From Methanosarcina sp. MTP4 (lineage in GTDB: Archaea > Halobacteriota > Methanosarcinia > Methanosarcinales > Methanosarcinaceae): a DNA stretch of 64,000 nt. The notes below the pieces were generated by a model. That model worked only from the letters and a program-made list of their open reading frames with translations. It had not been told where the DNA came from and searched no databases. Positions 1-64,000 of the stretch are shown here, in pieces. Both the position numbers and the translations under genes were made by a program. Within the stretch, counting starts at the first letter, position 1, and the number at the start of each line of letters is the position of its first letter. The stretch is from assembly GCF_000970045.1 (NCBI RefSeq), contig NZ_CP009505.1, positions 2,604,001 to 2,668,000 of the forward strand, read 5' to 3'.

Positions 1-2
1 CG

Positions 3-1613
3 CGGCAGCAGGCAGGCAGGGCAGGCAGGAGCGGAAACGAAAGCCTTGTTGTCCTGGTGGCCGGGACAAACGCCCTTGACCAGTACTACATGCGAAACCC
101 GGGCGACTTTTTCGGGAGGAACAGTGAAAACGCCGTCCTGAACCCCAAAAATCCCTACATCCTGGCAGGGCACCTGCTCTGCGCGGCAAAAGAAATCCCC
201 CTGAAAGCTTCCGATTCAAAGCATTTCGGAGAAGGCTTTTCCAGGGTTACGGAACTCCTGGAAGCCGAAGGGCTGCTTGCAGGCGACGAAAAGAAGTATG
301 CAACAGACCCCTTCCCATACAAGCACGTCTCCCTCCGTGGGATAGATAATAATACGTATTCTCTCCTGGCCATTGAAGGGAAGAAACGCTTCCCGATCGA
401 AAAGGATATGGAAGAAGCCCTGGCCTTCCGGGAATGCTACCCCGGAGCGGTCTACATGCATAGGGGAGAGTCCTACTACGTGAACAGGATCGACCACGAG
501 AAAAAGGAGATCCATGCCGTAAAGACCCATGACAGTTATTATACTAAGCCTATGATCGACTCTTCGGTTGTCCTGCAGGAGGCTTACGTTGCAAAAGCCC
601 TGGAAAAGGCTCCTGACGTGGAAGTCGGGCTAGGGGAAGTGGAGGTTACGGACAGGGTGATAGGGTACAGGAAGATCCAGTCCCACAGCAACGAGATCAT
701 GGCCGCCCATGAACTGGAGATGCCCCCGGTCACCCTGGAAACCGTTGCCCTCTGGCTCAAGCTCCCTGAAAGGCTTCAGGAAAGGGTAGAGGAGCACAGG
801 CTGGACTTTGCAGGCGGGATCCATGCCGTGGAACACGCCATGATAGCCATGTACCCCCTCCACCTCCTTGTGGACCGGAGCGACGTTGGCGGGCTTTCCA
901 CCCCTTCCCACCCCGACCTGGGGGGCAGAAGTGCGATCTTCATCTACGACGGGCACAGGGGCGGAGTCGGGTATGCCGAGAAAGGCTATGACCTGATCGG
1001 TCAGGTCCTGGACGGCACCCTGAAAGCTATCGAGAGCTGCCCCTGCGAAAGCGGCTGCCCGAGCTGCATCCAGTCCCCGAAATGCGGGAACAACAACGAG
1101 CCCCTGGACAAACACGCCGCGATCATGCTCCTCCATGACCTGCTGGGAAAAGCCCCTTACGTCCCCCCCGAAAGAAAAGAAAAACACCTCTCCGAAACCA
1201 CCGCAGGCCGCGGGCCGGAAAAGAAGGACGCAGGAGCCGCCCTGGACAGGGTCAGGCGCCAGCTCAGGCGGGAAGCCCTCAAAGACGAAGTTATCCCCGA
1301 AAACGCGAATAGAGAAAAGGAAAAGACCTTTGTCATGACGGATGTGAAAGGGGGAATGCTCGGGGTAATCTCCGCCCCTGCCCCCGAAAAAGCGGCAGCG
1401 AAGGTTTTCAGGGAAAAGCTTGCCGGGAAAATAAAGGCGACAAAAGAAAACCCCTTTGAAATCCGCATAAGGGACCTTGGAGCAGGCAGCAACTACCATT
1501 TCCAGGCCTGGACGGAAGTTGTAGAGAACCGGGCAGCTGAAAAAGCCGGGAACTGCGAAGGAGCCGGCGGGAAAAAAACTGTGAAGAAACTCGTTATTAA
1601 AAGAATACGGTGA
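3..1613 (+). CDS. DEAD/DEAH-box helicase with DUF1998 domain (MrfA/YprA-like), 3' part
   Basis: The gene is cut by the left edge of the window and reads openly from base 3. The first residues, RQQAGRAGRSG, are superfamily 2 helicase motif VI, so the RecA-like domains lie mostly outside. A GTG at 57 is an internal codon and not the real start. About 530 residues remain. They hold a helicase-associated segment and the DUF1998 region, with the cysteine cluster CPCESGCPSCIQSPKCG near 1040-1085, which in MrfA-type helicases binds zinc. This is followed by a charged, low-complexity tail rich in K, E and A. The family comprises ATP-dependent 3'-5' DNA helicases linked to DNA-damage repair in bacteria and archaea; the archaeal role is inferred. 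The stop is TGA at 1611. I cannot judge operon context upstream. Confidence 0.85.
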   Translation, partial: RQQAGRAGRSGNESLVVLVAGTNALDQYYMRNPGDFFGRNSENAVLNPKNPYILAGHLLCAAKEIPLKASDSKHFGEGFSRVTELLEAEGLLAGDEKKYATDPFPYKHVSLRGIDNNTYSLLAIEGKKRFPIEKDMEEALAFRECYPGAVYMHRGESYYVNRIDHEKKEIHAVKTHDSYYTKPMIDSSVVLQEAYVAKALEKAPDVEVGLGEVEVTDRVIGYRKIQSHSNEIMAAHELEMPPVTLETVALWLKLPERLQERVEEHRLDFAGGIHAVEHAMIAMYPLHLLVDRSDVGGLSTPSHPDLGGRSAIFIYDGHRGGVGYAEKGYDLIGQVLDGTLKAIESCPCESGCPSCIQSPKCGNNNEPLDKHAAIMLLHDLLGKAPYVPPERKEKHLSETTAGRGPEKKDAGAALDRVRRQLRREALKDEVIPENANREKEKTFVMTDVKGGMLGVISAPAPEKAAAKVFREKLAGKIKATKENPFEIRIRDLGAGSNYHFQAWTEVVENRAAEKAGNCEGAGGKKTVKKLVIKRIR

Positions 1614-2055
1614 GAAACTTCCGGCGCCGGGGTTCTAATCAAGGAGATAAAATTTTTAGGCATGGCACTATTAAAAAGGAGAAGAGGAAGAAGGAGATTC
1701 CTGTTATCCCTTGCAAAATATACGTTGTGTATTTAAAATAGAGTTTGTGTTATGATTGAAAAATTACAGTTTTACATACGGAACATGCCAATACTTATCG
1801 GAAACTTTAGTTCATAACTCCCTAGTTTCTAAAAAAAATGAAAGATTCATATAGTACAACAATAGTATATAGTTAATGTAGTGTTATATCAATCAAATAA
1901 TTTCAGCCAATCGAATAACTGTAGTTAATCAAGTGAAAGGACCCGTTTTTTGCTTATGATAAAGCCTGTTCCTTTGATTTATGGTTCCTTCTATTTACAG
2001 TTCCTTCGATTGATTGCAAAATATACTAGTGTAAAAGTTGGGAGGGGTTAGTGAT
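1614..2055. other. AT-rich spacer after the helicase gene
   Basis: This 440-base spacer has no supportable gene. It holds AT-rich sequence with many in-frame stops on both strands. Short similar phrases (ggttcctt, agttccttcgatt) recur near 1980-2010. A TATA-like stretch (caaaatatact) lies at about 2017-2027, upstream of the small ORF that follows. Confidence 0.4.
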
Positions 2056-2133
2056 ATGAACAGGTTATTTCCATTCATGATGTTTGTAATGGTGTTTATG
2101 GCTTTCATGTTTGTGTTTACCATAACTATGTAA
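2056..2133 (+). CDS. Candidate 25-residue hydrophobic membrane peptide
   Basis: A very short ORF begins with ATG at 2056 behind a strong ribosome-binding site (gggagggg at about 2039-2046, spacing near 9 nt). It ends with TAA at 2131. The product starts MNRLFPFMMFVMVFMAF and is almost entirely Met, Phe and Val, so it would form one membrane helix with a single N-terminal arginine. Such composition is typical of single-pass microproteins that sit on larger membrane complexes. No partner is obvious here: the next gene (2461, same strand) encodes a flavoprotein. It is too short for statistical support, and the main evidence is the ribosome site plus the coherent hydrophobic reading frame. It could be a chance ORF. 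Confidence 0.4.
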   Translation: MNRLFPFMMFVMVFMAFMFVFTITM

Positions 2134-2340
2134 ACTTGAAAGTCTTCTTCAAATGTTTTCCCGGACCGGATTTTACCGGATAAAAAGGAGTTCCGGAGCA
2201 TAAGGATAGTGGGCTTTAGCCGGGCTAAAAGGCACGTTTTTTATGTTAGGGGACCTTTTATACTCAGGAAGGAAAAGCAGGGTATAAAAGACAACAGGAA
2301 ACTTGTTGTAAAATCTGGCAAACTTAATTTTTCATAGATA

Positions 2341-2410
2341 CGCTAAGTTTCCAGGGATGAACTCAGGGATAAACTCAGGAATAAACAGTGGAACTCAGGA
2401 ATAAACTGAT
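2341..2410. repeat. Short direct repeats upstream of FAD dehydrogenase gene
   Basis: The phrase aactcaggRataaac occurs three times between about 2359 and 2406, just upstream of the gene at 2461. It is locus-specific and its function is unknown. It may lie in the 5' leader. A TATA-like ggtataaaag is at 2281-2290. Confidence 0.5.
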
Positions 2411-2460
2411 TTTCCAGAGATACGCTGGAACTTCTTACGGATTCTAACGGGGATACGGCC

Positions 2461-3900
2461 ATGGTTAGGGAAAAGCAGGTTTCTGCGAAGGAAGGAGACG
2501 GGTCCGAATACGACGTACTGGTCATAGGGGCAGGGCCGGCAGGGATGTTTGCGGCTAACGAGCTTGCAAAGCAGCCGCTGAAAGTCCTGATTGTGGACAT
2601 GGGCAGGGATATCGATAAGAGGCACTGCCCCATGAAAGAAAAAGGCTACTGCGTACACTGCACCCCCTGTGACATTATGTGCGGGGTGGGAGGCTGCGGG
2701 ACCTTTTCGGATGGGACGCTGAACCTGCGCCCGGACATAGGGGGAGACCTGGCAGCCCTTACCGGAGACCAGGACAGGGCCTGGGAACTCGTAAACTGTG
2801 TGGACAGGACTTTCCTGCGCTTCGGCGCCCCCGAAGGAGCCCTGCTGACGGTGGGCCCGAAAATCGAAGAGCTGAAGCGAAGGGCAGCTTCGGTCGGAGC
2901 CCGCTTTATCGAGATCAAGCAGCGGCACATAGGCTCGGACAATGCCCCGGCCGTGATAGGGAATTTCAAAAAGGAGCTTGTGAAAAAAGGCGTGGACTTT
3001 TTGCTGGAAACCGAAGTTGCCGACCTCCTGGTTGAGGACGGGACCTGTTCCGGAATCGTCCTTGAAAACGGGGAAGTGATCCGTGCCCGCTACGTGCTCC
3101 TGGCCCCTGGCAGGCGGGGCTGTGACTGGGTCTCCGAACTTGTGACCGGGCACGGAATCGATGCCCACTACGGTGGAATCGACATAGGGGTCAGGGTGGA
3201 AGTCCCTGCGATCATCATGGACCCGATCACAAAGATCAACCGCGACCCCAAGTTTCACATCCACACCCGGCGCTACGACGACTTCGTCCGGACCTTCTGC
3301 ACCAACGAGCACGGTTTCGTGGTAAAAGAGGAATACGAAGGCTTCATCGCCACCAACGGCCACTCCATGACAAACACGGAATCCGAAAACACAAACTTCG
3401 CCTTTCTGGTCCGCATCGAACTCACCCACCCCATGGAAAACACCACGAAATACGCCCGTTCCATCGCCAAGCTTGCCAGCACAATCGGAGGCGGAAAACC
3501 AGTCCTCCAGCGCATGGGAGACCTCCGGCGCGGCCGCCGTTCCACAGACGACCGCCTTGCCCGGAACCTCGTGACCAATACCTTAAAAGACGTCACCCCC
3601 GGCGACATCTCAATGGCGCTTCCCCACAGGATCGTCATGGACATAATCGAAGGCCTGGAGACCCTGGACCGGATCATCCCCGGCGTTGCCTCGGACTACA
3701 CCCTCCTCTACGCCCCCGAAGTCAAGTTCTACGCCATGCAGCTCCGGGTGGACCGCAAGCTGGAGACCAGCATCAAGAATCTCTTTGCAGCCGGAGACGG
3801 CGCAGGGCTTTCCCGGGATATCGTTAATGCGGCAGCAACCGGAATTATGGCGGCACAGGGGATTATCGAGGTTGAGAGGGAGAGGGAAAGAGAAAGCTGA
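2461..3900 (+). CDS. NAD(P)/FAD-dependent dehydrogenase, COG2509-like
   Basis: The 479-residue protein opens with a Rossmann FAD-binding motif (VIGAGPAGMFAANELAK, residues about 21-37) followed by the acidic end of strand 2 (VLIVDMG). A cysteine-rich stretch, CPMKEKGYCVHCTPCDIMCG with GGCG just after, sits at about residues 60-80. This is typical of the uncharacterised FAD-dependent dehydrogenases of COG2509, and some family members bind iron-sulfur clusters here. The C-terminus has the second dinucleotide motif, NLFAAGDGAGLSRDI, closing the FAD site. It is a soluble cytoplasmic oxidoreductase and its substrate is unknown. The ATG at 2461 follows a weak ggggat site. The last codons encode an ERERE tail. 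It appears monocistronic, with the next gene 240 nt away and its own TATA box between. I am confident in the family but not in the reaction. Confidence 0.85.
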   Translation: MVREKQVSAKEGDGSEYDVLVIGAGPAGMFAANELAKQPLKVLIVDMGRDIDKRHCPMKEKGYCVHCTPCDIMCGVGGCGTFSDGTLNLRPDIGGDLAALTGDQDRAWELVNCVDRTFLRFGAPEGALLTVGPKIEELKRRAASVGARFIEIKQRHIGSDNAPAVIGNFKKELVKKGVDFLLETEVADLLVEDGTCSGIVLENGEVIRARYVLLAPGRRGCDWVSELVTGHGIDAHYGGIDIGVRVEVPAIIMDPITKINRDPKFHIHTRRYDDFVRTFCTNEHGFVVKEEYEGFIATNGHSMTNTESENTNFAFLVRIELTHPMENTTKYARSIAKLASTIGGGKPVLQRMGDLRRGRRSTDDRLARNLVTNTLKDVTPGDISMALPHRIVMDIIEGLETLDRIIPGVASDYTLLYAPEVKFYAMQLRVDRKLETSIKNLFAAGDGAGLSRDIVNAAATGIMAAQGIIEVERERERES

Positions 3901-4095
3901 AAATTTCAGCCGCCCCATGAATAGATAAGTTGAGAAATAGTTTTCAGTTGTAGTTAAAGGTTTATTTACATATGTAAGGTTTAATGTCCCTTACTGTAAG
4001 AGTCTGATATTTTCACAAAATATCCGTATCAATAGACCACTTAGATAAAATATCACGGTACCGAATCTGATATATTCAGAAAAATTAATCCCGAA

Positions 4096-4108
4096 TCTAT
4101 ATATAGAA
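4096..4108 (+). promoter_or_regulatory. TATA box of the secreted-protein gene
   Basis: The sequence ctatatataga lies about 38 nt before the ATG at 4141, so transcription would start near 4125-4130. The purine-poor leader holds gggatata as the only ribosome-site-like element. Confidence 0.5.
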
Positions 4109-4140
4109 GCGTTTCATTTTTTTATTAAGGGATATAAGAA

Positions 4141-4740
4141 ATGAAGTATATTTTTTTGTATGTTTTAATTCTCATTTCAGTGCTTTGCAGTCCGGTTTTA
4201 GCTGCTGCCAGCGATTCCGCCGATGACACCTATGCCGCCGATACCGGCATACTCGAAACGGATGGTCTGAAAGCAGAGGACATAAACGAAGAATTATTCA
4301 GTACGGACAAGTTTGCCGTTCTGAAGTATAATGTTGAAGTTTACAACCGGAACGTCGATAATCTCCCCCCACACATTGCAATTTTCAAAATGCTGGTCAA
4401 AGACGAAGACATTCTATTAGTCATGACCCAGGATGACGGCTCAGAACTGTACATCCGGGCTGTCGAAGAAGACTGCAAGGTGGTCGTGTTTGAAAAAATA
4501 GAAGACCCCGAAGGTCTGGAGCCAACCGTCACGTGCAGGACCGATAAGGAGACCCTGCGTGAGATCTATCACTCTCCGAAACCTTTCAAAGCCCTGGCAA
4601 AGGCGCTGAAGGACGGAAGCATAGAGACAGAACATGCAGGCATTTATGAGAAAATAGGTATAAAGATACTGAAAAGCTCCTGGGTAATCGATTTCTTTAA
4701 AGATGCCGGATTCTGTATCCCGGGCCTTAATGTAAAGTAA
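4141..4740 (+). CDS. Small secreted protein of unknown function
   Basis: The 199-residue protein has a clear Sec-type signal peptide (MKYIFLYVLILISVLC, then a probable cleavage near VLAAASDS, residue 20-23). An acidic mature region follows, rich in D and E. There is no C-terminal sorting signal or second membrane helix, so it should be released or weakly surface-associated. The body contains alternating hydrophobic strands (AIFKMLVKDEDILLVM, DGSELYIRAVEEDCKVVVF) that suggest a beta-rich fold, and a hydrophobic end. I do not recognise a family. The gene stands alone with its own TATA box. The restriction operon begins 366 nt downstream. Confidence 0.7.
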   Translation: MKYIFLYVLILISVLCSPVLAAASDSADDTYAADTGILETDGLKAEDINEELFSTDKFAVLKYNVEVYNRNVDNLPPHIAIFKMLVKDEDILLVMTQDDGSELYIRAVEEDCKVVVFEKIEDPEGLEPTVTCRTDKETLREIYHSPKPFKALAKALKDGSIETEHAGIYEKIGIKILKSSWVIDFFKDAGFCIPGLNVK

Positions 4741-5106
4741 TCGCAGCTGCGGTTATTGCTACCTTTTTTATTACCGTTTTTCTTACCGGAGTATTTTTCA
4801 CCAGGGTTTTGTTAGAATCCTTTTCTGAATATATCTTTAGTTTTTCAGCAAGTCAGCCAGTTCCCATATGCGAAAACTTTCGGCTTCAAGGACCTTTCTG
4901 CCCTCTATTTTCCTCGCGACAAGTCCTGCTTCGGCTTAAAAGTGCGGAATAATTATGATCATAATGATTATGAATATAATTATTCTTGAGGAAGCCAGAC
5001 TTGAACTTAACTCCTGAACAGGAAAACCAGTAAATATTTTAAGGGTGAGCAGGTTAACAATATGAATATATATTGTCTGCTATGATGAAAATCCGGAAGG
5101 CAAACT
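4741..5106. other. Spacer before the restriction operon, with hsdR promoter
   Basis: No gene is seen here. A T-rich run after the previous stop (acctttttta) may terminate transcription. The segment 4955-4985 is an AT-rich imperfect palindrome (attatgatcataatgatt). A TATA box, gaatatatattg, at about 5063-5074 lies 33-44 nt before the hsdR ATG. Confidence 0.5.
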
Positions 5107-7440
5107 ATGGTTCAGGAAAGGGGAAAGAAGCCAGAGGAAGAAGCCCGCGAAAACATAGACAAAAAAGAACTGAGTGAGCGGGATATCTGCACGAAGTTCA
5201 TCACGCCGGCGCTCAGGAATGCGAAGTGGGACATACGCACTCAAATCCGTGAAGAAGTGAAACTGACAGACGGAAGGGTAATTGTAAAGGGGAACTCCTC
5301 CGGACGGGGAAAACCGAAATGGGCAGACTATATACTCTACCATAAACCAAATCTCCCCCTGGCTGTCATAGAGGCAAAGAACAACAGGCACAGCGTCGGA
5401 GACGGCATGCAGCAGGCCCTTATGTATGCCGAGATGCTGGACATACCTTTTGCTTTCAGTTCCAACGGGGACGCTTTTCTGGTGCATGACAGGACTGGCA
5501 CGCTTGGACAGGTGGAAGAGGAAATCCCGCTTGAGAAGTTTCCTTCCCCCGAATTCCTCTGGGAAAAATACTGTGAGTGGAAAGGGTTTGATGAAGGCAA
5601 GCAGAAGGTTGTGACCCAGGACTACTACTCAGGCTCCGGCGGGAAGACCCCTCGCTACTACCAGCGGATAGCAATCAACCGGACCGTGGAAGCAATCGCA
5701 AAAGGACAGGACAGAATTTTGCTTGTGATGGCTACGGGCACGGGCAAGACTTTTACGGCTTTTCAGATCATCTGGAGGCTCTGGAAGGGGGGAGTAAAGC
5801 AGAGGATTCTCTACCTTGCAGACCGGAACATCCTGGTTGACCAGACCAAGATCAACGATTTCAAGCCCTTCGAAAAGGCAATGACGAAGATCAAGAACAG
5901 GAAAGTCGATACCGCATACGAGATTTACCTTTCGCTTTACCAGGCGGTCACAGGCTCGGAAGAGGAGAAAAACATCTACAAGCAGTTTTCCCCGGACTTT
6001 TTTGACCTGGTAATCGTGGACGAATGCCACAGGGGAAGTGCAGCCGAGGACTCGGCCTGGCGGGAGATCCTGGATTATTTCAGTTCAGCAACGCAGATCG
6101 GGCTAACCGCCACGCCCAAGGAGACAAAGGAAATCTCCAACACTGACTATTTCGGAAAGCCGATCTATACGTATTCCCTGAAACAGGGAATTGAAGACGG
6201 TTTCCTTGCCCCGTACCGGGTTGTCCGCATCGACCTTGACAAAGACCTTGAAGGCTGGAGGCCGGAAAAGGAAAAGACGGACAGGTACGGCAGGCTCATT
6301 GAAGACCGGATTTACGGCCAGAAGGACTATGACAGGGGGCTTGTGCTCGAAAAAAGGACTGAACTGGTCGCACGGAAGGTCACGGAGTTTCTGAAGGAAA
6401 ATGACCGCTTTGACAAGACCATCGTGTTCTGCGAAAACATAGACCACGCCGAAAGGATGCGAAGGGCCCTTGTAAACGAAAATAGCGACCTTGCGGCCGA
6501 AAATCGCCGCTATGTGATGCGGATTACCGGGGACAACCCGGAAGCGAAAATCGAACTTGACGATTTCATAACCCCTGAAAGCCGCTACCCCGTGATTGCC
6601 ACGACATCCAAACTCATGAGCACGGGGGTGGACGCCCAGACCTGCAAACTGATCGTGCTTGACAAGCGCATCCAGTCCATGACCGAGTTCAAGCAGATCA
6701 TAGGCAGGGGGACCCGCATCCAGGAAGATTACGGGAAATTCTATTTTACCATCATGGACTTCAAGAAAGCCACGGAACTCTTTGCAGACCCGGACTTTGA
6801 CGGAGACCCTGTGCAGGTTTACGACCCGGAAGACGGACCTTTCAGGGGAAGGGGGCCTCTCGAAGGGGACGGGAGCGAGAAGTACTTCGTGGGCGACGTT
6901 GAAGTAAATGTCATAGCCGAGCGCAGGCAGTACTTTGGCCCGGACGGCAAGCTGATAACGGAATCCCTCAAAGACTATACACGGAAGACAGTACTTGAAG
7001 ACTTCGAGTCCCTTGACTCTTTTTTACAGCACTGGAACGAAGCCGAAAAGAAACAGGCAATCCTTGCCGAACTTGAAGAGCAGGGCCTTTTGCTTGACGC
7101 CCTTTCCGAGGAAGTAGGAAAAGACTTCGACCCCTTCGACCTTATCTGCCATGTCGCCTTCGACCGCCCGCCCCTGAGCCGGAAAGAGAGGGCTGAAAAA
7201 GTCCGGAAAAGCGACTACTTCAGCAAATACGGAGAGCAGGCAAAAGAAGTTCTCAGTGCGCTCCTTAACAAGTACGCGGATGAAGGGCTTGAAAACCTTG
7301 AAAGCATGAAAGTGCTCAAAGTCCGGCCTTTTGACAGGATAGGAAGCCAGCTTGAAATAATGAGGATGTTTGGCGGCAAGAAAAGTTATCTTGATGCGGT
7401 AAGAGGGCTTGAGAACCAGCTCTATTCAGTCGAGGTTTGA
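5107..7440 (+). CDS. hsdR: Type I restriction enzyme, R (motor/nuclease) subunit
   Basis: The 777-residue protein has the HSDR_N nuclease domain first (about residues 25-190), with the PD-(D/E)xK pattern seen as ADYILYH followed by AVIEAKN. A superfamily 2 motor follows: Walker [14 protein letters not shown] at about residue 208, DECH box (VIVDECHRG) near 303, motif III LTATPKE, and motif [18 protein letters not shown] near 540. The C-terminal part matches the EcoEI-type R C-terminal domain that docks to the methyltransferase. The length fits the EcoEI/type IB class. HsdR cuts unmodified DNA after ATP-driven translocation when bound to HsdM2S. It is first in the hsdR-hsdM-hsdS order but is separated from hsdM by 352 nt that contain a palindromic repeat, so hsdMS may have a separate promoter. 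Both nuclease and ATPase residues look intact. Confidence 0.95.
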
Positions 7441-7513
7441 TTCGAAGCACTTATCAGGGATTATTCAGTAGTGATCCCCGGAGATTTTTGTATAACGATT
7501 TGAATAACTCGTA

Positions 7514-7556
7514 AGTCACACTTTAAGTCACACTTTACAGTCACACTTTACAGTCA
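7514..7556. repeat. Triple direct repeat agtcacacttta
   Basis: The 12-mer agtcacacttta occurs three times in a row between 7514 and 7552, shortly after the hsdR stop. A related form (aatcacgctt) occurs twice at 7708-7730. These are locus-specific tandem repeats of unknown role. Confidence 0.6.
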
Positions 7557-7594
7557 ATACCCCAAATTCCTTCAACAATCTCAAATGGAAGTTT

Positions 7595-7673
7595 AACCAC
7601 CGAAAGCACGGAAAACACGGAATAAAGGAAATAGGGGCACAGTTCTTCCGTGCTTTCCGTGTCTTCCGTGGTT
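7595..7673. repeat. Long imperfect palindrome of the ttccgtg...ccgtggtt type
   Basis: The left arm (7595-7622, beginning aaccaccgaaagcacgg) is nearly the reverse complement of the right arm (7646-7673, ending ttccgtggtt). Each arm is 28 nt, with a 23-nt loop. This motif resembles a dispersed palindromic repeat seen in many unrelated bacterial and archaeal genomes. In RNA it would form a long hairpin that could end hsdR transcription. Confidence 0.7.
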
Positions 7674-7792
7674 ATAATTATGTGTAAATATTTACATTCG
7701 AGACTATGAATCACGCTTTAAATCACGCTTCTTAAAAACACCCTTAAATCAGCAAAATTATCCGATTTACCAGATCATGCAGGAAGGAAAAA

Positions 7793-9244
7793 ATGTCGTT
7801 AAGTACCACAATCAAGGGAATCCAGGACATCATGCGAAAAGACGCAGGCGTTGACGGGGACGCCCAGCGGGTCAGCCAGCTTGGATGGATGCTGTTTTTG
7901 AAAATATTCGATGCGAGAGAAGAAGAATTCGAGCTTGATGACGAAAACGAATACATCACCCCTATCCCGGAGGAACTGCGCTGGAGGAACTGGGCTAAAG
8001 ACCCGGAGGGGATTACCGGAGACACCCTCCTGGACTTCATCAACGAAAAGCTCTTCAAGACCCTAAAAAACCTCTCCTTTTCCGAAGGTGACGACCCGAG
8101 AGGCCAGGTGGTAAAAGACGTCTTCGAAGACTCCTACAACTACATGAAAAACGGAACCCTGATCCGCCAGGTCATCAACAAGATCAACGAGATTGACTTC
8201 ACAAGCTCAAAAGACCTGCACACCTTCGGCTCGATCTACGAAAAAATCCTCAAAGACCTCCAGAGCGCCGGAAACGCAGGCGAGTTCTACACCCCCCGCG
8301 CAGTTACCCGGTTCATAGTGGACATGGTTGATCCGAAAATAGGCGAGCAGGTCCTGGACCCCGCCTGCGGGACCGGAGGTTTCCTTTCCAGCACAATCGA
8401 ACACCTGGACAAAAGCAAGAAAAACATCGACGATTTCAAACTAATTCAGGAAGCCATCCACGGCATCGAAAAAAAGCAGCTCCCCCACCTGCTTTGCGTA
8501 ACCAACATGCTCCTCCACGGAATCGAAGTCCCCTCCCGGGTCCGGCACGACAACACCCTCGCCCGCCCCCTCAGGAGCTACGGCCCGAAGGACAGGGTGG
8601 ACGTAATAGTCACAAATCCCCCCTTCGGAGGCATGGAAGCAGACGAAATCGAAACAAACTTCCCCGCAGCCTTCCAGACCCGCGAAACCGCCGACCTTTT
8701 CCTCGTCCTCATCATGCAGCTCCTCAAAGAAGGAGGGCGATGCGGAATAGTCCTCCCTGACGGAACCCTCTTCGGCGAAGGTGTAAAAAACCGCATAAAA
8801 GAAAAACTCCTCCAGGAATGCAACCTGCACACAATCGTCCGCCTCCCGAACGGCGTCTTCAGCCCCTACACCGGCATAAAAACCAACCTCCTCTTCTTCA
8901 CCAAAGGCGAGCCCACCAAAGACATCTGGTACTACGAACACCCCTACCCCGCCGGCTACAAGTCCTACTCCAAAACCAAACCCATGCGCATCGAAGAATT
9001 CGAACCTGAAAAAGCCTGGTGGACCAACAGGGTCGAAAACGAATATGCCTGGAAAGTCTCGGCTGCGGATGTTATTGCTAATAACTACAACCTCGACATC
9101 AAAAACCCAAATACTGTGGAAAATGACCACGGCGATCCCGAAGAACTTCTGGAAGATTACAGGGGCCTGCTTTCTGAAATCTCAGAAACCCGAACCGCCC
9201 TCAAAAATGAACTTATGGATGCGTTGGCAGGGAAGAAAGCATGA
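7793..9244 (+). CDS. hsdM: Type I DNA methyltransferase, M subunit
   Basis: The 483-residue N6-adenine methyltransferase starts with the HsdM N-terminal helical domain (residues 1-140, beginning MSLSTTIKGIQDIMRK). The catalytic domain has the SAM-binding motif I LDPACGTGGF at about residue 188 and motif IV NPPFGG near 276, the N6-adenine signature. The region GEFYTPRAVTRF before motif I is typical of HsdM. It methylates the host recognition site and, with HsdS and HsdR, forms the restriction complex. The ATG follows a good ribosome site (aggaagga, 5-6 nt spacing). The 3' end overlaps hsdS by 4 nt (ATGA), so translation of the two is coupled. All motifs are intact. Confidence 0.96.
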   Translation: MSLSTTIKGIQDIMRKDAGVDGDAQRVSQLGWMLFLKIFDAREEEFELDDENEYITPIPEELRWRNWAKDPEGITGDTLLDFINEKLFKTLKNLSFSEGDDPRGQVVKDVFEDSYNYMKNGTLIRQVINKINEIDFTSSKDLHTFGSIYEKILKDLQSAGNAGEFYTPRAVTRFIVDMVDPKIGEQVLDPACGTGGFLSSTIEHLDKSKKNIDDFKLIQEAIHGIEKKQLPHLLCVTNMLLHGIEVPSRVRHDNTLARPLRSYGPKDRVDVIVTNPPFGGMEADEIETNFPAAFQTRETADLFLVLIMQLLKEGGRCGIVLPDGTLFGEGVKNRIKEKLLQECNLHTIVRLPNGVFSPYTGIKTNLLFFTKGEPTKDIWYYEHPYPAGYKSYSKTKPMRIEEFEPEKAWWTNRVENEYAWKVSAADVIANNYNLDIKNPNTVENDHGDPEELLEDYRGLLSEISETRTALKNELMDALAGKKA

Positions 9245-10986
9245 ATCAGGATGTTTTTTTTGAGAATTTTGAGATGCTGGCAGAAGCACCTAATGGTGTG
9301 CAGGAATTAAGAGAGCTTATTTTGCAGCTTGCGGTAATGGGTAAACTTGTGGAACAGAATCCAAATGATGAGCCTGCTTCTATGCTAGTTGAACTGATTA
9401 AGGCTGAAAAGAAAAGACTTGTTACTGAAAGTAAGATCAAAAAATTAAAAACATTACTGATTACTGAAGATGGAGAGGTTCCACATGAAATTCCAAGCGG
9501 TTGGAAATGGGTAAAATTTGATGAAATTCTGTTGAGGATATCAAATGGCTATTCTGGAAAACAAAACAAGAATGGAATCGGAATACCTGTTACAAGAATT
9601 GAAACCATCGCTTATGAAAAAGTAGATAAATCTAGATTTGGATACGTTGAAAATTTATCGGAAGACATTATTAACAAATATAAACTCGAAAAGTACGATA
9701 TACTTTTTAGCCACATAAACAGTGACAAACACCTCGGTAAAACTGCAGTGTACTACGATGAAAATTTTTTAATTCATGGAACAAATTTGCTCCTAATCCG
9801 ATTAATAAATGATTACACTAATGCAGACTACATAAATATTGTAATGAAACATACGCGTGCATCTGGTTTTTTTGCTTCAATTGCTCAACATGCTATAAAT
9901 CAATCATCGATCAATCAATCAAAAATAAGGAATATACTTATTCCTCTCCCACCCCTCGCCGAACAAAAACGCATCGTCTCAAAAGTCAACGAACTGATGG
10001 CTCTCTGCGATCAACTCGAAGCCCGCCAGCAAAAGAAGAAAAAACTCCGAAGCAAACTCAACAGCGCTGCCCTTGACAAAATGCTCAGCGCCGAAAATCA
10101 GGACGAATTCGAAGAAAAATGGCGGCGCATTTGCGAAAACTTTGATCTTCTCTATGATAACCCTGAAAATGTTGAAGAACTTCGAAAGGCGGTTCTTCAG
10201 CTTGCGGTTCAGGGGAAGCTTGTGGAGCAGGATGAAGGGGATGAGCCGGCAAGTGTTTTGATTAAAAACATTGAGGCTAAGAATAAGAAACTGATTAAGG
10301 AAGGGATGATTAAGAAAACAAAAAAATTACAACCTATCGGCACCGAGGAAACACCCTATAGTCTCCCTAATGGATGGTTATGGACTCGCTTTGGGAACAT
10401 TGCTCCATATATAGAAGCAGGTTGGAGCCCAATGTGTGAAAAAAGGCCTAAAGAAGGCGATGAATGGGGCGTTTTAAAAATAAGTGCAGTTTCATGGGAT
10501 ATATTCAACCCTTCAGAAAACAAAGCACTTCCATCGAATCTAAAGCCAAGGCCGGAATATGAAGTAAAAACAAATGATTTTCTCATGTCAAGGGCAAACA
10601 CATCAGAACTTGTAGGAAAAAGCGTTGTTGTTGAAGATACTCCTTCCAAATTAATGATCAATGACAAGGTACTAAGGTTATTTTTTTCCAGTTTCGCATA
10701 TAAAAAATTCTATAACATTTTCAACAACAGTCAAACAGCGCGTTTTTATTATTCGAAAGAGGCATCCGGAACAAGTAGTTCAATGAAGAACATCTCCAGA
10801 GAAGTAATATACAATATGCCTGTTCCTCTCCCACCCCTCAATGAACAAAAGCGCATCGTTGAAAAAGTAGATCAGCTCATGGGTTTGTGCGATGAACTTG
10901 AAAGGAAACTTAGAAAGGGGCGGGAAGAGAGCGAGCGACTGATGGAGACGGTTGTTCGGGGGTTGATTGAAGGTTCCGCCGCATAA
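9241..10986 (+). CDS. hsdS: Type I restriction specificity subunit with two target-recognition domains
   Basis: The 581-residue protein contains two similar halves. Each half starts with a conserved helical repeat (ELRELILQLAVMGKLVEQ at about residue 20; ELRKAVLQLAVQGKLVEQ near 320), then a variable target-recognition domain, then the conserved PLPPLAEQKRIVSKV or PLPPLNEQKRIVEKV and a coiled-coil spacer. The two recognition domains (about nt 9420-9940 and 10310-10810) are clearly more AT-rich than the conserved repeats and hsdM. This is the usual mark of recognition-domain exchange. HsdS reads a bipartite DNA site and sets specificity for both modification and cutting. The specificity cannot be read from sequence. 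No frameshift or invertible partner was seen nearby. Confidence 0.95.
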   Translation: MNQDVFFENFEMLAEAPNGVQELRELILQLAVMGKLVEQNPNDEPASMLVELIKAEKKRLVTESKIKKLKTLLITEDGEVPHEIPSGWKWVKFDEILLRISNGYSGKQNKNGIGIPVTRIETIAYEKVDKSRFGYVENLSEDIINKYKLEKYDILFSHINSDKHLGKTAVYYDENFLIHGTNLLLIRLINDYTNADYINIVMKHTRASGFFASIAQHAINQSSINQSKIRNILIPLPPLAEQKRIVSKVNELMALCDQLEARQQKKKKLRSKLNSAALDKMLSAENQDEFEEKWRRICENFDLLYDNPENVEELRKAVLQLAVQGKLVEQDEGDEPASVLIKNIEAKNKKLIKEGMIKKTKKLQPIGTEETPYSLPNGWLWTRFGNIAPYIEAGWSPMCEKRPKEGDEWGVLKISAVSWDIFNPSENKALPSNLKPRPEYEVKTNDFLMSRANTSELVGKSVVVEDTPSKLMINDKVLRLFFSSFAYKKFYNIFNNSQTARFYYSKEASGTSSSMKNISREVIYNMPVPLPPLNEQKRIVEKVDQLMGLCDELERKLRKGREESERLMETVVRGLIEGSAA

Positions 10987-11019
10987 ATATAATAAAAAAG
11001 TTATAAAACTTAACGGATA

Positions 11020-11320
11020 GTCCTCTTGAGCGCAGCGAAAAGGATGCCGTGCTCCCGAAGCGGAACTCGGGCGGGAAAGGCCGTTCACTTCGTGAACGGA
11101 GCTGCTGACGGGAACTGGAAAATAGTGAGGGCCGCCGGTTTTGAACTGCTGGAATAAAAAACAAAGCCGGGATACTCAGACTAAGATTCTCAGAAAACAG
11201 GGCGGCCGGAATATTGTATCAAACCGTTTTTGTCCCGCACGCAGTGCGGCTATAGGAGGAAATTAATGAAAAAGACAAAAATGAAGCAAAAATCTCATAA
11301 CCACAAATTCTAACGGTTCA
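11020..11320. repeat. ~300-bp dispersed repeat, copy A (gagcgcagcg element)
   Basis: The copy begins with gtcctcttgagcgcagcg and includes gctcccgaagcggaactcgg, a hairpin ccgttcac-ttc-gtgaacgg (11072-11090), a ccgcac-gca-gtgcgg hairpin (11235-11249) and an ending with taggaggaaattaatg. It is collinear with copy B at 11969-12276; partial copies are at 12687 and 13438. It lies directly behind hsdS. It has no coding potential beyond a 15-codon ORF at 11266. Confidence 0.8.
11266..11313 (+). other. 15-codon mini-ORF conserved in two repeat copies
   Basis: The ATG at 11266 follows taggaggaaatta, an excellent ribosome site, and encodes MKKTKMKQKSHNHKF. Repeat copy B has an ORF of the same length and frame at 12222-12269 (MKKRKMKQKPNILKF) with a weaker gcagg site. 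The frame and stop are kept although bases differ. This may be a basic micro-peptide or a by-product of repeat similarity. Confidence 0.3.
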
Positions 11321-11409
11321 TGAAGTCATCAATTTCCTCGAATCAAAGCTGATGCAGGATTAATTAAAAAAGTAAAAATGAGAAAGATTTAACTAAACTC
11401 AAGTGAATT

Positions 11410-11715
11410 TTACTCTATTTTCGCTTTCAACTCCATTTCTGGTCGAGGAATGTAAGATTCAGAGATTTCAGTTATACTCTCAACATACAGTATGTATACC
11501 ACTTTTCCTCCGATTATTTCTTTAGAAATTTTTCCATCAACATCAACGAATTTACGGCAGAAGAACTCAAGATAGTAATCCGGTTCCCATAAATTCCTGT
11601 CTGCATATTTTAGTAGATATTCCTGATCCCATGTCTGAAGATAATAATCCGGGCCTTCACTTTTGCTTCCGATCCTTCCATGTTTTACATAAACAAGTCC
11701 TTTTAAAGTTCCCAT
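11410..11715 (-). CDS. Small orphan protein, 101 residues
   Basis: The ORF starts with ATG at 11715 behind a canonical ribosome site (aaggaggaaat, 7 nt spacing), which strongly supports that it is real. The product has no signal peptide or membrane helix. It is rich in aromatic residues (DYYLQTWDQEYLLKY, EPDYYLEFFCRKF) and appears alpha/beta. I do not recognise a family. It lies alone, on the opposite strand to hsdS, between two copies of the ~300-bp repeat. Base composition is lower in GC than the housekeeping genes of the window, so it is likely accessory. Confidence 0.65.
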   Translation of the reverse strand: MGTLKGLVYVKHGRIGSKSEGPDYYLQTWDQEYLLKYADRNLWEPDYYLEFFCRKFVDVDGKISKEIIGGKVVYILYVESITEISESYIPRPEMELKAKIE

Positions 11716-11968
11716 AAAAGATTTCCTCCTTTTGATCTGCAGTCTCGCTTAAAAAGAGTGTGCATTTTAAAAAACAGAAACTGCATAAGTTAATAGCACA
11801 TGTAAAATATAACTATCTTTTGGAGATTAATTCAACAGTAATTAATAAAATATTATAAATTAATAAGAATTTATATTAATATTATTTACATATGTACAAC
11901 AGAAGCTATAAAGAAGTCCGACATTCCAGGGACACTCTACGAAGCCCTCGAAACAAAAAGAAGAAGAA

Positions 11969-12276
11969 GTCTGTTTGAGTGAGCAGAGTAAGTGAAACAT
12001 ACCCCGAGCTCCCGAAGCGGAACTCGGGCGGGAAAAGCCGTTCACTTTGTGAACGGGGCTGCTGACGGGAATTGGAATTGGTGAGGGCCGCCGATTATGA
12101 GTTTCTAAAGTAAAAAACAAAGCCGGGATACTTAAGCGGATTTTATCAGGGAACAGGGCGGCCGGAATACCGTATCAAACCGTTTTTGTCCCGCACAAAG
12201 TGCGGCTGTAGCAGGAAATTGATGAAAAAGAGGAAAATGAAGCAAAAACCAAACATCCTCAAGTTCTAACGGCTCA
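11969..12276. repeat. ~300-bp dispersed repeat, copy B
   Basis: The copy is collinear with copy A throughout (gctcccgaagcggaactcgg, ccgttcactttgtgaacgg hairpin at 12029-12047, ccgcacaaagtgcgg hairpin at 12191-12205). Loop bases differ while stems are kept (ttc to ttt, gca to aaa), which suggests that structure matters. Upstream, tctacgaagccctcgaaacaaa (11930-11950) is shared with the sequence before copy D. Confidence 0.8.
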
Positions 12277-12322
12277 CACACAAAAAAACGAGGAGCCAAA
12301 AATAATGGTGATATTGGGGGGG

Positions 12323-12427
12323 TGGGCACCCGGATATTGGGGAGTGGGGGTATTGGGGAGTGGGGGTATTGGGGGGTTGAAAAGAGAATGAAAAGAGGGG
12401 TCATGAAATGACCTTCCCGGATGCCCA
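12323..12427 (-). ncRNA. Candidate small RNA, copy 1 of 3
   Basis: On the minus strand the element starts at tgggcatccggg and ends at ccgggtgccca, so the two ends pair with one mismatch. Inside is a hairpin, ggtcat-ttc-atgacc. A TATA box (tatataat, centre about 12453) lies 26 nt upstream of the first base, the right distance for an archaeal start site at the helix. Copies 2 and 3 (13528-13618 and 18045-18135) share helix, hairpin and the identical 26-nt spacing. The loop contains a 17-bp tandem repeat (caatacccccactcccc). No transcript data are available; the call rests on promoter spacing and pairing. Confidence 0.5.
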
Positions 12428-12686
12428 TATTATAAATATTCTCCATTATATATAATATTAAAGGAGTACTGAAATTAGTTGTATATCACGGAAGCACTGT
12501 AAAAAGTATTACAGTGAACCATAAAGGTTATTTTTTATGTAGTACGGGGAACGGCTATGCAGTATTTGCAAGTTTGAAAAAGGAAGAAAGGGACACAGGC
12601 AGTTGGTAGAAGCCATGGTTCAAAGGTTGCTGAGGGAAGTACCGGGTGAAATATAAAAAGGAAGTTATGATGCCCCTGCCAAATCC

Positions 12687-12781
12687 GTCCTCTTGAGCGC
12701 AGCGAAAAGGACCCCGTGCTCCCGAAGCGGAACTCGGGTGGCGGAACTCGGGTGGCGCAACTCGGGTGGCGCAACTCGGGA
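12687..12781. repeat. Partial dispersed repeat, copy C, with local tandem repeat
   Basis: This is the 5' portion of the ~300-bp repeat (gtcctcttgagcgcagcg... gctcccgaagcgg). It ends in a 12-bp tandem repeat (aactcgggtggc, four rounds) that runs up to the stop of the toxin gene at 12783. Confidence 0.75.
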
Positions 12782-12782
12782 T

Positions 12783-13046
12783 TCAATATTTCCTGTAAAT
12801 CTTGCTTCGGTGTCCGATTTCAATGACAAAAATAACCAGTTGCTGGTTTTCAATCGTCATAATAACACGGTATTCGCCAACCCTCAGGGAATAAAAAGGA
12901 GCTGTGGGTGAAGCTTTTAATTTTTTTACGTGAGAATAAGGGTCGTTCTTTATTTGTTTAACAGCGCTGTAAACTCTCTGGGCTACTTCGTGGGGAAGTT
13001 TTTTCAGATCCTTGCGGGCTGCCTCGGTATAAATCACGGAGTACAT
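12783..13046 (-). CDS. RelE/ParE-family mRNA interferase toxin
   Basis: The 87-residue protein has the RelE-type layout: N-terminal MYSVIYTEAARKDLKKLP helix pair, then SLRVGEYRVIMTIENQQLVIFVIEIGHRSKIYRKY, matching the core strands and C-terminal basic/aromatic residues (R, H, R, Y) of RelE/YoeB-like toxins. These cleave mRNA on the ribosome. It is encoded directly after the antitoxin, with TAATG overlap (stop and start share one base). The order antitoxin then toxin is typical for the family. The gene sits amid repeats, consistent with an accessory module. Confidence 0.9.
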   Translation of the reverse strand: MYSVIYTEAARKDLKKLPHEVAQRVYSAVKQIKNDPYSHVKKLKASPTAPFYSLRVGEYRVIMTIENQQLVIFVIEIGHRSKIYRKY

Positions 13047-13282
13047 TACTCAAGCCCCAGTTCGGCAGCGATCTCCTCTTCGGTGTAGTACCTTCCTTTT
13101 TTGATCTCCTCAAGCCCCTCTTCAATCCTTTTAATTGTTTCTTCACTCAGGGGTTCAGGGTCAATTGCCATGTTAACAAGCCTCTCAACAACCGAATTGT
13201 AGGACTCCTGGGGATGTGTTTTCAGGCTTGCAAGCATCTCTTTAATTTTTGGGTCAAGACAGATTGTTGTTGAAGCTGCCAT
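13046..13282 (-). CDS. Antitoxin of the RelE-type pair (archaeal DUF7557-like)
   Basis: The 78-residue protein starts MAASTTICLDPKIKEMLASL, a ribbon-helix-helix-like N-terminus expected to bind DNA. A helical, acidic C-terminus (EEIKKGRYYTEEEIAAELGLE) would wrap the toxin. Short proteins of this kind with YTEEE near the end commonly precede RelE toxins in archaea. The pair should autoregulate. The sequence just before the start (cctataggtgtctataggat, about 13288-13308) contains a short direct repeat, ctatagg, that could serve as an operator. Family assignment is by pattern. Confidence 0.85.
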   Translation of the reverse strand: MAASTTICLDPKIKEMLASLKTHPQESYNSVVERLVNMAIDPEPLSEETIKRIEEGLEEIKKGRYYTEEEIAAELGLE

Positions 13283-13287
13283 ATAGG

Positions 13288-13310
13288 CTCCTATAGGTGT
13301 CTATAGGATA
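13288..13310. promoter_or_regulatory. Possible toxin-antitoxin operator
   Basis: The sequence ctcctataggtgtctatagg holds two ctatagg half sites 10 nt apart, immediately upstream of the antitoxin ATG at 13282. Antitoxins usually bind repeats in this position. This is inference only. Confidence 0.3.
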
Positions 13311-13392
13311 TGAATATTTGCACCCGCAGTGGAGAAAAAACTATAAATAGAACTCTACGACGCCCTCCAATCAAAAAAGAACCCATAATAAA

Positions 13393-13437
<45 letters not shown>

Positions 13438-13503
13438 GTCCGCTTGAGGGAGCATAGCGACCGAAACGGACACCGTGCTCCCGAATCGGAATTCGGGTGA
13501 GAA
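13438..13503. repeat. Partial dispersed repeat, copy D
   Basis: The fragment (gtccgcttgagggagcatagcg... caccgtgctcccgaatcggaa) matches the 5' part of copies A-C but is more diverged. It is followed after about 25 nt by small-RNA copy 2, the same order as copy B followed by small-RNA copy 1. Confidence 0.65.
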
Positions 13504-13527
13504 AAGCGAATGATGATGTTGGGGGAA

Positions 13528-13618
13528 TGGGCACCCGGATATTGGGGAGTGGGGGTATTGGGGGGTGTTGAAAAGAGAATTAAAAGAGGGGTCATGAAAT
13601 GACCTTCCCGGATGCCCA
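13528..13618 (-). ncRNA. Candidate small RNA, copy 2 of 3
   Basis: This copy has the same architecture as copy 1. On the minus strand the element runs from tgggcatccggg (13618) to ccgggtgccca (13528), with the internal ggtcat/atgacc hairpin. A TATA box (ctattatataca, centre about 13644) lies 26 nt upstream of base 13618. The element is 91 nt, lacking one unit of the 17-bp internal repeat present in copy 1. The flanking promoter is also conserved (tactccttta before the TATA box, a BRE-like position). Confidence 0.5.
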
Positions 13619-13820
13619 TATTATAAATATTCATAATTGTATATAATAGTAAAGGAGTACGGAAATTATTTGTGTATTGCGGAAGTACTGTGAGAGTTTT
13701 TACTGCACACCATGAAATATGTTTGATAAGTGGTCAAGGGAGCGGTTAAGTCAAGGGTAATTTTTCAATCAAATTGAATGGGTCAGCAATGGGTCATAAA
13801 CGTGCCAGGCGACTCAGTTC

Positions 13821-13864
13821 CAAAATCCAGTGATTGGTGTAAACTAAAAAATCACTGGATTTTG
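13821..13864. repeat. Perfect 15-bp inverted repeat
   Basis: The arms caaaatccagtgatt (13821-13835) and aatcactggattttg (13850-13864) are perfectly complementary, with a 14-nt loop. A third, slightly diverged copy (aatcactagattttg) lies at 13985-13999 in direct orientation. The set resembles terminal-repeat remnants of a lost insertion element. It could also act as a hairpin terminator upstream of hcp. Confidence 0.6.
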
Positions 13865-14083
13865 AAATTTGTTGTGGTCCTTTGAACACGGCCTCTTGAT
13901 TGAAGTCTTTAGATTCCGAATATTGAGTTTGATTGAAGAACGAATTCTTCCTGCAAATTCATTGTTCCAATCAAAAAATGCAAAAATCACTAGATTTTGG
14001 ACCAGAGTCTCTTCCCGCCTTCGGAGATAAAAAGTAAATAGATACCCCTGCACATAATATTTACAAAATAAAGGGGTGACAAA

Positions 14084-15703
14084 ATGTTCTGCTACCAGTG
14101 TGAAGAAACAATGAACGGGGAAGGCTGCACAAATAACGGCATGTGCGGTAAGAAAGGGGAAGTCGCAGACCTTCAGGACGAGCTCATCTATATGCTTAAG
14201 AGCATTGCATTCTACAACCAGAAAGCAAGAAAGGCAAAAATTTCTGAAAAGAGCACTGATGAATTTATGCTCGATGCACTGTTCTCAACCATAACGAATA
14301 CCGATTTCAGAGCGAGCGGAATTCAGGACCGCATTGACAGAGGATTCAAAGTTCAAAATGAGATCAAGCAGAAACTTCTGGATAACAATTTGCTTGATGA
14401 GAGCGATCTGCCCGAGATCGCAACTCTGACCCCGGAAAACCTCAAGGAAAGGAACACCGGTGTACTTGCAACAGAGAACGAAGATATCCGATCATTGAGA
14501 GAACTGTTGATTTATGGTATCAAGGGAATTGCAGCATATGGACATCATGCCATAATGCTTGGAAATTCCAATAAAAAAGTCAATTCGTTTATAGAGGAAG
14601 GCCTTCTGGCAACCACTGATGACAGCCTGACCGATGAGAAACTCATCTCATTGGTACTGAAATGTGGGGAACATGGTTTTGATGTAATGGCAGCCCTTGA
14701 CGCGGTAAATACCACTACATTTGGAAATCCGGAACCTACACAGGTCAATATTGGAACAAGAGGCAATCCCGGTATTCTCGTAAGCGGTCATGATCTAAAG
14801 GACCTGAAACAGCTATTGGATCAGACTGAGGAAACCGGTGTAGATGTCTATACTCACGGTGAGATGCTGCCTGCAAATGCATATCCTGAATTTAAAAAGT
14901 ACAAACATCTGGTAGGAAACTACGGCGGATCATGGTGGCAACAGCGGCAGGAATTCGAGAGCTTCAACGGACCAATATTACTTACAAGCAACTGTATAGT
15001 CCCTCCAAAAAAGACCTATATTGACAGGTTATACACTACGGGGTCAGTAGGTTATGACGGCGCCACACACATCGTGGCTGAAGATGGTAAGAAAGACTTC
15101 TCGGCCATCATCGAGCAGGCAAAGACCTGTGAACCTCCGGTACAATTAGAAAAAGGGACTGTTATGACCGGTTTTGCTTACAACTCCATACTGTCTAATG
15201 CAGACAGGATCGTTGATGCCATCAAAGCAGGCAAGATAAAGAAGTTCATTGTCATGGCAGGTTGTGACGGACGCCACAAGGACAGGCAGTATTACACAGA
15301 TTTCGCAGAAGCATTGCCCAAAGATACTATCATACTTACCGCAGGATGTGCAAAATATCGCTACAATAAGCTTAACCTTGGGGACATTGATGGAATTCCA
15401 AGGGTACTGGATGCAGGACAGTGTAATGATTCATTTTCACTGATCATCATTGCACAGGGACTTATGGCCAGGCTTGGATTTATAGATGTTAACGAAGCCC
15501 CGATCTCGTACAATATCGCATGGTACGAACAAAAGGCAGTCCTTGTGTTGCTTACCCTCCTGAGGCTTGGAATACAGGATATTACCCTTGGCCCGACACT
15601 TCCCGCCTTTGTCTCACCGAATGTCCTCAATGTGCTGGTGGAGAAGTTCAATATAACACCGAACAGCACCATAGAAGAAGACCTGGAGAGACTCTTAAAA
15701 TAA
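14084..15703 (+). CDS. hcp: Hybrid cluster protein (hydroxylamine reductase)
   Basis: The 539-residue protein begins [15 protein letters not shown], the N-terminal cysteine motif that binds the cubane cluster (Cys3, 6, 15 and 21). The hybrid Fe-S-O cluster ligands are visible further on: SNCIVPP, the [12 protein letters not shown] and [12 protein letters not shown] segments, and GQCND near residue 450. Length and order match class III Hcp enzymes of anaerobes. Hcp has been assigned hydroxylamine reductase and, in enteric bacteria, NO reductase activity, so a nitrosative- or oxidative-stress role is likely. The ATG follows aaaggggtgac, a good archaeal ribosome site. No Hcr-type reductase is adjacent, so the electron donor must be encoded elsewhere. 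GC content is lower than in neighbouring metabolic genes, which hints at acquisition. Confidence 0.95.
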
Positions 15704-15812
15704 ACCCTTAAAAATGGAGACGAGGAAATATTAAAGACGTTTCAAATAAAAAGTGTCGAATTCCCAAACTCCCGGAATACCGAAACTATATAGCAAGAGA
15801 CCATAAGTGCGG

Positions 15813-16322
15813 TCAGGCCGTCATAAAAAAAATTCCATAATAATCTTCCCTGACTTTGATTTCGTAAAAACCTTTTTCGTCAAGGAATTCAGCTGTTCGG
15901 GTCCACTCTTCCGGACCCGTTTTAATAGGACTCCCTGAAGCTTCTATTGCTTCTTTTAGCGCCGGGTATTCATTTAGTTCTTCTTCAGTGACGACCGCGT
16001 ATTCATCAGGCTCAAAGTCCAGTTTCTCAGCCTCGATCCATTTTGCACTGGAATGGCTCTGAGCGCTCAGGGCAAAGAAACCCACCGAGAGAAGTAAAAG
16101 GGCGGCAAAAGAGACAGCAAATGCCTTCAATGCAAAACCGACCGAGCGCTCTCTGCAAAGGACGATTCCCAAAGCAAGCAGGGCCAGGTAAATCAAACCC
16201 ATCAGATAAATTGACATTGGGGCATGAACCCCGCTCAGCACATAGCCGCTCAGGAAAAACGTAAAAATCCCCAGGAAAAAGAAAAGCACATATTTGTCCG
16301 CTTTACTGTCCGAATCATCCAT
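15813..16322 (-). CDS. Membrane protein with soluble C-terminal domain, unknown function
   Basis: The 169-residue protein has a short acidic N-terminus and three membrane helices in the first 90 residues (YVLFFFLGIFTFFLSGYVL, a central GLIYLALLALGIVL, and FAVSFAALLLLSVGFFAL). An acidic soluble domain of about 75 residues follows, ending DYYGIFFMTA. I do not recognise a family. It is convergent with hcp and divergent from the gene at 16614. The ATG at 16322 has no strong ribosome site. A 13-bp tandem repeat lies directly upstream. Confidence 0.6.
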   Translation of the reverse strand: MDDSDSKADKYVLFFFLGIFTFFLSGYVLSGVHAPMSIYLMGLIYLALLALGIVLCRERSVGFALKAFAVSFAALLLLSVGFFALSAQSHSSAKWIEAEKLDFEPDEYAVVTEEELNEYPALKEAIEASGSPIKTGPEEWTRTAEFLDEKGFYEIKVREDYYGIFFMTA

Positions 16323-16345
16323 GCAGGCGTCATACCCCCATAATT

Positions 16346-16398
16346 ATTCCCATACTTGTTCCCATACTTGTTCCCATACTTGTTCCCATAATTATTCC
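16346..16398. repeat. 13-bp tandem repeat (ttcccatacttgt)
   Basis: Three exact units and two diverged ones (ttcccataattat) lie in the divergent spacer between the genes at 16322 and 16614. The repeat is locus-specific and could affect either promoter. Confidence 0.85.
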
Positions 16399-16613
16399 CA
16401 CAAGGAACGGGTAATTTAAATTCCTCCAATAAAAACTTCCCGTAATAATATACACACTACGTATTTGCTATTTTCTCCGGCCTTTTCGGAATACCCCTGA
16501 AGCTTCCTTAGTAGTTTCAAATACCTTTAAATGGTTTGCAGACATTTTATATAAACAAAAAAATATTAATATTTGTTTAGAACGCCGGATCCGTGAAACG
16601 GGGGGTTGAGCGG

Positions 16614-17216
16614 ATGAACTTCGGATTCCATATCAACAAAAAAGGGAACAAGAACGAGTATAAAGAAAAGGATTCATACCCTGGCAGCAGTCCTGAAACT
16701 CAGGTGTTCACCTTTGAAGGGGAGTTCAGAAAAGGGTTTTTGCTTCAAGGAGCGGCTCCTTCGATAATCAGGGCTTTTGGTGGAAACAGGGGAGTCATGG
16801 AAGTAGTCTACTACGGGCTGACAGCTTTTACTCTATGGTCGTCCGTGGTCCTGGCATTCGGGTACTTCCCGGCTTTCCTGGGAGAAAGCAGGCTGTACAG
16901 GTACCTGGTAATAGGGCTGGTTTTCGGAATATTCCTATTCTCCAAACAATTTGCAAGGGTTATTGAGTACCACAAAGAGACCCAGTGCAGGAACTGCGGG
17001 ATGAGCGCTGCCTGTGAAGAATTCAAAAAACCGGTCCTTAAAAAAGAAATCAGCCCCGAAAACGTAACAATCACCCTAACCTCTTACTGGAAATGCGGGC
17101 TCTGCGGGTATGAAGATACCAGGACCTACCATTCAACATACAACACGGAAGGGAAACGTGAGGCAACAAAAACCCTGGCTGACCCCGTGCCAGTAGAAGA
17201 AAGAAAAAATCCCTGA
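16614..17216 (+). CDS. Membrane protein with two-CxxC zinc ribbon, unknown function
   Basis: I chose ATG 16614 (MNFGFHINKK) because ggggggtt lies 7-8 nt before it; the GTG at 16593 would overlap that site. The product has about 75 residues of soluble N-terminus, two membrane helices (YYGLTAFTLWSSVVLAFGYF and YLVIGLVFGIFLFSKQF), then a C-terminal zinc ribbon (CRNCGMSAACEE and CGLCGYEDTR). The helix-pair-plus-ribbon layout resembles the protein encoded at 17411-17776 on the opposite strand, with which it converges. No enzymatic motif is visible. A membrane-anchored zinc ribbon could be a regulator or assembly factor; this is speculation. Confidence 0.65.
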   Translation: MNFGFHINKKGNKNEYKEKDSYPGSSPETQVFTFEGEFRKGFLLQGAAPSIIRAFGGNRGVMEVVYYGLTAFTLWSSVVLAFGYFPAFLGESRLYRYLVIGLVFGIFLFSKQFARVIEYHKETQCRNCGMSAACEEFKKPVLKKEISPENVTITLTSYWKCGLCGYEDTRTYHSTYNTEGKREATKTLADPVPVEERKNP

Positions 17217-17299
17217 CCCTGTTTATGCCCTATTGGAATGAGAGAAAACAAAATCATGTGGAGTAAAACAAAACCCGAAAAAAGTTCCGAATAACTCAA

Positions 17300-17412
17300 G
17301 AGACTTTACTCCTGAAACCCAGCGAATCCTGCTACTGAAACTCAAGGGAACATCCTCCCGAAACCCAGGGAACCCTACTCCTGAAACCCGAGAAATCTCC
17401 CTCCTGAAACTC
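17300..17412. repeat. Degenerate ~29-bp tandem repeat (ctcctgaaacccag)
   Basis: Four to five imperfect units of actcctgaaacccagggaatc fill the space between the convergent genes, touching the stop of the gene at 17411. Confidence 0.7.
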
Positions 17413-17776
17413 ACGACACTCTTTTCCTGATACGCTCTTTTTTTACTTCTACCCGCTCATGTCCGCAGTATTTGCACCTGTAGTAACAGGTCTTCATAAT
17501 TATCGGTCCGGTTTCAACGATATCCGGCTCACCTGCCTGTAAAAAAGCAAAAGCCCTGCCACATTTTTCGCACTTCCTGACCTGATAGTAGTCCTCCACA
17601 CCGAAAAGCACTCCCGAAATAGCCAGCATCAGCAGACCAACCAATAAATTTCCCACCGATTCCTGCCCGAAACCGAATAAGGCTGCAATCATACCGGCAA
17701 TCAAAAACCCTGCCGCCATAAAAACAAGCTTTGACTCCCCAAGCCTGGAAACCAGATATTGAGACAATGTCTCCAT
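17411..17776 (-). CDS. Small membrane protein with C-terminal zinc ribbon
   Basis: The frame is open back to 17884, but the first 36 residues (VLERRCREGGCSDERG) look non-coding, and METLSQYLVSRLGESK at 17776 is a better start with gggggag about 14 nt before it. The protein has two membrane helices (LVFMAAGFLIAGMIAALFGF and VGNLLVGLLMLAISGVLFGV), then RKCEKCGRAFAFL and CYYRCKYCGHERVEV, a two-CxxC zinc ribbon ending in a basic tail. It resembles the protein at 16614-17216 in layout. Function unknown. Confidence 0.6.
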   Translation of the reverse strand: METLSQYLVSRLGESKLVFMAAGFLIAGMIAALFGFGQESVGNLLVGLLMLAISGVLFGVEDYYQVRKCEKCGRAFAFLQAGEPDIVETGPIIMKTCYYRCKYCGHERVEVKKERIRKRVS

Positions 17777-18044
17777 AAGAGAACCTTGCTCCCCCACCCC
17801 AGGCCCCCTCTCATCAGAACATCCGCCTTCCCGGCACCTCCTCTCCAACACGGTAAATTTATCCACCAAGAAGAACACCACCACTTAAAAAGCTCCACTT
17901 AAAACGCCCTTTTCTAAAAATTAAGCTGGTAAAATCCCCCTATAATAATATGTTAGCAATCAGGCATAACCCTACCTTAAGAAGTCAAACACGGAAAAAA
18001 GTCAAAACCAAAAAATACATCAAAAGCGAGAAGACTCCGGAATT

Positions 18045-18135
18045 TGGGCATCTGTTTAGAAAGTGGTGAGATATTGGAGTTGCTAAAAGAGGTGCTAAAA
18101 ATGTGCTTTCTATAGCATACCTTTTCAGATGCCCA
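18045..18135 (-). ncRNA. Candidate small RNA, copy 3 of 3 (diverged)
   Basis: On the minus strand the element runs from tgggcatctg (18135) to cagatgccca (18045), a perfect 10-bp closing helix. Compared with copies 1 and 2, the pair ccgg/ccgg is replaced by ctg/cag, so both arms changed together. The internal hairpin is also replaced by a different but still pairing sequence (atgct/agcac-like). A TATA box (aatattatatac, centre about 18161) lies 26 nt upstream, exactly as in copies 1 and 2. It lies 4.5 kb from copy 2. Confidence 0.5.
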
Positions 18136-18314
18136 TAGTCCACTTATTCTTTTCAGTATATAATATTAAAGGTATCCTGAACGATAGCATCTATTCCGGC
18201 AGTACAGTAAATTTATTTAATTGTTAAGAGGAAGAAATTCCTGAAATATATCCGTAATAAGAGCCCCGGACTTCAAAACCGGCAGGAAATACGGTACCGG
18301 ACCGGAGTTTTTCA

Positions 18315-19067
18315 TCAAAGCGCATATTTCCAGCCGTCCTTTTTCAGCCCCTCCCTATGGGTCCTGTAATCCGGCATGAGCTCCTCAACCAGTGCCCAGA
18401 AATTGTTAGAGTGGTTTTTTTCCTTAACATGGCAGAGTTCATGCACCACAACATACTCAAGCTGCTCGGGCGGGGCCATCATAAGCTGGAAATTTATCCT
18501 GAGGACATTGTCAGCAGAGCAACTCCCCCAGCGTCTTTTCTGGTATTTGACTCTATAGGAAGGAGGAGATATGCCCATTTTATCAGAATATACCTCTACC
18601 AGCTCCCCGACTTTCTCATAGGCACGCCCGAGGTACCACTGCCAGACCGCCTCTTTCACAGGAGCCGGGCCCAGGGGTTCCGGCACCTTCTCCGGGATCA
18701 CGACTTCAAGCACCGGACCTTCCAGGCCTGCCGATAGTACCCTGCCGCCGAAGGTCAGTTTCAGGGGGTACTCCTTCCCCCGATACAGGAATTTTTCACC
18801 CTCAAAATACCGCTTTTCAGGGTTAAGGTTCCGTTTTCCTTCAAACCCGTCAAGTTTTTTCAGGACCCAGTCTGCTTTCTTCCTGACCATCGTCCTGATA
18901 GTTTCAGGGTCCAACCCGGGGGGAGCCCGAAACTCAACTTTCAGGTCAGGGCGAACAACGATTGCCGCGCTTTTCCGCCTCTTGCTGTAGATAATTTCAT
19001 AGGCAATTGTCCTGCCACAGGCTTTGATACTATCGTTGGCTTTGATACTATCGTTTTTCCTCATCAT
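18315..19067 (-). CDS. YgjP/SprT-like zinc metallopeptidase (DUF45)
   Basis: The 250-residue protein carries the zinc site VVHELCHVKEKNHSNNFW (HExxH with a third histidine downstream) near residue 210, in the C-terminal context typical of YgjP-type M48-related proteins (WGSCSADNVLRINFQL before it). It also has the KRRKSAAIVVRPDLKVEFRAP beta-rich N-terminus of that family. Members are predicted cytoplasmic metal-dependent peptidases, often next to type I restriction genes; here hsdRMS is 8 kb away. Two ATGs are adjacent at 19067 and 19064, with gaggtga just before. The N-terminus contains an exact 18-bp tandem duplication (NDSIKANDSIKA). The physiological substrate is unknown. Confidence 0.88.
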   Translation of the reverse strand: MMRKNDSIKANDSIKACGRTIAYEIIYSKRRKSAAIVVRPDLKVEFRAPPGLDPETIRTMVRKKADWVLKKLDGFEGKRNLNPEKRYFEGEKFLYRGKEYPLKLTFGGRVLSAGLEGPVLEVVIPEKVPEPLGPAPVKEAVWQWYLGRAYEKVGELVEVYSDKMGISPPSYRVKYQKRRWGSCSADNVLRINFQLMMAPPEQLEYVVVHELCHVKEKNHSNNFWALVEELMPDYRTHREGLKKDGWKYAL

Positions 19068-19393
19068 TCACCTCAATTCAAAATTTAGCTTCCATTCCTC
19101 TACTGTCGTCCTCTTGCCGATAGGATATCATTAACGAGACATTTGAAGAAAAGTTTTTCCAAAATGATAGAAAGGGAAACCCGGAATAGAGAAAATCTTG
19201 AGGTACTATATTCATAGATACAAATGTCATATTTTATAAAATCGATAGTATATGGATGGTTTTTCAGAGTAGAAATTTTTAAGAGATTAGATGGAACAAG
19301 GTAATATTTCAGAGAACTATTATATATTTTCGAGTATAATATAAAGCACATTTCCAAGCAAAAAACCCATTCAGGGAGAGAGGAGACTTTTAG
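19068..19393. other. Divergent spacer with hyuA-like gene 1 promoter
   Basis: No gene is seen. A TATA box, gagtataatataaag, at about 19334-19348 lies 45-60 nt before the ATG at 19394. The leader carries gggagagaggaga, a good ribosome site. Confidence 0.5.
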
Positions 19394-21316
19394 ATGAAAT
19401 ACAGCATGGGCATTGACGCGGGAGGCACATACACCGATTCGATCATCATCCGGGACTCGGACGGAAAAGTACTTGACTCGAACAAGGCGCTTACCACCTA
19501 CCCGGACCTCCTGGCCGGGATCAGGAATTCCATCGACGGGCTGGACCAGAAATACCTGAAGGACATAAAACTTGTGTCCGTTTCCACGACCCTGGCAACG
19601 AACACTATCCTCGAAAAAACCGGGTACCCTGTGGGCCTGATTTTTGTAGGGGACTATGAACTCCCGGAAAAATTACCTGTTGACTACTATACCGTGGTAG
19701 CAGGCGGACACGATCACCATGGGGCGGAACTGGTACCCCTGGACATGGAAGCTGTGGGAACCTTTGTCCGGAAACTCGGGGATAAGGTCTCGGCTTTTGC
19801 CGTCTCCTCTTATTTCAGCGTCCGGAACCCTGCTCATGAGCTGGCTATAAAGGAAAGTATCCAGGAACTTACCGGGCTTCCGGTGGTCTGCGGGCACGAA
19901 CTATCCCTTGACCTCGGAGCCTACGAAAGAGGAGTCACTGCTTACCTGAACGCCCAGTTGATCCCGATTGCAGACCAGTTCATCCGCTCGATCAAGGAAG
20001 AAATGGAGCACAGGGGAATGGATGCCCGGCTGCTCATGCTCAAATGCGACGGGTCGGTAGTGGGCATCAACGAAGCCCTGGAAAAACCCATCGAATCCAT
20101 CTTTTCCGGCCCTGCCGCAAGCCTTGTAGGGGCATCCCATCTCTCGGGCCTGAAGACCTGTGCCGTTATCGATGTTGGAGGAACCAGCACGGACGTCTCC
20201 ATGGTAGAAGACGGGCTTCCCGAACTCTGTCCGGAAGGGGCAGTCGTTGGAGGCTGGCAGACCAAGGTCAAGGCCATCCGGATGGAGACATCGGCCATGG
20301 GCGGGGACAGCCATGTCTGGGTAAAGGGCATGAAAATCAACATAGGTCCCAGGCGGGTAATACCCCTCTGTGTGGCAGCTGTCAAGTACCCCGGTTTTCT
20401 GGAAACCCTGAAAATGGGCAAGACGCCTGCTGCCCTCCGGCTTGAAGAAAACGTCCAGCCCACCAAGTTCTTCATAAAAACCGGAGTGATGCCCACAGAA
20501 CTTGGAAAGTACGAAAAGGAGATTTTCGAACGGGTAGAGGACACCCCTACCTCTCTTAGCGACATATTCTGGAAGCTGGAAAAAAAACCGTCTCCCCACC
20601 TGCTTGATTCCCTGATTAGAAAACGCCTTGTCCAGGCAATCGGCTTCACCCCAACCGACGCCCTGCATGTGCTCGGGGAATATACCGCCTGGGATGCGGA
20701 AGCTTCAAGAGTGGGGGCAAAGCTCCTGGAACGCTATACCCAGACAGATTCCCTGGAACTCTGCAAGCAGATAAAACAGGAAGTCGCAAGGAACATGGCA
20801 CTGAACCTCATGTCATATATCCTGAAAGATGTGCCCCCCCGGGAAATTGAAAAGATCATCCTCTCGGATAAATTTGCGCAGTTTAGGATGAAACTGCCTG
20901 TTGTCCTTATCGGCGGCCCGGTTGTCGCTTTCACGGAGGAGATAAAACAGATCCTCGACGCCGACATTGTGGTCCCGAAATACGCGGAAGTCGGAAACGC
21001 CGTGGGAGCTCTTGTAGGAAAAGGCATAAAAAGAGTTGAAATCCTTATCAAAAACACCCATTCCAAAAACCGGAAAAGGCTTGTCCTTGTCTTTTCCCCG
21101 GCAGGTAGGGAAACCTTCGGAAGCTTCCCCGAAGCCCTGGAGCGTGCAGACACCCTCGGGAAAAAACTCGTCATGGATTACATGACCGAAGCGGGCCTGG
21201 ACAAAGGCCATGTCCAGATAAGCGTGGACAGAAAAGACATTTCCCTCAGCGAAGCAGGAACAGTACCCGTTGAAACAAAGCTTGTCTTCGTAGGAGTAGG
21301 CATGCCTAAAACCTGA
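19394..21316 (+). CDS. Hydantoinase/oxoprolinase-family ASKHA ATPase, paralogue 1
   Basis: The 640-residue protein starts MKYSMGIDAGGTYTDSI, the phosphate-1 loop of the ASKHA fold, with the Hydant_A_N domain to about residue 180 (GLPVVCGHELSLDLGAYERG) and the hydantoinase A core after it (IESIFSGPAASLVGASHL, AVIDVGGTSTDVSMV). The C-terminal segment includes a second glycine-rich patch, VVLIGGPVVAFTEEI. Family members couple ATP hydrolysis to ring opening (5-oxoproline, hydantoins) or to carboxylation (acetone and acetophenone carboxylases), normally with a HyuB partner. No HyuB is present here, and the true substrate in methanogens is unknown. It is closely related to the next gene, so the pair arose by duplication. 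The ATG is behind gagagaggaga. Confidence 0.88.
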   Translation: MKYSMGIDAGGTYTDSIIIRDSDGKVLDSNKALTTYPDLLAGIRNSIDGLDQKYLKDIKLVSVSTTLATNTILEKTGYPVGLIFVGDYELPEKLPVDYYTVVAGGHDHHGAELVPLDMEAVGTFVRKLGDKVSAFAVSSYFSVRNPAHELAIKESIQELTGLPVVCGHELSLDLGAYERGVTAYLNAQLIPIADQFIRSIKEEMEHRGMDARLLMLKCDGSVVGINEALEKPIESIFSGPAASLVGASHLSGLKTCAVIDVGGTSTDVSMVEDGLPELCPEGAVVGGWQTKVKAIRMETSAMGGDSHVWVKGMKINIGPRRVIPLCVAAVKYPGFLETLKMGKTPAALRLEENVQPTKFFIKTGVMPTELGKYEKEIFERVEDTPTSLSDIFWKLEKKPSPHLLDSLIRKRLVQAIGFTPTDALHVLGEYTAWDAEASRVGAKLLERYTQTDSLELCKQIKQEVARNMALNLMSYILKDVPPREIEKIILSDKFAQFRMKLPVVLIGGPVVAFTEEIKQILDADIVVPKYAEVGNAVGALVGKGIKRVEILIKNTHSKNRKRLVLVFSPAGRETFGSFPEALERADTLGKKLVMDYMTEAGLDKGHVQISVDRKDISLSEAGTVPVETKLVFVGVGMPKT

Positions 21317-21403
21317 AAGCCGGGCCTGACCCCCGGCAAATTTATATTTACCCTCAATTATGCAGATATTACAAATATAGATAAAAACCGTAAAACGGGT
21401 AAA

Positions 21404-21419
21404 AACCGAAATTTCGGTT
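21404..21419. promoter_or_regulatory. 16-bp perfect palindrome aaccgaaatttcggtt
   Basis: The palindrome lies between the two hydantoinase-like genes in a stretch rich in aaaacc(g) phrases. It could be an operator for the second gene or a hairpin at the end of the first. Confidence 0.35.
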
Positions 21420-21678
21420 AAAACCAAGATTTCTATAAAAGCAGGTTTCTGATTCTGGAGCAAAAAAATTAATGGCCAATCTTATGGGACATTTAAACCC
21501 GCTCCAACGGTAAGAATGGCTGTAACTCATAAAAATGGCGCACTAGAACAGTTTACAATGATGCATTCAATGGCAATACATTTGAAATGATGAATTTACT
21601 ATGATACATTCGAGAAAGAATACGCCGTGGATCAGAGATTACTGCAAAAAAGGATTCACAGAAAGGAGTTATTAAAAA

Positions 21679-23649
21679 ATGGCATACAGTTTAGGCATTG
21701 ACGCCGGCGGAACCTATACGGACTCAATTTTAATCCGGGACTCGGACGGCGCTGTCGTTGGCTCGAACAAGGCACTTACAAGTTACCCTGATCCTCTGGA
21801 AGGGATTACGAACTCAATCGACGGGTTGGACCCGGAAAAACTAAAGGAGATTACCCTGGTCTCGGTTTCCACCACCCTTGCAACCAACGCTATCCTGGAA
21901 AAGACCGGATTTCCGGTCGGGCTGGTCCTGGTAGGGGACTATGAAATCCCCCGGGACTCCGGGATTGAGAATTATATTATGGTTAAGGGGGGGCACGACA
22001 GCCACGGGAACGAGATCGAGCCCCTTGACCTTGAGAGAGTCAGGGGTTTCATACTCAGGCTTAAGGACAGGGTTGCGGCTTTTGCGGTATCTTCCTATTT
22101 CAGCGTCCGAAACCCGGACCATGAACTGCAGGTAAAAGCCCTGGTCAAAGAGCTGACAGGGCTTCCCGTGGTCTGCGGGCACGAACTTGCCCAGTCCCTG
22201 GGAGCCTACGAAAGGGGAGTTACGGCTTACCTAAACGCCCAGCTTCTGCCGGTAGCCGAAAGCTTCCTGGAAACCGTAGTGGGTGAAATCGAAAGGAGAG
22301 GAATCAATTCAAGGGTTGCCATGCTTCGTTGTGACGGTTCGGTCGTTCGCATGCAGGAAGCCATGAAAAAACCCATCGAATCGGTCTTTTCAGGCCCTGC
22401 GGCAAGCCTTCTCGGGGCGTCCTACCTATCAAAACAAGAGACATGTGCCGCAATCGACGTCGGAGGGACAAGCACTGACGTTTCCCTGATTTACAAGGGG
22501 CTTCCCTACCTGAGCGAAACGGGAGCCGTTGTAGGGGGCTGGCAGACCAAGGTCAGAGCCCTCCGGATGGAGACCTCGGCAATGGGCGGAGACAGTCACG
22601 TCTGGGTCCAGGGCAGCAATACCAGTATAGGTCCCCGCAGGGTCATTCCCCTCTGCAGGGCTGCAGTACTTTACCCGGACTTCATGCACACCCTGAAAAA
22701 GCGCTGGATCCCCGACCGCCTGAAACTGAACGAGCACATCCAGGCAACAAAATTCTTTGTCCGGACAGGGCGAAAACCCATAGAACTGAGTGGAGAAGAA
22801 AAGGAACTCCTGACCCTGATAGGAGACGAACCCAAATCCCTGAACGATGTCTATTGGGATCGGAAAATCCTTCCGTCCAGACGGGTGATGGACTCCCTGA
22901 TCCAAAAGCGGCTGGTCCAGGCAATTGGCTTCACCCCCACAGACGCCCTCCACGTACTCGGGGACTACGACGAGTGGGACTCCGAAGCCTCGGTCATAGG
23001 GGCAACCCTGCTTGCAAACTTTGTGGGGGTGGACAAGTACGAGTTTTGCACTAATGTAAAACGCCTCTTTGCCCGGAACATGGCAAAAGACCTCCTTGCT
23101 TTCCTGATGGAAGGAGTGGATAAGGCCGAAATTGAAAAAGTGCTTGAAGGAAACTTCTTTTCCCGCTTTAAGGTGGACGTCCCCGTCGTGCTCCTGGGAG
23201 GGCCTGTCAGGGCTTACCTGGAAGAACTCAAGGAACTAATTGATGCCGAAATCCTGCTCCCCGAATACTCGGACGTCGGAAACGCTGTGGGAGCCCTTGT
23301 CGGAAAAGGCATCAAACGGGCCGAGATATCCATCCGGACCATGTACAGCGAGTCAAAGTACGACCTCAGGACAAAAGGGATCTTCGTATATACCCCGGTG
23401 GGAAGAAGGCATTTCCTTACAAGAAAAGAAGCCCTGGAATATGCCGAGGGCTTTGGGAGAAAGCTGATCCTTGACTACATGGCCGAGTCCGGGTTGAGCC
23501 CCGAGCAGATCGAAATCAACATCGAAAGAAAGGACATCTCAGTCTATTCTGGCGGAGTCCCCCTTGAGACCAAACTCATTTTCGAGGGGATTTCGAAGTC
23601 CGATGTGTATGAAAAAGCCGTAGGGGAAAAAGAAACTGTGACTACCTGA
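21679..23649 (+). CDS. Hydantoinase/oxoprolinase-family ASKHA ATPase, paralogue 2
   Basis: The 656-residue protein is collinear with the preceding paralogue over its whole length (MAYSLGIDAGGTYTDSI; IESVFSGPAASLLGASYL; AAIDVGGTSTDVSLI; VVLLGGPVRAYLEEL) and keeps the same nucleotide-binding motifs. Both copies appear intact, so they may form a heteromeric enzyme or have diverged in substrate. A 362-nt spacer with its own palindrome separates them, which suggests independent promoters rather than a simple operon. The ATG at 21679 follows aaaggagttatt with good spacing. The arginine decarboxylase gene begins 137 nt downstream on the same strand, a possible functional link to arginine or agmatine metabolism, though this is only positional. 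Confidence 0.88.
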   Translation: MAYSLGIDAGGTYTDSILIRDSDGAVVGSNKALTSYPDPLEGITNSIDGLDPEKLKEITLVSVSTTLATNAILEKTGFPVGLVLVGDYEIPRDSGIENYIMVKGGHDSHGNEIEPLDLERVRGFILRLKDRVAAFAVSSYFSVRNPDHELQVKALVKELTGLPVVCGHELAQSLGAYERGVTAYLNAQLLPVAESFLETVVGEIERRGINSRVAMLRCDGSVVRMQEAMKKPIESVFSGPAASLLGASYLSKQETCAAIDVGGTSTDVSLIYKGLPYLSETGAVVGGWQTKVRALRMETSAMGGDSHVWVQGSNTSIGPRRVIPLCRAAVLYPDFMHTLKKRWIPDRLKLNEHIQATKFFVRTGRKPIELSGEEKELLTLIGDEPKSLNDVYWDRKILPSRRVMDSLIQKRLVQAIGFTPTDALHVLGDYDEWDSEASVIGATLLANFVGVDKYEFCTNVKRLFARNMAKDLLAFLMEGVDKAEIEKVLEGNFFSRFKVDVPVVLLGGPVRAYLEELKELIDAEILLPEYSDVGNAVGALVGKGIKRAEISIRTMYSESKYDLRTKGIFVYTPVGRRHFLTRKEALEYAEGFGRKLILDYMAESGLSPEQIEINIERKDISVYSGGVPLETKLIFEGISKSDVYEKAVGEKETVTT

Positions 23650-23786
23650 ATACTCGTTTTCTCCGATATTTTTAAATCCCGATCATTCATTACTTAGATA
23701 CTAAAAATAGTATCCACTGACCAAAGTTTATTGGCCGTCCAGACACGGCTAATCAGCGAATATAGAAAAACATATGAGGAATTCAC

Positions 23787-24341
23787 ATGATCCCTAAGAA
23801 AGCTTTTCTGACCAAGGGCACCGGAGTTCACAAGGACAAATTAGCCTCCTTCGAACTTGCCCTTAGGGATGCAAAGATTGAGAAATACAACCTTGTAAGC
23901 GTTTCAAGCATATTACCTCCTAATTGCAAAGTTGTTTCCAAAGAGGAAGGTCTAAAAGAGTTAAGGCCGGGGGCTATTGTCCACTGCGTGCTTGCCAGAA
24001 ATGAGACGAATGAACCGGAACGCCTAACAACCGCAGCCATAGGCACCGCGGTCCCGGTTAATGAAAACAACTACGGTTATATTTCGGAACACCACTCCTT
24101 CGGAGAAGATGAGGAAACCGCAGGAGAATACGCAGAAGACCTGGCCGCAACCATGCTGGCTACGACTCTTGGAATCGAGTTTGATGTGGATTCGGCCTGG
24201 CATGAAAGGGAACAGGTGTACAAGGCAAGCGGTCATATATTCGATACGATGCACATGTGCCAGACTGCAAGAGGCGCCAAAGGCGGGAAATGGACCACCG
24301 TTGTGGCTGCAATGGTCTTCGTAACAGAATTTACATACTAA
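23787..24341 (+). CDS. pdaD: Pyruvoyl-dependent arginine decarboxylase
   Basis: The 184-residue proenzyme has the self-cleavage site YNLVSVSSILPPNCK. Cleavage between Ser40 and Ser41 would release a small beta chain and leave a pyruvoyl group on the alpha chain, as known for the Methanocaldococcus jannaschii enzyme. Downstream catalytic features, LRPGAIVHCVLARNETNE and the ISEHHSFGE region, are in place. It converts arginine to agmatine, the first step of archaeal polyamine synthesis. Length matches the family. ATG 23787 follows atgaggaattcac (gagga, 6 nt spacing). Methanosarcina genomes are known to carry more than one copy of this gene; only one is in the window. Confidence 0.95.
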   Translation: MIPKKAFLTKGTGVHKDKLASFELALRDAKIEKYNLVSVSSILPPNCKVVSKEEGLKELRPGAIVHCVLARNETNEPERLTTAAIGTAVPVNENNYGYISEHHSFGEDEETAGEYAEDLAATMLATTLGIEFDVDSAWHEREQVYKASGHIFDTMHMCQTARGAKGGKWTTVVAAMVFVTEFTY

Positions 24342-24410
24342 AACGGTAAAAAAGCTCGAAAATAACTTAAAATAACTTAAAAAAACCATAAAGGGGAAGT
24401 GAGAGAAAAC

Positions 24411-25400
24411 TCAAAGCTTCCCCGGTCTCGGGGGCATGAAGGTCTGGAAAAGACCCGGCCTGCGCCTTCGTGACAGCCTGAATAATCTATTTTTTCCGGG
24501 CAGAGGGATACTGCCTTTCAAGCTTACAAGCAGTCCTCCGCAAAGGATGAAGCAGCAGCCAAATAGGGTGTTTGCCTGAAGCGGGTCCCCGAGGAGGGTG
24601 CAGCCAAAGAAAATACTGCTTACCGGTTCCATGAGGCACAGCACGGCTGCGGTTTGCGCCCTGATGTGGACGATTCCGTTCATGTAGAGGAGTGTTCCGA
24701 CTGCCGTAGTAATGATGCCCAGGGGCACGAGCCTCCCGAGGTTTTCAAAAAGCACTTCCCCGGGCACCGAAACCCCGAAGGGGAGGAGCAGGAGCAGTCC
24801 TACCAGGGTGGACCACAACAGCTGTGAAGTGCCCGAATAATCCGATTTCAGGTGGTTGACGGTAAGGATTGAGCAGCCGAAGGAAAAGCCTGAAAGCAGC
24901 CCGAAAAGCAAGCCCAGGAAATAAGTGCCTTCTTCCCCGGACGCCACGGTCCCAATGCCCATATGCCCGGGGTTTACCGTAAGCAGGATTCCGGCCAGGG
25001 AAAGAGTCAGGGCAATCATGCTTCGAGCCGTGATTTTTTCCTTGAGGAGAAACGGGGAGAGAAGGGTCACGTAGACCGGAGCGGTGTAAAGAAGGAGCAC
25101 TGCTACTGGAATACTGCTGTACTTCATTGCGGAAAAGTAAGAAAACATGGTTACAGTGTTCAGAACCCCGAGCAAGAAGAGATAAGATTTTTTATTTCCG
25201 AGATGGAACCCTTCAAACCTTCCTGCAGCTATAAGATATGTTAAAATTGTCGCAAATCCGAAAAAAAGGCGGTAAAAGAGAATAGGGGCTGTTCCCATCC
25301 CATTTATACCTTTTACAAATATTCCAACCAGTCCGAAGAGAACACAGGACAATATAAGTGTTGAGGAAGGGTTATTAGTTTTTAAAACTGTTATGGGCAT
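24411..25400 (-). CDS. EamA/DMT-family transporter, paralogue 1
   Basis: The protein has ten predicted membrane helices in two EamA repeats (for example LSCVLFGLVGIFVKGI at the start, and ALTLSLAGILLTVNPG mid-protein). Each half ends near the conserved LLYTAPVYVTLLSPFLLKE and AAVLCLMEPVSSIFFGC segments. Such proteins export or import small metabolites, amino acids or sugars; the substrate cannot be told. The frame is open to 25451, but I start at ATG 25400 (MPITVLKTNN): a TATA box (aattatatatg, centre about 25430) lies 30 nt upstream, which implies a leaderless or nearly leaderless mRNA. A close paralogue is encoded at 31975-32955 in the same orientation, on the other side of the giant helicase gene. 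Confidence 0.88.
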   Translation of the reverse strand: MPITVLKTNNPSSTLILSCVLFGLVGIFVKGINGMGTAPILFYRLFFGFATILTYLIAAGRFEGFHLGNKKSYLFLLGVLNTVTMFSYFSAMKYSSIPVAVLLLYTAPVYVTLLSPFLLKEKITARSMIALTLSLAGILLTVNPGHMGIGTVASGEEGTYFLGLLFGLLSGFSFGCSILTVNHLKSDYSGTSQLLWSTLVGLLLLLPFGVSVPGEVLFENLGRLVPLGIITTAVGTLLYMNGIVHIRAQTAAVLCLMEPVSSIFFGCTLLGDPLQANTLFGCCFILCGGLLVSLKGSIPLPGKNRLFRLSRRRRPGLFQTFMPPRPGKL

Positions 25401-25555
25401 GATGCTGCATGAATAAGAGTCCCAGCATATATAATTTTTTAATATAATCAATAATGAAAGATTAAAACCTAATTAAAGATACAATCTCTGCTAATTGATT
25501 ATTAAAAACGATAATAATTGTTTATTAGATAATTAATGGCAATAATAATGGATAT

Positions 25556-25720
25556 TTCTAGATAAAAAGCAGTTAAAAGAGATATTATTTAGATAAAATG
25601 GGTTAAAATCGGTATTATTAAGAAAAAATGGGTTAAAATGGAGATTTTTAAGAAAAAATAAGTGAAAATAGATATTATTGGAAAAAATAAAGTAAAAGTC
25701 GGGTTAGAATTTAAAAAATG
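25556..25720. repeat. Degenerate ~30-bp tandem repeat (gataaaatgggttaaaat)
   Basis: Five imperfect units of the form gaaaaaatgggttaaaatcggtattattaa follow one another in the AT-rich spacer between paralogue 1 and the helicase stop. The nearby stretch 25795-25832 is built from ttcattcattcat phrases. No coding potential. Confidence 0.7.
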
Positions 25721-25841
25721 GAATAAATGAAAAACTGAAAATATCTTTCCAGCCCTAATCCGATTATTTCATTAGGGGAAGCGTCCTCTCAAAATTCATT
25801 CATTTATTCATCATTCGTTCATTCATTCAGGAATGCCGCCG

Positions 25842-28800
25842 TCATTCCGCAAAATAAATCATTTCATTGGGCATCCGGGTAAGCTCATTGCTTTCAATCC
25901 CGGACCTTATCAGACTCTCGATCCGGTCCCGTGCATTCTTACGTGTGATTTTAATCCCCAGTACCCTTGAAGCCTGGATCACAAGGTCGTCCAGGGGAGT
26001 AGAGTACTGGTTGTCAAGAACAAAGCGGACAGCCTCCCGGATTTCCTCGTCACAGATCCATTCGATCTTCGGAGGAGTGTCCCCGTCCCGCCTGCGGAGG
26101 AGGTATGCAGGTTCGGATACGGGCCAGAGGAAGTCTCCTTTTACCCTGAGCCTTTCCGCCATTTCAGCCGAGGTGACGGCATCCAGGATACTCTGCTTGA
26201 TCTTCCCAAGCATCCGGGGGATTTTGCACTGTATTTTTATCCGCTGGAGCAGCTCTTCCACATGGACAGGCCCTTCACAATCAACAATCTTTACCACGAC
26301 AGCTTCGAGCTCTTCAGCCGAAATGTCCAGAATGCCGCAGGACTCCGAAAGCCCGAAAGCCGTGCAAACCGTGTAAACAGGCACCCTCGTTTCCAGGGAA
26401 TCTTCATTATCCACAGGCAGTTTGCTGCCGTTCCCTTTATCCGGAGAAACTTTATCCGATTCCCCTGTATCCGAAACTTCGTATTCATAAGAAAGGAATT
26501 CAGACCCGTTTTCAGGTTCGGTTTCGGGGCCAAAATCAGTTTCAAGTTCAAACCCGGGTTCAGGTTCAAGTTCGGGTTCAGGGCGAGCCCTGTATTCCGG
26601 GCCTGGAAAACCGGGTGCTTCAATTTCAGCTTTGATTTCAGTTTCAAACTCAACCCTTTCCCCGGTTTCAAACCTTTTTTCAGGCTCAAATTCGGACTCC
26701 AACCCGGAAAGTTCCGGCTCAGCTCCTGGCTCAGGACCGGAAACAGGCTCAGTATCGGAATATGGTTCAGAACCGGAAACAGGCTCAGAATCAACATCCG
26801 GCTCAAGTCCCATATCCTCGGGGGACCCGAAATTGTAGACAAAAGGCTTCCGTATCTTCTTTCCCCGGGCTCCGGACCAGTCGATAGGATCGATTTCCGG
26901 AGATGCCTCGAAAAAGTTCAACTTTTCAAAGTCCGGTTCAGGCACGAACTTTGCCCCCTTCCCAGAGACATCATCCGGGTCACACTCGTTTTCCGCTTCA
27001 AACTTCAGGAGTTTGCTCTTCCCGGACTTCCGGGGAGAACGGGTTTTCGAGGTTTCTGATGTCAGGGGCGCTATTGCCTCTGCTTTAGAAGTCAGTTCGG
27101 GGAGAAAGTCCCCTCCCACAGCTTCGTCATTTTCGAGTTCAAGCCCGGACACGTCAGAATCTTCTTCTGCCCTTTCCCCTGCAAAATACAGGGGTTCCTC
27201 TCCGACCCTGGTGATAGTTCTCTGCCCCTTATTATTTCGGGTTTCGGAGGTATCTTCATTTGATCTAAGTTCAGGAGATTCTTCTGATTCAGGCTTTATT
27301 TCGTTTTCCATTTCGGCGCCTGAAGAGGTCCCGGCTTCAAGCTGTGCTGTGGAAGTTGACTCTGTCCCGAGATCTGGCTCTGCCACAGACTCTTCCTCTG
27401 CCCCGGGATCTATGAATTCCACAGGTTCAAAAACGTCCCCTACTTCCATCTTTGCCGCCTCGAACTCCTTTTGGACCACCTCAAGCAGGGCAGCTTTGCT
27501 TTCCTTCGGGCGGAGGTACCAGTCCGTAGACCAGACCCGGTAAAGGTTCCAGCCAAGCCCTTCTAGGACCTGCTGACGCAGGCGGTCACGGTCCCTGGCT
27601 ACCGGAGAGGAGTGGTAACTTGCCCCGTCGCATTCGATTCCCAGCAGGTACCTGCCCGGATAGCGGGGGTCGGGGACGGCAAGGTCAAGCCTGTACCCGG
27701 CACAACCAATCTGCCTGTGGATTTCAAAGCCGTTTTCCCGAAGGAAATCCGAGACTGTTTCCTCAAAGGGGGAATCAAATTCTTCCTCGCTTCCGGCAGG
27801 GGTGGGAAGCCTTCCGTTTTCCGCAAATTCAAGGAAGACTTTCAGGGCCCGGAGCCCGAAAGAGGAATTTTCGTCCAGGTGAAGGTCCCTTGAGGTGAAA
27901 TTCGCAAAGACAACACACTTTTCCCTGGCCCGGGTGATAAGAACGTTCAGGCGGCGCTCCCCTCCTTCCCGGTTCAGGGGCCCGAAGTTAAGGGAAAGCT
28001 TGCGGTTCCCGTCAAAGCCGAAACCGACACTCAGCAGGATCACGTCTCTTTCATCCCCCTGGATGGTTTCCAGGTTTTTCACGAAGAAATGTTCCCCTTC
28101 CCGGGTTCCGGAATTCAGGTCGATTCCGGGGTTGGCTTTAATGAGGACTTCGATCTCTTCCTGAATGGCTTCCTGCTGCTTCACGTTGAAGGTCCCGACT
28201 CCCAGGCTCTTATCCGGGTACTTGACCACATGCTCGAAAACAGCCCTGGCAACAGCCTTTGCCTCCACCCTGTTCGCCCCGCTCTTGCCCCTGTCGTAGA
28301 CGGCGTCTGGCAGGTGCATGAATTTCAGGCCCAGACGCTCATCTTTCTGCATGGGGGAGGGATAAACATAGAGCCGGTTGTCGTAGAACTCCTGGTTTGA
28401 GACCGCGATAAGGGACTCGTGCCTGCTCCTGTAGTGCCAGCGCAGGGTCTTTATCGGGAACCCACGCTTGCAGACGTTGAGGATACTTTCCATATCCCCG
28501 GCTGTCCCATAGTCATCGGGTTCGGTTTCCGGGGTATCGATCACCGTATCGAAGAAAGCGGTCGGAGGAAGCTGTTTTGAGTCGCCCATGACCACAACCT
28601 GATTTCCGCGAAGCAGAGCCCCGACCGCGTCTTCGGGCCGGACCTGGCTGGCCTCGTCAAAGATGATCACGTCAAAACGGGTGCTCCTGGGGTCCAGGTA
28701 CTGGGAAATCGAAAGGGGGCTCATCATGAAACAGGGCTTGATCTTCTGGACCAGGCCCCCTGCCTTTGTCATGAGGGTTCGGATTGGCATATGCCCCCGT

Positions 28801-31565
28801 TTCCGGTTGAACTCGTTAAGGAGAATCCCGGCTTCGGACGCCCGGGACGCCCCGGAGGTAAGTTTAGGGGTTTCCTCGTAAGCGGAATGGATGATCCTCT
28901 TCCGATTTTCCAGAAGGACCTTCCTATCGAGTTCCGTGAACTTGTTTATCCTGCCTTCATGGAGTTCCCGGATAAACGTGGAAAGGACGGGCCTTTCCTT
29001 AAAGGCGTTATGGAGAAGGGTTTCGGCATAGTTCCCCTCAAAAGCAGGGATCATGTCCTCAGGTTCGATTTTCCCTGCCTCGATATCCTTGACCATTGGG
29101 GCTGCAAGAGTGCCGAGCCCGGCTTTCCTGTACCCCAGGTACTGGCTCCAGAAAACAAGGGACAAAGTTTCGTTTCCCCAGCGGGAAATCCTGGATTTAA
29201 GCGTCCTCAGACTTACTTCTTCAAGCTCTTTCCCGAACATCTTCCCGAAATCAGCCCCTATCCGAGACCCGAAGTTTCCAGAGGACTCTATAAAAGCCTG
29301 TTTCGCCCCGGACACCGCTTCAAGAGCAAGCTCGAATTCCCCGGCTTCGACCCCGGCAGTTACAAGCCCGAATACCTTATCCGTGAATACGCCCTCAGCC
29401 ACATATTTCCTGAATGGGATGATCCACCGACCGTATTCTTCAAGCAGGGCCGGGTCGCTTTCAAAGCCCTTCCAGTATTCCCCGAAAAACTTCTTTCCCT
29501 TTGCTCCGGCAGCCTCAAGCTCATACTTGCGGGTTTCGCACTCGGAGAGGCAGGAGAGGTCAAGGAGAAGCTGGCTGTCCTTTGAAGGGGCTCCGAAGGC
29601 ATAACAGGCTGTGATTTCTTTTTTCAGCTTGCGGTACTTCGGGTTCAGGAATTTAAAGAGCCCATGGGACAGTTCCTCGAATTCAGAAGAATCAAGATCA
29701 AAAATCGAGGGGTAAAAAGTTTTTTCCACAAAGGAGTGCAGTTCCCTGTACTGCCTGAGTTTCGAGACCAGGGCTCCGGCTTCGGTCCTGGAACTTTCGG
29801 ACTCCCATTCACGGTTTTCCAGCATCTTTTTGTCCAGGGGCTTTGAGGCGGCAACAAGTTTTGCGGCATTGACCACATCCGAAAGTCCTTTAAGGGAAGC
29901 TGGCTTTGACGTTCCGGAAAGGTCGTTCAGGGCCTTGATCGCTTTTTCCAGAGCTTCAATGGTTTCGGCGCATTCCCCTGCAAAGGGTTCGAGTTCCTCA
30001 CAGTCCTGGGGAAGCACCAGCCCGGGTTCGCAGCCGTACCAGGGATTTTTCCGGACAGGCCCAAGAACAGGCAGCACCTGGCCCAGCTTTTCCAGGACGG
30101 ACTCGGCTTCAGTCCAGGCATCGAGGCTCCAATTCTCGGTCTCCTCGAATTTGAGCCCCGGCATTTTCCTGTCTTTTGCTTCGAAATAAGCCCTGGTCTT
30201 TTCCCTTACGCCGTAAAGGGTGTAGAGGCTGGAATAGAGCTTCCCTTCCGGTTCCCCGAGAGTCTTTGCATACTCATTAAGTTCCTTTTTCAGCTTTTCC
30301 AGTTCATTGATATCCCTGTCAGGGCTGATAGCCGCCGGAGCTGACCGGTTCAAGGTCTTTGACAACTCTTCGAGCACCGCTTTTTTCCGGGTCTTGTGGC
30401 TGTGGATTTCCAGGCAGAGGTCGCCCAGACCCGCAGCGTCCAGCCTGCTCTTCACAACCTGGAGGGCGGCCATCTTTTCACTGACAAAAAGGACGCTCTT
30501 CCCTATAGCCAGCAGCTCGGCAATGGTATTGGCAATGGTCTGGGACTTTCCGGTCCCAGGAGGCCCTTCGACCACAAGGTCCATTCCACTTTTCACATCC
30601 TCCGTAACAGCGATCTGGGAAGAGTCGGCGTCCAGGATATGGTAGGTGTCTTTTGCAGAGAGTTTCAGGTCCACGTCCTCTTCCAGAAAACCCGCTTCGA
30701 CGCTTTCGGGGTCTGTCGGATTGAAGATCCTCTGTACCAGGGGATGCTCTGCAGGGGACATTTCCTCGGGCCAGGTGGCAGGGTCCAGGTCCTTATACAT
30801 GACAAATTTCCTGAAGTTGAAGAAGTCGAGGCAGACCTCGGGAAGGACTTTCCAGCCAGGTTTTTCAGCAATTGCCTTGAGGACGTCTCCCAGATAACTG
30901 TCAATGCCTGCTCCCTCTTCCGGCATCTCAAACTCAGAGAGTTCGATTCCGAGCTCTTTCATCTTGGCCTGGAGGGTAATCGAGGTAAATATCTCGTCCC
31001 CGGTCCACTGCAGACTGAACTTACGCCCTTTCCCGATCCGTTTCAGCTCGACCGGGACCAGGACAAGAGGAGCTTTCGGGTTTTTCACGGAAGACCTGCT
31101 GTCCCCCCACTGCAGGAAACCGAGGGCCAGGTAGAGTACGGGGTAACCCTGTTCCTCAAAAATGGAATTTGCCTGGTTATGGACATAGAAAAGTTTTCTC
31201 TCAAGGGTTTCACTGTCCTCGGGAACATCCAGGAAAGGCTCGAAACGAGAAGAAGGAGCCCTGTTTTTTTCATCGGGAGTAAAGATTTTCCCGATCGTCT
31301 TAAACAGCTTGCTTTCCCCTTCGGGACCGGCATCCTCTCCAGCCCCCCCACCAGCGGATTTCCTGCCTTTTCCGGGCCCTTTTTTTGCCCTGAATTTCAT
31401 CGACTTTTCCTGCAGGACAAAAATCTCGTAGATCTCTGCAGGCGTTTTTCCCGTGATCGAAATGGTCCGTCTCTGCGAAGGGCGGTAATTGAGAAGGTTG
31501 TTTCGAAGGGAAAGGTCAAGCAAATTCTGCCTTAATGCTTCCAATTCCTGAGCTACGTCTACCAT
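25842..31565 (-). CDS. Giant DUF4011-type SF1 helicase with Vsr/DUF559-like nuclease and DUF3320 domains
   Basis: The 1907-residue protein has, in order: a DUF4011-type N-terminal region (beginning LRQNLLDLSLRNNLLNYRP); an SF1 helicase with Walker A GPPGTGKSQTIANT at residues 334-347 and Walker B VIIFDEASQVRPEDAVGAL near 970, then MGDSKQLPPT and a C-terminal motor part with LETIQGDERDVILLSVGFG and NVLITRARE; a nuclease-like domain at about 1255-1370 with LLGIECDGASYHSS and LRQQVLEGLGWNLYRVWSTDW, matching the Vsr/DUF559 fold; a roughly 300-residue acidic linker of repeated EPxSGxEP phrases; and a DUF3320-type C-terminus (about 1740-1907). Proteins of this build are suspected defence or repair factors. 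The start at 31565 has no clear ribosome site, and six 23-bp tandem repeats lie just upstream. It appears intact. Confidence 0.88.
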   Translation of the reverse strand: MVDVAQELEALRQNLLDLSLRNNLLNYRPSQRRTISITGKTPAEIYEIFVLQEKSMKFRAKKGPGKGRKSAGGGAGEDAGPEGESKLFKTIGKIFTPDEKNRAPSSRFEPFLDVPEDSETLERKLFYVHNQANSIFEEQGYPVLYLALGFLQWGDSRSSVKNPKAPLVLVPVELKRIGKGRKFSLQWTGDEIFTSITLQAKMKELGIELSEFEMPEEGAGIDSYLGDVLKAIAEKPGWKVLPEVCLDFFNFRKFVMYKDLDPATWPEEMSPAEHPLVQRIFNPTDPESVEAGFLEEDVDLKLSAKDTYHILDADSSQIAVTEDVKSGMDLVVEGPPGTGKSQTIANTIAELLAIGKSVLFVSEKMAALQVVKSRLDAAGLGDLCLEIHSHKTRKKAVLEELSKTLNRSAPAAISPDRDINELEKLKKELNEYAKTLGEPEGKLYSSLYTLYGVREKTRAYFEAKDRKMPGLKFEETENWSLDAWTEAESVLEKLGQVLPVLGPVRKNPWYGCEPGLVLPQDCEELEPFAGECAETIEALEKAIKALNDLSGTSKPASLKGLSDVVNAAKLVAASKPLDKKMLENREWESESSRTEAGALVSKLRQYRELHSFVEKTFYPSIFDLDSSEFEELSHGLFKFLNPKYRKLKKEITACYAFGAPSKDSQLLLDLSCLSECETRKYELEAAGAKGKKFFGEYWKGFESDPALLEEYGRWIIPFRKYVAEGVFTDKVFGLVTAGVEAGEFELALEAVSGAKQAFIESSGNFGSRIGADFGKMFGKELEEVSLRTLKSRISRWGNETLSLVFWSQYLGYRKAGLGTLAAPMVKDIEAGKIEPEDMIPAFEGNYAETLLHNAFKERPVLSTFIRELHEGRINKFTELDRKVLLENRKRIIHSAYEETPKLTSGASRASEAGILLNEFNRKRGHMPIRTLMTKAGGLVQKIKPCFMMSPLSISQYLDPRSTRFDVIIFDEASQVRPEDAVGALLRGNQVVVMGDSKQLPPTAFFDTVIDTPETEPDDYGTAGDMESILNVCKRGFPIKTLRWHYRSRHESLIAVSNQEFYDNRLYVYPSPMQKDERLGLKFMHLPDAVYDRGKSGANRVEAKAVARAVFEHVVKYPDKSLGVGTFNVKQQEAIQEEIEVLIKANPGIDLNSGTREGEHFFVKNLETIQGDERDVILLSVGFGFDGNRKLSLNFGPLNREGGERRLNVLITRAREKCVVFANFTSRDLHLDENSSFGLRALKVFLEFAENGRLPTPAGSEEEFDSPFEETVSDFLRENGFEIHRQIGCAGYRLDLAVPDPRYPGRYLLGIECDGASYHSSPVARDRDRLRQQVLEGLGWNLYRVWSTDWYLRPKESKAALLEVVQKEFEAAKMEVGDVFEPVEFIDPGAEEESVAEPDLGTESTSTAQLEAGTSSGAEMENEIKPESEESPELRSNEDTSETRNNKGQRTITRVGEEPLYFAGERAEEDSDVSGLELENDEAVGGDFLPELTSKAEAIAPLTSETSKTRSPRKSGKSKLLKFEAENECDPDDVSGKGAKFVPEPDFEKLNFFEASPEIDPIDWSGARGKKIRKPFVYNFGSPEDMGLEPDVDSEPVSGSEPYSDTEPVSGPEPGAEPELSGLESEFEPEKRFETGERVEFETEIKAEIEAPGFPGPEYRARPEPELEPEPGFELETDFGPETEPENGSEFLSYEYEVSDTGESDKVSPDKGNGSKLPVDNEDSLETRVPVYTVCTAFGLSESCGILDISAEELEAVVVKIVDCEGPVHVEELLQRIKIQCKIPRMLGKIKQSILDAVTSAEMAERLRVKGDFLWPVSEPAYLLRRRDGDTPPKIEWICDEEIREAVRFVLDNQYSTPLDDLVIQASRVLGIKITRKNARDRIESLIRSGIESNELTRMPNEMIYFAE

Positions 31566-31584
31566 AGAAATACCAGGCCCTGTT

Positions 31585-31721
31585 CACATGATCAATGAAT
31601 ATTTTTCATGTAATCAATAAAATATTTAACACGTAATCAATTAAATATTTAACACGTAATCAATAAAATATTTTTCACGTAATCAATAAAATATTTTTCA
31701 CGTAATCAATAAAATACATTG
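31585..31721. repeat. 23-bp iterons directly upstream of the giant helicase gene
   Basis: There are six tandem units of cacgtaatcaataaaatattt; the first is 22 nt and diverged, the last slightly diverged. They occupy the region 20-156 nt before the ATG at 31565, so they overlap the expected promoter. The AT-rich units themselves could provide TATA-like elements on the minus strand. They could be operator sites, a multi-start promoter or a slippage-prone tract. Confidence 0.85.
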
Positions 31722-31974
31722 GGATACTGGATAAGAATACAGGATGATTGCTAATAAATTTTGTCAATGTTACGCAGGGAAAATTACGGGGAGAGAAAAA
31801 TACTCCCTGTTCCGAAAAGAAAGTTTTTCCCGGAAATAATTTCTGCACCTCATCTTTTAAATTATTTTTTAAATAAAACTTTCTATCAATATATCCGCCA
31901 ATCATTCCAGTAATACATTCAAGTAATTATTCTCAGGTCTTTAACTTACCGATCTTTACCTGCCCGTCTTCCTG

Positions 31975-32955
31975 CTATTTACTCCCGGTTTTATCCTGCC
32001 CTTCCCCGGAACGCCTGAATAAGCCGGCTGGTTTTCCGGACAGTGAAACTTCCCCGCCGGAATTCCCTTCGGCAGCCTCCTCCCCTTCCAGGCTCACCAG
32101 GAATGAACTTGAAAGGATCAGGGCGCAGCCCAGCAGGGTGCTCCGGTAAACAGGGTCATCGAGAATAAGGTATGAAAAGAGAATGGCACTCACCGGTTCG
32201 AGCAGGGAAATGATACCGGCGTTCTGGGCTTTCACGTGCATAAGCCCCGTGAAGTAAAGGATTGAACCAAGAGCGGTGATCATCACCCCCAGGAAGAGGA
32301 GCACTAACAGGTTTTCGAGCAGGGAGGAAGCAGGAGCTCCCAGTGAATAAGGAAGCAGGAGCACAAGGGTCACGGCTGTCGAAAGGAAAAGCTGTTCCAG
32401 GCCCGAATATTCATCCCTGAGGTGCCGGGAGGTCATGATGATACAGGCATAGAAAAAACCCGCCGAAAGCCCCATCAATATGCCGAAGAGATAAGCAGAA
32501 CCAGAGATTCCCCCAACGAAAGAGAAATTTTCCGGTCCCACCACAATTGCCACTCCGACGAGGGAAAAGACTAGAGCTGCAAAGCTTCGTATATTCGGCT
32601 TCTCCTTCAGGAAAAAGGGAGCCAGAAGAACCACGTAAATAGGGGCGGTGTAAAGGAGCAAGGCGGAAATCGAGACATTGGTGTAGCGGACAGCCGTGTA
32701 ATAAGAAAGCAGAACCCCTGCCTGCCAGACTCCGAGGAGGAAGAGGGTTTTTCGTTTTCCCTTTAAACGTGTCCCGGAAAGCCGGCCCGTGGCTGCCATG
32801 TATGCGGCAAGGAAAAGGAACCCGAAAAGGAGCTGGTAAAACACCACCGGCCCTGCAGCCATATTCTTTATGTACATGAAAAAGATACCTGCAAACCCAT
32901 AGATTACGGATGCGGCAATAACCTGGGCGCTGGCCTTTACTTGCCGGGATTCCAT
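31975..32955 (-). CDS. EamA/DMT-family transporter, paralogue 2
   Basis: This is a ten-helix drug/metabolite transporter with two EamA repeats, recognisably similar to the protein at 24411-25400 (LLYTAPIYVVLLAPFFLKEK versus LLYTAPVYVTLLSPFLLKEK; LLEPVSAILFSYLIL). The frame extends to 33174, but the extra 73 residues (with RGPWYVFSHSLFSFSN) do not look like transporter sequence. ATG 32955 (MESRQVKASAQVIAAS) puts the first helix near the N-terminus and lies about 30 nt below a TATA-like tattatttaatta. The C-terminal tail is hydrophilic and glycine/serine rich. Substrate unknown. Confidence 0.86.
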   Translation of the reverse strand: MESRQVKASAQVIAASVIYGFAGIFFMYIKNMAAGPVVFYQLLFGFLFLAAYMAATGRLSGTRLKGKRKTLFLLGVWQAGVLLSYYTAVRYTNVSISALLLYTAPIYVVLLAPFFLKEKPNIRSFAALVFSLVGVAIVVGPENFSFVGGISGSAYLFGILMGLSAGFFYACIIMTSRHLRDEYSGLEQLFLSTAVTLVLLLPYSLGAPASSLLENLLVLLFLGVMITALGSILYFTGLMHVKAQNAGIISLLEPVSAILFSYLILDDPVYRSTLLGCALILSSSFLVSLEGEEAAEGNSGGEVSLSGKPAGLFRRSGEGQDKTGSK

Positions 32956-33257
32956 GACCTGCTCAATACGGGGTTTAATTAAATAATACTTTCCTGAGTG
33001 TGCTGAAAGTACCATCCTGAGCTTCCTGTTCTCCGCGGTTTCCGGAATACTCCGGGAGAAAATATTGGAAAAGGAAAAGAGGGAATGTGAAAAAACGTAC
33101 CATGGACCCCGTATTTGAACAAAATACACCTCGAAATTTAGCAAGAATCCCTGTAAATTGATGTATAAAAACAATTTTATAAAATAGTTTCGATAACATT
33201 AAATACTGCCAAAACAATTATTTACATGAACAGGCGAGTGCGGAAACGGAGAACTAG

Positions 33258-33310
33258 GGGCGTGTTTGGGTTCTTTAATGACTATCATCACATCACCCCC
33301 AAACACGCCC
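33258..33310. repeat. Perfect 13-bp inverted repeat gggcgtgtttggg
   Basis: The arms at 33258-33270 and 33298-33310 are exact reverse complements, with 27 nt between. The element is GC-rich in an AT-rich spacer. It may be a transcription terminator or the joined ends of a lost mobile element. Confidence 0.7.
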
Positions 33311-33510
33311 ATGCCCTTCAATCCACACAGCTTTTTCAACCCTGATTAAAGAGAGACAAAAAATAGAAGCCCTGCCGGAATTTGCTGTCAACTTTTCTGT
33401 CTGCCTTAGTTGTTCTGTCTGCTAAATAAGAAGCCATCTAAAATCCTTCCTGCCCGGCAGGGCTTCCAAGTTGCTTTTTTTAATGAGATTCTTTTTCAAC
33501 TATCCATATT

Positions 33511-33570
33511 CCATACTTTAGAATTCCATACTTTAGAATTCCATACTTTAGAATTCCATACTTTAGAATT
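33511..33570. repeat. 15-bp tandem repeat (ccatactttagaatt), four exact units
   Basis: Four identical units are followed by a diverged one. The array lies 35 nt before the tatC fragment and resembles none of the other arrays in the window. Confidence 0.95.
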
Positions 33571-33605
33571 CCAAAATTTCGATTTTCAAGCTGCATCGAT
33601 GCTGT

Positions 33606-33720
33606 TTCTCTTCTTCACTCCCAGCACCCTTACGACCACCATGCTGATCTCGAAAAAGATAACCATGGGAATGGCTACCATGAACTGGCTGATGACGTAA
33701 GGGGCATTATCGCAGCCCCT
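33606..33720 (-). pseudogene. Fragment of tatC 3' end
   Basis: Read on the minus strand, this segment encodes VISQFMVAIPMVIFFEIS and then MVVVRVLGVKK, almost identical to the end of the intact TatC at 36502-37263 (VISQVMVAIPMVIFFEIS). The upstream part (ggggctgcgataatgcccc) matches the GAAITPPD codons but lacks one base, so it is frameshifted. Only about 115 bp of the gene remain. It is a relic of a duplication or recombination of the tat locus, 3 kb from the parent gene. It has no start codon and should not be translated. Confidence 0.85.
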
Positions 33721-33753
33721 GCAAACTCTTGTTAATAGTCTGGGTTCCACATT

Positions 33754-33797
33754 TTTAAGCGCATATCTGTCTCTTGATGTTGAATTATGCGCTTAAA
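33754..33797. repeat. 12-bp inverted repeat tttaagcgcata
   Basis: The arms at 33754-33765 and 33786-33797 pair perfectly around a 20-nt loop, just beyond the tatC fragment. Possible terminator or regulatory hairpin. Confidence 0.55.
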
Positions 33798-34054
33798 TTT
33801 AAGCACGTCACCCTCTTGGAGGGATTTCAAAATCGGCATCAATGAAGATCATGGATTCGTAAAAATGCCCATACACGCTTAAAAGTTGGGAAGTGATGCT
33901 ATTTTTTAACAGACATACTCATTTTCCATTTAGGATTCTCCAAGTTGGTTTTTGCGAGAAGTGTTCTCTTATCCCTTAAGATTCGCTAGCTTACATGAAT
34001 TTTGCCAAAGTATAGACTCAAATAAATAATATACTCCTGAAATATATTAAACTC

Positions 34055-34430
34055 TTGAATTATATATTAGTCCTGCACAGTGCTATATAAATCCAACTAT
34101 TATTCCTTTAACACTTATACATAATTTATAGATAAACTTCAAAAATATTTAAATATTGGATTAAAGATGGGATTTTTAGATGATGCCTTTGAATAACAGA
34201 ATAGTGAAAAAATGAAGGGTATTTTTAAAGGCACTCCTTAAAGAAATTCAACTCATGCATTATATATTAATCTTGCACAGTGCTATATAGTTTTAACTAT
34301 GATTCCTTTAAAACTTATATATAATTTATATATACTTCAAAAATATTTAAATATTGGATTAAAACTGGGCTTTTTAGATGATGTCTCTGGATAACAAAAT
34401 AGAGAGAGAAGAGAGGGTAGCTTTAAAGGC
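34055..34430. repeat. Two tandem copies (period ~200 bp) of a promoter-like region
   Basis: Copy one (about 34055-34235) and copy two (about 34256-34430) share tgcacagtgctatata, attcctttaa, cttcaaaaatatttaaatat and tttttagatgatg in the same order. Each contains TATA-like boxes (tatatattaa, acttatatataattt). The region immediately precedes the PEF-CTERM surface-protein gene, so that gene may have two alternative promoters. Confidence 0.8.
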
Positions 34431-34495
34431 ACAGTTAAAAGATGAAATCTAAAAGAAAAAGTGAGAAATATCTTATAAATTGGGTGGGATTTAAA

Positions 34496-36403
34496 ATGGA
34501 ACGTAAAACAAATAAGAATAACTGTAGTTTTGCAGTAATATTTACTTTCTCAATATTAATTATAAGTATGCTTGCAATTCCTGTGTATGCAGCCGATTGG
34601 CCGATGTGGAGAAATGACCAGGGAAGTACCGGAGCTTCGGCAGAAACTATCAATTTACCACTGACAGAAAAATGGCATTCTAGTGCACCTTCTGTGGAAG
34701 AAAATGGTGCAGTTGTTTCAAATGGAATTATATATATGTCTACTGATGATGGTAAACTATATGCCTTTGTAGTTGCAACCGGGACAGTAGTACCCGGATT
34801 TCCAGTTGCTACAGGATTCAACTATGGTTCACCAGCAATTGACGTTTCAAATCAAAAAGTATATGCTTTAGCGAGTAGCAAATTATTTGCTTTCAATTTG
34901 GACGGAACTAATGCATGGACCCAGACCGTAGGAACTATTGGAACTAATTATAATGAAGGACCTGTAATTGATGAAGGATATGTGTATATAAAAGCTGGAA
35001 ATCAATTACGAAAATATAGTTCTACAGGAGTATTGCAATGGAATTCTACAACATCGGGGACTAACACACAACCGTCAATAATGGGCAACTATGTGTATTC
35101 AAATTCTGAATACGGTCAAATTAGAAAATATGATAAAGCAACTGGAGCTGAAATTATAGGCGGAGGCTTCCCTATTTCAACATCATCTGGTGCCTCTGTA
35201 CCGGCTGTTGTAAATGGAAAAATATTCTTTAAAGGAACTCAAACATATGCATATGATGCTAACACAGGTGCTTTGCTCTGGCAACAACCCTCTGGTGGAG
35301 ATAGTACCTGGTCAGGATCTCCAGCTGTATATAATGGAGTCGTATATGTTTACGGTTGGGATGGAGTAATGTATGCATTTGATGAAAATACAGGTACTCC
35401 TATGGCAGGTTTCCCGTCAACTATTTTAAATCCAAGTGGTGACCGTAATTGGAATTCACCCGCAGTTGCAGGCGATAAAGTGTTCATCGGCGCTGGAACC
35501 AGTCAAAAATTGAAAGTTCTGGGAGCTGCAGGAACAGCAAATGCTGGAGTAGTATTAGAAGAACACCTTGCATTTTCAACTGATCCTCAGGGTTTCGATC
35601 TGTGCTCACCTATAATATCCGATGGTGTTGTTTTTGCAATGCTTGATGGTGGAGGACTTTATGCATATTTCGACAGTGGGACAATTTGGATCGGTGGAGC
35701 TATAGTGATAGAGAATGATGAAGATTGTACTGAATCACAGGATGTAACACTGGATCTTGACAGAGGTTCTAATAATTTAGTTACTGAAATGAGAATTTCA
35801 GAAGACCCATTTTTTGCAGGAGCAGTTTGGGAACCTTATGCAACTAATAAAATGTGGACTCTTTCCTCAGGATATGAAACCAAAACCGTATATGTTCAAT
35901 ATAGAGATTCAAACGGCGAACTCTCAAATGTATTCAATGATCAGATAGAATATTCCGAAAACTGCGGAGCTACTCCTTCAGTGGAATCCGCTGACACCGA
36001 TGGGAAGAAAAAAGATACTTTCGTTCAAGGACAGTCGATCTACGTTATAGGAAGCAACTATGATCCTTCCACTACGTATGATCTCTATGTGGTCGAAGAC
36101 ACCACATGGAGTGATCACTTGACAATTCCTGAAAGGGTCTCATTAACCGCTAAATGGGTAACCTCAGATAGCTCAGGTAATTTACCTGTTACAAAAATAT
36201 GGGACGACTCAGTACTTGGCACATATGATGTAATTATTGATGTCAATAGTAACGGAATATATGATGTGGGTATCGACGCTATAGACGACATGGACGTGAA
36301 CAATGCAGGCTTCTCGACAGAAGTCCCAGAGTTCCCGACAGTTGCACTCCCGATGGCTGCAATCCTCTGCCTGGCATTTGTGTTCCAGCGCAGAAAAGAC
36401 TAA
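34496..36403 (+). CDS. PQQ-type beta-propeller surface protein with PEF-CTERM sorting signal
   Basis: I start at ATG 34496 (MERKTNKNN) because gggtgggat lies just before it; the frame also has an ATG at 34442. The roughly 635-residue protein has a signal peptide (FAVIFTFSILIISMLAIP, cleavage near VYAADW) and a beta-propeller of PQQ-like blades to about residue 370 (NGIIYMSTDDGKLYAF, NGVVYVYGWDGVMYAFDENTG). Beta-sandwich-like modules follow. The C-terminus is VPEFPTVALPMAAILCLAF plus a basic end, the PEF-CTERM signal that archaeosortases process in Methanosarcina. It is therefore exported, cut and probably lipid-linked at the cell surface. No archaeosortase is in the window. Codon use is AT-rich compared with the tat genes that follow. 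Confidence 0.9.
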   Translation: MERKTNKNNCSFAVIFTFSILIISMLAIPVYAADWPMWRNDQGSTGASAETINLPLTEKWHSSAPSVEENGAVVSNGIIYMSTDDGKLYAFVVATGTVVPGFPVATGFNYGSPAIDVSNQKVYALASSKLFAFNLDGTNAWTQTVGTIGTNYNEGPVIDEGYVYIKAGNQLRKYSSTGVLQWNSTTSGTNTQPSIMGNYVYSNSEYGQIRKYDKATGAEIIGGGFPISTSSGASVPAVVNGKIFFKGTQTYAYDANTGALLWQQPSGGDSTWSGSPAVYNGVVYVYGWDGVMYAFDENTGTPMAGFPSTILNPSGDRNWNSPAVAGDKVFIGAGTSQKLKVLGAAGTANAGVVLEEHLAFSTDPQGFDLCSPIISDGVVFAMLDGGGLYAYFDSGTIWIGGAIVIENDEDCTESQDVTLDLDRGSNNLVTEMRISEDPFFAGAVWEPYATNKMWTLSSGYETKTVYVQYRDSNGELSNVFNDQIEYSENCGATPSVESADTDGKKKDTFVQGQSIYVIGSNYDPSTTYDLYVVEDTTWSDHLTIPERVSLTAKWVTSDSSGNLPVTKIWDDSVLGTYDVIIDVNSNGIYDVGIDAIDDMDVNNAGFSTEVPEFPTVALPMAAILCLAFVFQRRKD

Positions 36404-36501
36404 AATCTTAAATCTATATAAATTTTAAAATATTCGGGGCTTTAAGCTCCAATCTTTTTTACTTTTATGGTCGTTTCTCTGTCACTCATTTTCAAGCAAA
36501 A

Positions 36502-37263
36502 TTAGCTCAAATCCTCTGTCGCCCTCAGTTCATTGTTTTTCTTCACTCCCAGCACCCTCACAACCACCATGCTGATTTCGAAAAAGATAACCATGGGAAT
36601 GGCTACCATGACCTGGCTGATTACGTCAGGAGGCGTTATCGCAGCCCCTGAAAACAGGAAAATGATGTAGATGTGCTTTCGGTAGGTTACAAGAGTTTCA
36701 TACTTCACGAAACCATTCCTGGTAAGGAAGGTTAGCACGATTGGAAGCTCGAAGATCAGCCCGAAAAGGGCTGTTCCTGCTGCTGCAAAGGAGATGAACT
36801 TGAAGACCGAATAGGTCGCGGAAATCCCTGATCCTGCTGCGTTCAGGTAGAGGTATTTCAGGAAAAGGGGTAGCATTATAAAGTAAGCGTAGGAAGCCCC
36901 AAGGATGAACATGACAAGGGAGGCCGAACTTAAGAAGACGAACTGGCTGCGTCTGACAACTACCGGATTCCTGAAAGCAAAGCGCTGTGAAATGCCCCTG
37001 TAGATGTAAAAGGCAATAAAAGGCAGAGCTAACAGGAGCCCGATGATGACAGAGAGCTTTAGCTTGAGCATCATCACTTCCAGAGGGGTGACGTAGACAA
37101 GTTTTGCACCTTCCGGGAGGAGATCCTCTTTCATCCTTTCTATCAGGGGGCCTGTAAACTGGAAAGACAGCGCAACGCCCGAAAACAGGACTGCCGCGAT
37201 TAATACCAGTTTTTTTCGCAGGGTCAGCAGGATTACGCTTAAACTTTCAATAGCTTCAGACAT
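36502..37263 (-). CDS. tatC: Twin-arginine translocase TatC, paralogue lacking the signal-binding glutamates
   Basis: The 253-residue protein has six membrane helices and TatC hallmarks: VTPLEVMMLKLKLS after helix 1, FELPIVLTFLTRNGFV in helix 4, and ITPPDVISQVMVAIPM (the D211-equivalent) before helix 6. The N-terminus reads SVILLTLRKKL where TatC normally has HLxELRxRL, so the E15-equivalent is lost. The first cytoplasmic loop (RFAFRNPVVVRRSQ) lacks the YxHE motif, so the E103-equivalent is also missing. The glutamate of the FELP motif (E170-equivalent) is kept. It is divergent from the second tatC, with a TATA box (gatataaaag, about 37294-37303) suggesting a nearly leaderless start at 37263. 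It probably works as partner of the other TatC. Confidence 0.9.
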   Translation of the reverse strand: MSEAIESLSVILLTLRKKLVLIAAVLFSGVALSFQFTGPLIERMKEDLLPEGAKLVYVTPLEVMMLKLKLSVIIGLLLALPFIAFYIYRGISQRFAFRNPVVVRRSQFVFLSSASLVMFILGASYAYFIMLPLFLKYLYLNAAGSGISATYSVFKFISFAAAGTALFGLIFELPIVLTFLTRNGFVKYETLVTYRKHIYIIFLFSGAAITPPDVISQVMVAIPMVIFFEISMVVVRVLGVKKNNELRATEDLS

Positions 37264-37362
37264 ATGGAGTACCTTTTTTGCAACGCAAAAGCGCTTTTAT
37301 ATCGTTTTTCATCCACTTTCTTTTTGTCCCTTTTTATTACCCACTTTCTTTTGTTCCACACC

Positions 37363-37434
37363 ATTTCTTGTAATATCCTTATTTCTTGTAATATCCTTAT
37401 TTCTTGTAATATCCTTATTTCTTGTAATATCCTT
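37363..37434. repeat. 18-bp tandem repeat (atttcttgtaatatcctt), four exact units
   Basis: The array lies in the 274-nt divergent spacer of the two tatC genes, between their TATA boxes. It is identical over all four units, which suggests recent expansion. Confidence 0.95.
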
Positions 37435-37537
37435 ATAAGAGATAGCAGGAATATCCGCGGAGTAGTGTCGGGAATAAATGTAATATTCTGTTCCGATATT
37501 AATATATTTATTTAAGTGCAGTGTAAAGACAGTAATC

Positions 37538-38383
37538 ATGAATTCTCATAACCCCGGAAACCAGACCCCTGCCGGAGAAGCCACCGGCCCCGAAAACAAG
37601 CACTTATTCGACCACGGGTCCGTACACGCTAAGGGCTCTGCATACGCAAAGGGATCCCCGTCTGCAGCCGTTTCAGGGGTTCCCGGGGACATAGAAGAAC
37701 CCGTCATGGGCCACCTGTATGAGCTCAGGAACCGGCTGGGGATCGTCCTGATCTGGCTTTTCCTGGCAATGATGCTTGCGTACCCGTTTTCGGAGAAGGG
37801 GATGCTCCTCATCTGGAGAGAATTCATAAGCCCCGAAATTAGCATGGCAGTGTACTCACCCCTGGAATGGGTCTTTGCCAGGCTCAGGCTCTGCCTGGTC
37901 TTTGCCCTTGCGGTTTCCATTCCTCAAATTTTTTACCAGCTCTACAGGTTCGCAGGCAAAGGGCTCTATCCCCATGAGAAGCGCTTCTTCCTCAAAGTCG
38001 TGCCTGCTTCCTTCCTGCTCTTTATCCTGGGAACAGCCGTGGGTTACTTCCTGGTTCTGCCGGTGATGTTCAAATATGTGATCTTCTATTCGGGAGACCT
38101 GGCTTCAGCGCAGCTTTCGGTCCACAGCACCCTTTCAGCCGTGACCACGATCCTTGCAGGTTTCGGTATTGTGTTCCAGGCACCCCTGCTTGTTATCTTT
38201 GCCGTGAAAATGGAGCTTGTAAAGTACGAAACCCTCAAAAAACAGAGGATTTTAGTCTACAGTGCAATTCTGGCCCTTTCTCTGTTCCTCTCCCCGGACC
38301 CGACCTTCATTGCACAGTTCCTAGTCGCCTTGCTGCTGGTAATCCTCTTCGAATTCAGCCTGCTTCTGGTCCGGCTCTTTTGA
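37538..38383 (+). CDS. tatC: Twin-arginine translocase TatC, paralogue with intact signal-binding site
   Basis: The 281-residue protein has a 60-residue disordered N-terminal extension (HNPGNQTPAGEATGPENK) and then MGHLYELRNRL, the canonical TatC N-terminal motif. The first cytoplasmic loop has LYPHEKRFF, the E103-equivalent. Helix 4 reads GIVFQAPLLVIFAVK, so the usual FE(L/V)P glutamate (E170-equivalent) is replaced by Gln. The end has SPDPTFIAQFLVALLLVILFEF. This is the reverse of the divergently encoded paralogue: signal-peptide contacts kept, intramembrane glutamate lost. TATA box ttaatatattta at about 37498-37509. Two tatA genes follow on the same strand, so this is the core of the Tat operon. 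Confidence 0.92.
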   Translation: MNSHNPGNQTPAGEATGPENKHLFDHGSVHAKGSAYAKGSPSAAVSGVPGDIEEPVMGHLYELRNRLGIVLIWLFLAMMLAYPFSEKGMLLIWREFISPEISMAVYSPLEWVFARLRLCLVFALAVSIPQIFYQLYRFAGKGLYPHEKRFFLKVVPASFLLFILGTAVGYFLVLPVMFKYVIFYSGDLASAQLSVHSTLSAVTTILAGFGIVFQAPLLVIFAVKMELVKYETLKKQRILVYSAILALSLFLSPDPTFIAQFLVALLLVILFEFSLLLVRLF

Positions 38384-38514
38384 AAGCCGGAAAAATCGTT
38401 ATTTTCTTTTGAACGTCAGCAAATCCAGGTTAAAAAATGTAGCTCCAGCTCAAAAAGCCGAAATTCGTTCCTTTTGCAAGAATTTTTATATTTGATGGTT
38501 AATAATAGCCGACA

Positions 38515-38859
38515 ATGATAGGGTCCACTGAACTGATCGCAATTCTAATCGCTGCCCTCTTCCTCTTCGGACCCCGGAAACTCCCCGAGCTTGCAAAGTC
38601 TCTCGGGAGTGCCGTAGGGGAATTTAAAAAAGCCCAGCGTGCGGCAGAACTCGGGCTTACCGACTTTGACCCCTACATCCGGAAAGTCAGGCAGGAGGGC
38701 AGCCCCGGCGAAAACGGGGAAAATAAGGAAAAAGAGGAAAAGGAAGTAAAGGAAGTAAAGAAAGAAGAAAAAAACAAAAAGAAGGAAAATTCCGACCTCG
38801 GAAGCGTGCTGGAAGCAAAATCTTCCCTCCCGGAAAAGGAAGGAAAAGGGGAGAGCTGA
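38515..38859 (+). CDS. tatA: Twin-arginine translocase TatA, paralogue 1
   Basis: The protein starts MIGSTELIAILIAALFLFGPRKLPELAKSL: a short N-terminus, one membrane helix, the FG hinge and an amphipathic helix, all hallmarks of TatA. The last 50 residues are an unusually charged K/E tail (KEKEEKEVKEVKKEEKN). TatA oligomers form the export pore with TatC. A TATA-like box (tttttatattt, 38483-38493) lies about 25 nt before the ATG, so translation is probably leaderless. It lies 131 nt after tatC. Confidence 0.93.
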   Translation: MIGSTELIAILIAALFLFGPRKLPELAKSLGSAVGEFKKAQRAAELGLTDFDPYIRKVRQEGSPGENGENKEKEEKEVKEVKKEEKNKKKENSDLGSVLEAKSSLPEKEGKGES

Positions 38860-39217
38860 ATTTCCGCCGGAAACAAAACGGATTTTCGAAGCAAATGCTG
38901 TTCAAAGATAAGTCCCACAGACAAACCAGCAAGCAGACAGAATACTAAATATGATTAAGCCAGATATTATTATGGCAATCAGATTGTCGTTTATTGAAAT
39001 CAGATTATCGTTTGGGAAGGGAGTAATATACAGTGATAATAATAAAAGTTGATCAAATAATAATTAAAAAATAGAAACTTTATATATCATAAAAAATCCA
39101 TTCCCTACATAAAGGTCAGAGTAACTTTTAAGATCATAATAATTTTTTAAGATCATTTTTAAGCTGCCAGAACCCCAGTACTCTTTAAGAAAACGAAAAA
39201 CTTGAGGTCTAAAAGCC
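38860..39217. other. Spacer between the two tatA genes
   Basis: This AT-rich stretch has a repeated phrase, aatcagattRtcgttt, at about 38979-39016. A TATA box, ctttatatatca, near 39079-39090 probably drives the second tatA, which would then have a leader of about 100 nt. No gene is seen. Confidence 0.45.
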
Positions 39218-39541
39218 ATGCTACCAATAGGCACAAGTGAACTGATACTGATATTTGCAGTGGTTATGCTCCTTTTCGGGGCAAGCAAACTACCGGAACT
39301 TGCCAGGTCCATGGGAGGTTCGGTGGGAGAATTCAAGAAAGCCCAGAAAGAATCCGAACAGTCCTTTAAGGAATTTGAAAAATCCATAAAGGAGCCCACG
39401 GCTGAAACCCCTGCTGCAAAAACCAAAGTTCAGGAAACTGCTGAAAAGCTGGGCATCGACATCAAGGGCAAAACCGACGACGAACTTCTGGAAGAGATCC
39501 AGAAAGCCGCCGAAAAGCCCAAAGAGGTCGCAGAGCCCTGA
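39218..39541 (+). CDS. tatA: Twin-arginine translocase TatA, paralogue 2
   Basis: The 107-residue protein, MLPIGTSELILIFAVVMLLF followed by GASKLPELARSMGGSVGEFKKAQ, has the TatA helix, hinge and amphipathic helix. The tail is acidic and alanine-rich and ends ETAEKLGIDIKGKTDDELLEEI. It differs from paralogue 1 in tail charge, so the two may form different mixtures. A gaggtct site precedes the ATG. It is last in the tat cluster. Confidence 0.93.
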   Translation: MLPIGTSELILIFAVVMLLFGASKLPELARSMGGSVGEFKKAQKESEQSFKEFEKSIKEPTAETPAAKTKVQETAEKLGIDIKGKTDDELLEEIQKAAEKPKEVAEP

Positions 39542-39692
39542 ATAAAGAAACTTTAAACTGAAAACATTAAACTGTAAACTGCAAGTAAAAAAAGCCGGAT
39601 TTCTTTTTGAAATCCCGGAGTTTTTTATCTCTTTTACGCACGGCCCGGAATACGCAAGAACACGGGGTCAAGGCTTTCAAATCCCACACTTT

Positions 39693-39872
39693 CAGAGTTC
39701 GTGCCTCGAACCCGCATACTCACAGACAATCGGGATCTTTTCCCCGCACCTTCAGAGTTCGTATCTCGAACCCGCTTATTCTCCTGTAATCGGAATTTTT
39801 TCCCCGCACCTTTAGAGTTCGTATCTCGAACCCGCGTATTCTCCCGTTATCGGGATTTTTTCCCCGCACTGC
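39693..39872. repeat. 60-bp direct repeat, three copies, at the amrS 3' end
   Basis: Copies start at 39693, 39753 and 39813. The third copy is the last 20 codons of the gene at 39812-40849; the two others lie just after its stop in the same reading frame, differing by a few bases. The period is a multiple of three, so the stop codon seems to have arisen inside, or next to, an expanding C-terminal repeat. Confidence 0.92.
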
Positions 39873-40849
39873 GGACAGGTCTTTTCAGGGGTGATTTCGT
39901 ATTTTTCGATCTCGAAGAGCCCGCGCTGAATAAGCATTTTTCCGCAGTTCGGACAGTAGGTGTTGTCGTACTTGTGCCCGAAAACGTTTCCAACATAGAC
40001 GTAATTCATCCCCTCTTCGCTTGCTATTTTGTAGGCCGTATCGAGGGTCTCCACTGGGGTAGGGGAGAGGTCCTGCATCTGGTACTGAGGATGGAAGCGG
40101 GTGAAATGGAGGGGGGTGTCGGGACCCAGGTTTTTGTAGACCCAGCGGGAGAGTTCCCGGAGCTCGTCAGGAGAATCGTTACGGGTGGGAATGACAAGGT
40201 TCGTGATTTCCACATGAAGCCCCAGCTTCTTTGCAAGCACGGAAGACTCGAGCACCGGAGCCAGTTTAGCACTTACGACATCGTGGTAGAATTCTTCGGT
40301 AAACGCTTTGATGTCAATGTTTGCGGCATCGAGATAAGGAGCAATATTTTCAAGGGCTTCAGGGGTCATGTACCCGTTTGTCACGTACACCGTTCCCAGA
40401 CCCGCTTCCTTTGCAAGTTTCGCGCTTTCATAGCTGTACTCGTGCCAGATCGTGGGCTCGTTATAGGTCCAGGCAATGGACTTCGACCCTGACATCAGCG
40501 CCCTTTCCACCAGGTCTTCGGGAAGAATGTCCCTGGTAAAGGAATCTTCCACACAGGTCTGGGAAATCGTCCAGTTCTGGCAGTGTTTGCAGCGGAAGTT
40601 GCACCCGACTGTCCCCACGGAATAAGCAAAGGAACCCGGGTAAAAATGGTATAGCGGCTTTTTTTCAATAGGATCAACAGCTTCGCTGGATACGGAGCCG
40701 TAGATCAGGGTATAAAGGTCTCCACCCCGGTTTTCCCTGACCCTGCAAAAGCCCCTTTTTCCGGGTGCTATTTTGCACCTATGGGCGCAGAGTTTGCACT
40801 GGACCTTATCAGCATCGAGTTTCTCATAGAACATGGCTTCACGAATCAC
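39812..40849 (-). CDS. amrS: AmmeMemoRadiSam-system radical SAM enzyme, paralogue 1
   Basis: The 345-residue protein has an N-terminal cysteine segment (CKLCAHRCKIAPGKRGFC), the radical SAM motif CNFRCKHCQNW (CxxxCxxC) near residue 83, and a TIM-barrel with YNEPTIWHEYSYE and VTNGYMTPEAL. The C-terminal zinc ribbon is CPNCGKMLI and CPQCGEKIPI. These define the AmrS group of the AMMECR1/Memo/radical SAM set; the reaction in archaea is unknown. No AMMECR1 or Memo gene is in the window. A second intact paralogue is at 60255-61289 and a decayed one at 57856-57975. The C-terminus ends just within a triplicated 60-bp repeat. ATG 40849 has no strong ribosome site. Confidence 0.92.
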   Translation of the reverse strand: MIREAMFYEKLDADKVQCKLCAHRCKIAPGKRGFCRVRENRGGDLYTLIYGSVSSEAVDPIEKKPLYHFYPGSFAYSVGTVGCNFRCKHCQNWTISQTCVEDSFTRDILPEDLVERALMSGSKSIAWTYNEPTIWHEYSYESAKLAKEAGLGTVYVTNGYMTPEALENIAPYLDAANIDIKAFTEEFYHDVVSAKLAPVLESSVLAKKLGLHVEITNLVIPTRNDSPDELRELSRWVYKNLGPDTPLHFTRFHPQYQMQDLSPTPVETLDTAYKIASEEGMNYVYVGNVFGHKYDNTYCPNCGKMLIQRGLFEIEKYEITPEKTCPQCGEKIPITGEYAGSRYEL

Positions 40850-41005
40850 AGCAATCCCCAGTTAGAGATTGTTTTTTTGAGTAATAACGGTTGCCTTCAA
40901 ACTTTCCTTTTCCTTTAACAAAAAAACATTAGAGAGGCCATATTTTCAATAAAATTTTTTATGATAGTGAATTTTCACGAACCTATTTCGCACAAAGAAA
41001 ATATA

Positions 41006-41076
41006 TTCGTCAATCCGAAATTTTTAAATAATTGCTACTACATCTAGTAAAATAGAAAAAATTTCGTTATTACGAA
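41006..41076 (+). promoter_or_regulatory. feo promoter with two ttcg...cgaa palindromes
   Basis: Palindrome one is ttcgtcaatccgaa (41006-41019), just upstream of a TATA-like ttttaaataatt (41022-41033). Palindrome two is ttcgttattacgaa (41063-41076), within the leader 15 nt before the feoA ATG. Such paired sites suit a DtxR/MntR-type metal repressor, and one is encoded at 44047. A related palindrome (cgaatatgattcg, 44009-44021) precedes that regulator gene. Confidence 0.45.
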
Positions 41077-41090
41077 TATTTTATGGTGAA

Positions 41091-41369
41091 ATGAAAAAAA
41101 GAGAGACGATCGAAAAAACCTTGAACATGCTGGAAACAGGCCGTAGAGCTCGTGTTATTCAGGTAAAAGGCCAGGGAAGTTCCCTAAAACGGCTCTTTGA
41201 GATGGGCATGGTCCCGGGAACCTTTCTGGAGGTAACTAAAAAAGCTCCCCTGGGAGACCCTGTGGATTTCAAGTTAAAAGGGTACAACCTCTCTCTTCGA
41301 AAGCAGGAAGCTGAAATGGTAATTGTTGAAGTAATAAATGAAGTGATGAATGAAGTGATGGATGAGTAA
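41091..41369 (+). CDS. feoA: Ferrous iron transport protein A
   Basis: The 92-residue SH3-like FeoA domain is complete: RRARVIQVKGQGSSLKRLFE, MGMVPGTFLEVTKKAPLGDP and VDFKLKGYNLSLRKQEAEMV. FeoA is a small cytoplasmic partner of the FeoB ferrous-iron permease. The C-terminus is extended by a duplicated phrase (NEVMNEVMDE, from a 12-bp tandem repeat). The ATG follows atggtgaa. The stop overlaps the next ORF (ATGAGTAAAGG). FeoA itself is intact, although its FeoB partner is not. Confidence 0.92.
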   Translation: MKKRETIEKTLNMLETGRRARVIQVKGQGSSLKRLFEMGMVPGTFLEVTKKAPLGDPVDFKLKGYNLSLRKQEAEMVIVEVINEVMNEVMDE

Positions 41370-41708
41370 AGGAGAGCTGAATTTGGCTGCACAGATGCCG
41401 CGTACAATGCTCCCTAAAGGAGAAGGCTGCAGGGTTAGGGATGTTCGGCAGGCAGGAGTCTCAAAAGAAGACTCTCAGAGATGGACTTTACACCCTCATC
41501 CTCTGTCCGGCTTGTCGGAAGAGAAAGGGGTGCCCTACTTGTGATTGTGAACGGCGTGTGTTATGCCCTTGGCAGAGGTATGGCGATGAAAATTATGGTA
41601 GAACCCAACTTTGATCAGGGAATAAAATCCGAATTTGATCGGGAAATAAAACCTGACTTTGATCAGAGAGCAAATCCTGACTTTGATCAGGGGGCAAAAA
41701 TTGACTGA
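41362..41708 (+). pseudogene. Second feoA, frameshifted
   Basis: The first frame (MSKGELNLAAQMPRTMLPKG to VRDVRQAG) encodes a FeoA N-terminus. From about 41450 the FeoA sequence continues in another frame (SLKRRLSEMDFTPSSSV, then GALLVIVNGVCYALGRGMA). One base is missing near the slippage-prone ggcaggcagg. The second part ends in an eight-residue repeat from four 24-bp units (DFDQGIKP-like). A programmed frameshift is possible but, given the state of feoB, loss of function is more likely. It overlaps feoA and feoB in the usual operon manner. Confidence 0.75.
41608..41703. repeat. 24-bp tandem repeat (actttgatcagggaataaaa), four units
   Basis: The array encodes an octapeptide repeat in the second feoA frame and ends exactly where the feoB TTG start and its ggggg ribosome site lie. 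The last unit therefore supplies the feoB translation signal. Confidence 0.88.
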
Positions 41709-42276
41709 GAACAGGATAAGGGTTGCAGTTACCGGAAACCCGAACGTGGGAAAGACGACTGTTTTCAATGCCATTACCGGAGCCAGGCAAAAAGTAGGAA
41801 ACTGGCCCGGGGTAACAGTGGAGAATAAGGTAGGCACAAAGGAATATTCAGTGCACGTGCTTGAAATAGTGGACCTTCCGGGAACCTACAGCCTCACGGC
41901 TTATTCGGCGGACGAAGTTGTTGCCAGGGACTGTATCCTTGAGGAAAAACCGGATGTTGTTGTGCAGGTTATTGACTCCACAAATCTGGAACGCAACCTC
42001 TACCTGAGCACCCAGCTTCTGGAAATGGGCAGCAACTTGGTGCTTGCCCTCAATATGTCGGACCTTGCGGACAAAAGGGGCGATAAAATAGACATTCCCA
42101 TGTTTGAAAAATTCCTGGGAGTTTCGGTAGTCAGGACAACAGCATGCCTGGCTGCTGCTTGCGGAGGGGTATGAGAAGTGGACACTGCTTGCAGGCTTCA
42201 AACCCGCACTGTACCTGGGCATACTTTCTCTTGTAGCATACACGAGCTGGAATGGGAAGTTCGGGCTCCGGGGATG
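41701..42276 (+). pseudogene. feoB: feoB remnant: G domain joined to C-terminal fragment
   Basis: The TTG at 41701 (ribosome site cagggggc) opens a FeoB GTPase domain with G1 GNPNVGKTTVFNA, the G2/G3 region (NWPGVTVE, DLPGTYSL) and G4-like NMSDLADKRGD. After about 157 codons the frame stops at 42172 (CLAAACGGV then TGA). In the next frame EKWTLLAGFKPALYLGILSL follows and ends at 42276, which fits the last helix of FeoB. Normal FeoB is about 650 residues with a polytopic permease domain; nearly all of that is missing here, probably by a roughly 1.3-kb internal deletion plus one frameshift. The assignment of the last fragment to the FeoB C-terminus is by pattern only. Confidence 0.75.
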
Positions 42277-42627
42277 AAGGGGATACAAACAATGGTTCTT
42301 GGATACATGTATGCATTAAAACAGATGGTGGAAATGGAAAAGAATGGAGGGATTTCCTTAAAAGAGCTCTCCATGCAATTGAATACAAGTACTCAGAAGC
42401 TTAAAGACTTGTTTGAAATTATGGAAAGAGCAGGGCACATTGAAAAGCTGGTTGACAAAAATGCCGGCACCCTTTCTGTTTCATCTCAGCCTGCATGTTC
42501 AGGTTCCTTCAGGACCTGCGTTCTTTGCGGAAACTGTGGGCAGTGCGGAAGAAACGCCGTTTCTAGCGGCACGATTTACAGGTTGACTGAAAAAGGAAGG
42601 AGAGTCTGTAATAAGCAGACGGGTTGA
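42274..42627 (+). CDS. FeoC-like winged-helix protein with cysteine cluster
   Basis: The frame is open from 42178, but ATG 42274 (MKGIQTMVLGYMYALKQMVE) is the likely start. Residues 1-65 form a winged-helix domain (GISLKELSMQLNTSTQKLKDL). A cysteine-rich segment follows (CVLCGNCGQCGR), which in FeoC-type proteins binds an Fe-S cluster or metal, and the end is IYRLTEKGRRVC. It probably senses iron or oxygen for the feo system. The ORF is intact while feoB upstream is not. Confidence 0.75.
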   Translation: MKGIQTMVLGYMYALKQMVEMEKNGGISLKELSMQLNTSTQKLKDLFEIMERAGHIEKLVDKNAGTLSVSSQPACSGSFRTCVLCGNCGQCGRNAVSSGTIYRLTEKGRRVCNKQTG

Positions 42628-42636
42628 GCTTTAAAA

Positions 42637-43555
42637 AGTCATGATGAACAAAAGCTGGAAATCTCAAATGCTATGGTCAACCTTCCCTGCCCATAAAGTT
42701 TTACAAACAGACTGAATAGCGAATGGATCAAAAATCTTGCGACCATGAAAAATGACCTCTGTATAGCAAAAGCTGGCATCAAACAATGTAAAACTTTAAG
42801 GTACAGGAAGGGAAAAGTCCCTGGTTTTTGAAAATTTCCGGATCAATGGAAAGAAAGAGCAGAGAAAAGAGTAACTCCTATCTGGATGAAATTCCAGCTT
42901 TAATAGAATTCATGAAACTGAAAACATAAAAATTCCCTGGTCTGCTTTTCTTTCTACATAACAAAAATAAAACAATTGAAACAAATAAAAAATATCCAGA
43001 GATGTAAGGCAAAGTAACACTTTTTGCTTACATCACTTGCGTTTCATTCTTCATAGTCTGCCCTCTGGTGGTAGACATGATAAATGAAAGCCGGAAATCT
43101 CAAATGTTGAGGCCAGTCGCACCTGTTCATAAAGTTTTGTAAATAGATAAAAGCAAACGGATCAAACAGCAAACAGACCAAACAACAAACAGATCAAACA
43201 GCAAACAAATTAAAAAACAGACGACCAAAGAAAAACGACCTCATATAGCAAGAACTGGCATCGAAAACGATGTAAAACTTTAAGGTGCAGGAGAAAAGTC
43301 CCTGGCTTTTGAAAATTTCCGGATCAATGGAAAGAAAGAGCAGAGAAAAGAGTAACTCCTATCTGGATGAAAATCCATCTTTAATGGGAAATTATACGGA
43401 CTGAAAACTGAAAAACTCCCGGTTCTGCCTTTCTTTCCAAAAAATACCAATATAAAGGTGAAATAAATGAAAATGCCCGGAGATGGCGGGAAAATGAACA
43501 CTTTCTTACTCTCATCACTTGCATTTCATTCTTCATAGTCTGCCCGCGGATGGCA
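42637..43555. repeat. Tandem duplication, period about 437 bp
   Basis: Copy one (about 42637-43075) and copy two (about 43070-43555) share long stretches, including ggaaatctcaaatg, cataaagtttt, tgtaaaactttaaggt, gaaaagtccctgg, tttccggatcaatggaaag and agagtaactcctatctggat. In each copy a segment is closed by a 12-bp helix (taaagttttaca at 42694-42705 with tgtaaaacttta at 42787-42798). Copy two has an added caaacagatcaaacag array at 43150-43215. The right part of the unit is the 5' end of the membrane-protein gene at 43468. No complete ORF lies within the unit. Confidence 0.88.
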
Positions 43556-43810
43556 GGCATGACAGGTATAATCACAAATTCCTCACAGATAAATGCCGTT
43601 TACCTGGCTGTGGCAGGAACTCTTATTTCTCTTCCACTAATTGTGGCAATGGTACTTATATTCCAGAAATACGGACTTATGGCATCACTTGCTTTTTCAG
43701 CATTTACGGATCCTGGAGCTGCGTATTTCATGAAAGAAATAAGCTTGAAAGCAGGATTTGAAACTTTTATTATATTTTTCTTCGTAGTGGCGGGTTTGAA
43801 AGTAGCTTAA
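43468..43810 (+). pseudogene. Frameshifted small membrane protein of unknown family
   Basis: ATG 43468 follows an aaaggtga ribosome site and encodes MKMPGDGGKMNTFLLSSLAF before a stop at 43537. The same region in another frame is hydrophobic (FLTLITCISFFIVCPRMAGM) and runs into an open frame, MAGMTGIITNSSQINAVYLA and onward, with two or three membrane helices, ending AGLKVA at 43807. The simplest reading is one membrane-protein gene broken by a frameshift near 43530. An intact shorter protein from ATG 43550 (86 residues) is also possible. Its 5' end is duplicated in the 437-bp repeat. I do not recognise the family. Confidence 0.5.
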
Positions 43811-43928
43811 AGAGTTTCTGCTCTTTTGTGAACCTGTTCCTTTGTGAAGGCTTGATTTCAGCTTTTCTATTTCGATTTTTCTTTTCAGGACTCTGCAACA
43901 AATAGTAATTAGTAACTGTAATCAAAGT

Positions 43929-43960
43929 TGCGCTGGCGCACCCCGCTGCAAGCAACGGGG
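43929..43960. repeat. Two adjacent GC-rich hairpins
   Basis: The hairpin tgcg-ctgg-cgca (43929-43940) is followed directly by ccccgctgcaagcaacgggg (43941-43960). This may be a terminator after the membrane-protein gene. It also resembles the terminal hairpins of IS200/IS605-type elements, but no tnpA or tnpB is nearby. Confidence 0.45.
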
Positions 43961-44008
43961 TATTCGGCTGAAATAAACAGTTATATTTATATTTCTTTCA
44001 TGCATAAT

Positions 44009-44021
44009 CGAATATGATTCG
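44009..44021 (+). promoter_or_regulatory. Palindrome cgaatatgattcg at the regulator promoter
   Basis: The palindrome lies about 25 nt below a TATA-like ttatatttatattt (43981-43994), so it overlaps the expected transcription start. Suits autoregulation by the encoded DtxR-like protein. Confidence 0.4.
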
Positions 44022-44046
44022 GCATCCCAAAAAAGGTTCGATTTTT

Positions 44047-44529
44047 ATGACAACGGAAAGAGATGAAGACTATTTGAAAATCATAGCTTCAATTGTAGAA
44101 GAAAAAGGATATGCCAAAGTCAAAGATGTGGCAAAAGAACTGGACCTTGGTCCTTCTACCGTAACGGGCATGTTCAAAAAACTTGACAAAGAAGGCTACA
44201 TAAATTATGAAAAATACGGAGGAGTAACCCTTACTGATAAAGGGGAGGAAATCGCCAGGAAGACAAGGGAAAAGTACAGCATGCTCAAAGCCTTCCTCAC
44301 CAGCCTGGGTCTTGACGAAAAAACCGCGGAAAAAGATGCCTGCAGAATCGAGCATATCCTGGACCCAAAAACAGCAGAAACACTGGAAAAATTTGTCGAA
44401 TTCGTTAATGCCAAAGGCGAATCAAAAATCTGGATTGAACATTTCAGGCATTTCACCCGGACTGGAGAATATGTAGAATGCAACCCCGAAAAACGGGATA
44501 AATGTCCGGTTCACGGCAAGGAAAAATGA
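44047..44529 (+). CDS. DtxR/MntR-family metal-dependent transcription regulator
   Basis: I start at ATG 44047 (MTTERDEDYLKIIASIVEE) with aaaggttcg before it; ATG 44014 in the same frame could be used on a leaderless mRNA. The N-terminal winged helix (AKVKDVAKELDLGPSTVTGM, DKEGYINYEKYGGVTLTDKG) is followed by a dimerisation/metal-binding domain with CRIEHILDPKTAETLEKFVEF, where Cys, Glu and His match the metal ligands of DtxR/MntR proteins. The C-terminal tail adds HFRHFTRTGEYVECNPEKRD with further possible ligands. It is expected to repress metal uptake, most likely the adjacent feo genes, and the window contains similar palindromes at both promoters. The protein is intact. Confidence 0.88.
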   Translation: MTTERDEDYLKIIASIVEEKGYAKVKDVAKELDLGPSTVTGMFKKLDKEGYINYEKYGGVTLTDKGEEIARKTREKYSMLKAFLTSLGLDEKTAEKDACRIEHILDPKTAETLEKFVEFVNAKGESKIWIEHFRHFTRTGEYVECNPEKRDKCPVHGKEK

Positions 44530-44669
44530 GGTATTTTCTTTCTTCACTTAGTTTGCACTTCAACAAGAAGCCTCTCCATAAAATATGAATTACTCCTTGA
44601 GCTAAGACATCATCTTTTACGTTCGCGACGATGACCTATTTTTATGAAAAAAAATTGAAATTGGATTTA

Positions 44670-45770
44670 TTAATTGGATTTATTGACCTTCCTTGCAAAC
44701 ACCATCCTTGACCCTTCTTTCATATCCAGGGTCCTGAAGACTTCAAGCCCGTAATCACCCAGCATTCCAACATATTCATTGAAAGGTACGCTGTTTTCAA
44801 AGCAGTATCCTGTCCCTCCTTTCTTTGTGTCTTCAAAAGTCCAGAGGTTCCAGTCCAGGTTGAAGAGGGGATTTGATTCCGTATTTTCTTCCGGGACCTG
44901 CCGGGTTACGAAAACTCCTCCTTCATTCAGGGCTGAAGCGATTTTCGGAATAAGTTCCGGGACCTTGCCGCCCGGGTTAAAGGATGAGAAAACCAGGTCG
45001 TACCCGGTCCCGAGTTCGTCCTTGAAAAAGTCCCCTGGAATTACGTCCACGTTGGAAGCCCCGTATTTTTCAATGTACTGCTTCGTCTTTACGGTTACCG
45101 GGGGAAGATCGAATACGAAAGCTTCAAGCTGCTCGTTAATTTTTGCAAAAGCAATGGCATAGAGCCCGTGCCCTCCTCCCAGGTCCAGAAGTTTCCGAAC
45201 ATTTCCGAAATCAACATTTTCCATGACCGTCCTGACGGTTTCCTGGAGCAGCCCACAACGGGCATTTTCAGCCATACAGCTGATAACCTCCCCAAAAAAC
45301 GGGCCTTTTTCGACAAGTTCCGGACCCTTCCTCATAAGCTCGGGCAAACGAGCCCAGAGCGCAACGTTCCTGAACTTTTCGGAAAGGTAATGCTGCTGGG
45401 AAAACGGACTTTCCTTAAGGAGATATGCAGCGCTAAGTTCCGAATTCACATACCAGGGTGAAACCGGGCTTTTTTCAGCTTTTTCAGCTTTTTCGTCGCT
45501 CTCTTCCACCTGCAACTCTTCCTCAGCCTCACCTATCTCCTCAAAACTGTCCAGAAGCCCGAGCCTGACGAGAGCTTCACAGAAATGGGGAACTAACACA
45601 GGGTCACACCCCAGCCTTTCGGCAAGTTCCCCTGCCTGTAGAGGGGTTTTCAGGGCTTCAAAAACTCCAAGTTCAAGAGCCGTTTCAATTAGCCTGTACT
45701 CTCTAAGTCCCCTGATCGAGTCGTCCATGAGCTTGAAGAAACGGTCTGCACCCAGAACCGGAGTTTCCAT
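44670..45770 (-). CDS. SAM-dependent methyltransferase (O-methyltransferase type with winged-helix N-domain)
   Basis: I start at ATG 45770 (METPVLGADRFFKLMDD); the frame upstream to 45890 looks non-coding. The protein has an N-terminal winged-helix dimerisation domain (LIETALELGVFEALKTPLQA, LAERLGCDPVLVPHFCEAL) and a Rossmann methyltransferase domain with motif I LLDLGGGHGLYAIAF, then DLPPVTVKT and DVIPGDFF. This is the layout of hydroxyindole/tetracenomycin-type O-methyltransferases. Methanogen homologues have no established substrate. It lies downstream of the Opp/Nik-type transporter genes on the same strand, separated by 266 nt containing a 43-bp tandem repeat. A role in making or modifying a metal ligand is conceivable but unproven. 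Confidence 0.82.
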   Translation of the reverse strand: METPVLGADRFFKLMDDSIRGLREYRLIETALELGVFEALKTPLQAGELAERLGCDPVLVPHFCEALVRLGLLDSFEEIGEAEEELQVEESDEKAEKAEKSPVSPWYVNSELSAAYLLKESPFSQQHYLSEKFRNVALWARLPELMRKGPELVEKGPFFGEVISCMAENARCGLLQETVRTVMENVDFGNVRKLLDLGGGHGLYAIAFAKINEQLEAFVFDLPPVTVKTKQYIEKYGASNVDVIPGDFFKDELGTGYDLVFSSFNPGGKVPELIPKIASALNEGGVFVTRQVPEENTESNPLFNLDWNLWTFEDTKKGGTGYCFENSVPFNEYVGMLGDYGLEVFRTLDMKEGSRMVFARKVNKSN

Positions 45771-45890
45771 TATGTCATCATTTACTTTCAAGTTCAATCT
45801 CCTTTTAACGCTTTTTTCGTCCTCGCCTTTAACATAATTGCCTGATGTAACGTAATTACCATCAAGTAAATCCCAATATGAAAGAATCAA

Positions 45891-46027
45891 CTGGAAATTT
45901 ATGGAAATAAGTTGGAAATCTGTTGAAAACTAATGTAAATTTATTGTAAATAAGTTGGAAATCAGTTGGAAACTAATGTAAATTTATTGGAAATAAGTTG
46001 GAAATTAATGTAAATTTATTGGAAATC
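45891..46027. repeat. ~43-bp tandem repeat (taatgtaaatttattggaaa)
   Basis: Just over three units of ggaaataagttggaaatcagttggaaactaatgtaaattta type fill the space between the methyltransferase gene and the transporter ATPase stop. Smaller ttggaaa phrases repeat inside the unit. Confidence 0.85.
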
Positions 46028-46036
46028 AATAAAAAG

Positions 46037-46735
46037 TCACCTGAAATCAACTATTTTTCCTCCCTCCATAACCGCGATCTCATCGCTCATCCACTCAACG
46101 ACTTCCATGTCATGTGAAATAAACAGGAAGCTGATCCCGTAGTCTTCCTGGAGGCTTTTTAGCAGGGAGAGGATCTGGGCCTGGACAAGGGGATCGAGCA
46201 TGGAAGTGGGCTCATCCGCCACAATGAATTTGGGCCTCAGCCCCAGGATCCGGGCAATTGCAACCCTCTGGAGCTGTCCTCCGCTAAGTTCCCTGGGGTA
46301 ACGAAAAAGCAGTTCCCTGTTCAGGGAAACAGCATCAATCAGTTCCAGAATCCTGTTTTCTTCGGCTTCTTTTCCGCAGAGCCCGTGGATCCTCAGGGGC
46401 TCGGCAATACAGTCGTAAATCTTCATCTTGGGGTTGAGGGTGGATTCCGGGTGCTGAAAAATAATCTGCATTTCGGTCCCGAGTTTTTTAAGTTCCCTGC
46501 CCTTCAGCCCGGAAATGTCCCTGCCCTCGAAAAAGACCTTTCCCCCCGTGGGCTCCATCAGCCTCAGGACCGTTCTGCCGAGTGTGGATTTGCCGCAGCC
46601 GCTTTTTCCGACAAGCCCCAGGGTTTTGCCCTTTTCAAGCTCAAAACTCACATCGTCTACAGCCCGGTTCACTTGCCTGCGAAAGAGCCCGGAATTGTAA
46701 TACTTTTTCAGGTTCTCGACTTTTAAGAGCGTCAC
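46037..46735 (-). CDS. nikE: Opp/Nik-type ABC transporter ATPase 2
   Basis: The start is taken as GTG 46735 (VTLLKVENLKKYYNSG), whose GTGA overlaps the stop of the previous gene. The 232-residue ABC ATPase has Walker A GLVGKSGCGKSTLGRTV, signature LSGGQLQRVAIARIL and Walker B FIVADEPTSMLD. It pairs with the upstream ATPase to power a dipeptide/nickel-class importer. It lacks the C-terminal cysteine extension that its partner has. Fifth and last gene of the transporter operon. The gene symbol is by operon position and family; nickel as substrate is inferred. Confidence 0.85.
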   Translation of the reverse strand: MTLLKVENLKKYYNSGLFRRQVNRAVDDVSFELEKGKTLGLVGKSGCGKSTLGRTVLRLMEPTGGKVFFEGRDISGLKGRELKKLGTEMQIIFQHPESTLNPKMKIYDCIAEPLRIHGLCGKEAEENRILELIDAVSLNRELLFRYPRELSGGQLQRVAIARILGLRPKFIVADEPTSMLDPLVQAQILSLLKSLQEDYGISFLFISHDMEVVEWMSDEIAVMEGGKIVDFR

Positions 46736-47751
46736 TGCGTATCCACTCCAGTATCTTGCTCTGTCTCCTGCCATGCATCTTGCCCTGTCTCTTGTCCCAT
46801 CTCTCGTCCTGCATCTTTTTCATAGAGCAGGCACCTGACCTGCCTTCCTCCTTCAAGTTCCAGGAGCTCGGGCCGGGTTTTCGGGCAGGCTTCTATCCGG
46901 AATTTGCAGCGGGGATGGTATCTGCAGCCGGAAGGAGGAGAAACAAAACTCGGGCTCTGGCCCGGGACGGCACGAAGCCCTTTTCCGGGCAGGGACTCCA
47001 GGAGGGCACGGGTGTAGGGGTGTTTAGGGCTGGAAAATACTTCGCCGGCATCCCCGGTTTCCACGATTTCCCCGGCATACATGACTGCAGCCCTGTCCGC
47101 AACCCTCTCCGCAACTTCCAGGTCATGGGTAATCAGGAGCAGGGAAGAACCCTCCCGCCGGACAAGCCCGGAAATCAGGTCTGCAATCTGCTGCTTTGTC
47201 TGCGGGTCGAGCCCTTTGGTAGGCTCATCAGCAATCAGGAGTCCGGGGTGCAGGGCAAGCCCCATAGCCACCATGACCCGCTGGAGCATTCCCCCACTGA
47301 ACTGATGCGGGTATTCGGATTTTTTCGAAGGGTCGATCCCCACGAGTTCGAGCAGCTCCCCGGCTTTCTTTCCGGCATCCTTTTTTCCGCAGTTTTCATG
47401 GCAGCGGTAGATTTCGGCTATCTGATCCCCTACCGAAAGCACTGGGTTCAGGGAAAGGGAAGGGTTCTGGAGCATGATCCCGATTTCTTTGCCCCGCAGA
47501 TGCCTCATTTCCTTTTCGGAAAGGTCCAGCAAATCCCGCCCCTTGAAAAGGATTTTGCCTTCGAGCTTCACATTCCTCGAAAGCAGCCTCAGAAGAGCTT
47601 TTCCAAAAGTCGTTTTTCCGCACCCGGTTTCCCCGATGAGAGCAAGGATTTCTCCCTCTTTAACCTCCAGGAAAATGCCCTCATTGGCTTTCACGGGACC
47701 CCTGGTTGTATTGAAAGAGACGTTAAGGTCCTCTACCGAAAGCAGGCTCAT
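46732..47751 (-). CDS. nikD: Opp/Nik-type ABC transporter ATPase 1
   Basis: The 339-residue protein has Walker A ALIGETGCGKTTFGKALL, signature FSGGMLQRVMVAMGLAL and Walker B LLIADEPTKGLD. After the ATPase core comes the oligopeptide-transporter C-terminal segment with conserved cysteines (CRYHPRCKFRIEACPKTRPE and QVRCLLY), which binds an Fe-S cluster in some Dpp/Opp ATPases. The tail ends in a low-complexity GQETGQDAWQETEQDTG repeat. ATG 47751 overlaps the stop of nikC (ATGA). Confidence 0.87.
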   Translation of the reverse strand: MSLLSVEDLNVSFNTTRGPVKANEGIFLEVKEGEILALIGETGCGKTTFGKALLRLLSRNVKLEGKILFKGRDLLDLSEKEMRHLRGKEIGIMLQNPSLSLNPVLSVGDQIAEIYRCHENCGKKDAGKKAGELLELVGIDPSKKSEYPHQFSGGMLQRVMVAMGLALHPGLLIADEPTKGLDPQTKQQIADLISGLVRREGSSLLLITHDLEVAERVADRAAVMYAGEIVETGDAGEVFSSPKHPYTRALLESLPGKGLRAVPGQSPSFVSPPSGCRYHPRCKFRIEACPKTRPELLELEGGRQVRCLLYEKDAGREMGQETGQDAWQETEQDTGVDTQ

Positions 47752-48602
47752 CCAGCCATCACCTCCCGGTCCGTCTCCGTATCAAGGCAGTCCCGGAGCC
47801 CGTCGCCGGCGAAATTGAAGGCCATGACCGTGAGCATGATCATCAAACCCGGGAAAAAGGTCAGGTGGGGAGCACTACGGAGGTACGGGATCCCGGCTTT
47901 GAGCATCGCGCCCCATTCGGGATCAGGGAGCTGGATCCCGAGTCCGAGGAAACTAAGGGCTGCCGCAAATATGATCACATGGGCTATCTCCAGCGTCCCG
48001 AGCACGACCACACTTTCCAGGCAGTTTGGCAGGATATGCCGGCGCATGATATAGAAGTTCGAAGCCCGAAGCGCCTTTGCAGCTTCCACGAAAGCCCTTT
48101 TTTTCAGGGACAGGACCTGCCCCCTGACAAGCCTTGTGTAGACCGGCCACTGGGTAAGGGAAAGGGCAAGTACGACATTAGTAAAACCGGAACCAAGCAG
48201 CCCTGCAATAACAAGGGCAAGAATTATGTTGGGAAACGCAAGGACTATGTCCACGCCCCTCATTACGATTTCGTCAAACAGGCCTCCCCTGTACCCGGAA
48301 AGCACCCCGAGCAGCGTACCTGCAATTGAGGTTGCAGCGACTACCAGGACCCCGATCCCGAGGGAAAACCTTGTTCCATAGACTACTCTTGAAAAAATGC
48401 AGCGCCCCAGGTCATCCGTCCCGAAAGGATATTCGAAAGAGGGAGCCTCAAGCCGCCGATCAAGCTTTAGATCAAGAGGGTCATGGGGGGACACAAAGGG
48501 GGCAAAGATCGCAAGAAAAGAGAGCAGGATGATGAGCAGGACTCCAAGCACTGCAAGCCTGTTTTTCCGGAATTCCCGGATATTGAGTCTTTTTCCTGTC
48601 AT
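47748..48602 (-). CDS. nikC: Opp/Nik-type ABC transporter permease 2
   Basis: The 284-residue permease has an N-terminal helix (RLAVLGVLLIILLSFLAIFA), the DppC-like FVSPHDPLDLKLDRRLEAP and FGTDDLGRCIFSRVVYGTRFS, and the EAA loop EAAKALRASNFYIMRRHILPN. It contains about six membrane helices. It forms the channel with NikB. The ATG follows gtgggaggaag with about 10 nt spacing. A 57-nt spacer separates it from nikB, and the 3' end overlaps nikD. Confidence 0.88.
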   Translation of the reverse strand: MTGKRLNIREFRKNRLAVLGVLLIILLSFLAIFAPFVSPHDPLDLKLDRRLEAPSFEYPFGTDDLGRCIFSRVVYGTRFSLGIGVLVVAATSIAGTLLGVLSGYRGGLFDEIVMRGVDIVLAFPNIILALVIAGLLGSGFTNVVLALSLTQWPVYTRLVRGQVLSLKKRAFVEAAKALRASNFYIMRRHILPNCLESVVVLGTLEIAHVIIFAAALSFLGLGIQLPDPEWGAMLKAGIPYLRSAPHLTFFPGLMIMLTVMAFNFAGDGLRDCLDTETDREVMAG

Positions 48603-48659
48603 ATTTATGCACTTCCTCCCACTTCAGTCATTCTGCCCGTTTCTATCATTCTGCTTGCT

Positions 48660-49601
48660 TCAGTCATGTTTGCCATACCTTATCCTCGGGTCGAGCACTG
48701 CATACAGTATATCCACTGCCAGGTTGGAAAGCGAAAACAAAACGGCAATAAAGAGCACACATCCCTGGACCAGGGCAAAGTCCCGTGCAAAGATGGAATC
48801 CACAAGCAGCATTCCAAGCCCCGGCCAGGAAAATATTGTCTCAACAATTACTGCTCCTCCCAGGAGATAGCCAAGCTGCATCCCTGAAAAAGTAAGGACA
48901 GGGAGAAGCGCGTTTTTTAGAGCATGCCTGATAAGGATTGTCCTTTCATCGAGCCCTTTTGCCCTGGCAGCCACGATATATTCCTGTTTCAGCACCTCCA
49001 GCATACTTGAGCGGGTAAGCCTTGTGGTTACCCCAGCCATAGAAGTGCCGAGGGTAAGAGTCGGGAGGACCAGGTTATCCAGAGTACCGTAACCGAAACT
49101 TGGGAGCATGTGGAGTTTCAGGGCAAAAAGCCAGATCAAAAGGAGTCCCAGCCAGAAATTGGGGATGGAAACCCCTAGCAGAGACGTGAAAACGCAGGCA
49201 CTGTCAAGCAAGGTGTTTTGCCTTAGCGCACTCACTATGCCTGCGGGAATAGCTATAGCCAGGGAAAGCAAAAGGCTTGCAAGGGCAAGTTCGGCAGTAG
49301 CTGGCAGACAGCGCAAGATCTCTTCAAGGATATCATCGGAATTTATAACTGACTTTCCAAAATCCAAGTGCAGGACATGTCCGAGCCAGTTAAGGTACTG
49401 GACATGGGCAGGTGAGTCCAGGCCTTCAGCTTCCCTGACGGCTTCGATCTGCTCGAAGCTCAGGTCCTGCCCGTACCTGGCAAAAGCAATGACCTCGGCA
49501 GGGTCCCCGGGAGCAAGGTACATCGCAGAGAAGGTAACGAGTGTCACCCCAAAGATGACTACAGAAATCAGGAGCAGGCGTTTTGCTATGTAGTTCCACA
49601 T
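48660..49601 (-). CDS. nikB: Opp/Nik-type ABC transporter permease 1
   Basis: The 313-residue protein begins MWNYIAKRLLLISVVIFGVT, typical of DppB/NikB permeases. It has AMYLAPGDPAEVIAFARYG, six membrane helices, and the EAA-type loop EYIVAARAKGLDERTILIRH. It ends AVLDPRIRYGKHD, the usual DppB tail. It forms a heterodimeric membrane channel with NikC. A 139-nt spacer with a 21-bp direct repeat (49696-49737) separates it from the binding-protein gene. Confidence 0.88.
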   Translation of the reverse strand: MWNYIAKRLLLISVVIFGVTLVTFSAMYLAPGDPAEVIAFARYGQDLSFEQIEAVREAEGLDSPAHVQYLNWLGHVLHLDFGKSVINSDDILEEILRCLPATAELALASLLLSLAIAIPAGIVSALRQNTLLDSACVFTSLLGVSIPNFWLGLLLIWLFALKLHMLPSFGYGTLDNLVLPTLTLGTSMAGVTTRLTRSSMLEVLKQEYIVAARAKGLDERTILIRHALKNALLPVLTFSGMQLGYLLGGAVIVETIFSWPGLGMLLVDSIFARDFALVQGCVLFIAVLFSLSNLAVDILYAVLDPRIRYGKHD

Positions 49602-49695
49602 TTTTCTCGGTCCGGTTTTTCCTCAGATATGAATAGAAACAAGGGAGCCTAAAATAAAAACGAAAGTGGAAAGGGTTCGGGATTTTCACTCCTTT

Positions 49696-49737
49696 CCACA
49701 GCAATTCGTTTTTTATCCACAGCAATTCGTTTTTTAT
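49696..49737. repeat. 21-bp direct repeat (ccacagcaattcgtttttta), two units
   Basis: Two exact tandem units lie just after the nikA stop. The T-rich ends could help termination and so reduce nikBCDE expression relative to the binding protein. Confidence 0.85.
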
Positions 49738-49740
49738 GAA

Positions 49741-51315
49741 TTATTCATTTTCCAGATACACTCCATCAAGGTTCAGCCAGGGGTCCTCCGAGGTAATCGT
49801 GTACCCTTTAACACAGGAGTTGGAAGCTACGATTTTTTCCTCGTGGACCAGGTAGAAGGCCGGGACTTCTTCGATGATAAAGTCCTGCAGGGAATAGTAA
49901 AGTTCCTTCTGCTTTTCCTCATCCGCAGTCATGTCAGCTGCGTTTACGAGCTCATCGTAAGTAGCGTTCCTGTAATGGGAAAACGGAGACGCGGAATGGT
50001 GCACGAAGAAATGTTTCGGATACGGGCCCCAGACAAAGTGGCCGGTGCGCAGGATTATGTCAAAGTCCCCGGAATTTTCAAGCTGGGTAACAGCCCCTCC
50101 TTCCAGGAGCTTGATTTCCACATCAATTCCCACTTCCGCAAGTTCACCCTGAATTGCCTGGGCCATGGGGTTGTGCCTGGACGCCCAGACCCCATTGCTG
50201 ACCAGGAGGGTCACACACAGGGGTTCCCCGTCCTTTTCCACTATACCGTCCCCGTCTGAATCTCCCCACCCGGCTTCCGAAAGCAGGGCTCTTGCCCTCT
50301 CAGGGTCCCGGGAATAGGTCTCAAGGTCAGGGTTGGAGTACATCATGACAGGGGAGTAAGCCCTTCCGTTTGCGGCTTCTCCTATGCCTTCAAGCACCTC
50401 GCTGGTAATCATTTCCGTATCCACGGCATAGGCAACACTCTGCCTGACCGCCTTATCGCTGAAAGGAGCTTTTTCGCAGTTAAACTGCAGGAAGTCGGTG
50501 AAGGTAGTAAGTTTTCTGTGTACTTCGATTCCCTCTTCGTTTTCGAGCCTCGAAACGTCATATTCGGGAACCTTGATGATCATGTCCACTTCCCCGGTCT
50601 CGAGTGCCATAACCCTGGTGGAAGCTTCGGGAATCACCTTGAAAGTGACCTTTTCAAGCTCGGGCTTTTCTCCCCAGTACTCCTCGTTGCGAGAAACTAC
50701 GATTTCCTGGTCCTTTGCCCGGCTTTCGAACTTGAAAGGACCGGTACCCACAGGGCTTATGAAGTTTCCTTCGGCATCAACAGAGCTCGGGCTCATTACC
50801 GGCCAGGCTACGTGGGTCAGGTAGAAAGGCAAAGGCATGGGTTTTGCCAGCACGAACTTCACGGTGTGGTTGTCAAGGGCTTCCACGCTCTCAATGGGCC
50901 TGAGCACGGCCTGGGTGACATAGGACTGCGTGGAGTAGGAAAAAACAACCGCATCCGCATCAAAAGGTGTCCCGTCATGGAAGCTTACCCCTTCCCGGAG
51001 GTGGAAGATCCATGTAGTACCGTCATCCGGCGTTTCCCAGGACTCGGCGAGGCCGGGGACGATGTTCAGGTCAGGGTCAAGCCTGACAAGAGTCTCATAG
51101 ATCTGGGACCAGACAAAACGTCCATCTCCGTCCGGAAATTTGTCCAGGTACCAGTTGTTGACATCCGTACTGATTCCCACGGTCAGTTCCTGGGAAGAGA
51201 CTTCGGAACCTGCCCCTTTAGCAGTTCCGTCCTCTTCCCCACCTATGCAGGCACTGGCACTGATTACGGCCAGCAGCATTAAAGTGAGCGTGATAAGCTT
51301 GAGTTTTTGATTCAT
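49741..51315 (-). CDS. nikA: Opp/Nik-type ABC substrate-binding lipoprotein
   Basis: The 524-residue protein has a lipoprotein signal (LTLMLLAVISASACIGG, Cys as lipidation site). The SBP_bac_5 fold follows (LVRLDPDLNIVPGLAESWE, FHLREGVSFHDGTPFDADAV, FKVIPEASTRVMALETGEVD). The region HFVWGPYPKHFFVHHSASPF is His/aromatic rich and could line a metal-chelate site, comparable in position to the nickel-ligating part of NikA. It captures the substrate outside the cell and hands it to NikBC. Dipeptides cannot be excluded; the nearby CooC ATPase favours nickel. The ATG follows agaggatc. Just upstream is a 15-bp tandem repeat. Confidence 0.83.
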   Translation of the reverse strand: MNQKLKLITLTLMLLAVISASACIGGEEDGTAKGAGSEVSSQELTVGISTDVNNWYLDKFPDGDGRFVWSQIYETLVRLDPDLNIVPGLAESWETPDDGTTWIFHLREGVSFHDGTPFDADAVVFSYSTQSYVTQAVLRPIESVEALDNHTVKFVLAKPMPLPFYLTHVAWPVMSPSSVDAEGNFISPVGTGPFKFESRAKDQEIVVSRNEEYWGEKPELEKVTFKVIPEASTRVMALETGEVDMIIKVPEYDVSRLENEEGIEVHRKLTTFTDFLQFNCEKAPFSDKAVRQSVAYAVDTEMITSEVLEGIGEAANGRAYSPVMMYSNPDLETYSRDPERARALLSEAGWGDSDGDGIVEKDGEPLCVTLLVSNGVWASRHNPMAQAIQGELAEVGIDVEIKLLEGGAVTQLENSGDFDIILRTGHFVWGPYPKHFFVHHSASPFSHYRNATYDELVNAADMTADEEKQKELYYSLQDFIIEEVPAFYLVHEEKIVASNSCVKGYTITSEDPWLNLDGVYLENE

Positions 51316-51330
51316 GGAAGATCCTCTTCT

Positions 51331-51377
51331 GGATAGAGCAGTTCCGGGTAGAGCAGTTCCGGGTAGAGCAGTTCTGG
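51331..51377. repeat. 15-bp tandem repeat (ggtagagcagttccg), three units
   Basis: The array begins 16 nt upstream of the nikA ATG, in its 5' leader or promoter (minus strand). Confidence 0.9.
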
Positions 51378-51797
51378 AGAGATATAATTCCCAAAACTCC
51401 GATTCAGTCCATCGTTAAAGGAACTAGTTAAAGAAAGACAGACTGAGCCTGGAGCCCCAAACGAGATGTAAAATCAAAACACCCTGTTCAGGCACAATCC
51501 AACATAATTTTTTTCAAAACATTCACTTAACATATTTATTATTAGAGACATTTTATTTCTATAAATGTTAATTTGTCAAAATATTGTAATACTCAATATG
51601 ATAAAAGAGTTTTCTTATATGAACAAATAGTAAACAGTGTTAACAAAAAGTAGCACCTCATTTTCAGAAAAATTATTTAAAAGAAACAGAGAAAAATAAA
51701 AAAAATGAGCTATCCTCGCTATCAGGAAAAAGTCTACGAAGATGACCTGAAATTTCAGGAAATCCGAGTAAATTTAAATCAAGGGTAAATCTTAATC
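51378..51797. other. Spacer between the two metal-transport operons
   Basis: No gene is seen. The stretch 51500-51700 is very AT-rich and should hold the nikA promoter on the minus strand. The segment 51750-51797 follows the stop of the FecE-like ATPase gene and shows no clear hairpin. Confidence 0.4.
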
Positions 51798-52577
51798 TCA
51801 GGCTACTTCAAGCTGCTTCAAAGGCAGTACGTAGGGGACTTCGGCATGGGTACTTACGCTAGCCTCGACCCCGTAAACAGAAGCGATGTTTTCAGGGGTC
51901 AGGACTGAAAAAGGGTCTCCCATGGCAACTATTTTACCCTGTTTCATCATAATCATGCCGTCCGAATACTTGGCAGCAAGGTTCAGGTCATGGACAGCCA
52001 TGAGAGCAGCGACCTTCTTTTCTTTTACAAGCCCTCTTACCAGTTCCATGACATCGAGCTGGTGCCAGATGTCCAGGTTGCTTGTAGGTTCGTCAAGAAG
52101 CATAACCCCGGTATCCTGCACGAGGGCTCTTGCGATCAGGACTTTTTGTTGCTGCCCCCCGCTAAGCTCATTGAAAATGCAAAGGGCAAGGTCTTCGATT
52201 CCAAGCCTTTCGAGTGCTTCCCAGACTCTTTCCTCGTCCTTTTCACCGCTGAACCAGCCCAGGTGCGGACGTCTTCCCATAAGCACGGTTTCGAAAACAG
52301 TGCTTGAAAATACCCTGTTGGAACTCTGGGGGACGTAGGAGAGCGTCCTTGCCACTTCAAGCCTTTTCATTTGACTGAGATCTTTTCCTTCCACAGTGAT
52401 ATTTCCTGCCCTGGGAGAAAGGATCCTGTCAATACACTTTAAAAGTGTGGACTTCCCCGCCCCGTTAGGCCCAACAATGCTTACCAGGCTTGAAGCCCGA
52501 ATGTCAAATGAGACATTTTCAAAAATATTCACGTTTGAATACCCAAACGCCATATCCTTTACCTGTATTTTTACCAT
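51798..52577 (-). CDS. FecE/BtuD-type ABC transporter ATPase
   Basis: I start at ATG 52577 (MVKIQVKDMAFGYSN), with aaaaggagttc about 10 nt before; the ATG at 52610 has a poorer site. The roughly 259-residue ATPase has Walker A SIVGPNGAGKSTLLKCID, Q-loop YVPQSSNRVF, signature NELSGGQQQKVLIARALV, Walker B VMLLDEPTSNLD and switch VHDLNLAAKYSDG. This is the class that energises iron-siderophore, haem, cobalamin and some nickel or molybdate importers. Its permease and binding protein are encoded upstream on the same strand. A 16-bp tandem repeat separates it from the permease gene. Confidence 0.9.
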   Translation of the reverse strand: MVKIQVKDMAFGYSNVNIFENVSFDIRASSLVSIVGPNGAGKSTLLKCIDRILSPRAGNITVEGKDLSQMKRLEVARTLSYVPQSSNRVFSSTVFETVLMGRRPHLGWFSGEKDEERVWEALERLGIEDLALCIFNELSGGQQQKVLIARALVQDTGVMLLDEPTSNLDIWHQLDVMELVRGLVKEKKVAALMAVHDLNLAAKYSDGMIMMKQGKIVAMGDPFSVLTPENIASVYGVEASVSTHAEVPYVLPLKQLEVA

Positions 52578-52673
52578 CCTATCAGAACTCCTTTTCAGAC
52601 CGGAATTCATTTCCCACTAGTGGTCCACTATTTGCTTCAGTGCTGCTCCCCTCATTTTACTTTACTTACCAGA

Positions 52674-52769
52674 ACTCCTTCCTCACCAAACTCCTTCCTC
52701 ACCAAACTCCTTCCTCACCAAACTCCTTCCTCACCAAACTCCTTCCTCACCAAACTCCTTCCTCACCAG
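52674..52769. repeat. 16-bp tandem repeat (actccttcctcaccaa), six exact units
   Basis: On the minus (coding) strand each unit reads ttggtgaggaaggagt, so the array presents six ribosome-site-like ggtgaggaaggag sequences between the permease stop and the ATPase start. Related, diverged units continue to 52825 at the end of the permease gene. Confidence 0.95.
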
Positions 52770-52811
52770 AACTTCTTACTTATCATAATCCCCTTTTACC
52801 AAGCTCCCTCC

Positions 52812-53918
52812 TTACCAGAACTCCTTCCTTTTCCTCTTCAGGATCAGATACATGAAAAACGGCACCCCAAGAAGCGAACTTGTGATGCCTGTGGGAATGA
52901 TTGTCGGCCTTACGATGTTCATACCGATGGCGTCTGCCGAGATAAGGATCAAAGCGCCCAGGATCCCGGAAGAAGGGAGCAGGTATTTGTGGTCGGAACC
53001 TATGATCATCCTGGCCATGTGGGGTGCAACGAGCCCGATAAAGGCGATGGTGCCCGTAAAGCATACTATTGTCGCAACAAGGAGGCTTGCAAGCACCATG
53101 CTGAACATCCGGACTTTATTTGCGTCGATTCCCAGGCTTTTCGCGTTTTCATCCCCCACTGCCATCAGGTTCAGGTCATTAGCCTTCAGGTAGAGCAGGG
53201 GTATGCAGATGGCAAAAAGTCCCAGAAGCAAAGGGAAATTCTTCCAGGAGAAGGCTGAAAGGTCTCCCATACCCCAGCTTACCATAACCCTGAGCTGCTC
53301 ATCCGTTGCAAAATACTGGAAAAGGCTGCTAAGGGCATTGAAAAGGTAGTTTACGGCTATGCCTGCAAGGATCAGGGTTTCGGAACTTGCCCCTTTAAGG
53401 CTTGCAAGCGCGATAATGAAAAAGGCGCAGAGCATTGCAAACAAAAAAGCGTTCCCTACAAGCAGATAGGGCCCACTTACGATCCCGACCCCCATGACCG
53501 CCGCAACCGCAACCCCGAAATGAGCTCCTGCCGAGATCCCGAGGGTAAAAGGGCTTGCAAGGGGATTTTTAAGCACTGCCTGCATTACGCAGCCACAAAT
53601 CCCAAGCCCGAAACCTGCAAGGATGCCGCCCACAATCCTGGGAAAGCGGATGTTCCACACAACCTGGGAGGGAAGCTCAAAAGTCCCGAAATGGCCCGGG
53701 AAAAACCTGTCGAGCAAAATACGGTAAACATCAAGCACGGTAATATCAAGCGGTCCGATCGTTATTATGTACCCTGCAAGGAATGCAACCATCAGCAGGA
53801 GAAAAACCATGAAACAGAGCTTTCTCCACTTATACCTGTGGTATGCTGCCCGAACGGCATTATTTCCGGTTCGGGATTTCAGTGCACCCTTGATGGGGTT
53901 TTCAAGTATTCCTGCCAT
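52812..53918 (-). CDS. FecCD-type ABC transporter permease
   Basis: The 368-residue protein has about ten membrane helices and FecCD hallmarks: RFPRIVGGILAGFGLGICGC, MQAVLKNPLASPFTLGISAG, and GTIAFIGLVAPHMARMIIG near the C-terminus, followed by the LLPSSGILGALILISADAIG helix. The N-terminus is longer than usual by about 30 basic residues. A single permease gene suggests a homodimeric channel. It lies between the binding-protein gene (upstream) and the ATPase gene (downstream). Confidence 0.92.
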   Translation of the reverse strand: MAGILENPIKGALKSRTGNNAVRAAYHRYKWRKLCFMVFLLLMVAFLAGYIITIGPLDITVLDVYRILLDRFFPGHFGTFELPSQVVWNIRFPRIVGGILAGFGLGICGCVMQAVLKNPLASPFTLGISAGAHFGVAVAAVMGVGIVSGPYLLVGNAFLFAMLCAFFIIALASLKGASSETLILAGIAVNYLFNALSSLFQYFATDEQLRVMVSWGMGDLSAFSWKNFPLLLGLFAICIPLLYLKANDLNLMAVGDENAKSLGIDANKVRMFSMVLASLLVATIVCFTGTIAFIGLVAPHMARMIIGSDHKYLLPSSGILGALILISADAIGMNIVRPTIIPTGITSSLLGVPFFMYLILKRKRKEFW

Positions 53919-54087
53919 GCTTTACCATCTCGATATTTCTGTATTTCCGGGCATTTCTCTACGAAGTCCAAAATTTCCGGGGCTCCGTGTCTTATTTCCG
54001 GGGTTCCGAGTATAAGTTCCGGGCATTTTCTTCACGAATTCCAAAAGTGCAGACCTCAGCAAATGCAAACCTCAGCAAGTTCGGACT

Positions 54088-55398
54088 TCAGGACACCTCT
54101 TCGGCAAACTGCTGGTATTCGGCAATAGCTGTATAAACCCCGTCTACTCCGAACAGTTTCCTGTAGATCTCGTTGCCTTCCTTTTCCAGGTCAAGGTCCT
54201 TGAATTCCTCGGGGTGCAGGCATTTTGCCATATACATCATGTTCAGGAGGCTGCGGTCGATCGGCCTTCCCCTGCAGTACGGGTAGAAGCAGTCGTAGAC
54301 ATGCCCGTTTTTCACTGCCGGGATTTCTGACAGTTCGGGGGTTTCCATTACGAAGTCCTTTCCGGTCTGGCCATCCCAGGTGCTCCAGGCAACGAAAATG
54401 TATTCAGGGTTCCAGGCAACGATCTGTTCCGGAGCCACGTTTATCTCTTCCCCCTCGCACTCTTTCGCAAGGTTATCCCCGCCTGCAAGGGTGAGAGGTT
54501 CGTACACTGCCTCGGTCCTAGTAAAGTCCCGGCCTTCCACGGAATCGTAAAACCCTTTCTTCGCACCCCTGGGAGCAAAATAAACGGTAGGGATTTCACT
54601 TTCATCAAGCTGGTCAGTGACCGATTTTACCATGTCGACCTTTGACTGGACAAAGTTCTCTAGGTCTTCGGCTTCCTCTCCCCGGTCAAGCACCTCTCCT
54701 AAAAGCCTCATGAGGGCATAGTCTTCCTCAAAGGTAAACCCGGTACCTGCATCCACGCAGGGACAGCCAACCTTTTCCTCAATCAGGTCTCCGCGGCTGT
54801 ACCAGAGGGCGTCGAAGACCACGTCAGGTTTCAAAAGGGCCATGGTTTCGTAATCAATTTCCTTGCGCGTATTGGTCTCGGGAAGCTCATCAAGCTGCCC
54901 TCCTCCATAAACCTGCAGGCCTTCCCAAGCACCCAGGGCAATTTTGTTGTCATTGACGTCCCTGGGAAGTACGCAGCCTCCCCGCGTGCACTCGTCCGTT
55001 GCAACAAATTTGTCAAGGTCACCGAAAGCTATGATAATCCTGGAATTATCCGGGTTTGTGGTTATGATCCTTTCCACAGGCCTGTAAAAAGTTACCTGGC
55101 GGTCGTGCATATCTGTGATCGTCTTTGCTTTTCCGTCCCAGAAGCTGTAGATGAAAGCCGCATCCCCTACATCGTCAAGGGAATAGCTCCCTTCCCCGAG
55201 CATGTAGGCGCAGACCGCATCTGCCAGTTCTTCTTCGGAAATCTCCCCGTCCCCTCCCCCGCAGGGAAGTTCGGCAGCAGAGGCAGCCACAGGGTTCACG
55301 AAAAGCAGCCCGATACATATGAAAAGCAAAAGTCCGGCAAGCAAACCGGATGATGGTTTAGGCACCGATGGCAATTTCATCGCGGATGACAACTTCAT
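54088..55398 (-). CDS. FecB/BtuF-type substrate-binding protein with EF-hand/dockerin-like N-terminus
   Basis: ATG 55398 is chosen because aggaggg lies 8 nt before it; a GTG directly precedes it. It overlaps the stop of the upstream gene (TGATG). The protein has a signal peptide (LLAGLLLFICIGLLFVNPVA). A short calcium-binding-like module follows (GDGEISEEELADAVCAYML, residues about 49-67), then the Peripla_BP_2 fold (VERIITTNPDNSRIIIAF, KPDVVFDALWYSRGDLIEEK, AWNPEYIFVAWSTWDGQTG). There is no C-terminal anchor. It is unusually cysteine-rich (ECTRGGC, GCPCVDAG, DCFYPYCRG), which could bind metal or form disulfides. The substrate is probably a metal chelate. Confidence 0.88.
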   Translation of the reverse strand: MKLSSAMKLPSVPKPSSGLLAGLLLFICIGLLFVNPVAASAAELPCGGGDGEISEEELADAVCAYMLGEGSYSLDDVGDAAFIYSFWDGKAKTITDMHDRQVTFYRPVERIITTNPDNSRIIIAFGDLDKFVATDECTRGGCVLPRDVNDNKIALGAWEGLQVYGGGQLDELPETNTRKEIDYETMALLKPDVVFDALWYSRGDLIEEKVGCPCVDAGTGFTFEEDYALMRLLGEVLDRGEEAEDLENFVQSKVDMVKSVTDQLDESEIPTVYFAPRGAKKGFYDSVEGRDFTRTEAVYEPLTLAGGDNLAKECEGEEINVAPEQIVAWNPEYIFVAWSTWDGQTGKDFVMETPELSEIPAVKNGHVYDCFYPYCRGRPIDRSLLNMMYMAKCLHPEEFKDLDLEKEGNEIYRKLFGVDGVYTAIAEYQQFAEEVS

Positions 55399-56081
55399 CA
55401 CTTTCTCCCTCCTGATATCTTTCTCCCTCCACCTATCTCTCTTCCTCCGCTTATTTTCATTTTAAATAGAGAAGCACAGATAAGCAAACCAAGGGAAGCA
55501 ATACCAATCCCAAACCCGGGAGCGGAACTGCCAGATTCCTCGGAACCGGCTTTACTTGAATCAGAGGCTGTTGAAGACCCTGTCTGGCTTTTGCTTCCGC
55601 TGGCAGGCAGGATAGAATTAGGGTCGCTTACGCTTTCCCACCTTTCCTTTCCCTCGTTCAGTTCAGGGGTCTGCACGAGCAGGTCAACCCATTCTCCCGT
55701 AAAACTGTCCTTTCCTCCGGCAGGTGAGGCTATTACCCTGTACCTTATTTCCGTTTCATCAAGCACGGAAAAAGCGATCATCCCGGCTTCCCGGTCCACT
55801 TCGAAATGGGCTGCATCCGAAACGTCGGCATCTTTATCAGGAAAACGGAAACCTTCCGGAATCTTTTCAACAATTCCGACCGCAAGAGGGGCTTCCCCCT
55901 CGATATTCAGTACGATTTCAACTTCCTCGTCGGCTCCGAAAGCTTCCGGAGCCACCCTGGTTACGGATTTTATTTCCTCATAACTGGCAGCGCTTACCCC
56001 TGCAGGCAACAGCACGAAAATGGCCAGAAGCAGCAGGAAAGACAGCGAAACTCCTGCTCTTATTCTTTCTTTTCTTATCAT
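55398..56081 (-). CDS. Secreted surface protein with C-terminal anchor, co-encoded with metal transporter
   Basis: ATG 56081 (MIRKERIRAGVSLSFLLL) gives a standard signal peptide with gagggtg before it; ATG 56099 is an alternative. The mature region is a beta-sandwich-like domain of about 130 residues (EVEIVLNIEGEAPLAVGIVE, EKIPEGFRFPDKDADVSD). A Ser/Gly-rich linker (SSTASDSSKAGSEESGSS) and a C-terminal helix (PGFGIGIASLGLLICASLF) follow, with a basic tail of GGGRKI-type repeats. This resembles PGF-CTERM-like anchored proteins, with an untypical tail. It overlaps the binding-protein gene start, so it is likely part of the same uptake system. It may hold the ligand or receptor at the surface. 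Confidence 0.75.
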   Translation of the reverse strand: MIRKERIRAGVSLSFLLLLAIFVLLPAGVSAASYEEIKSVTRVAPEAFGADEEVEIVLNIEGEAPLAVGIVEKIPEGFRFPDKDADVSDAAHFEVDREAGMIAFSVLDETEIRYRVIASPAGGKDSFTGEWVDLLVQTPELNEGKERWESVSDPNSILPASGSKSQTGSSTASDSSKAGSEESGSSAPGFGIGIASLGLLICASLFKMKISGGREIGGGRKISGGRK

Positions 56082-56176
56082 ATGCACCCTCGTCAACATT
56101 TTACCCCATTAAACGGATTAAAAATGACACCCTTCATTGCAACGGATACTAACTTGAACAGCAACGGATACCCGCT

Positions 56177-56941
56177 TCAGCTGGACTCCCCGGAAATAAG
56201 GGACCCGACAATGAATTCAATTTCAGGGAGGAAGACCTCGAACTCCCTGCCTGCAAGCCCTGCCTGAAAAAGCTCATCGCTCGGAGGAATGATACTCAAC
56301 ACGCGCTCCTCTCCCACAGCCCCCAGCATTGCAGTCCTGCCACTTCCATCAACTTTGTTAAAGATAAAATGCAGTTTTTTGCCAGCTCTGTCGCACAACT
56401 CCGCGACCTTTTCCGAAAGCCTGATGGATTCGTAAGAGGGGTCCAGTACCATTAAAATGAGGTCGCACCCTTCCTCTACCCCCCTTCCGAAATGTTCAAC
56501 CCCGGCTTCCGTGTCCACAAGCACGAAGTCCCGGCTTCCGGTGGAGATATTTTTCAGGAAGTGTTTTGCAAGCGCACCCATGGGACAGGCACAACCCTCC
56601 CCGAAATCATGAATCTTGCCCACTGAAACCATTTTTATGTTCCCGTTAGTAGCCACGTAAGGCCGGGGGATATCGGCGATATTCCAGTTTTCTTCAAACA
56701 ATTCGGGTTTCTCACCTTTTTTCATCGCACCCATCATCTTCTCAATAAGGGTCTTCTTGCCTCCCAGAAAGTTCATGAAATCTTCAGGTAGTTCAAGCCC
56801 AAGCTGCCTGTGAAGCCCGAAATTCGACTCGTCACTGTCCACCACAAGGACATTGTAGCCTTTATCAGCCATCGACTTTGCAAGCAGAGCAGTAACCGTG
56901 CTCTTGCCGCTTCCTCCTTTTCCGCAAACCAGAATTTTCAT
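56177..56941 (-). CDS. cooC: CooC-type nickel-insertion ATPase
   Basis: The 254-residue MinD/SIMIBI-class ATPase has the deviant P-loop CGKGGSGKSTVTALLAK at the N-terminus, VVDSDES as switch I, and GEGCACPMGALAKHFL, the CxC motif that in CooC dimers binds nickel. VLVDTEAGVEHFGRG follows (Walker B region). CooC loads nickel into carbon monoxide dehydrogenase. No CODH gene is in the window. The gene is first in the minus-strand block that continues with the surface protein and FecCD-type transporter, 78 nt downstream. The ATG has aaggtgaaaaa before it. Related MinD-like proteins exist, but the CxC favours CooC. Confidence 0.9.
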   Translation of the reverse strand: MKILVCGKGGSGKSTVTALLAKSMADKGYNVLVVDSDESNFGLHRQLGLELPEDFMNFLGGKKTLIEKMMGAMKKGEKPELFEENWNIADIPRPYVATNGNIKMVSVGKIHDFGEGCACPMGALAKHFLKNISTGSRDFVLVDTEAGVEHFGRGVEEGCDLILMVLDPSYESIRLSEKVAELCDRAGKKLHFIFNKVDGSGRTAMLGAVGEERVLSIIPPSDELFQAGLAGREFEVFLPEIEFIVGSLISGESS

Positions 56942-57298
56942 TTTTTCACCTTTTACTCCATAGCAAGCAAACTTAGCAATAAAACAAAGAAAAATATGAT
57001 CTTAACATATTTTCATAAATAATATGAATACTAATTTAACATAATATTAAATAAATTAATACAAGATCATATTATTTTTTATTTTTTTATGCACAATAGA
57101 GAAAAATAGTTCATAGTGATAAAAGTTTCGAAATGGATCAATCAAAGAAAACTTAATAAAAATATTATAGAATATGCGCAGACATATAAATCAAAGATAG
57201 TCAGACATATAGGTCAAAAAAGAAGGAGATAAAGAGGACCCGAAAGGGAATTTCCTTAGAAAAGAGATTCGGGACCAAAAGGGCAGATCAAAGCCAGA
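56942..57298. other. AT-rich spacer upstream of cooC
   Basis: No gene is seen. The segment 56990-57090 is extremely AT-rich, with several candidate TATA boxes for the minus strand. At 57180-57215 agacatataaatcaaagatag and agacatataggtcaaaaaag form a short direct repeat. Confidence 0.4.
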
Positions 57299-57455
57299 AC
57301 CAGCAAGTTAAAAGGGGTAGGAACAAAAAGCAAGAAAACGGAAAACCAGCAAGTTAAAGAGATAGGAACAAAAAGCAAGAAAGCAGGAAACTAGAAAGTT
57401 AAAAGGAATAGAAAATCAGATCAAAGAATAGGAAAACAACTTAAAAGGAATAGAA
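57299..57455. repeat. Degenerate ~45-bp tandem repeat (cagcaagttaaaaggggtag)
   Basis: Three to four imperfect units containing aggaacaaaaagcaagaaa lie downstream of the small gene at 57473 (minus strand). Purine-rich on the plus strand, no ORF. Confidence 0.75.
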
Positions 57456-57472
57456 ATTGTAAAAAAATAGTT

Positions 57473-57658
57473 TCAGAATGCTGAATCAACATAATCAACA
57501 GGTCGCTTGAAAACAGCCCTTATTACACCATTCTCATCCATTTCGTCAGCGAACTTGATCAGTTCCCAGCCTTCAATTCCCAGATTATTAAGGTCCTCTT
57601 TTGTTTTCGACAGATCACTGTATCTAAGCGCTTTTATATCGTATTCCCAAACATTCAT
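57473..57658 (-). CDS. Small DUF4177-like protein
   Basis: The 61-residue protein starts MNVWEYDIKALRYSDLSKTK and continues EDLNNLGIEGWELIKFADEM and VIRAVFKRPVDY. The pattern of an N-terminal strand, a helix with LNxLGxEGWEL, and a final strand ending FKRP is that of DUF4177-type small proteins. Their function is unknown. The ATG at 57658 follows actggagatgctggtgt (ggag at about 11 nt). It stands alone. Confidence 0.75.
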   Translation of the reverse strand: MNVWEYDIKALRYSDLSKTKEDLNNLGIEGWELIKFADEMDENGVIRAVFKRPVDYVDSAF

Positions 57659-57855
57659 ACACCAGCATCTCCAGTAAAGTTGGATAATATTAGTTCATAT
57701 ATTAACAGGGAATACATGCTATATGTAACTTTTTAAAAAATAGATTTGCGATGAAATCAAGTAAAATTGCGTATTGGAGATTTCCAAATATTTTTATGTG
57801 AATATTTTTACGCATTCACATATTTATTGTTCCTGCATTGATCCGGGGCAGTATT

Positions 57856-57975
57856 CCCATATGGAGACCGAATTTTTTTGCAGGGATGGAAAATTCAAGC
57901 GCCAGGGACAAGCTTTGCACTTGCGACATATTGATAGGATTTTTCGGCAAAAATTTTGATGTCAACGTTGCAGGC
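57856..57975 (-). pseudogene. Decayed fragment of a third amrS radical SAM gene
   Basis: Read on the minus strand, the segment encodes NVDIKIFAEKSYQYVASAKL and, after a stop and frame change, FSIPAKKFGLHMG. These align with NIDIKAFTEEFYHDVVSAKL and SSVLAKKLGLHVE in the amrS gene at 39812-40849, and with the paralogue at 60255-61289. Spacing between the two blocks is nearly preserved. Only about 40 codons remain, without the radical SAM cysteines. The relic lies 2.3 kb from the intact paralogue, so it may descend from a local duplication. Confidence 0.7.
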
Positions 57976-58092
57976 ATTCGTTTAAAGGTTAAAATACTGC
58001 AATAGAAAGCACCCGCCTATATGGTTTCTATTACTAACAGGGTTAATTGTGCTTCGATTGTTTTGTGTGAAATCGGGGGTGTTTATCCGGAT

Positions 58093-58115
58093 TCATATAT
58101 ATACAATATATAAAA
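58093..58115 (+). promoter_or_regulatory. TATA region of the histidine kinase gene
   Basis: The stretch attcatatatatacaatata would place the transcription start near 58120-58135. This is downstream of the earliest in-frame start (58049) and supports an internal start at 58160 or 58175. Confidence 0.45.
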
Positions 58116-58159
58116 TTTCAAAAATATTTTATACTACATTTAACAGATACATTTTCAGG

Positions 58160-60187
58160 ATGCAATGCGGGGAGATGAAATTTAACATAACCCTTAAGCC
58201 ATCTCTTATTAAGCTGGGGTTATTCCTGATCGGAACAGGCATACTCTATACGATCAGCCTTAATAACTACCTGTTCTTTCGCATTGTGGTAAACCAGTTT
58301 AACGTCATAATAGCTTACATGGTTTTCATAATAGTATGGAAATCAAAAGTTGTTTCGGAAAACCGATACCTTACATTCATCGGGACAGCACTTTTTTTCA
58401 TAGCATGTCTTGGGTTTTTACGCGCATTTACATATGAAGGAATAAACGTTTTTCCCGGGTATGGGGCAAACCTTCCGGCACAGCTCTGGATAGCTATAAG
58501 GTACCTGGGAGGAGTCTCCTTTTTTGTAGCCCCGCTGCTTTTGACAGGCTTTGTAGAGGATGGAAACCGACATACAAAAACTAATGGAAATGAACAGTTT
58601 GCCTGGAAAGTGTTTCTCGTATATGCCGTAATTACGGCAACTCTCCTGCTTTCGATCTTCCATTACAGGAACTTTCCGGACTGTTATGTGAAAGGGGTCG
58701 GGCTTACTCCTTTTAAAATCTTAAGCGAATATATTATCTCTTTCCTGCTGATCAGTTCGCTGGTTCTTCTGCATCAAAAAAGAGACAGATTCGAAAAACA
58801 TGTTTTCAGGATACTTACGGCAGCCATAACAGTGTCTATCTTCGCGGAGCTGGCTCTTACCTACTACACATACACAGAAGAGATTTTCAACTTTATAGGG
58901 CACATTTTTAATGTCCTGTCTTTTTACCTGATCTACATAGCGATCGTGGAAACAGGCTTTGACGAACCCTTCAACCTTCTTTTCAGGGAACTTAAATTCA
59001 GAGAAGAAGCCCTGAGGAGAGAAACTACTTTCCTTAAGGACGACCAGGGCCGAATCTACAGGATGCTCGGAGTGGAGAAAACCAAAGCTGCCAGTGAGCT
59101 TACAGTGGAAGACCTGCAGGCAAAAACCGAACAATACAGCTCATTAGTACAGAACCTCCAGGGACTTATCGGCTTTCAATTTAGCGAAAAAGGCAATCCG
59201 GTATTCATCGACGGGGCTGTGGAAGAGATCACGGCTTACAGCAAAAAGGACTTTATTTCCGGGAAATTGAAGTGGGCCGAAATAGTCTTACCCGAAGACC
59301 AGCCGCTAATTTTTGAAAACATGAAAATGGTGGAATCTAACCCGGATTCCGCTCTCGAGCTGGAATACAGAATACGGAGAAAAGACGGAGAAATAAGGTG
59401 GGTAAGGGAAATTATGCAGCGCATTCCCGGAGATTCCGGAAGCTCCGGAAAATTCCAGGGTTTTGTTCATGACATTACCAAACGTAGAATGGCTGAAGAA
59501 ACCCTTACCAGGACAGAGGAAGCCCGAATAAAAGAGATCCATCACAGGATTAAAAATAACCTGCAGGTGATCTCATCACTACTCAGCCTCCAGGCGGAAA
59601 AGTTCAGCGATAAGGAAATCCTTGAAGCATTTAGGGAAAGCCAGAACCGTGTAGTTTCCATGGCCCTGATTCATGAAGAACTGTACCAGGGAAAGGATAT
59701 GGAAACCCTTGATTTTGCAGTTTATCTCCGGAAGCTGACTTCGGAACTTCTAAGTTCTTATAGCATAGGAAATGAGGGCGTTAGCCTGAAACTGGACATT
59801 GAGCCGATTTATATGGAAATGGATACTGCTGTCCCCCTGGGGATTATTGTAAACGAGCTCGTTTCGAATTCCCTGAAGCACGCCTTTCCTGAAGGAAAAG
59901 GAGGAGAAATCCGGATAAACCTGTCAAAATCGGAGAATTATGAAAATGAAAGGGAAGACAGTAGTTCCGAAACCAAAAAAGGCTGCAAAAGTGAAAATGA
60001 CATGCAGTATGCCCTGAGAGTAGTCGACAACGGGAAGGGCTTTCCTGAAAAAATGGATTTTAAGAATACGGATTCCCTCGGCCTCCAGCTTGTAAACATT
60101 CTCGTTGAACAGATAGATGGAAGTGTCGAACTCAAAAGGAACAACGGAACCGAATTCAAGATCAGGTTCAATAAGGCAGGAAATTAA
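58160..60187 (+). CDS. Membrane histidine kinase with MASE3-type sensor, PAS and HisKA_2 domains
   Basis: The frame is open from 58049, but the TATA box near 58100 favours ATG 58160 or 58175 (MKFNITLKPSLIKLG). The N-terminal 260 residues hold about seven membrane helices of the MASE3 type (FVAPLLLTGFVEDGNRH between helices). A coiled-coil linker comes next (FRELKFREEALRRETTF), then a PAS domain (SSLVQNLQGLIGFQFSEKGN, YRIRRKDGEIRWVREIMQRI). HisKA_2 follows with phosphoacceptor His in IKEIHHRIKNNLQVISSLLS, and a HATPase domain (GIIVNELVSNSLKHAFPEGK, VVDNGKGFPEKMD, SLGLQLVNILVEQI). It should sense a membrane-associated or small-molecule signal and pass phosphate to a response regulator, none of which is adjacent. 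The catalytic motifs are intact. Confidence 0.9.
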   Translation: MQCGEMKFNITLKPSLIKLGLFLIGTGILYTISLNNYLFFRIVVNQFNVIIAYMVFIIVWKSKVVSENRYLTFIGTALFFIACLGFLRAFTYEGINVFPGYGANLPAQLWIAIRYLGGVSFFVAPLLLTGFVEDGNRHTKTNGNEQFAWKVFLVYAVITATLLLSIFHYRNFPDCYVKGVGLTPFKILSEYIISFLLISSLVLLHQKRDRFEKHVFRILTAAITVSIFAELALTYYTYTEEIFNFIGHIFNVLSFYLIYIAIVETGFDEPFNLLFRELKFREEALRRETTFLKDDQGRIYRMLGVEKTKAASELTVEDLQAKTEQYSSLVQNLQGLIGFQFSEKGNPVFIDGAVEEITAYSKKDFISGKLKWAEIVLPEDQPLIFENMKMVESNPDSALELEYRIRRKDGEIRWVREIMQRIPGDSGSSGKFQGFVHDITKRRMAEETLTRTEEARIKEIHHRIKNNLQVISSLLSLQAEKFSDKEILEAFRESQNRVVSMALIHEELYQGKDMETLDFAVYLRKLTSELLSSYSIGNEGVSLKLDIEPIYMEMDTAVPLGIIVNELVSNSLKHAFPEGKGGEIRINLSKSENYENEREDSSSETKKGCKSENDMQYALRVVDNGKGFPEKMDFKNTDSLGLQLVNILVEQIDGSVELKRNNGTEFKIRFNKAGN

Positions 60188-60254
60188 AGGGAAGTAAATC
60201 GAAATCAAATTGAGCCAGGACTGTAATTTGCTCAAAAAACTGTAATCTGCCTGA

Positions 60255-61289
60255 TTAAGCTTTTGAAAACCCCGGATATTCCCCGACAATCGGGATGTGC
60301 TCCCCGCATTTCGGGCAGGTCTTTTCGGGACTTATGTTGTATTCCTGGACTTCCATGAATCCCCTGTCAATCAGAAGGGTGCCGCATTCCGGACAATATG
60401 TATTCTCATGCGGGTGCCCGGCTACATTTCCCACGTACACGAAGCGCATCCCTTCCTCAAGAGCAATCGAACGCGCCCTGTCAAGAGTTTCCACAGGTGT
60501 CGGAAACAGGTCTTTCATCATATAATGGGGATAAAAACGGTTGAAATGAAGCGGGGTATCTTTCCCCAGGTTTTTACAGACCCAGCGGGAGAGTTCCCGG
60601 ATTTCGTCGGAAGAATCGTTGTGGGTGGGGATGATAAGGTTAACAACCTCCACATGTATCCCGAGTTTTTTTGCAAGAAGCGTTGTTTCGAGCACAGGAG
60701 CAAGTTTTGCACTGCAGATATCCCTGTAGAACTCTTCGGTAAAAGCCTTGATGTCCACACTAAAGGCGTCAAGGTATGGGGCTATTTTTTCAAGGGCTTC
60801 GGGGCTAATGTAGCCGTTTGTAACGTAGCTGGTCATAAGTCCTGCTTCCTTTGCCAGCTTCGCCCCATCATAAGTGTACTCGTACCAGACTGTAGGTTCA
60901 TTGTAAGTAAAGGAAACCGACTGGCACCCTGCCATCTTTGTCTGCTGGACAAGCTGCTGTGGGCTGAGACTTGCCGTATAAGCTTCTTCCAGAGGAACCT
61001 GGGAAAGAGTCCAGTTCTGGCAGTGCTTACAGCGGAAATTGCAGCCTATAGTCCCTACCGAGTACGCAAAAGACCCCGGATAGAAGTGAAAAAGCGGTTT
61101 TTTTTCGATATGCTCCACCCCTTCGCTTGAGACGGTTCCGTAGACAAGGGAAAAAAGGCTGCCTTCGCAGTTTTCCCGGACTCCGCAGATACCCCTTTTA
61201 CCGGGAGCTATTTTGCACCGGTGGGCGCAGAGGGAGCAGCGGACCTTATTTTCCCTGAGTTTTTCGTAAAACATCGCTTCGTGAATCAT
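60255..61289 (-). CDS. amrS: AmmeMemoRadiSam-system radical SAM enzyme, paralogue 2
   Basis: The 344-residue protein is collinear with the gene at 39812-40849: CSLCAHRCKIAPGKRGICG, radical SAM motif CNFRCKHCQNWTLSQ, SFTYNEPTVWYEYTYDGAKL, VTNGYISPEALEKIAPYLDA, and C-terminal zinc ribbon CPECGTLLI with CPKCGEHIPI. It ends at GEYPGFSKA without the expanded repeat seen in paralogue 1. Radical SAM chemistry is expected; the substrate is unknown. It converges with the histidine kinase gene, 67 nt apart. Both paralogues are intact, so they may act on different targets. Confidence 0.92.
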   Translation of the reverse strand: MIHEAMFYEKLRENKVRCSLCAHRCKIAPGKRGICGVRENCEGSLFSLVYGTVSSEGVEHIEKKPLFHFYPGSFAYSVGTIGCNFRCKHCQNWTLSQVPLEEAYTASLSPQQLVQQTKMAGCQSVSFTYNEPTVWYEYTYDGAKLAKEAGLMTSYVTNGYISPEALEKIAPYLDAFSVDIKAFTEEFYRDICSAKLAPVLETTLLAKKLGIHVEVVNLIIPTHNDSSDEIRELSRWVCKNLGKDTPLHFNRFYPHYMMKDLFPTPVETLDRARSIALEEGMRFVYVGNVAGHPHENTYCPECGTLLIDRGFMEVQEYNISPEKTCPKCGEHIPIVGEYPGFSKA

Positions 61290-61486
61290 GGAAAGACCCT
61301 ATACAGATGATGGTTCTTAACGGATTAATAGCTAATTTCCTGAGAAATGTTCACAAGTCACAAAAATCCTGAAAAAACATTCATAAACCAAAAAAATCCT
61401 GAAAAAACGTTCAAAAATTGAAATTTTGTTCAATATTCAGCTTAATAGAAAATATTGAAATGGGAGGGGCCTGAAAGGCACCCCAT

Positions 61487-62596
61487 TCAAATCTCAACCA
61501 GTTCATAATCCCTGTTCCCAAGCCCGATCTTTTCCCCGTATTCGAGCTGGTGGGTGCCGTCCACTTTTGGCCAGGCCCCTTTGAACTTGTCAGCCCCGGC
61601 TTCGTGGTTGCACTGCAGGGAAGAGCCCTTGAATCCGACCTGTTTGTTCACGAGGTCGTAGCTTGCCTGGTCCAGGGCAACCGGGTCCGTTGAGGCGAGA
61701 ATCCCTATGTCAGGCACGATAGGGGCATCACTCCAGGGCACGCAGTCGCAGTCAGGAGTTATATTGAGCAGGAAGTTGATGTACCCGACCCTTTCCTGCT
61801 TGTCCTTTACTGCCCCATAGGCGTATTCGGTCAGACATTCGAGGAATTCGGGGATGTCCGTTTCCCAGTTCAGGTCGATGGCTTCTTCAGGGCAGACTTC
61901 CATGCACTGTCCGCAGCTTATGCAGATGGAAGGGTCGAGCTTCGAGGAATCTCCCTCGATTGAAGCGGCACCCACAGGGCAGATTTCCACGCATTTCCCG
62001 CAGGCTATGCACCTTTCTTCAACCACGTGAGGACTTGTAGGGTAATGCTGGTCCTTTTTCCCGGCAGCAGGGGCACAGCCCATAGCCAGGTTCTTGATCG
62101 CCCCTCCGAAACCTGCAACGATGTGCCCCTTGAAATGCGACATCACGACCATGGAATCGGCTGCCACGATATCGGACCCGATTTTTACGGACTTGAAGTG
62201 CTTTTGCCTGATTTCGACCTCGGCTATGTTCTGGCTCTTCAGCCCGTCGGAAATGATCAGCGGAGCCCGGACCACGGAGTAATCAAACCCATGTTCGATT
62301 GCCGTTGTCAGGTGGTCAACTGCATTGTGCCGGCTCCCCGAATAGAGGGTGTTTGTGTCCGTGACAAAAGGTTTTCCCCCTGAAGCCCGGATTTTGTCGA
62401 CAACCTGCCGGACGAAGACAGGGTTGATGTACCCGTCGTTTCCGTATTCCCCAAAATGGACCTTGATTGCCGTCAGGTCGTCTACCCCTAAAAGTTCGAC
62501 AAAACCTGCAGCATCAAAAAGCCGCTGAATCTTACTGATCGTGTTATCCCTGGGGTTTTGTGCCCTCAGGCCTGTAAAATATACCTTGCTTGCCGT
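61487..62596 (-). CDS. DUF362 protein with two 4Fe-4S clusters, apparent ACG start
   Basis: The 369-residue protein has an N-terminal DUF362 region (ASKVYFTGLRAQNPRDNTIS, HFGEYGNDGYINPVFV, PFVTDTNTLYSGSR, MVVMSHFKGHIVAGFGGAIK). Two ferredoxin motifs follow (CIACGKCVEICPVGA and CISCGQCMEVCPEEA), then a C-terminal DUF362 part (ILASTDPVALDQASYDLV). The reading frame continues without interruption to codon ACG at 62596-62594, just where homologues would begin M-A/S-SKVYF. A canonical ggaggg lies 6 nt before it, and TAA lies in frame before that. No ATG, GTG or TTG occurs in frame until GTG 62275, 107 codons in. The protein is probably a cytoplasmic electron carrier or iron-sulfur enzyme of unknown role. 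Confidence 0.85.
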   Translation of the reverse strand, partial: TASKVYFTGLRAQNPRDNTISKIQRLFDAAGFVELLGVDDLTAIKVHFGEYGNDGYINPVFVRQVVDKIRASGGKPFVTDTNTLYSGSRHNAVDHLTTAIEHGFDYSVVRAPLIISDGLKSQNIAEVEIRQKHFKSVKIGSDIVAADSMVVMSHFKGHIVAGFGGAIKNLAMGCAPAAGKKDQHYPTSPHVVEERCIACGKCVEICPVGAASIEGDSSKLDPSICISCGQCMEVCPEEAIDLNWETDIPEFLECLTEYAYGAVKDKQERVGYINFLLNITPDCDCVPWSDAPIVPDIGILASTDPVALDQASYDLVNKQVGFKGSSLQCNHEAGADKFKGAWPKVDGTHQLEYGEKIGLGNRDYELVEI

Positions 62597-62779
62597 ATGA
62601 GTCCCTCCTTATGAAAAAGAATCAAATTGATGTCCCTTTATGACCTTTTATTCTTCTAATGTCTATTTTAGTTTTATTTTATCCTGGATTTTGTCCTTGT
62701 TTTATCCTTAAACTACGTAATCAAGAAAGTCCTGTTTCCTTTTAGGCATTGCGCTTTCCAAAAACCGGGAAAGCTATTT

Positions 62780-62874
62780 CATCCACATAATATCAAAAAA
62801 GGAGGCATTTTCCATCCACATAGTATCAAAAACAAGGAGGCATTTTCCATCCACATGATATCAAAAAACAAGGA
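62780..62874. repeat. ~37-bp tandem repeat (aaggaggcattttccatcca)
   Basis: Three imperfect units (atccacataatatcaaaaaa then ggaggcattttcc) lie in the 460-nt spacer between the DUF362 gene and nudC. The rest of the spacer has no gene; 62640-62740 is T-rich on the plus strand. Confidence 0.88.
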
Positions 62875-63058
62875 AACCATATTCTGAACCCAATAGGAAG
62901 CCGGGACTCTCACCGGGCGCCAAAGGCGGCCGGCTTTTTCCTGAAAATGAAAAAGAAAAAGGAGCAGAAAGAAATACAACAACGTCCTCCTCCGCCTCAA
63001 GCTCTGAAAGCAAAAAAGCAGCCCCTGCTCCAGAGCGATACCCCCACAATGTCTGATC

Positions 63059-63979
63059 TTATTTATCCAACCCTTCTTCTTGCAGGAAATAATCGATTAG
63101 CTTCCTTGAGATGCTGATTTTTCCAGGCAGGACCGGAAGTTTCTCAGCCGAAAACCAGCCAGCATCCTCGATCTCCACACCGTCTGGCCGGATTTCTCCG
63201 GATTCGTATTCCGCAGTGAACCCGATCATCAGGGAGTTTGGAAACGGCCAGGCCTGGGTCCCGAAATAGCTGATCTTTCTGACTTCAATTCCGACTTCCT
63301 CTCTGATTTCCCGGACAACGGCAGCTTCAGCCGATTCTCCGGGTTCGACAAAGCCTGCGACCAGGCCGTAGAGGCCGGGAGGGAAATTCGGGGACCTGGC
63401 AAGCAGGATTTCCTTTCCTTTTTTGATGAGCACGATTACCGCAGGCGAGATCCGGGGGTAGAAAAGTTCCCCGCATTTGGGGCATTTCTTTCCCCTTTCC
63501 CCGACCATAGGGAGAGTTCCTGTCCCGCAGCGGCTGCAAAACTGGTTGACCCGGTCCCATTCCATTACCTGGACCGCCTTGTTCACGAGCGAAAAGCACC
63601 TTTCACTGAGCTTCGCATGTGCCTGCTTGAGGTCCAGAAATTCCATTCCTTCCGGAACCTCTATACCCTCTTCAAGCTCTACGGAATAGCAGTGGACCCC
63701 TTCAAGCGTACCCATGTACTGTTCCCTGACAGCCGAAAGCCCGAGCTCTCCGAAGTCCTGTAGCCTCGGGACAGCTGTCGGGTTTTTCTTCACTTTGAGA
63801 AGAATGTCCCGACCCCGAAATGCAAACCAGAGCGCAGGCTCCTGCCTGTCAGCGGGGCCTTCGACACCTATAAGAAATTTCGGGTCCGGATTCATTTTCG
63901 TGATTGAGGAAGTTTTCGTGATTGAAGAAGTGTTCGTGATTGAAGAAGTGTTCGTGGTTGAGGAAGTCATGGTGCTCAT
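63059..63979 (-). CDS. nudC: NAD(H) pyrophosphatase, Nudix family
   Basis: The protein has an N-terminal NudC-type domain (FAFRGRDILLKVKKNPTAVP), then the zinc ribbon CSRCGTGTLP and CPKCGELFYPR, the Nudix box GFVEPGESAEAAVVREIREE with VGIEV, and the NudC signature (FGTQAWPFPNSLMIGF). It splits NADH or deNADs RNA into NMNH or NMN products and AMP. The N-terminus from ATG 63979 is a repetitive tract (TNTSSI, TNTSSI, TKTSSI from 18-bp units) that does not belong to the fold; ATG 63895 (MNPDPKFLIGVEGP) is a plausible alternative start. No ribosome site is obvious at either. The window ends 21 bases upstream. Confidence 0.9.
   Translation of the reverse strand: MSTMTSSTTNTSSITNTSSITKTSSITKMNPDPKFLIGVEGPADRQEPALWFAFRGRDILLKVKKNPTAVPRLQDFGELGLSAVREQYMGTLEGVHCYSVELEEGIEVPEGMEFLDLKQAHAKLSERCFSLVNKAVQVMEWDRVNQFCSRCGTGTLPMVGERGKKCPKCGELFYPRISPAVIVLIKKGKEILLARSPNFPPGLYGLVAGFVEPGESAEAAVVREIREEVGIEVRKISYFGTQAWPFPNSLMIGFTAEYESGEIRPDGVEIEDAGWFSAEKLPVLPGKISISRKLIDYFLQEEGLDK
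63904..63967. repeat. 18-bp tandem repeat in the 5' end of nudC
   Basis: About 3.5 units of tgattgaagaagtgttcg encode the Thr-Ser-Ser-Ile repeats at the N-terminus if translation begins at 63979. The period is a multiple of three, so the array leaves the frame open. Confidence 0.9.
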
Positions 63980-64000
63980 ACTTTTTGGGTTTTATTCTAT

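Follow-up and report, generated by a model that had tools for sequence, protein, structure and literature searches.

Why does an archaeon keep two TatC proteins when one of them has lost the site at which the twin-arginine signal is read? The question is raised by a divergent pair of tatC genes within a window of 64,000 nucleotides from Methanosarcina sp. MTP4. The minus-strand gene (36502-37263) encodes a protein of 253 aa, here called the M-type or signal-blind TatC, and the plus-strand gene (37538-38383) a protein of 281 aa, here called the P-type or signal receptor TatC. An earlier note, made from the sequence alone, described the motifs HLYELRNRL and LYPHEKR in the P-type protein and ILLTLRKKL and FELP, without YxHE, in the M-type protein, and proposed that each protein lacks what the other keeps. 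Both open reading frames and all of these motifs are present as described, judging by the ORF translations and the alignment, and the complementarity holds in a milder, asymmetric form. We assign a probability of roughly two in three to the reading that this locus specifies a twin-arginine translocase with two kinds of TatC, in which the P-type and M-type proteins would share one mixed core complex.

Pfam, a search of solved structures by sequence, and comparison of predicted structures agree that both proteins are genuine full-length TatC with the six-helix glove fold. The Pfam TatC family (PF00902; cut-off 25.1) covers the full domain in both, with 141.2 bits for the M-type and 165 bits for the P-type protein. 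The AF2 model of the M-type protein (pLDDT 80.7) aligns to Aquifex TatC (4hts) with a VIA-align Z of 21.0 over 224 residues and to E. coli TatC (9dzz) with a Z of 16.9, and the P-type model (pLDDT 69.4) aligns to 4b4a with a Z of 20.9 over 220 residues and to 9dzz with a Z of 18.3; the nearest non-TatC folds reached Z values of 6.0 and 7.8 in the M and P model searches, respectively. The P-type protein carries an N-terminal extension of ~50 residues that is predicted with low confidence and is disordered in the model (residues 6-53 have pLDDT <50). A search of the 4.2-Mb single-contig genome returned these two TatC genes and no others.

The two genes share a common divergent upstream region of 274 bp (37264-37537, assigned to no strand), which contains an 18-bp tandem repeat in 4-5 copies (37363-37434). 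Two TatA/B-family genes lie downstream of P-type tatC on the plus strand and complete a compact tat locus: one at 38515-38859 (PF02416, 46.7 bits), whose product carries the motif FGPRKLPEL and is putatively TatB-like, and a second at 39218-39541 (62.3 bits), with the motif FGASKLPEL and putatively TatA-like. In most of the Methanosarcinaceae loci inspected, an FGP-type TatA/B gene resembling the first of these is found close to the P-type gene. No tatA gene was found next to M-type tatC in the window using the ORF list and Pfam, and no ORF in the window passed a simple filter for Tat signal peptides (RR motif plus hydrophobicity). Elsewhere in the window, at 33589-33792 on the minus strand, the 3' end of M-type tatC recurs as a truncated copy (92 bp with 93% identity and flanking matches in addition), and an ORF at 34442-36403 lies between it and the intact gene. 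A short tandem repeat with a 15-bp unit (33508-33573) sits next to this copy.

Residues were compared against E. coli TatC, whose sequence was confirmed to be identical to chain 9dzz_A. In the 2026 structure of the E. coli TatBC complex with its signal, the first arginine is water-bonded to E15 and stacked beneath F94; the second is held by E103 in a salt bridge and packs against Y100, and the phenylalanine of the motif lies against F94, L9, H12, and L13 (PMC13323110). The window P-type protein retains every one of these contacts except L9, which is valine; H12, E15, F94, L99, Y100, and E103 are all kept. The window M-type protein has I, T, G, V (or A, depending on the alignment), and R at positions 12, 15, 94, 100, and 103, and across its TM2-TM3 loop good alignment to other TatC is lost; Y126, E170 (within FELP), and the TPPDVISQ segment (T208, D211, Q215) are kept. 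The loss of the E15 and E103 equivalents claimed for this protein thus stands, and extends to H12, F94, and Y100. Taking H12, E15, F94, Y100, and E103 as the residues that make a TatC a twin-arginine receptor (PMC13323110), the P-type protein has the full set and the M-type protein has none.

This division is not a chance feature of one genome. H12, E15, E103, and Q170 are present in all 134 P-type sequences, F94 in 133, and Y100 in 126 (phenylalanine in the other 8). Not one of 119 M-type sequences has H12, F94, Y100, or E103, and the same sequences keep E170 in 112 cases, T208 in 119, D211 in 99, and Q215 in 114. Because 24 of the 119 retain E15, the loss of this glutamate, unlike that of E103, is not universal, and the earlier claim needs narrowing on this point. 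Entropy across the signal loop (94-106) is 1.05 bits in P-types, 0.94 in bacteria, and 2.32 in M-types, whereas region 205-215 is tighter in M-types (0.95 bits) than in P-types (1.48). M-types also possess invariant motifs of their own, and the window gene has a dN/dS of 0.08-0.15 against three congeners and 0.10 against a more distant species, indicating purifying selection. The M-type protein is unlikely to recognize twin-arginine signals as E. coli TatC does. In some lineages the M-type protein carries large inserts in the first periplasmic loop (L044:7100-8389, L106:5958-6857), reminiscent of those found in loops of TatC from Myxococcus and Nitratifractor.

The other half of the proposed complementarity was that the P-type protein, with FQAP at the E170 equivalent, has lost a function that the M-type protein keeps. 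The motif is real, and the functional loss is not. In 13 bacterial TatC sequences, derived from plasmids and chosen without regard to position 170 or to likeness to the M-type, this position is glutamate in 9, glutamine in 3, and valine in 1, while H12, E15, F94, and E103 are kept in 13/13. (A set of 61 TatC from genome contigs was dropped as a baseline for this position because one of the two scan patterns used to collect it demanded FE[LMV]P.) Q170 occurs in otherwise canonical alphaproteobacterial TatC from Azospirillum, Sinorhizobium, and Methylobacterium, and a published account terms position 170 a 'glutamate/glutamine residue' and treats E and Q as equivalent (PMC6251230); on both grounds FQAP signifies no loss of function, and Q170 is a normal alternative that is also seen in bacteria with a single TatC. 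In E. coli, E170A locks TatA assembly and plays no role in the initial signal-binding steps (PMC10092561).

Since glutamine is normal at position 170, the complementarity argument comes to lean on other changes in the TM4-TM6 half of the P-type protein and becomes asymmetric. Measured as agreement with positions conserved in the 13 bacterial sequences, the P-type protein is the closer to bacteria in TM1 (90%, against 40% for the M-type) and the TM2-3 loop (82% against 0%), and the M-type protein is the closer in TM4 (78% against 62%) and in the TM5-6 loop with TM6 (from 208 on; 75% against 46%); the regional figures are similar with the larger, biased bacterial set. P-types are commonly changed at Y154, L178, and P221. 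Their TM5-6 loop, SPDPTFIAQ in the window protein, is one residue longer and displaces the invariant aspartate by one (SPDPT vs. TPPDV), a mismatch that the earlier note had not recorded and that excludes a simple loss of D211. As TatB or TatA docks at the TM5-6 region (PMC13323110, PMC5201420), the closer match of the M-type protein to the bacterial consensus there would make it the more canonical partner for docking. Judged by its residues, the P-type protein is the only partner with a predicted receptor site, and the pattern suggests that a division of labor survives in a milder form, with the P-type moderately diverged in TM4-TM6 and the signal site of the M-type fully lost. Two unusual sequences were noted besides. 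A Methanosarcina-like genome (G156) has a third TatC (L162) with a canonical signal site, cysteine at position 170, and a very long branch, and a 73% complete draft (G430) has a lone TatC (L182) in which the signal site occurs together with FELP and a TM5-6 loop resembling that of P-types (TPDGT), and which may represent an intermediate or undivided form.

Phylogenetic analysis establishes the P-type and M-type proteins as two ancient paralogous clades. A maximum-likelihood tree of 103 sequences, built with the signature columns removed, places the M-types with both halves of haloarchaeal TatCt in one clade (UFBoot/SH-aLRT 100/100), the P-types with TatCo in another (100/98), and bacterial TatC in a third (100/94). 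This topology most simply puts the duplication before the sampled Halobacteriota radiated. The double TatC of haloarchaea consists of M-type domains fused in tandem, and the likeness to it that was noted earlier as a comparison in idea is in fact orthology. Haloarchaeal TatCo has H12, E15, F94, Y100, E103, and Q170 as the window P-type does, none of the TatCt halves (12 first and 12 second) keeps H12, E15, F94, Y100, or E103, as in the window M-type, and the tatCo and tatCt genes are adjacent and divergent like the window pair. The window M-type protein differs in being a single six-helix protein with one TatC domain, so the locus is orthologous to tatCo/tatCt without having the fused tandem. 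The second half of TatCt is also more degenerate than the window protein, with Q215 lost and D211 and E170 mostly lost, which implies that M domains need not all supply a docking site. Dilks is said to have reported in 2005 that both TatC proteins are essential in Haloferax. Haloarchaeal plasmids of Halomarina and Halocatena (L297, L298) carry a fused TatCt-like TatC in which both halves are without the signal site, with no TatCo within ~5 kb; the Halomarina gene adjoins rdfA.

The two types occur together across the phylum Halobacteriota. In a class-wide scan, 98 of 238 genomes contained TatC, and almost all of these had exactly two copies; in a phylum-wide scan, TatC was present in 215 of 393 genomes, mostly with two copies and with three domain hits in haloarchaea. 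From 140 retrieved stretches, 125 genomes were typed, and 115 of these have both P and M, which bears out the co-conservation that had been put forward as a check on the pairing. Two of the other ten have a second copy outside the retrieved stretches (G077, G469), and the remaining eight are drafts or have broken genes (G166, G041, G065, G058, G056, G027, G028, G430). Every typed single-contig genome carries both types, including those in which P and M lie far apart, and either gene alone with the same substitutions was encountered only in a few incomplete drafts. Among the pairs contained in a single stretch, 78 have a divergent arrangement, 5 a tandem one, and 1 a convergent one. In several families (Methanoperedens-like f5, f10, f15, f35) the two genes are not linked, and joint transcription is thus not required. 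One genome (G133) has two P-M pairs; in the M and P subtrees alike, the second groups as sister to a pair from a different genus, and this second pair therefore appears to have been transferred as a unit. A record titled Candidatus Nitrosotalea (L216, G548) contains an ANME-1-like P-M pair and is probably mislabelled or a mixed MAG.

We hypothesize that in the mixed core the P-type protein would bind the twin-arginine signal peptide and supply the single receptor site, while the signal-blind M-type protein would complete the oligomer as a scaffold or docking protomer. The M-type would offer a canonical TM4-TM6 face, at which TatA/TatB-family helices may dock and where the cavity residue E170 would sit. 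In E. coli, three TatC form the core, with TatA/TatB helices placed between adjacent TatC, and for its TatA1B2C3 form one usable signal site has been inferred and further tests called for (PMC13323110). Activity persisted in E. coli TatBC complexes in which half or more of the TatC had been inactivated (PMC3712464, citing Maldonado 2011), and mutations that poison wild-type TatC map to the periplasmic cap (PMC5102672). Together, these observations indicate that a core with receptor-dead protomers is workable. The TatC fold of the E. coli core (PDB 9dzz, 9e01) is common to both window proteins, and its signal contacts are shared by the P-type, but in E. coli all TatC are of a single kind and asymmetry comes from TatA/TatB loading, whereas here TatC itself comes in two kinds.

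Co-occurrence alone would also be expected if the cell needed two separate systems. Such an arrangement would consist of two homo-oligomeric Tat systems resembling TatAdCd and TatAyCy of Bacillus, with the P-type serving twin-arginine substrates and the M-type another class or a non-RR signal. The two TatC genes per genome, the pair of TatA-family genes downstream of P, the separation of P and M in several families, and the existence of bacteria with two or more TatC loci (PMC3827258) would all accord with it. However, each bacillary TatC examined (Metabacillus, Priestia) keeps H12, E15, F94, and E103 and stands beside its own tatA, whereas the M-type has neither a complete signal site nor a TatA gene next to it in the window; its 94-106 loop is variable, where renewed conservation would be expected of a new binding site, P and M are lost and transferred in concert, and in the loci read haloarchaea fuse M with M and never M with P. 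Separate systems are thus unlikely. A single-protein parallel to the M-type is found in a Nitrospinota MAG (L276, 4001-4657; G547), where one of three TatC is without H12, E15, F94, Y100, and E103 and two are canonical; this odd protein groups with bacteria in a quick tree and seems to be an independent signal-blind case.

The M-type protein might instead be a regulatory or assembly factor, joining P complexes transiently to limit signal sites or recruit TatA without being a stoichiometric core subunit. Retention of the fold and of TM4-TM6 without the receptor site would suit such a role, as would the E. coli TatC-TatC contacts at TM5 that shift with substrate (PMC5102672), but two fused M domains are better suited to permanent neighbors, and TatCt is mentioned in passing among the secretory proteins detected in at least six proteome data sets (PMC7305310), as would befit a stable subunit; we consider this role improbable. 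Least credible by far is that the M-type is a decaying, functionless duplicate, for which one could cite the disappearance of the best conserved site of the family and the truncated copy of its 3' end nearby: the low dN/dS, phylum-wide conservation with invariant motifs of its own, and the fact that it is never lost alone in the closed genomes examined all speak against decay. The shared core complex remains our preferred reading.

A more specific and more tentative form of this reading, which we hold to be possible though somewhat short of an even chance, is that one P and two M make up a hetero-trimeric Tat core in Halobacteriota, with exactly one signal site per complex. TatCt, with two M domains, and one TatCo would give exactly three protomers, and with a P:M ratio of 1:2 the gene content itself would set the asymmetry that in E. 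coli arises when three identical TatC are loaded with one TatA and two TatB. Haloarchaea would then have fused both M protomers as TatCt, yielding three unlike protomers and a fully asymmetric core.

On a simple reading, the haloarchaeal double TatC consists of two fused signal-blind protomers. A search of the open-licence literature returned no prior statement that TatCt and its relatives are without the signal site. A phylum that pairs a receptor TatC with one in which the receptor site is naturally dead bears on how many signal sites a Tat core uses and on whether asymmetry of the core matters, and would provide a natural test of the one-site model from E. coli.
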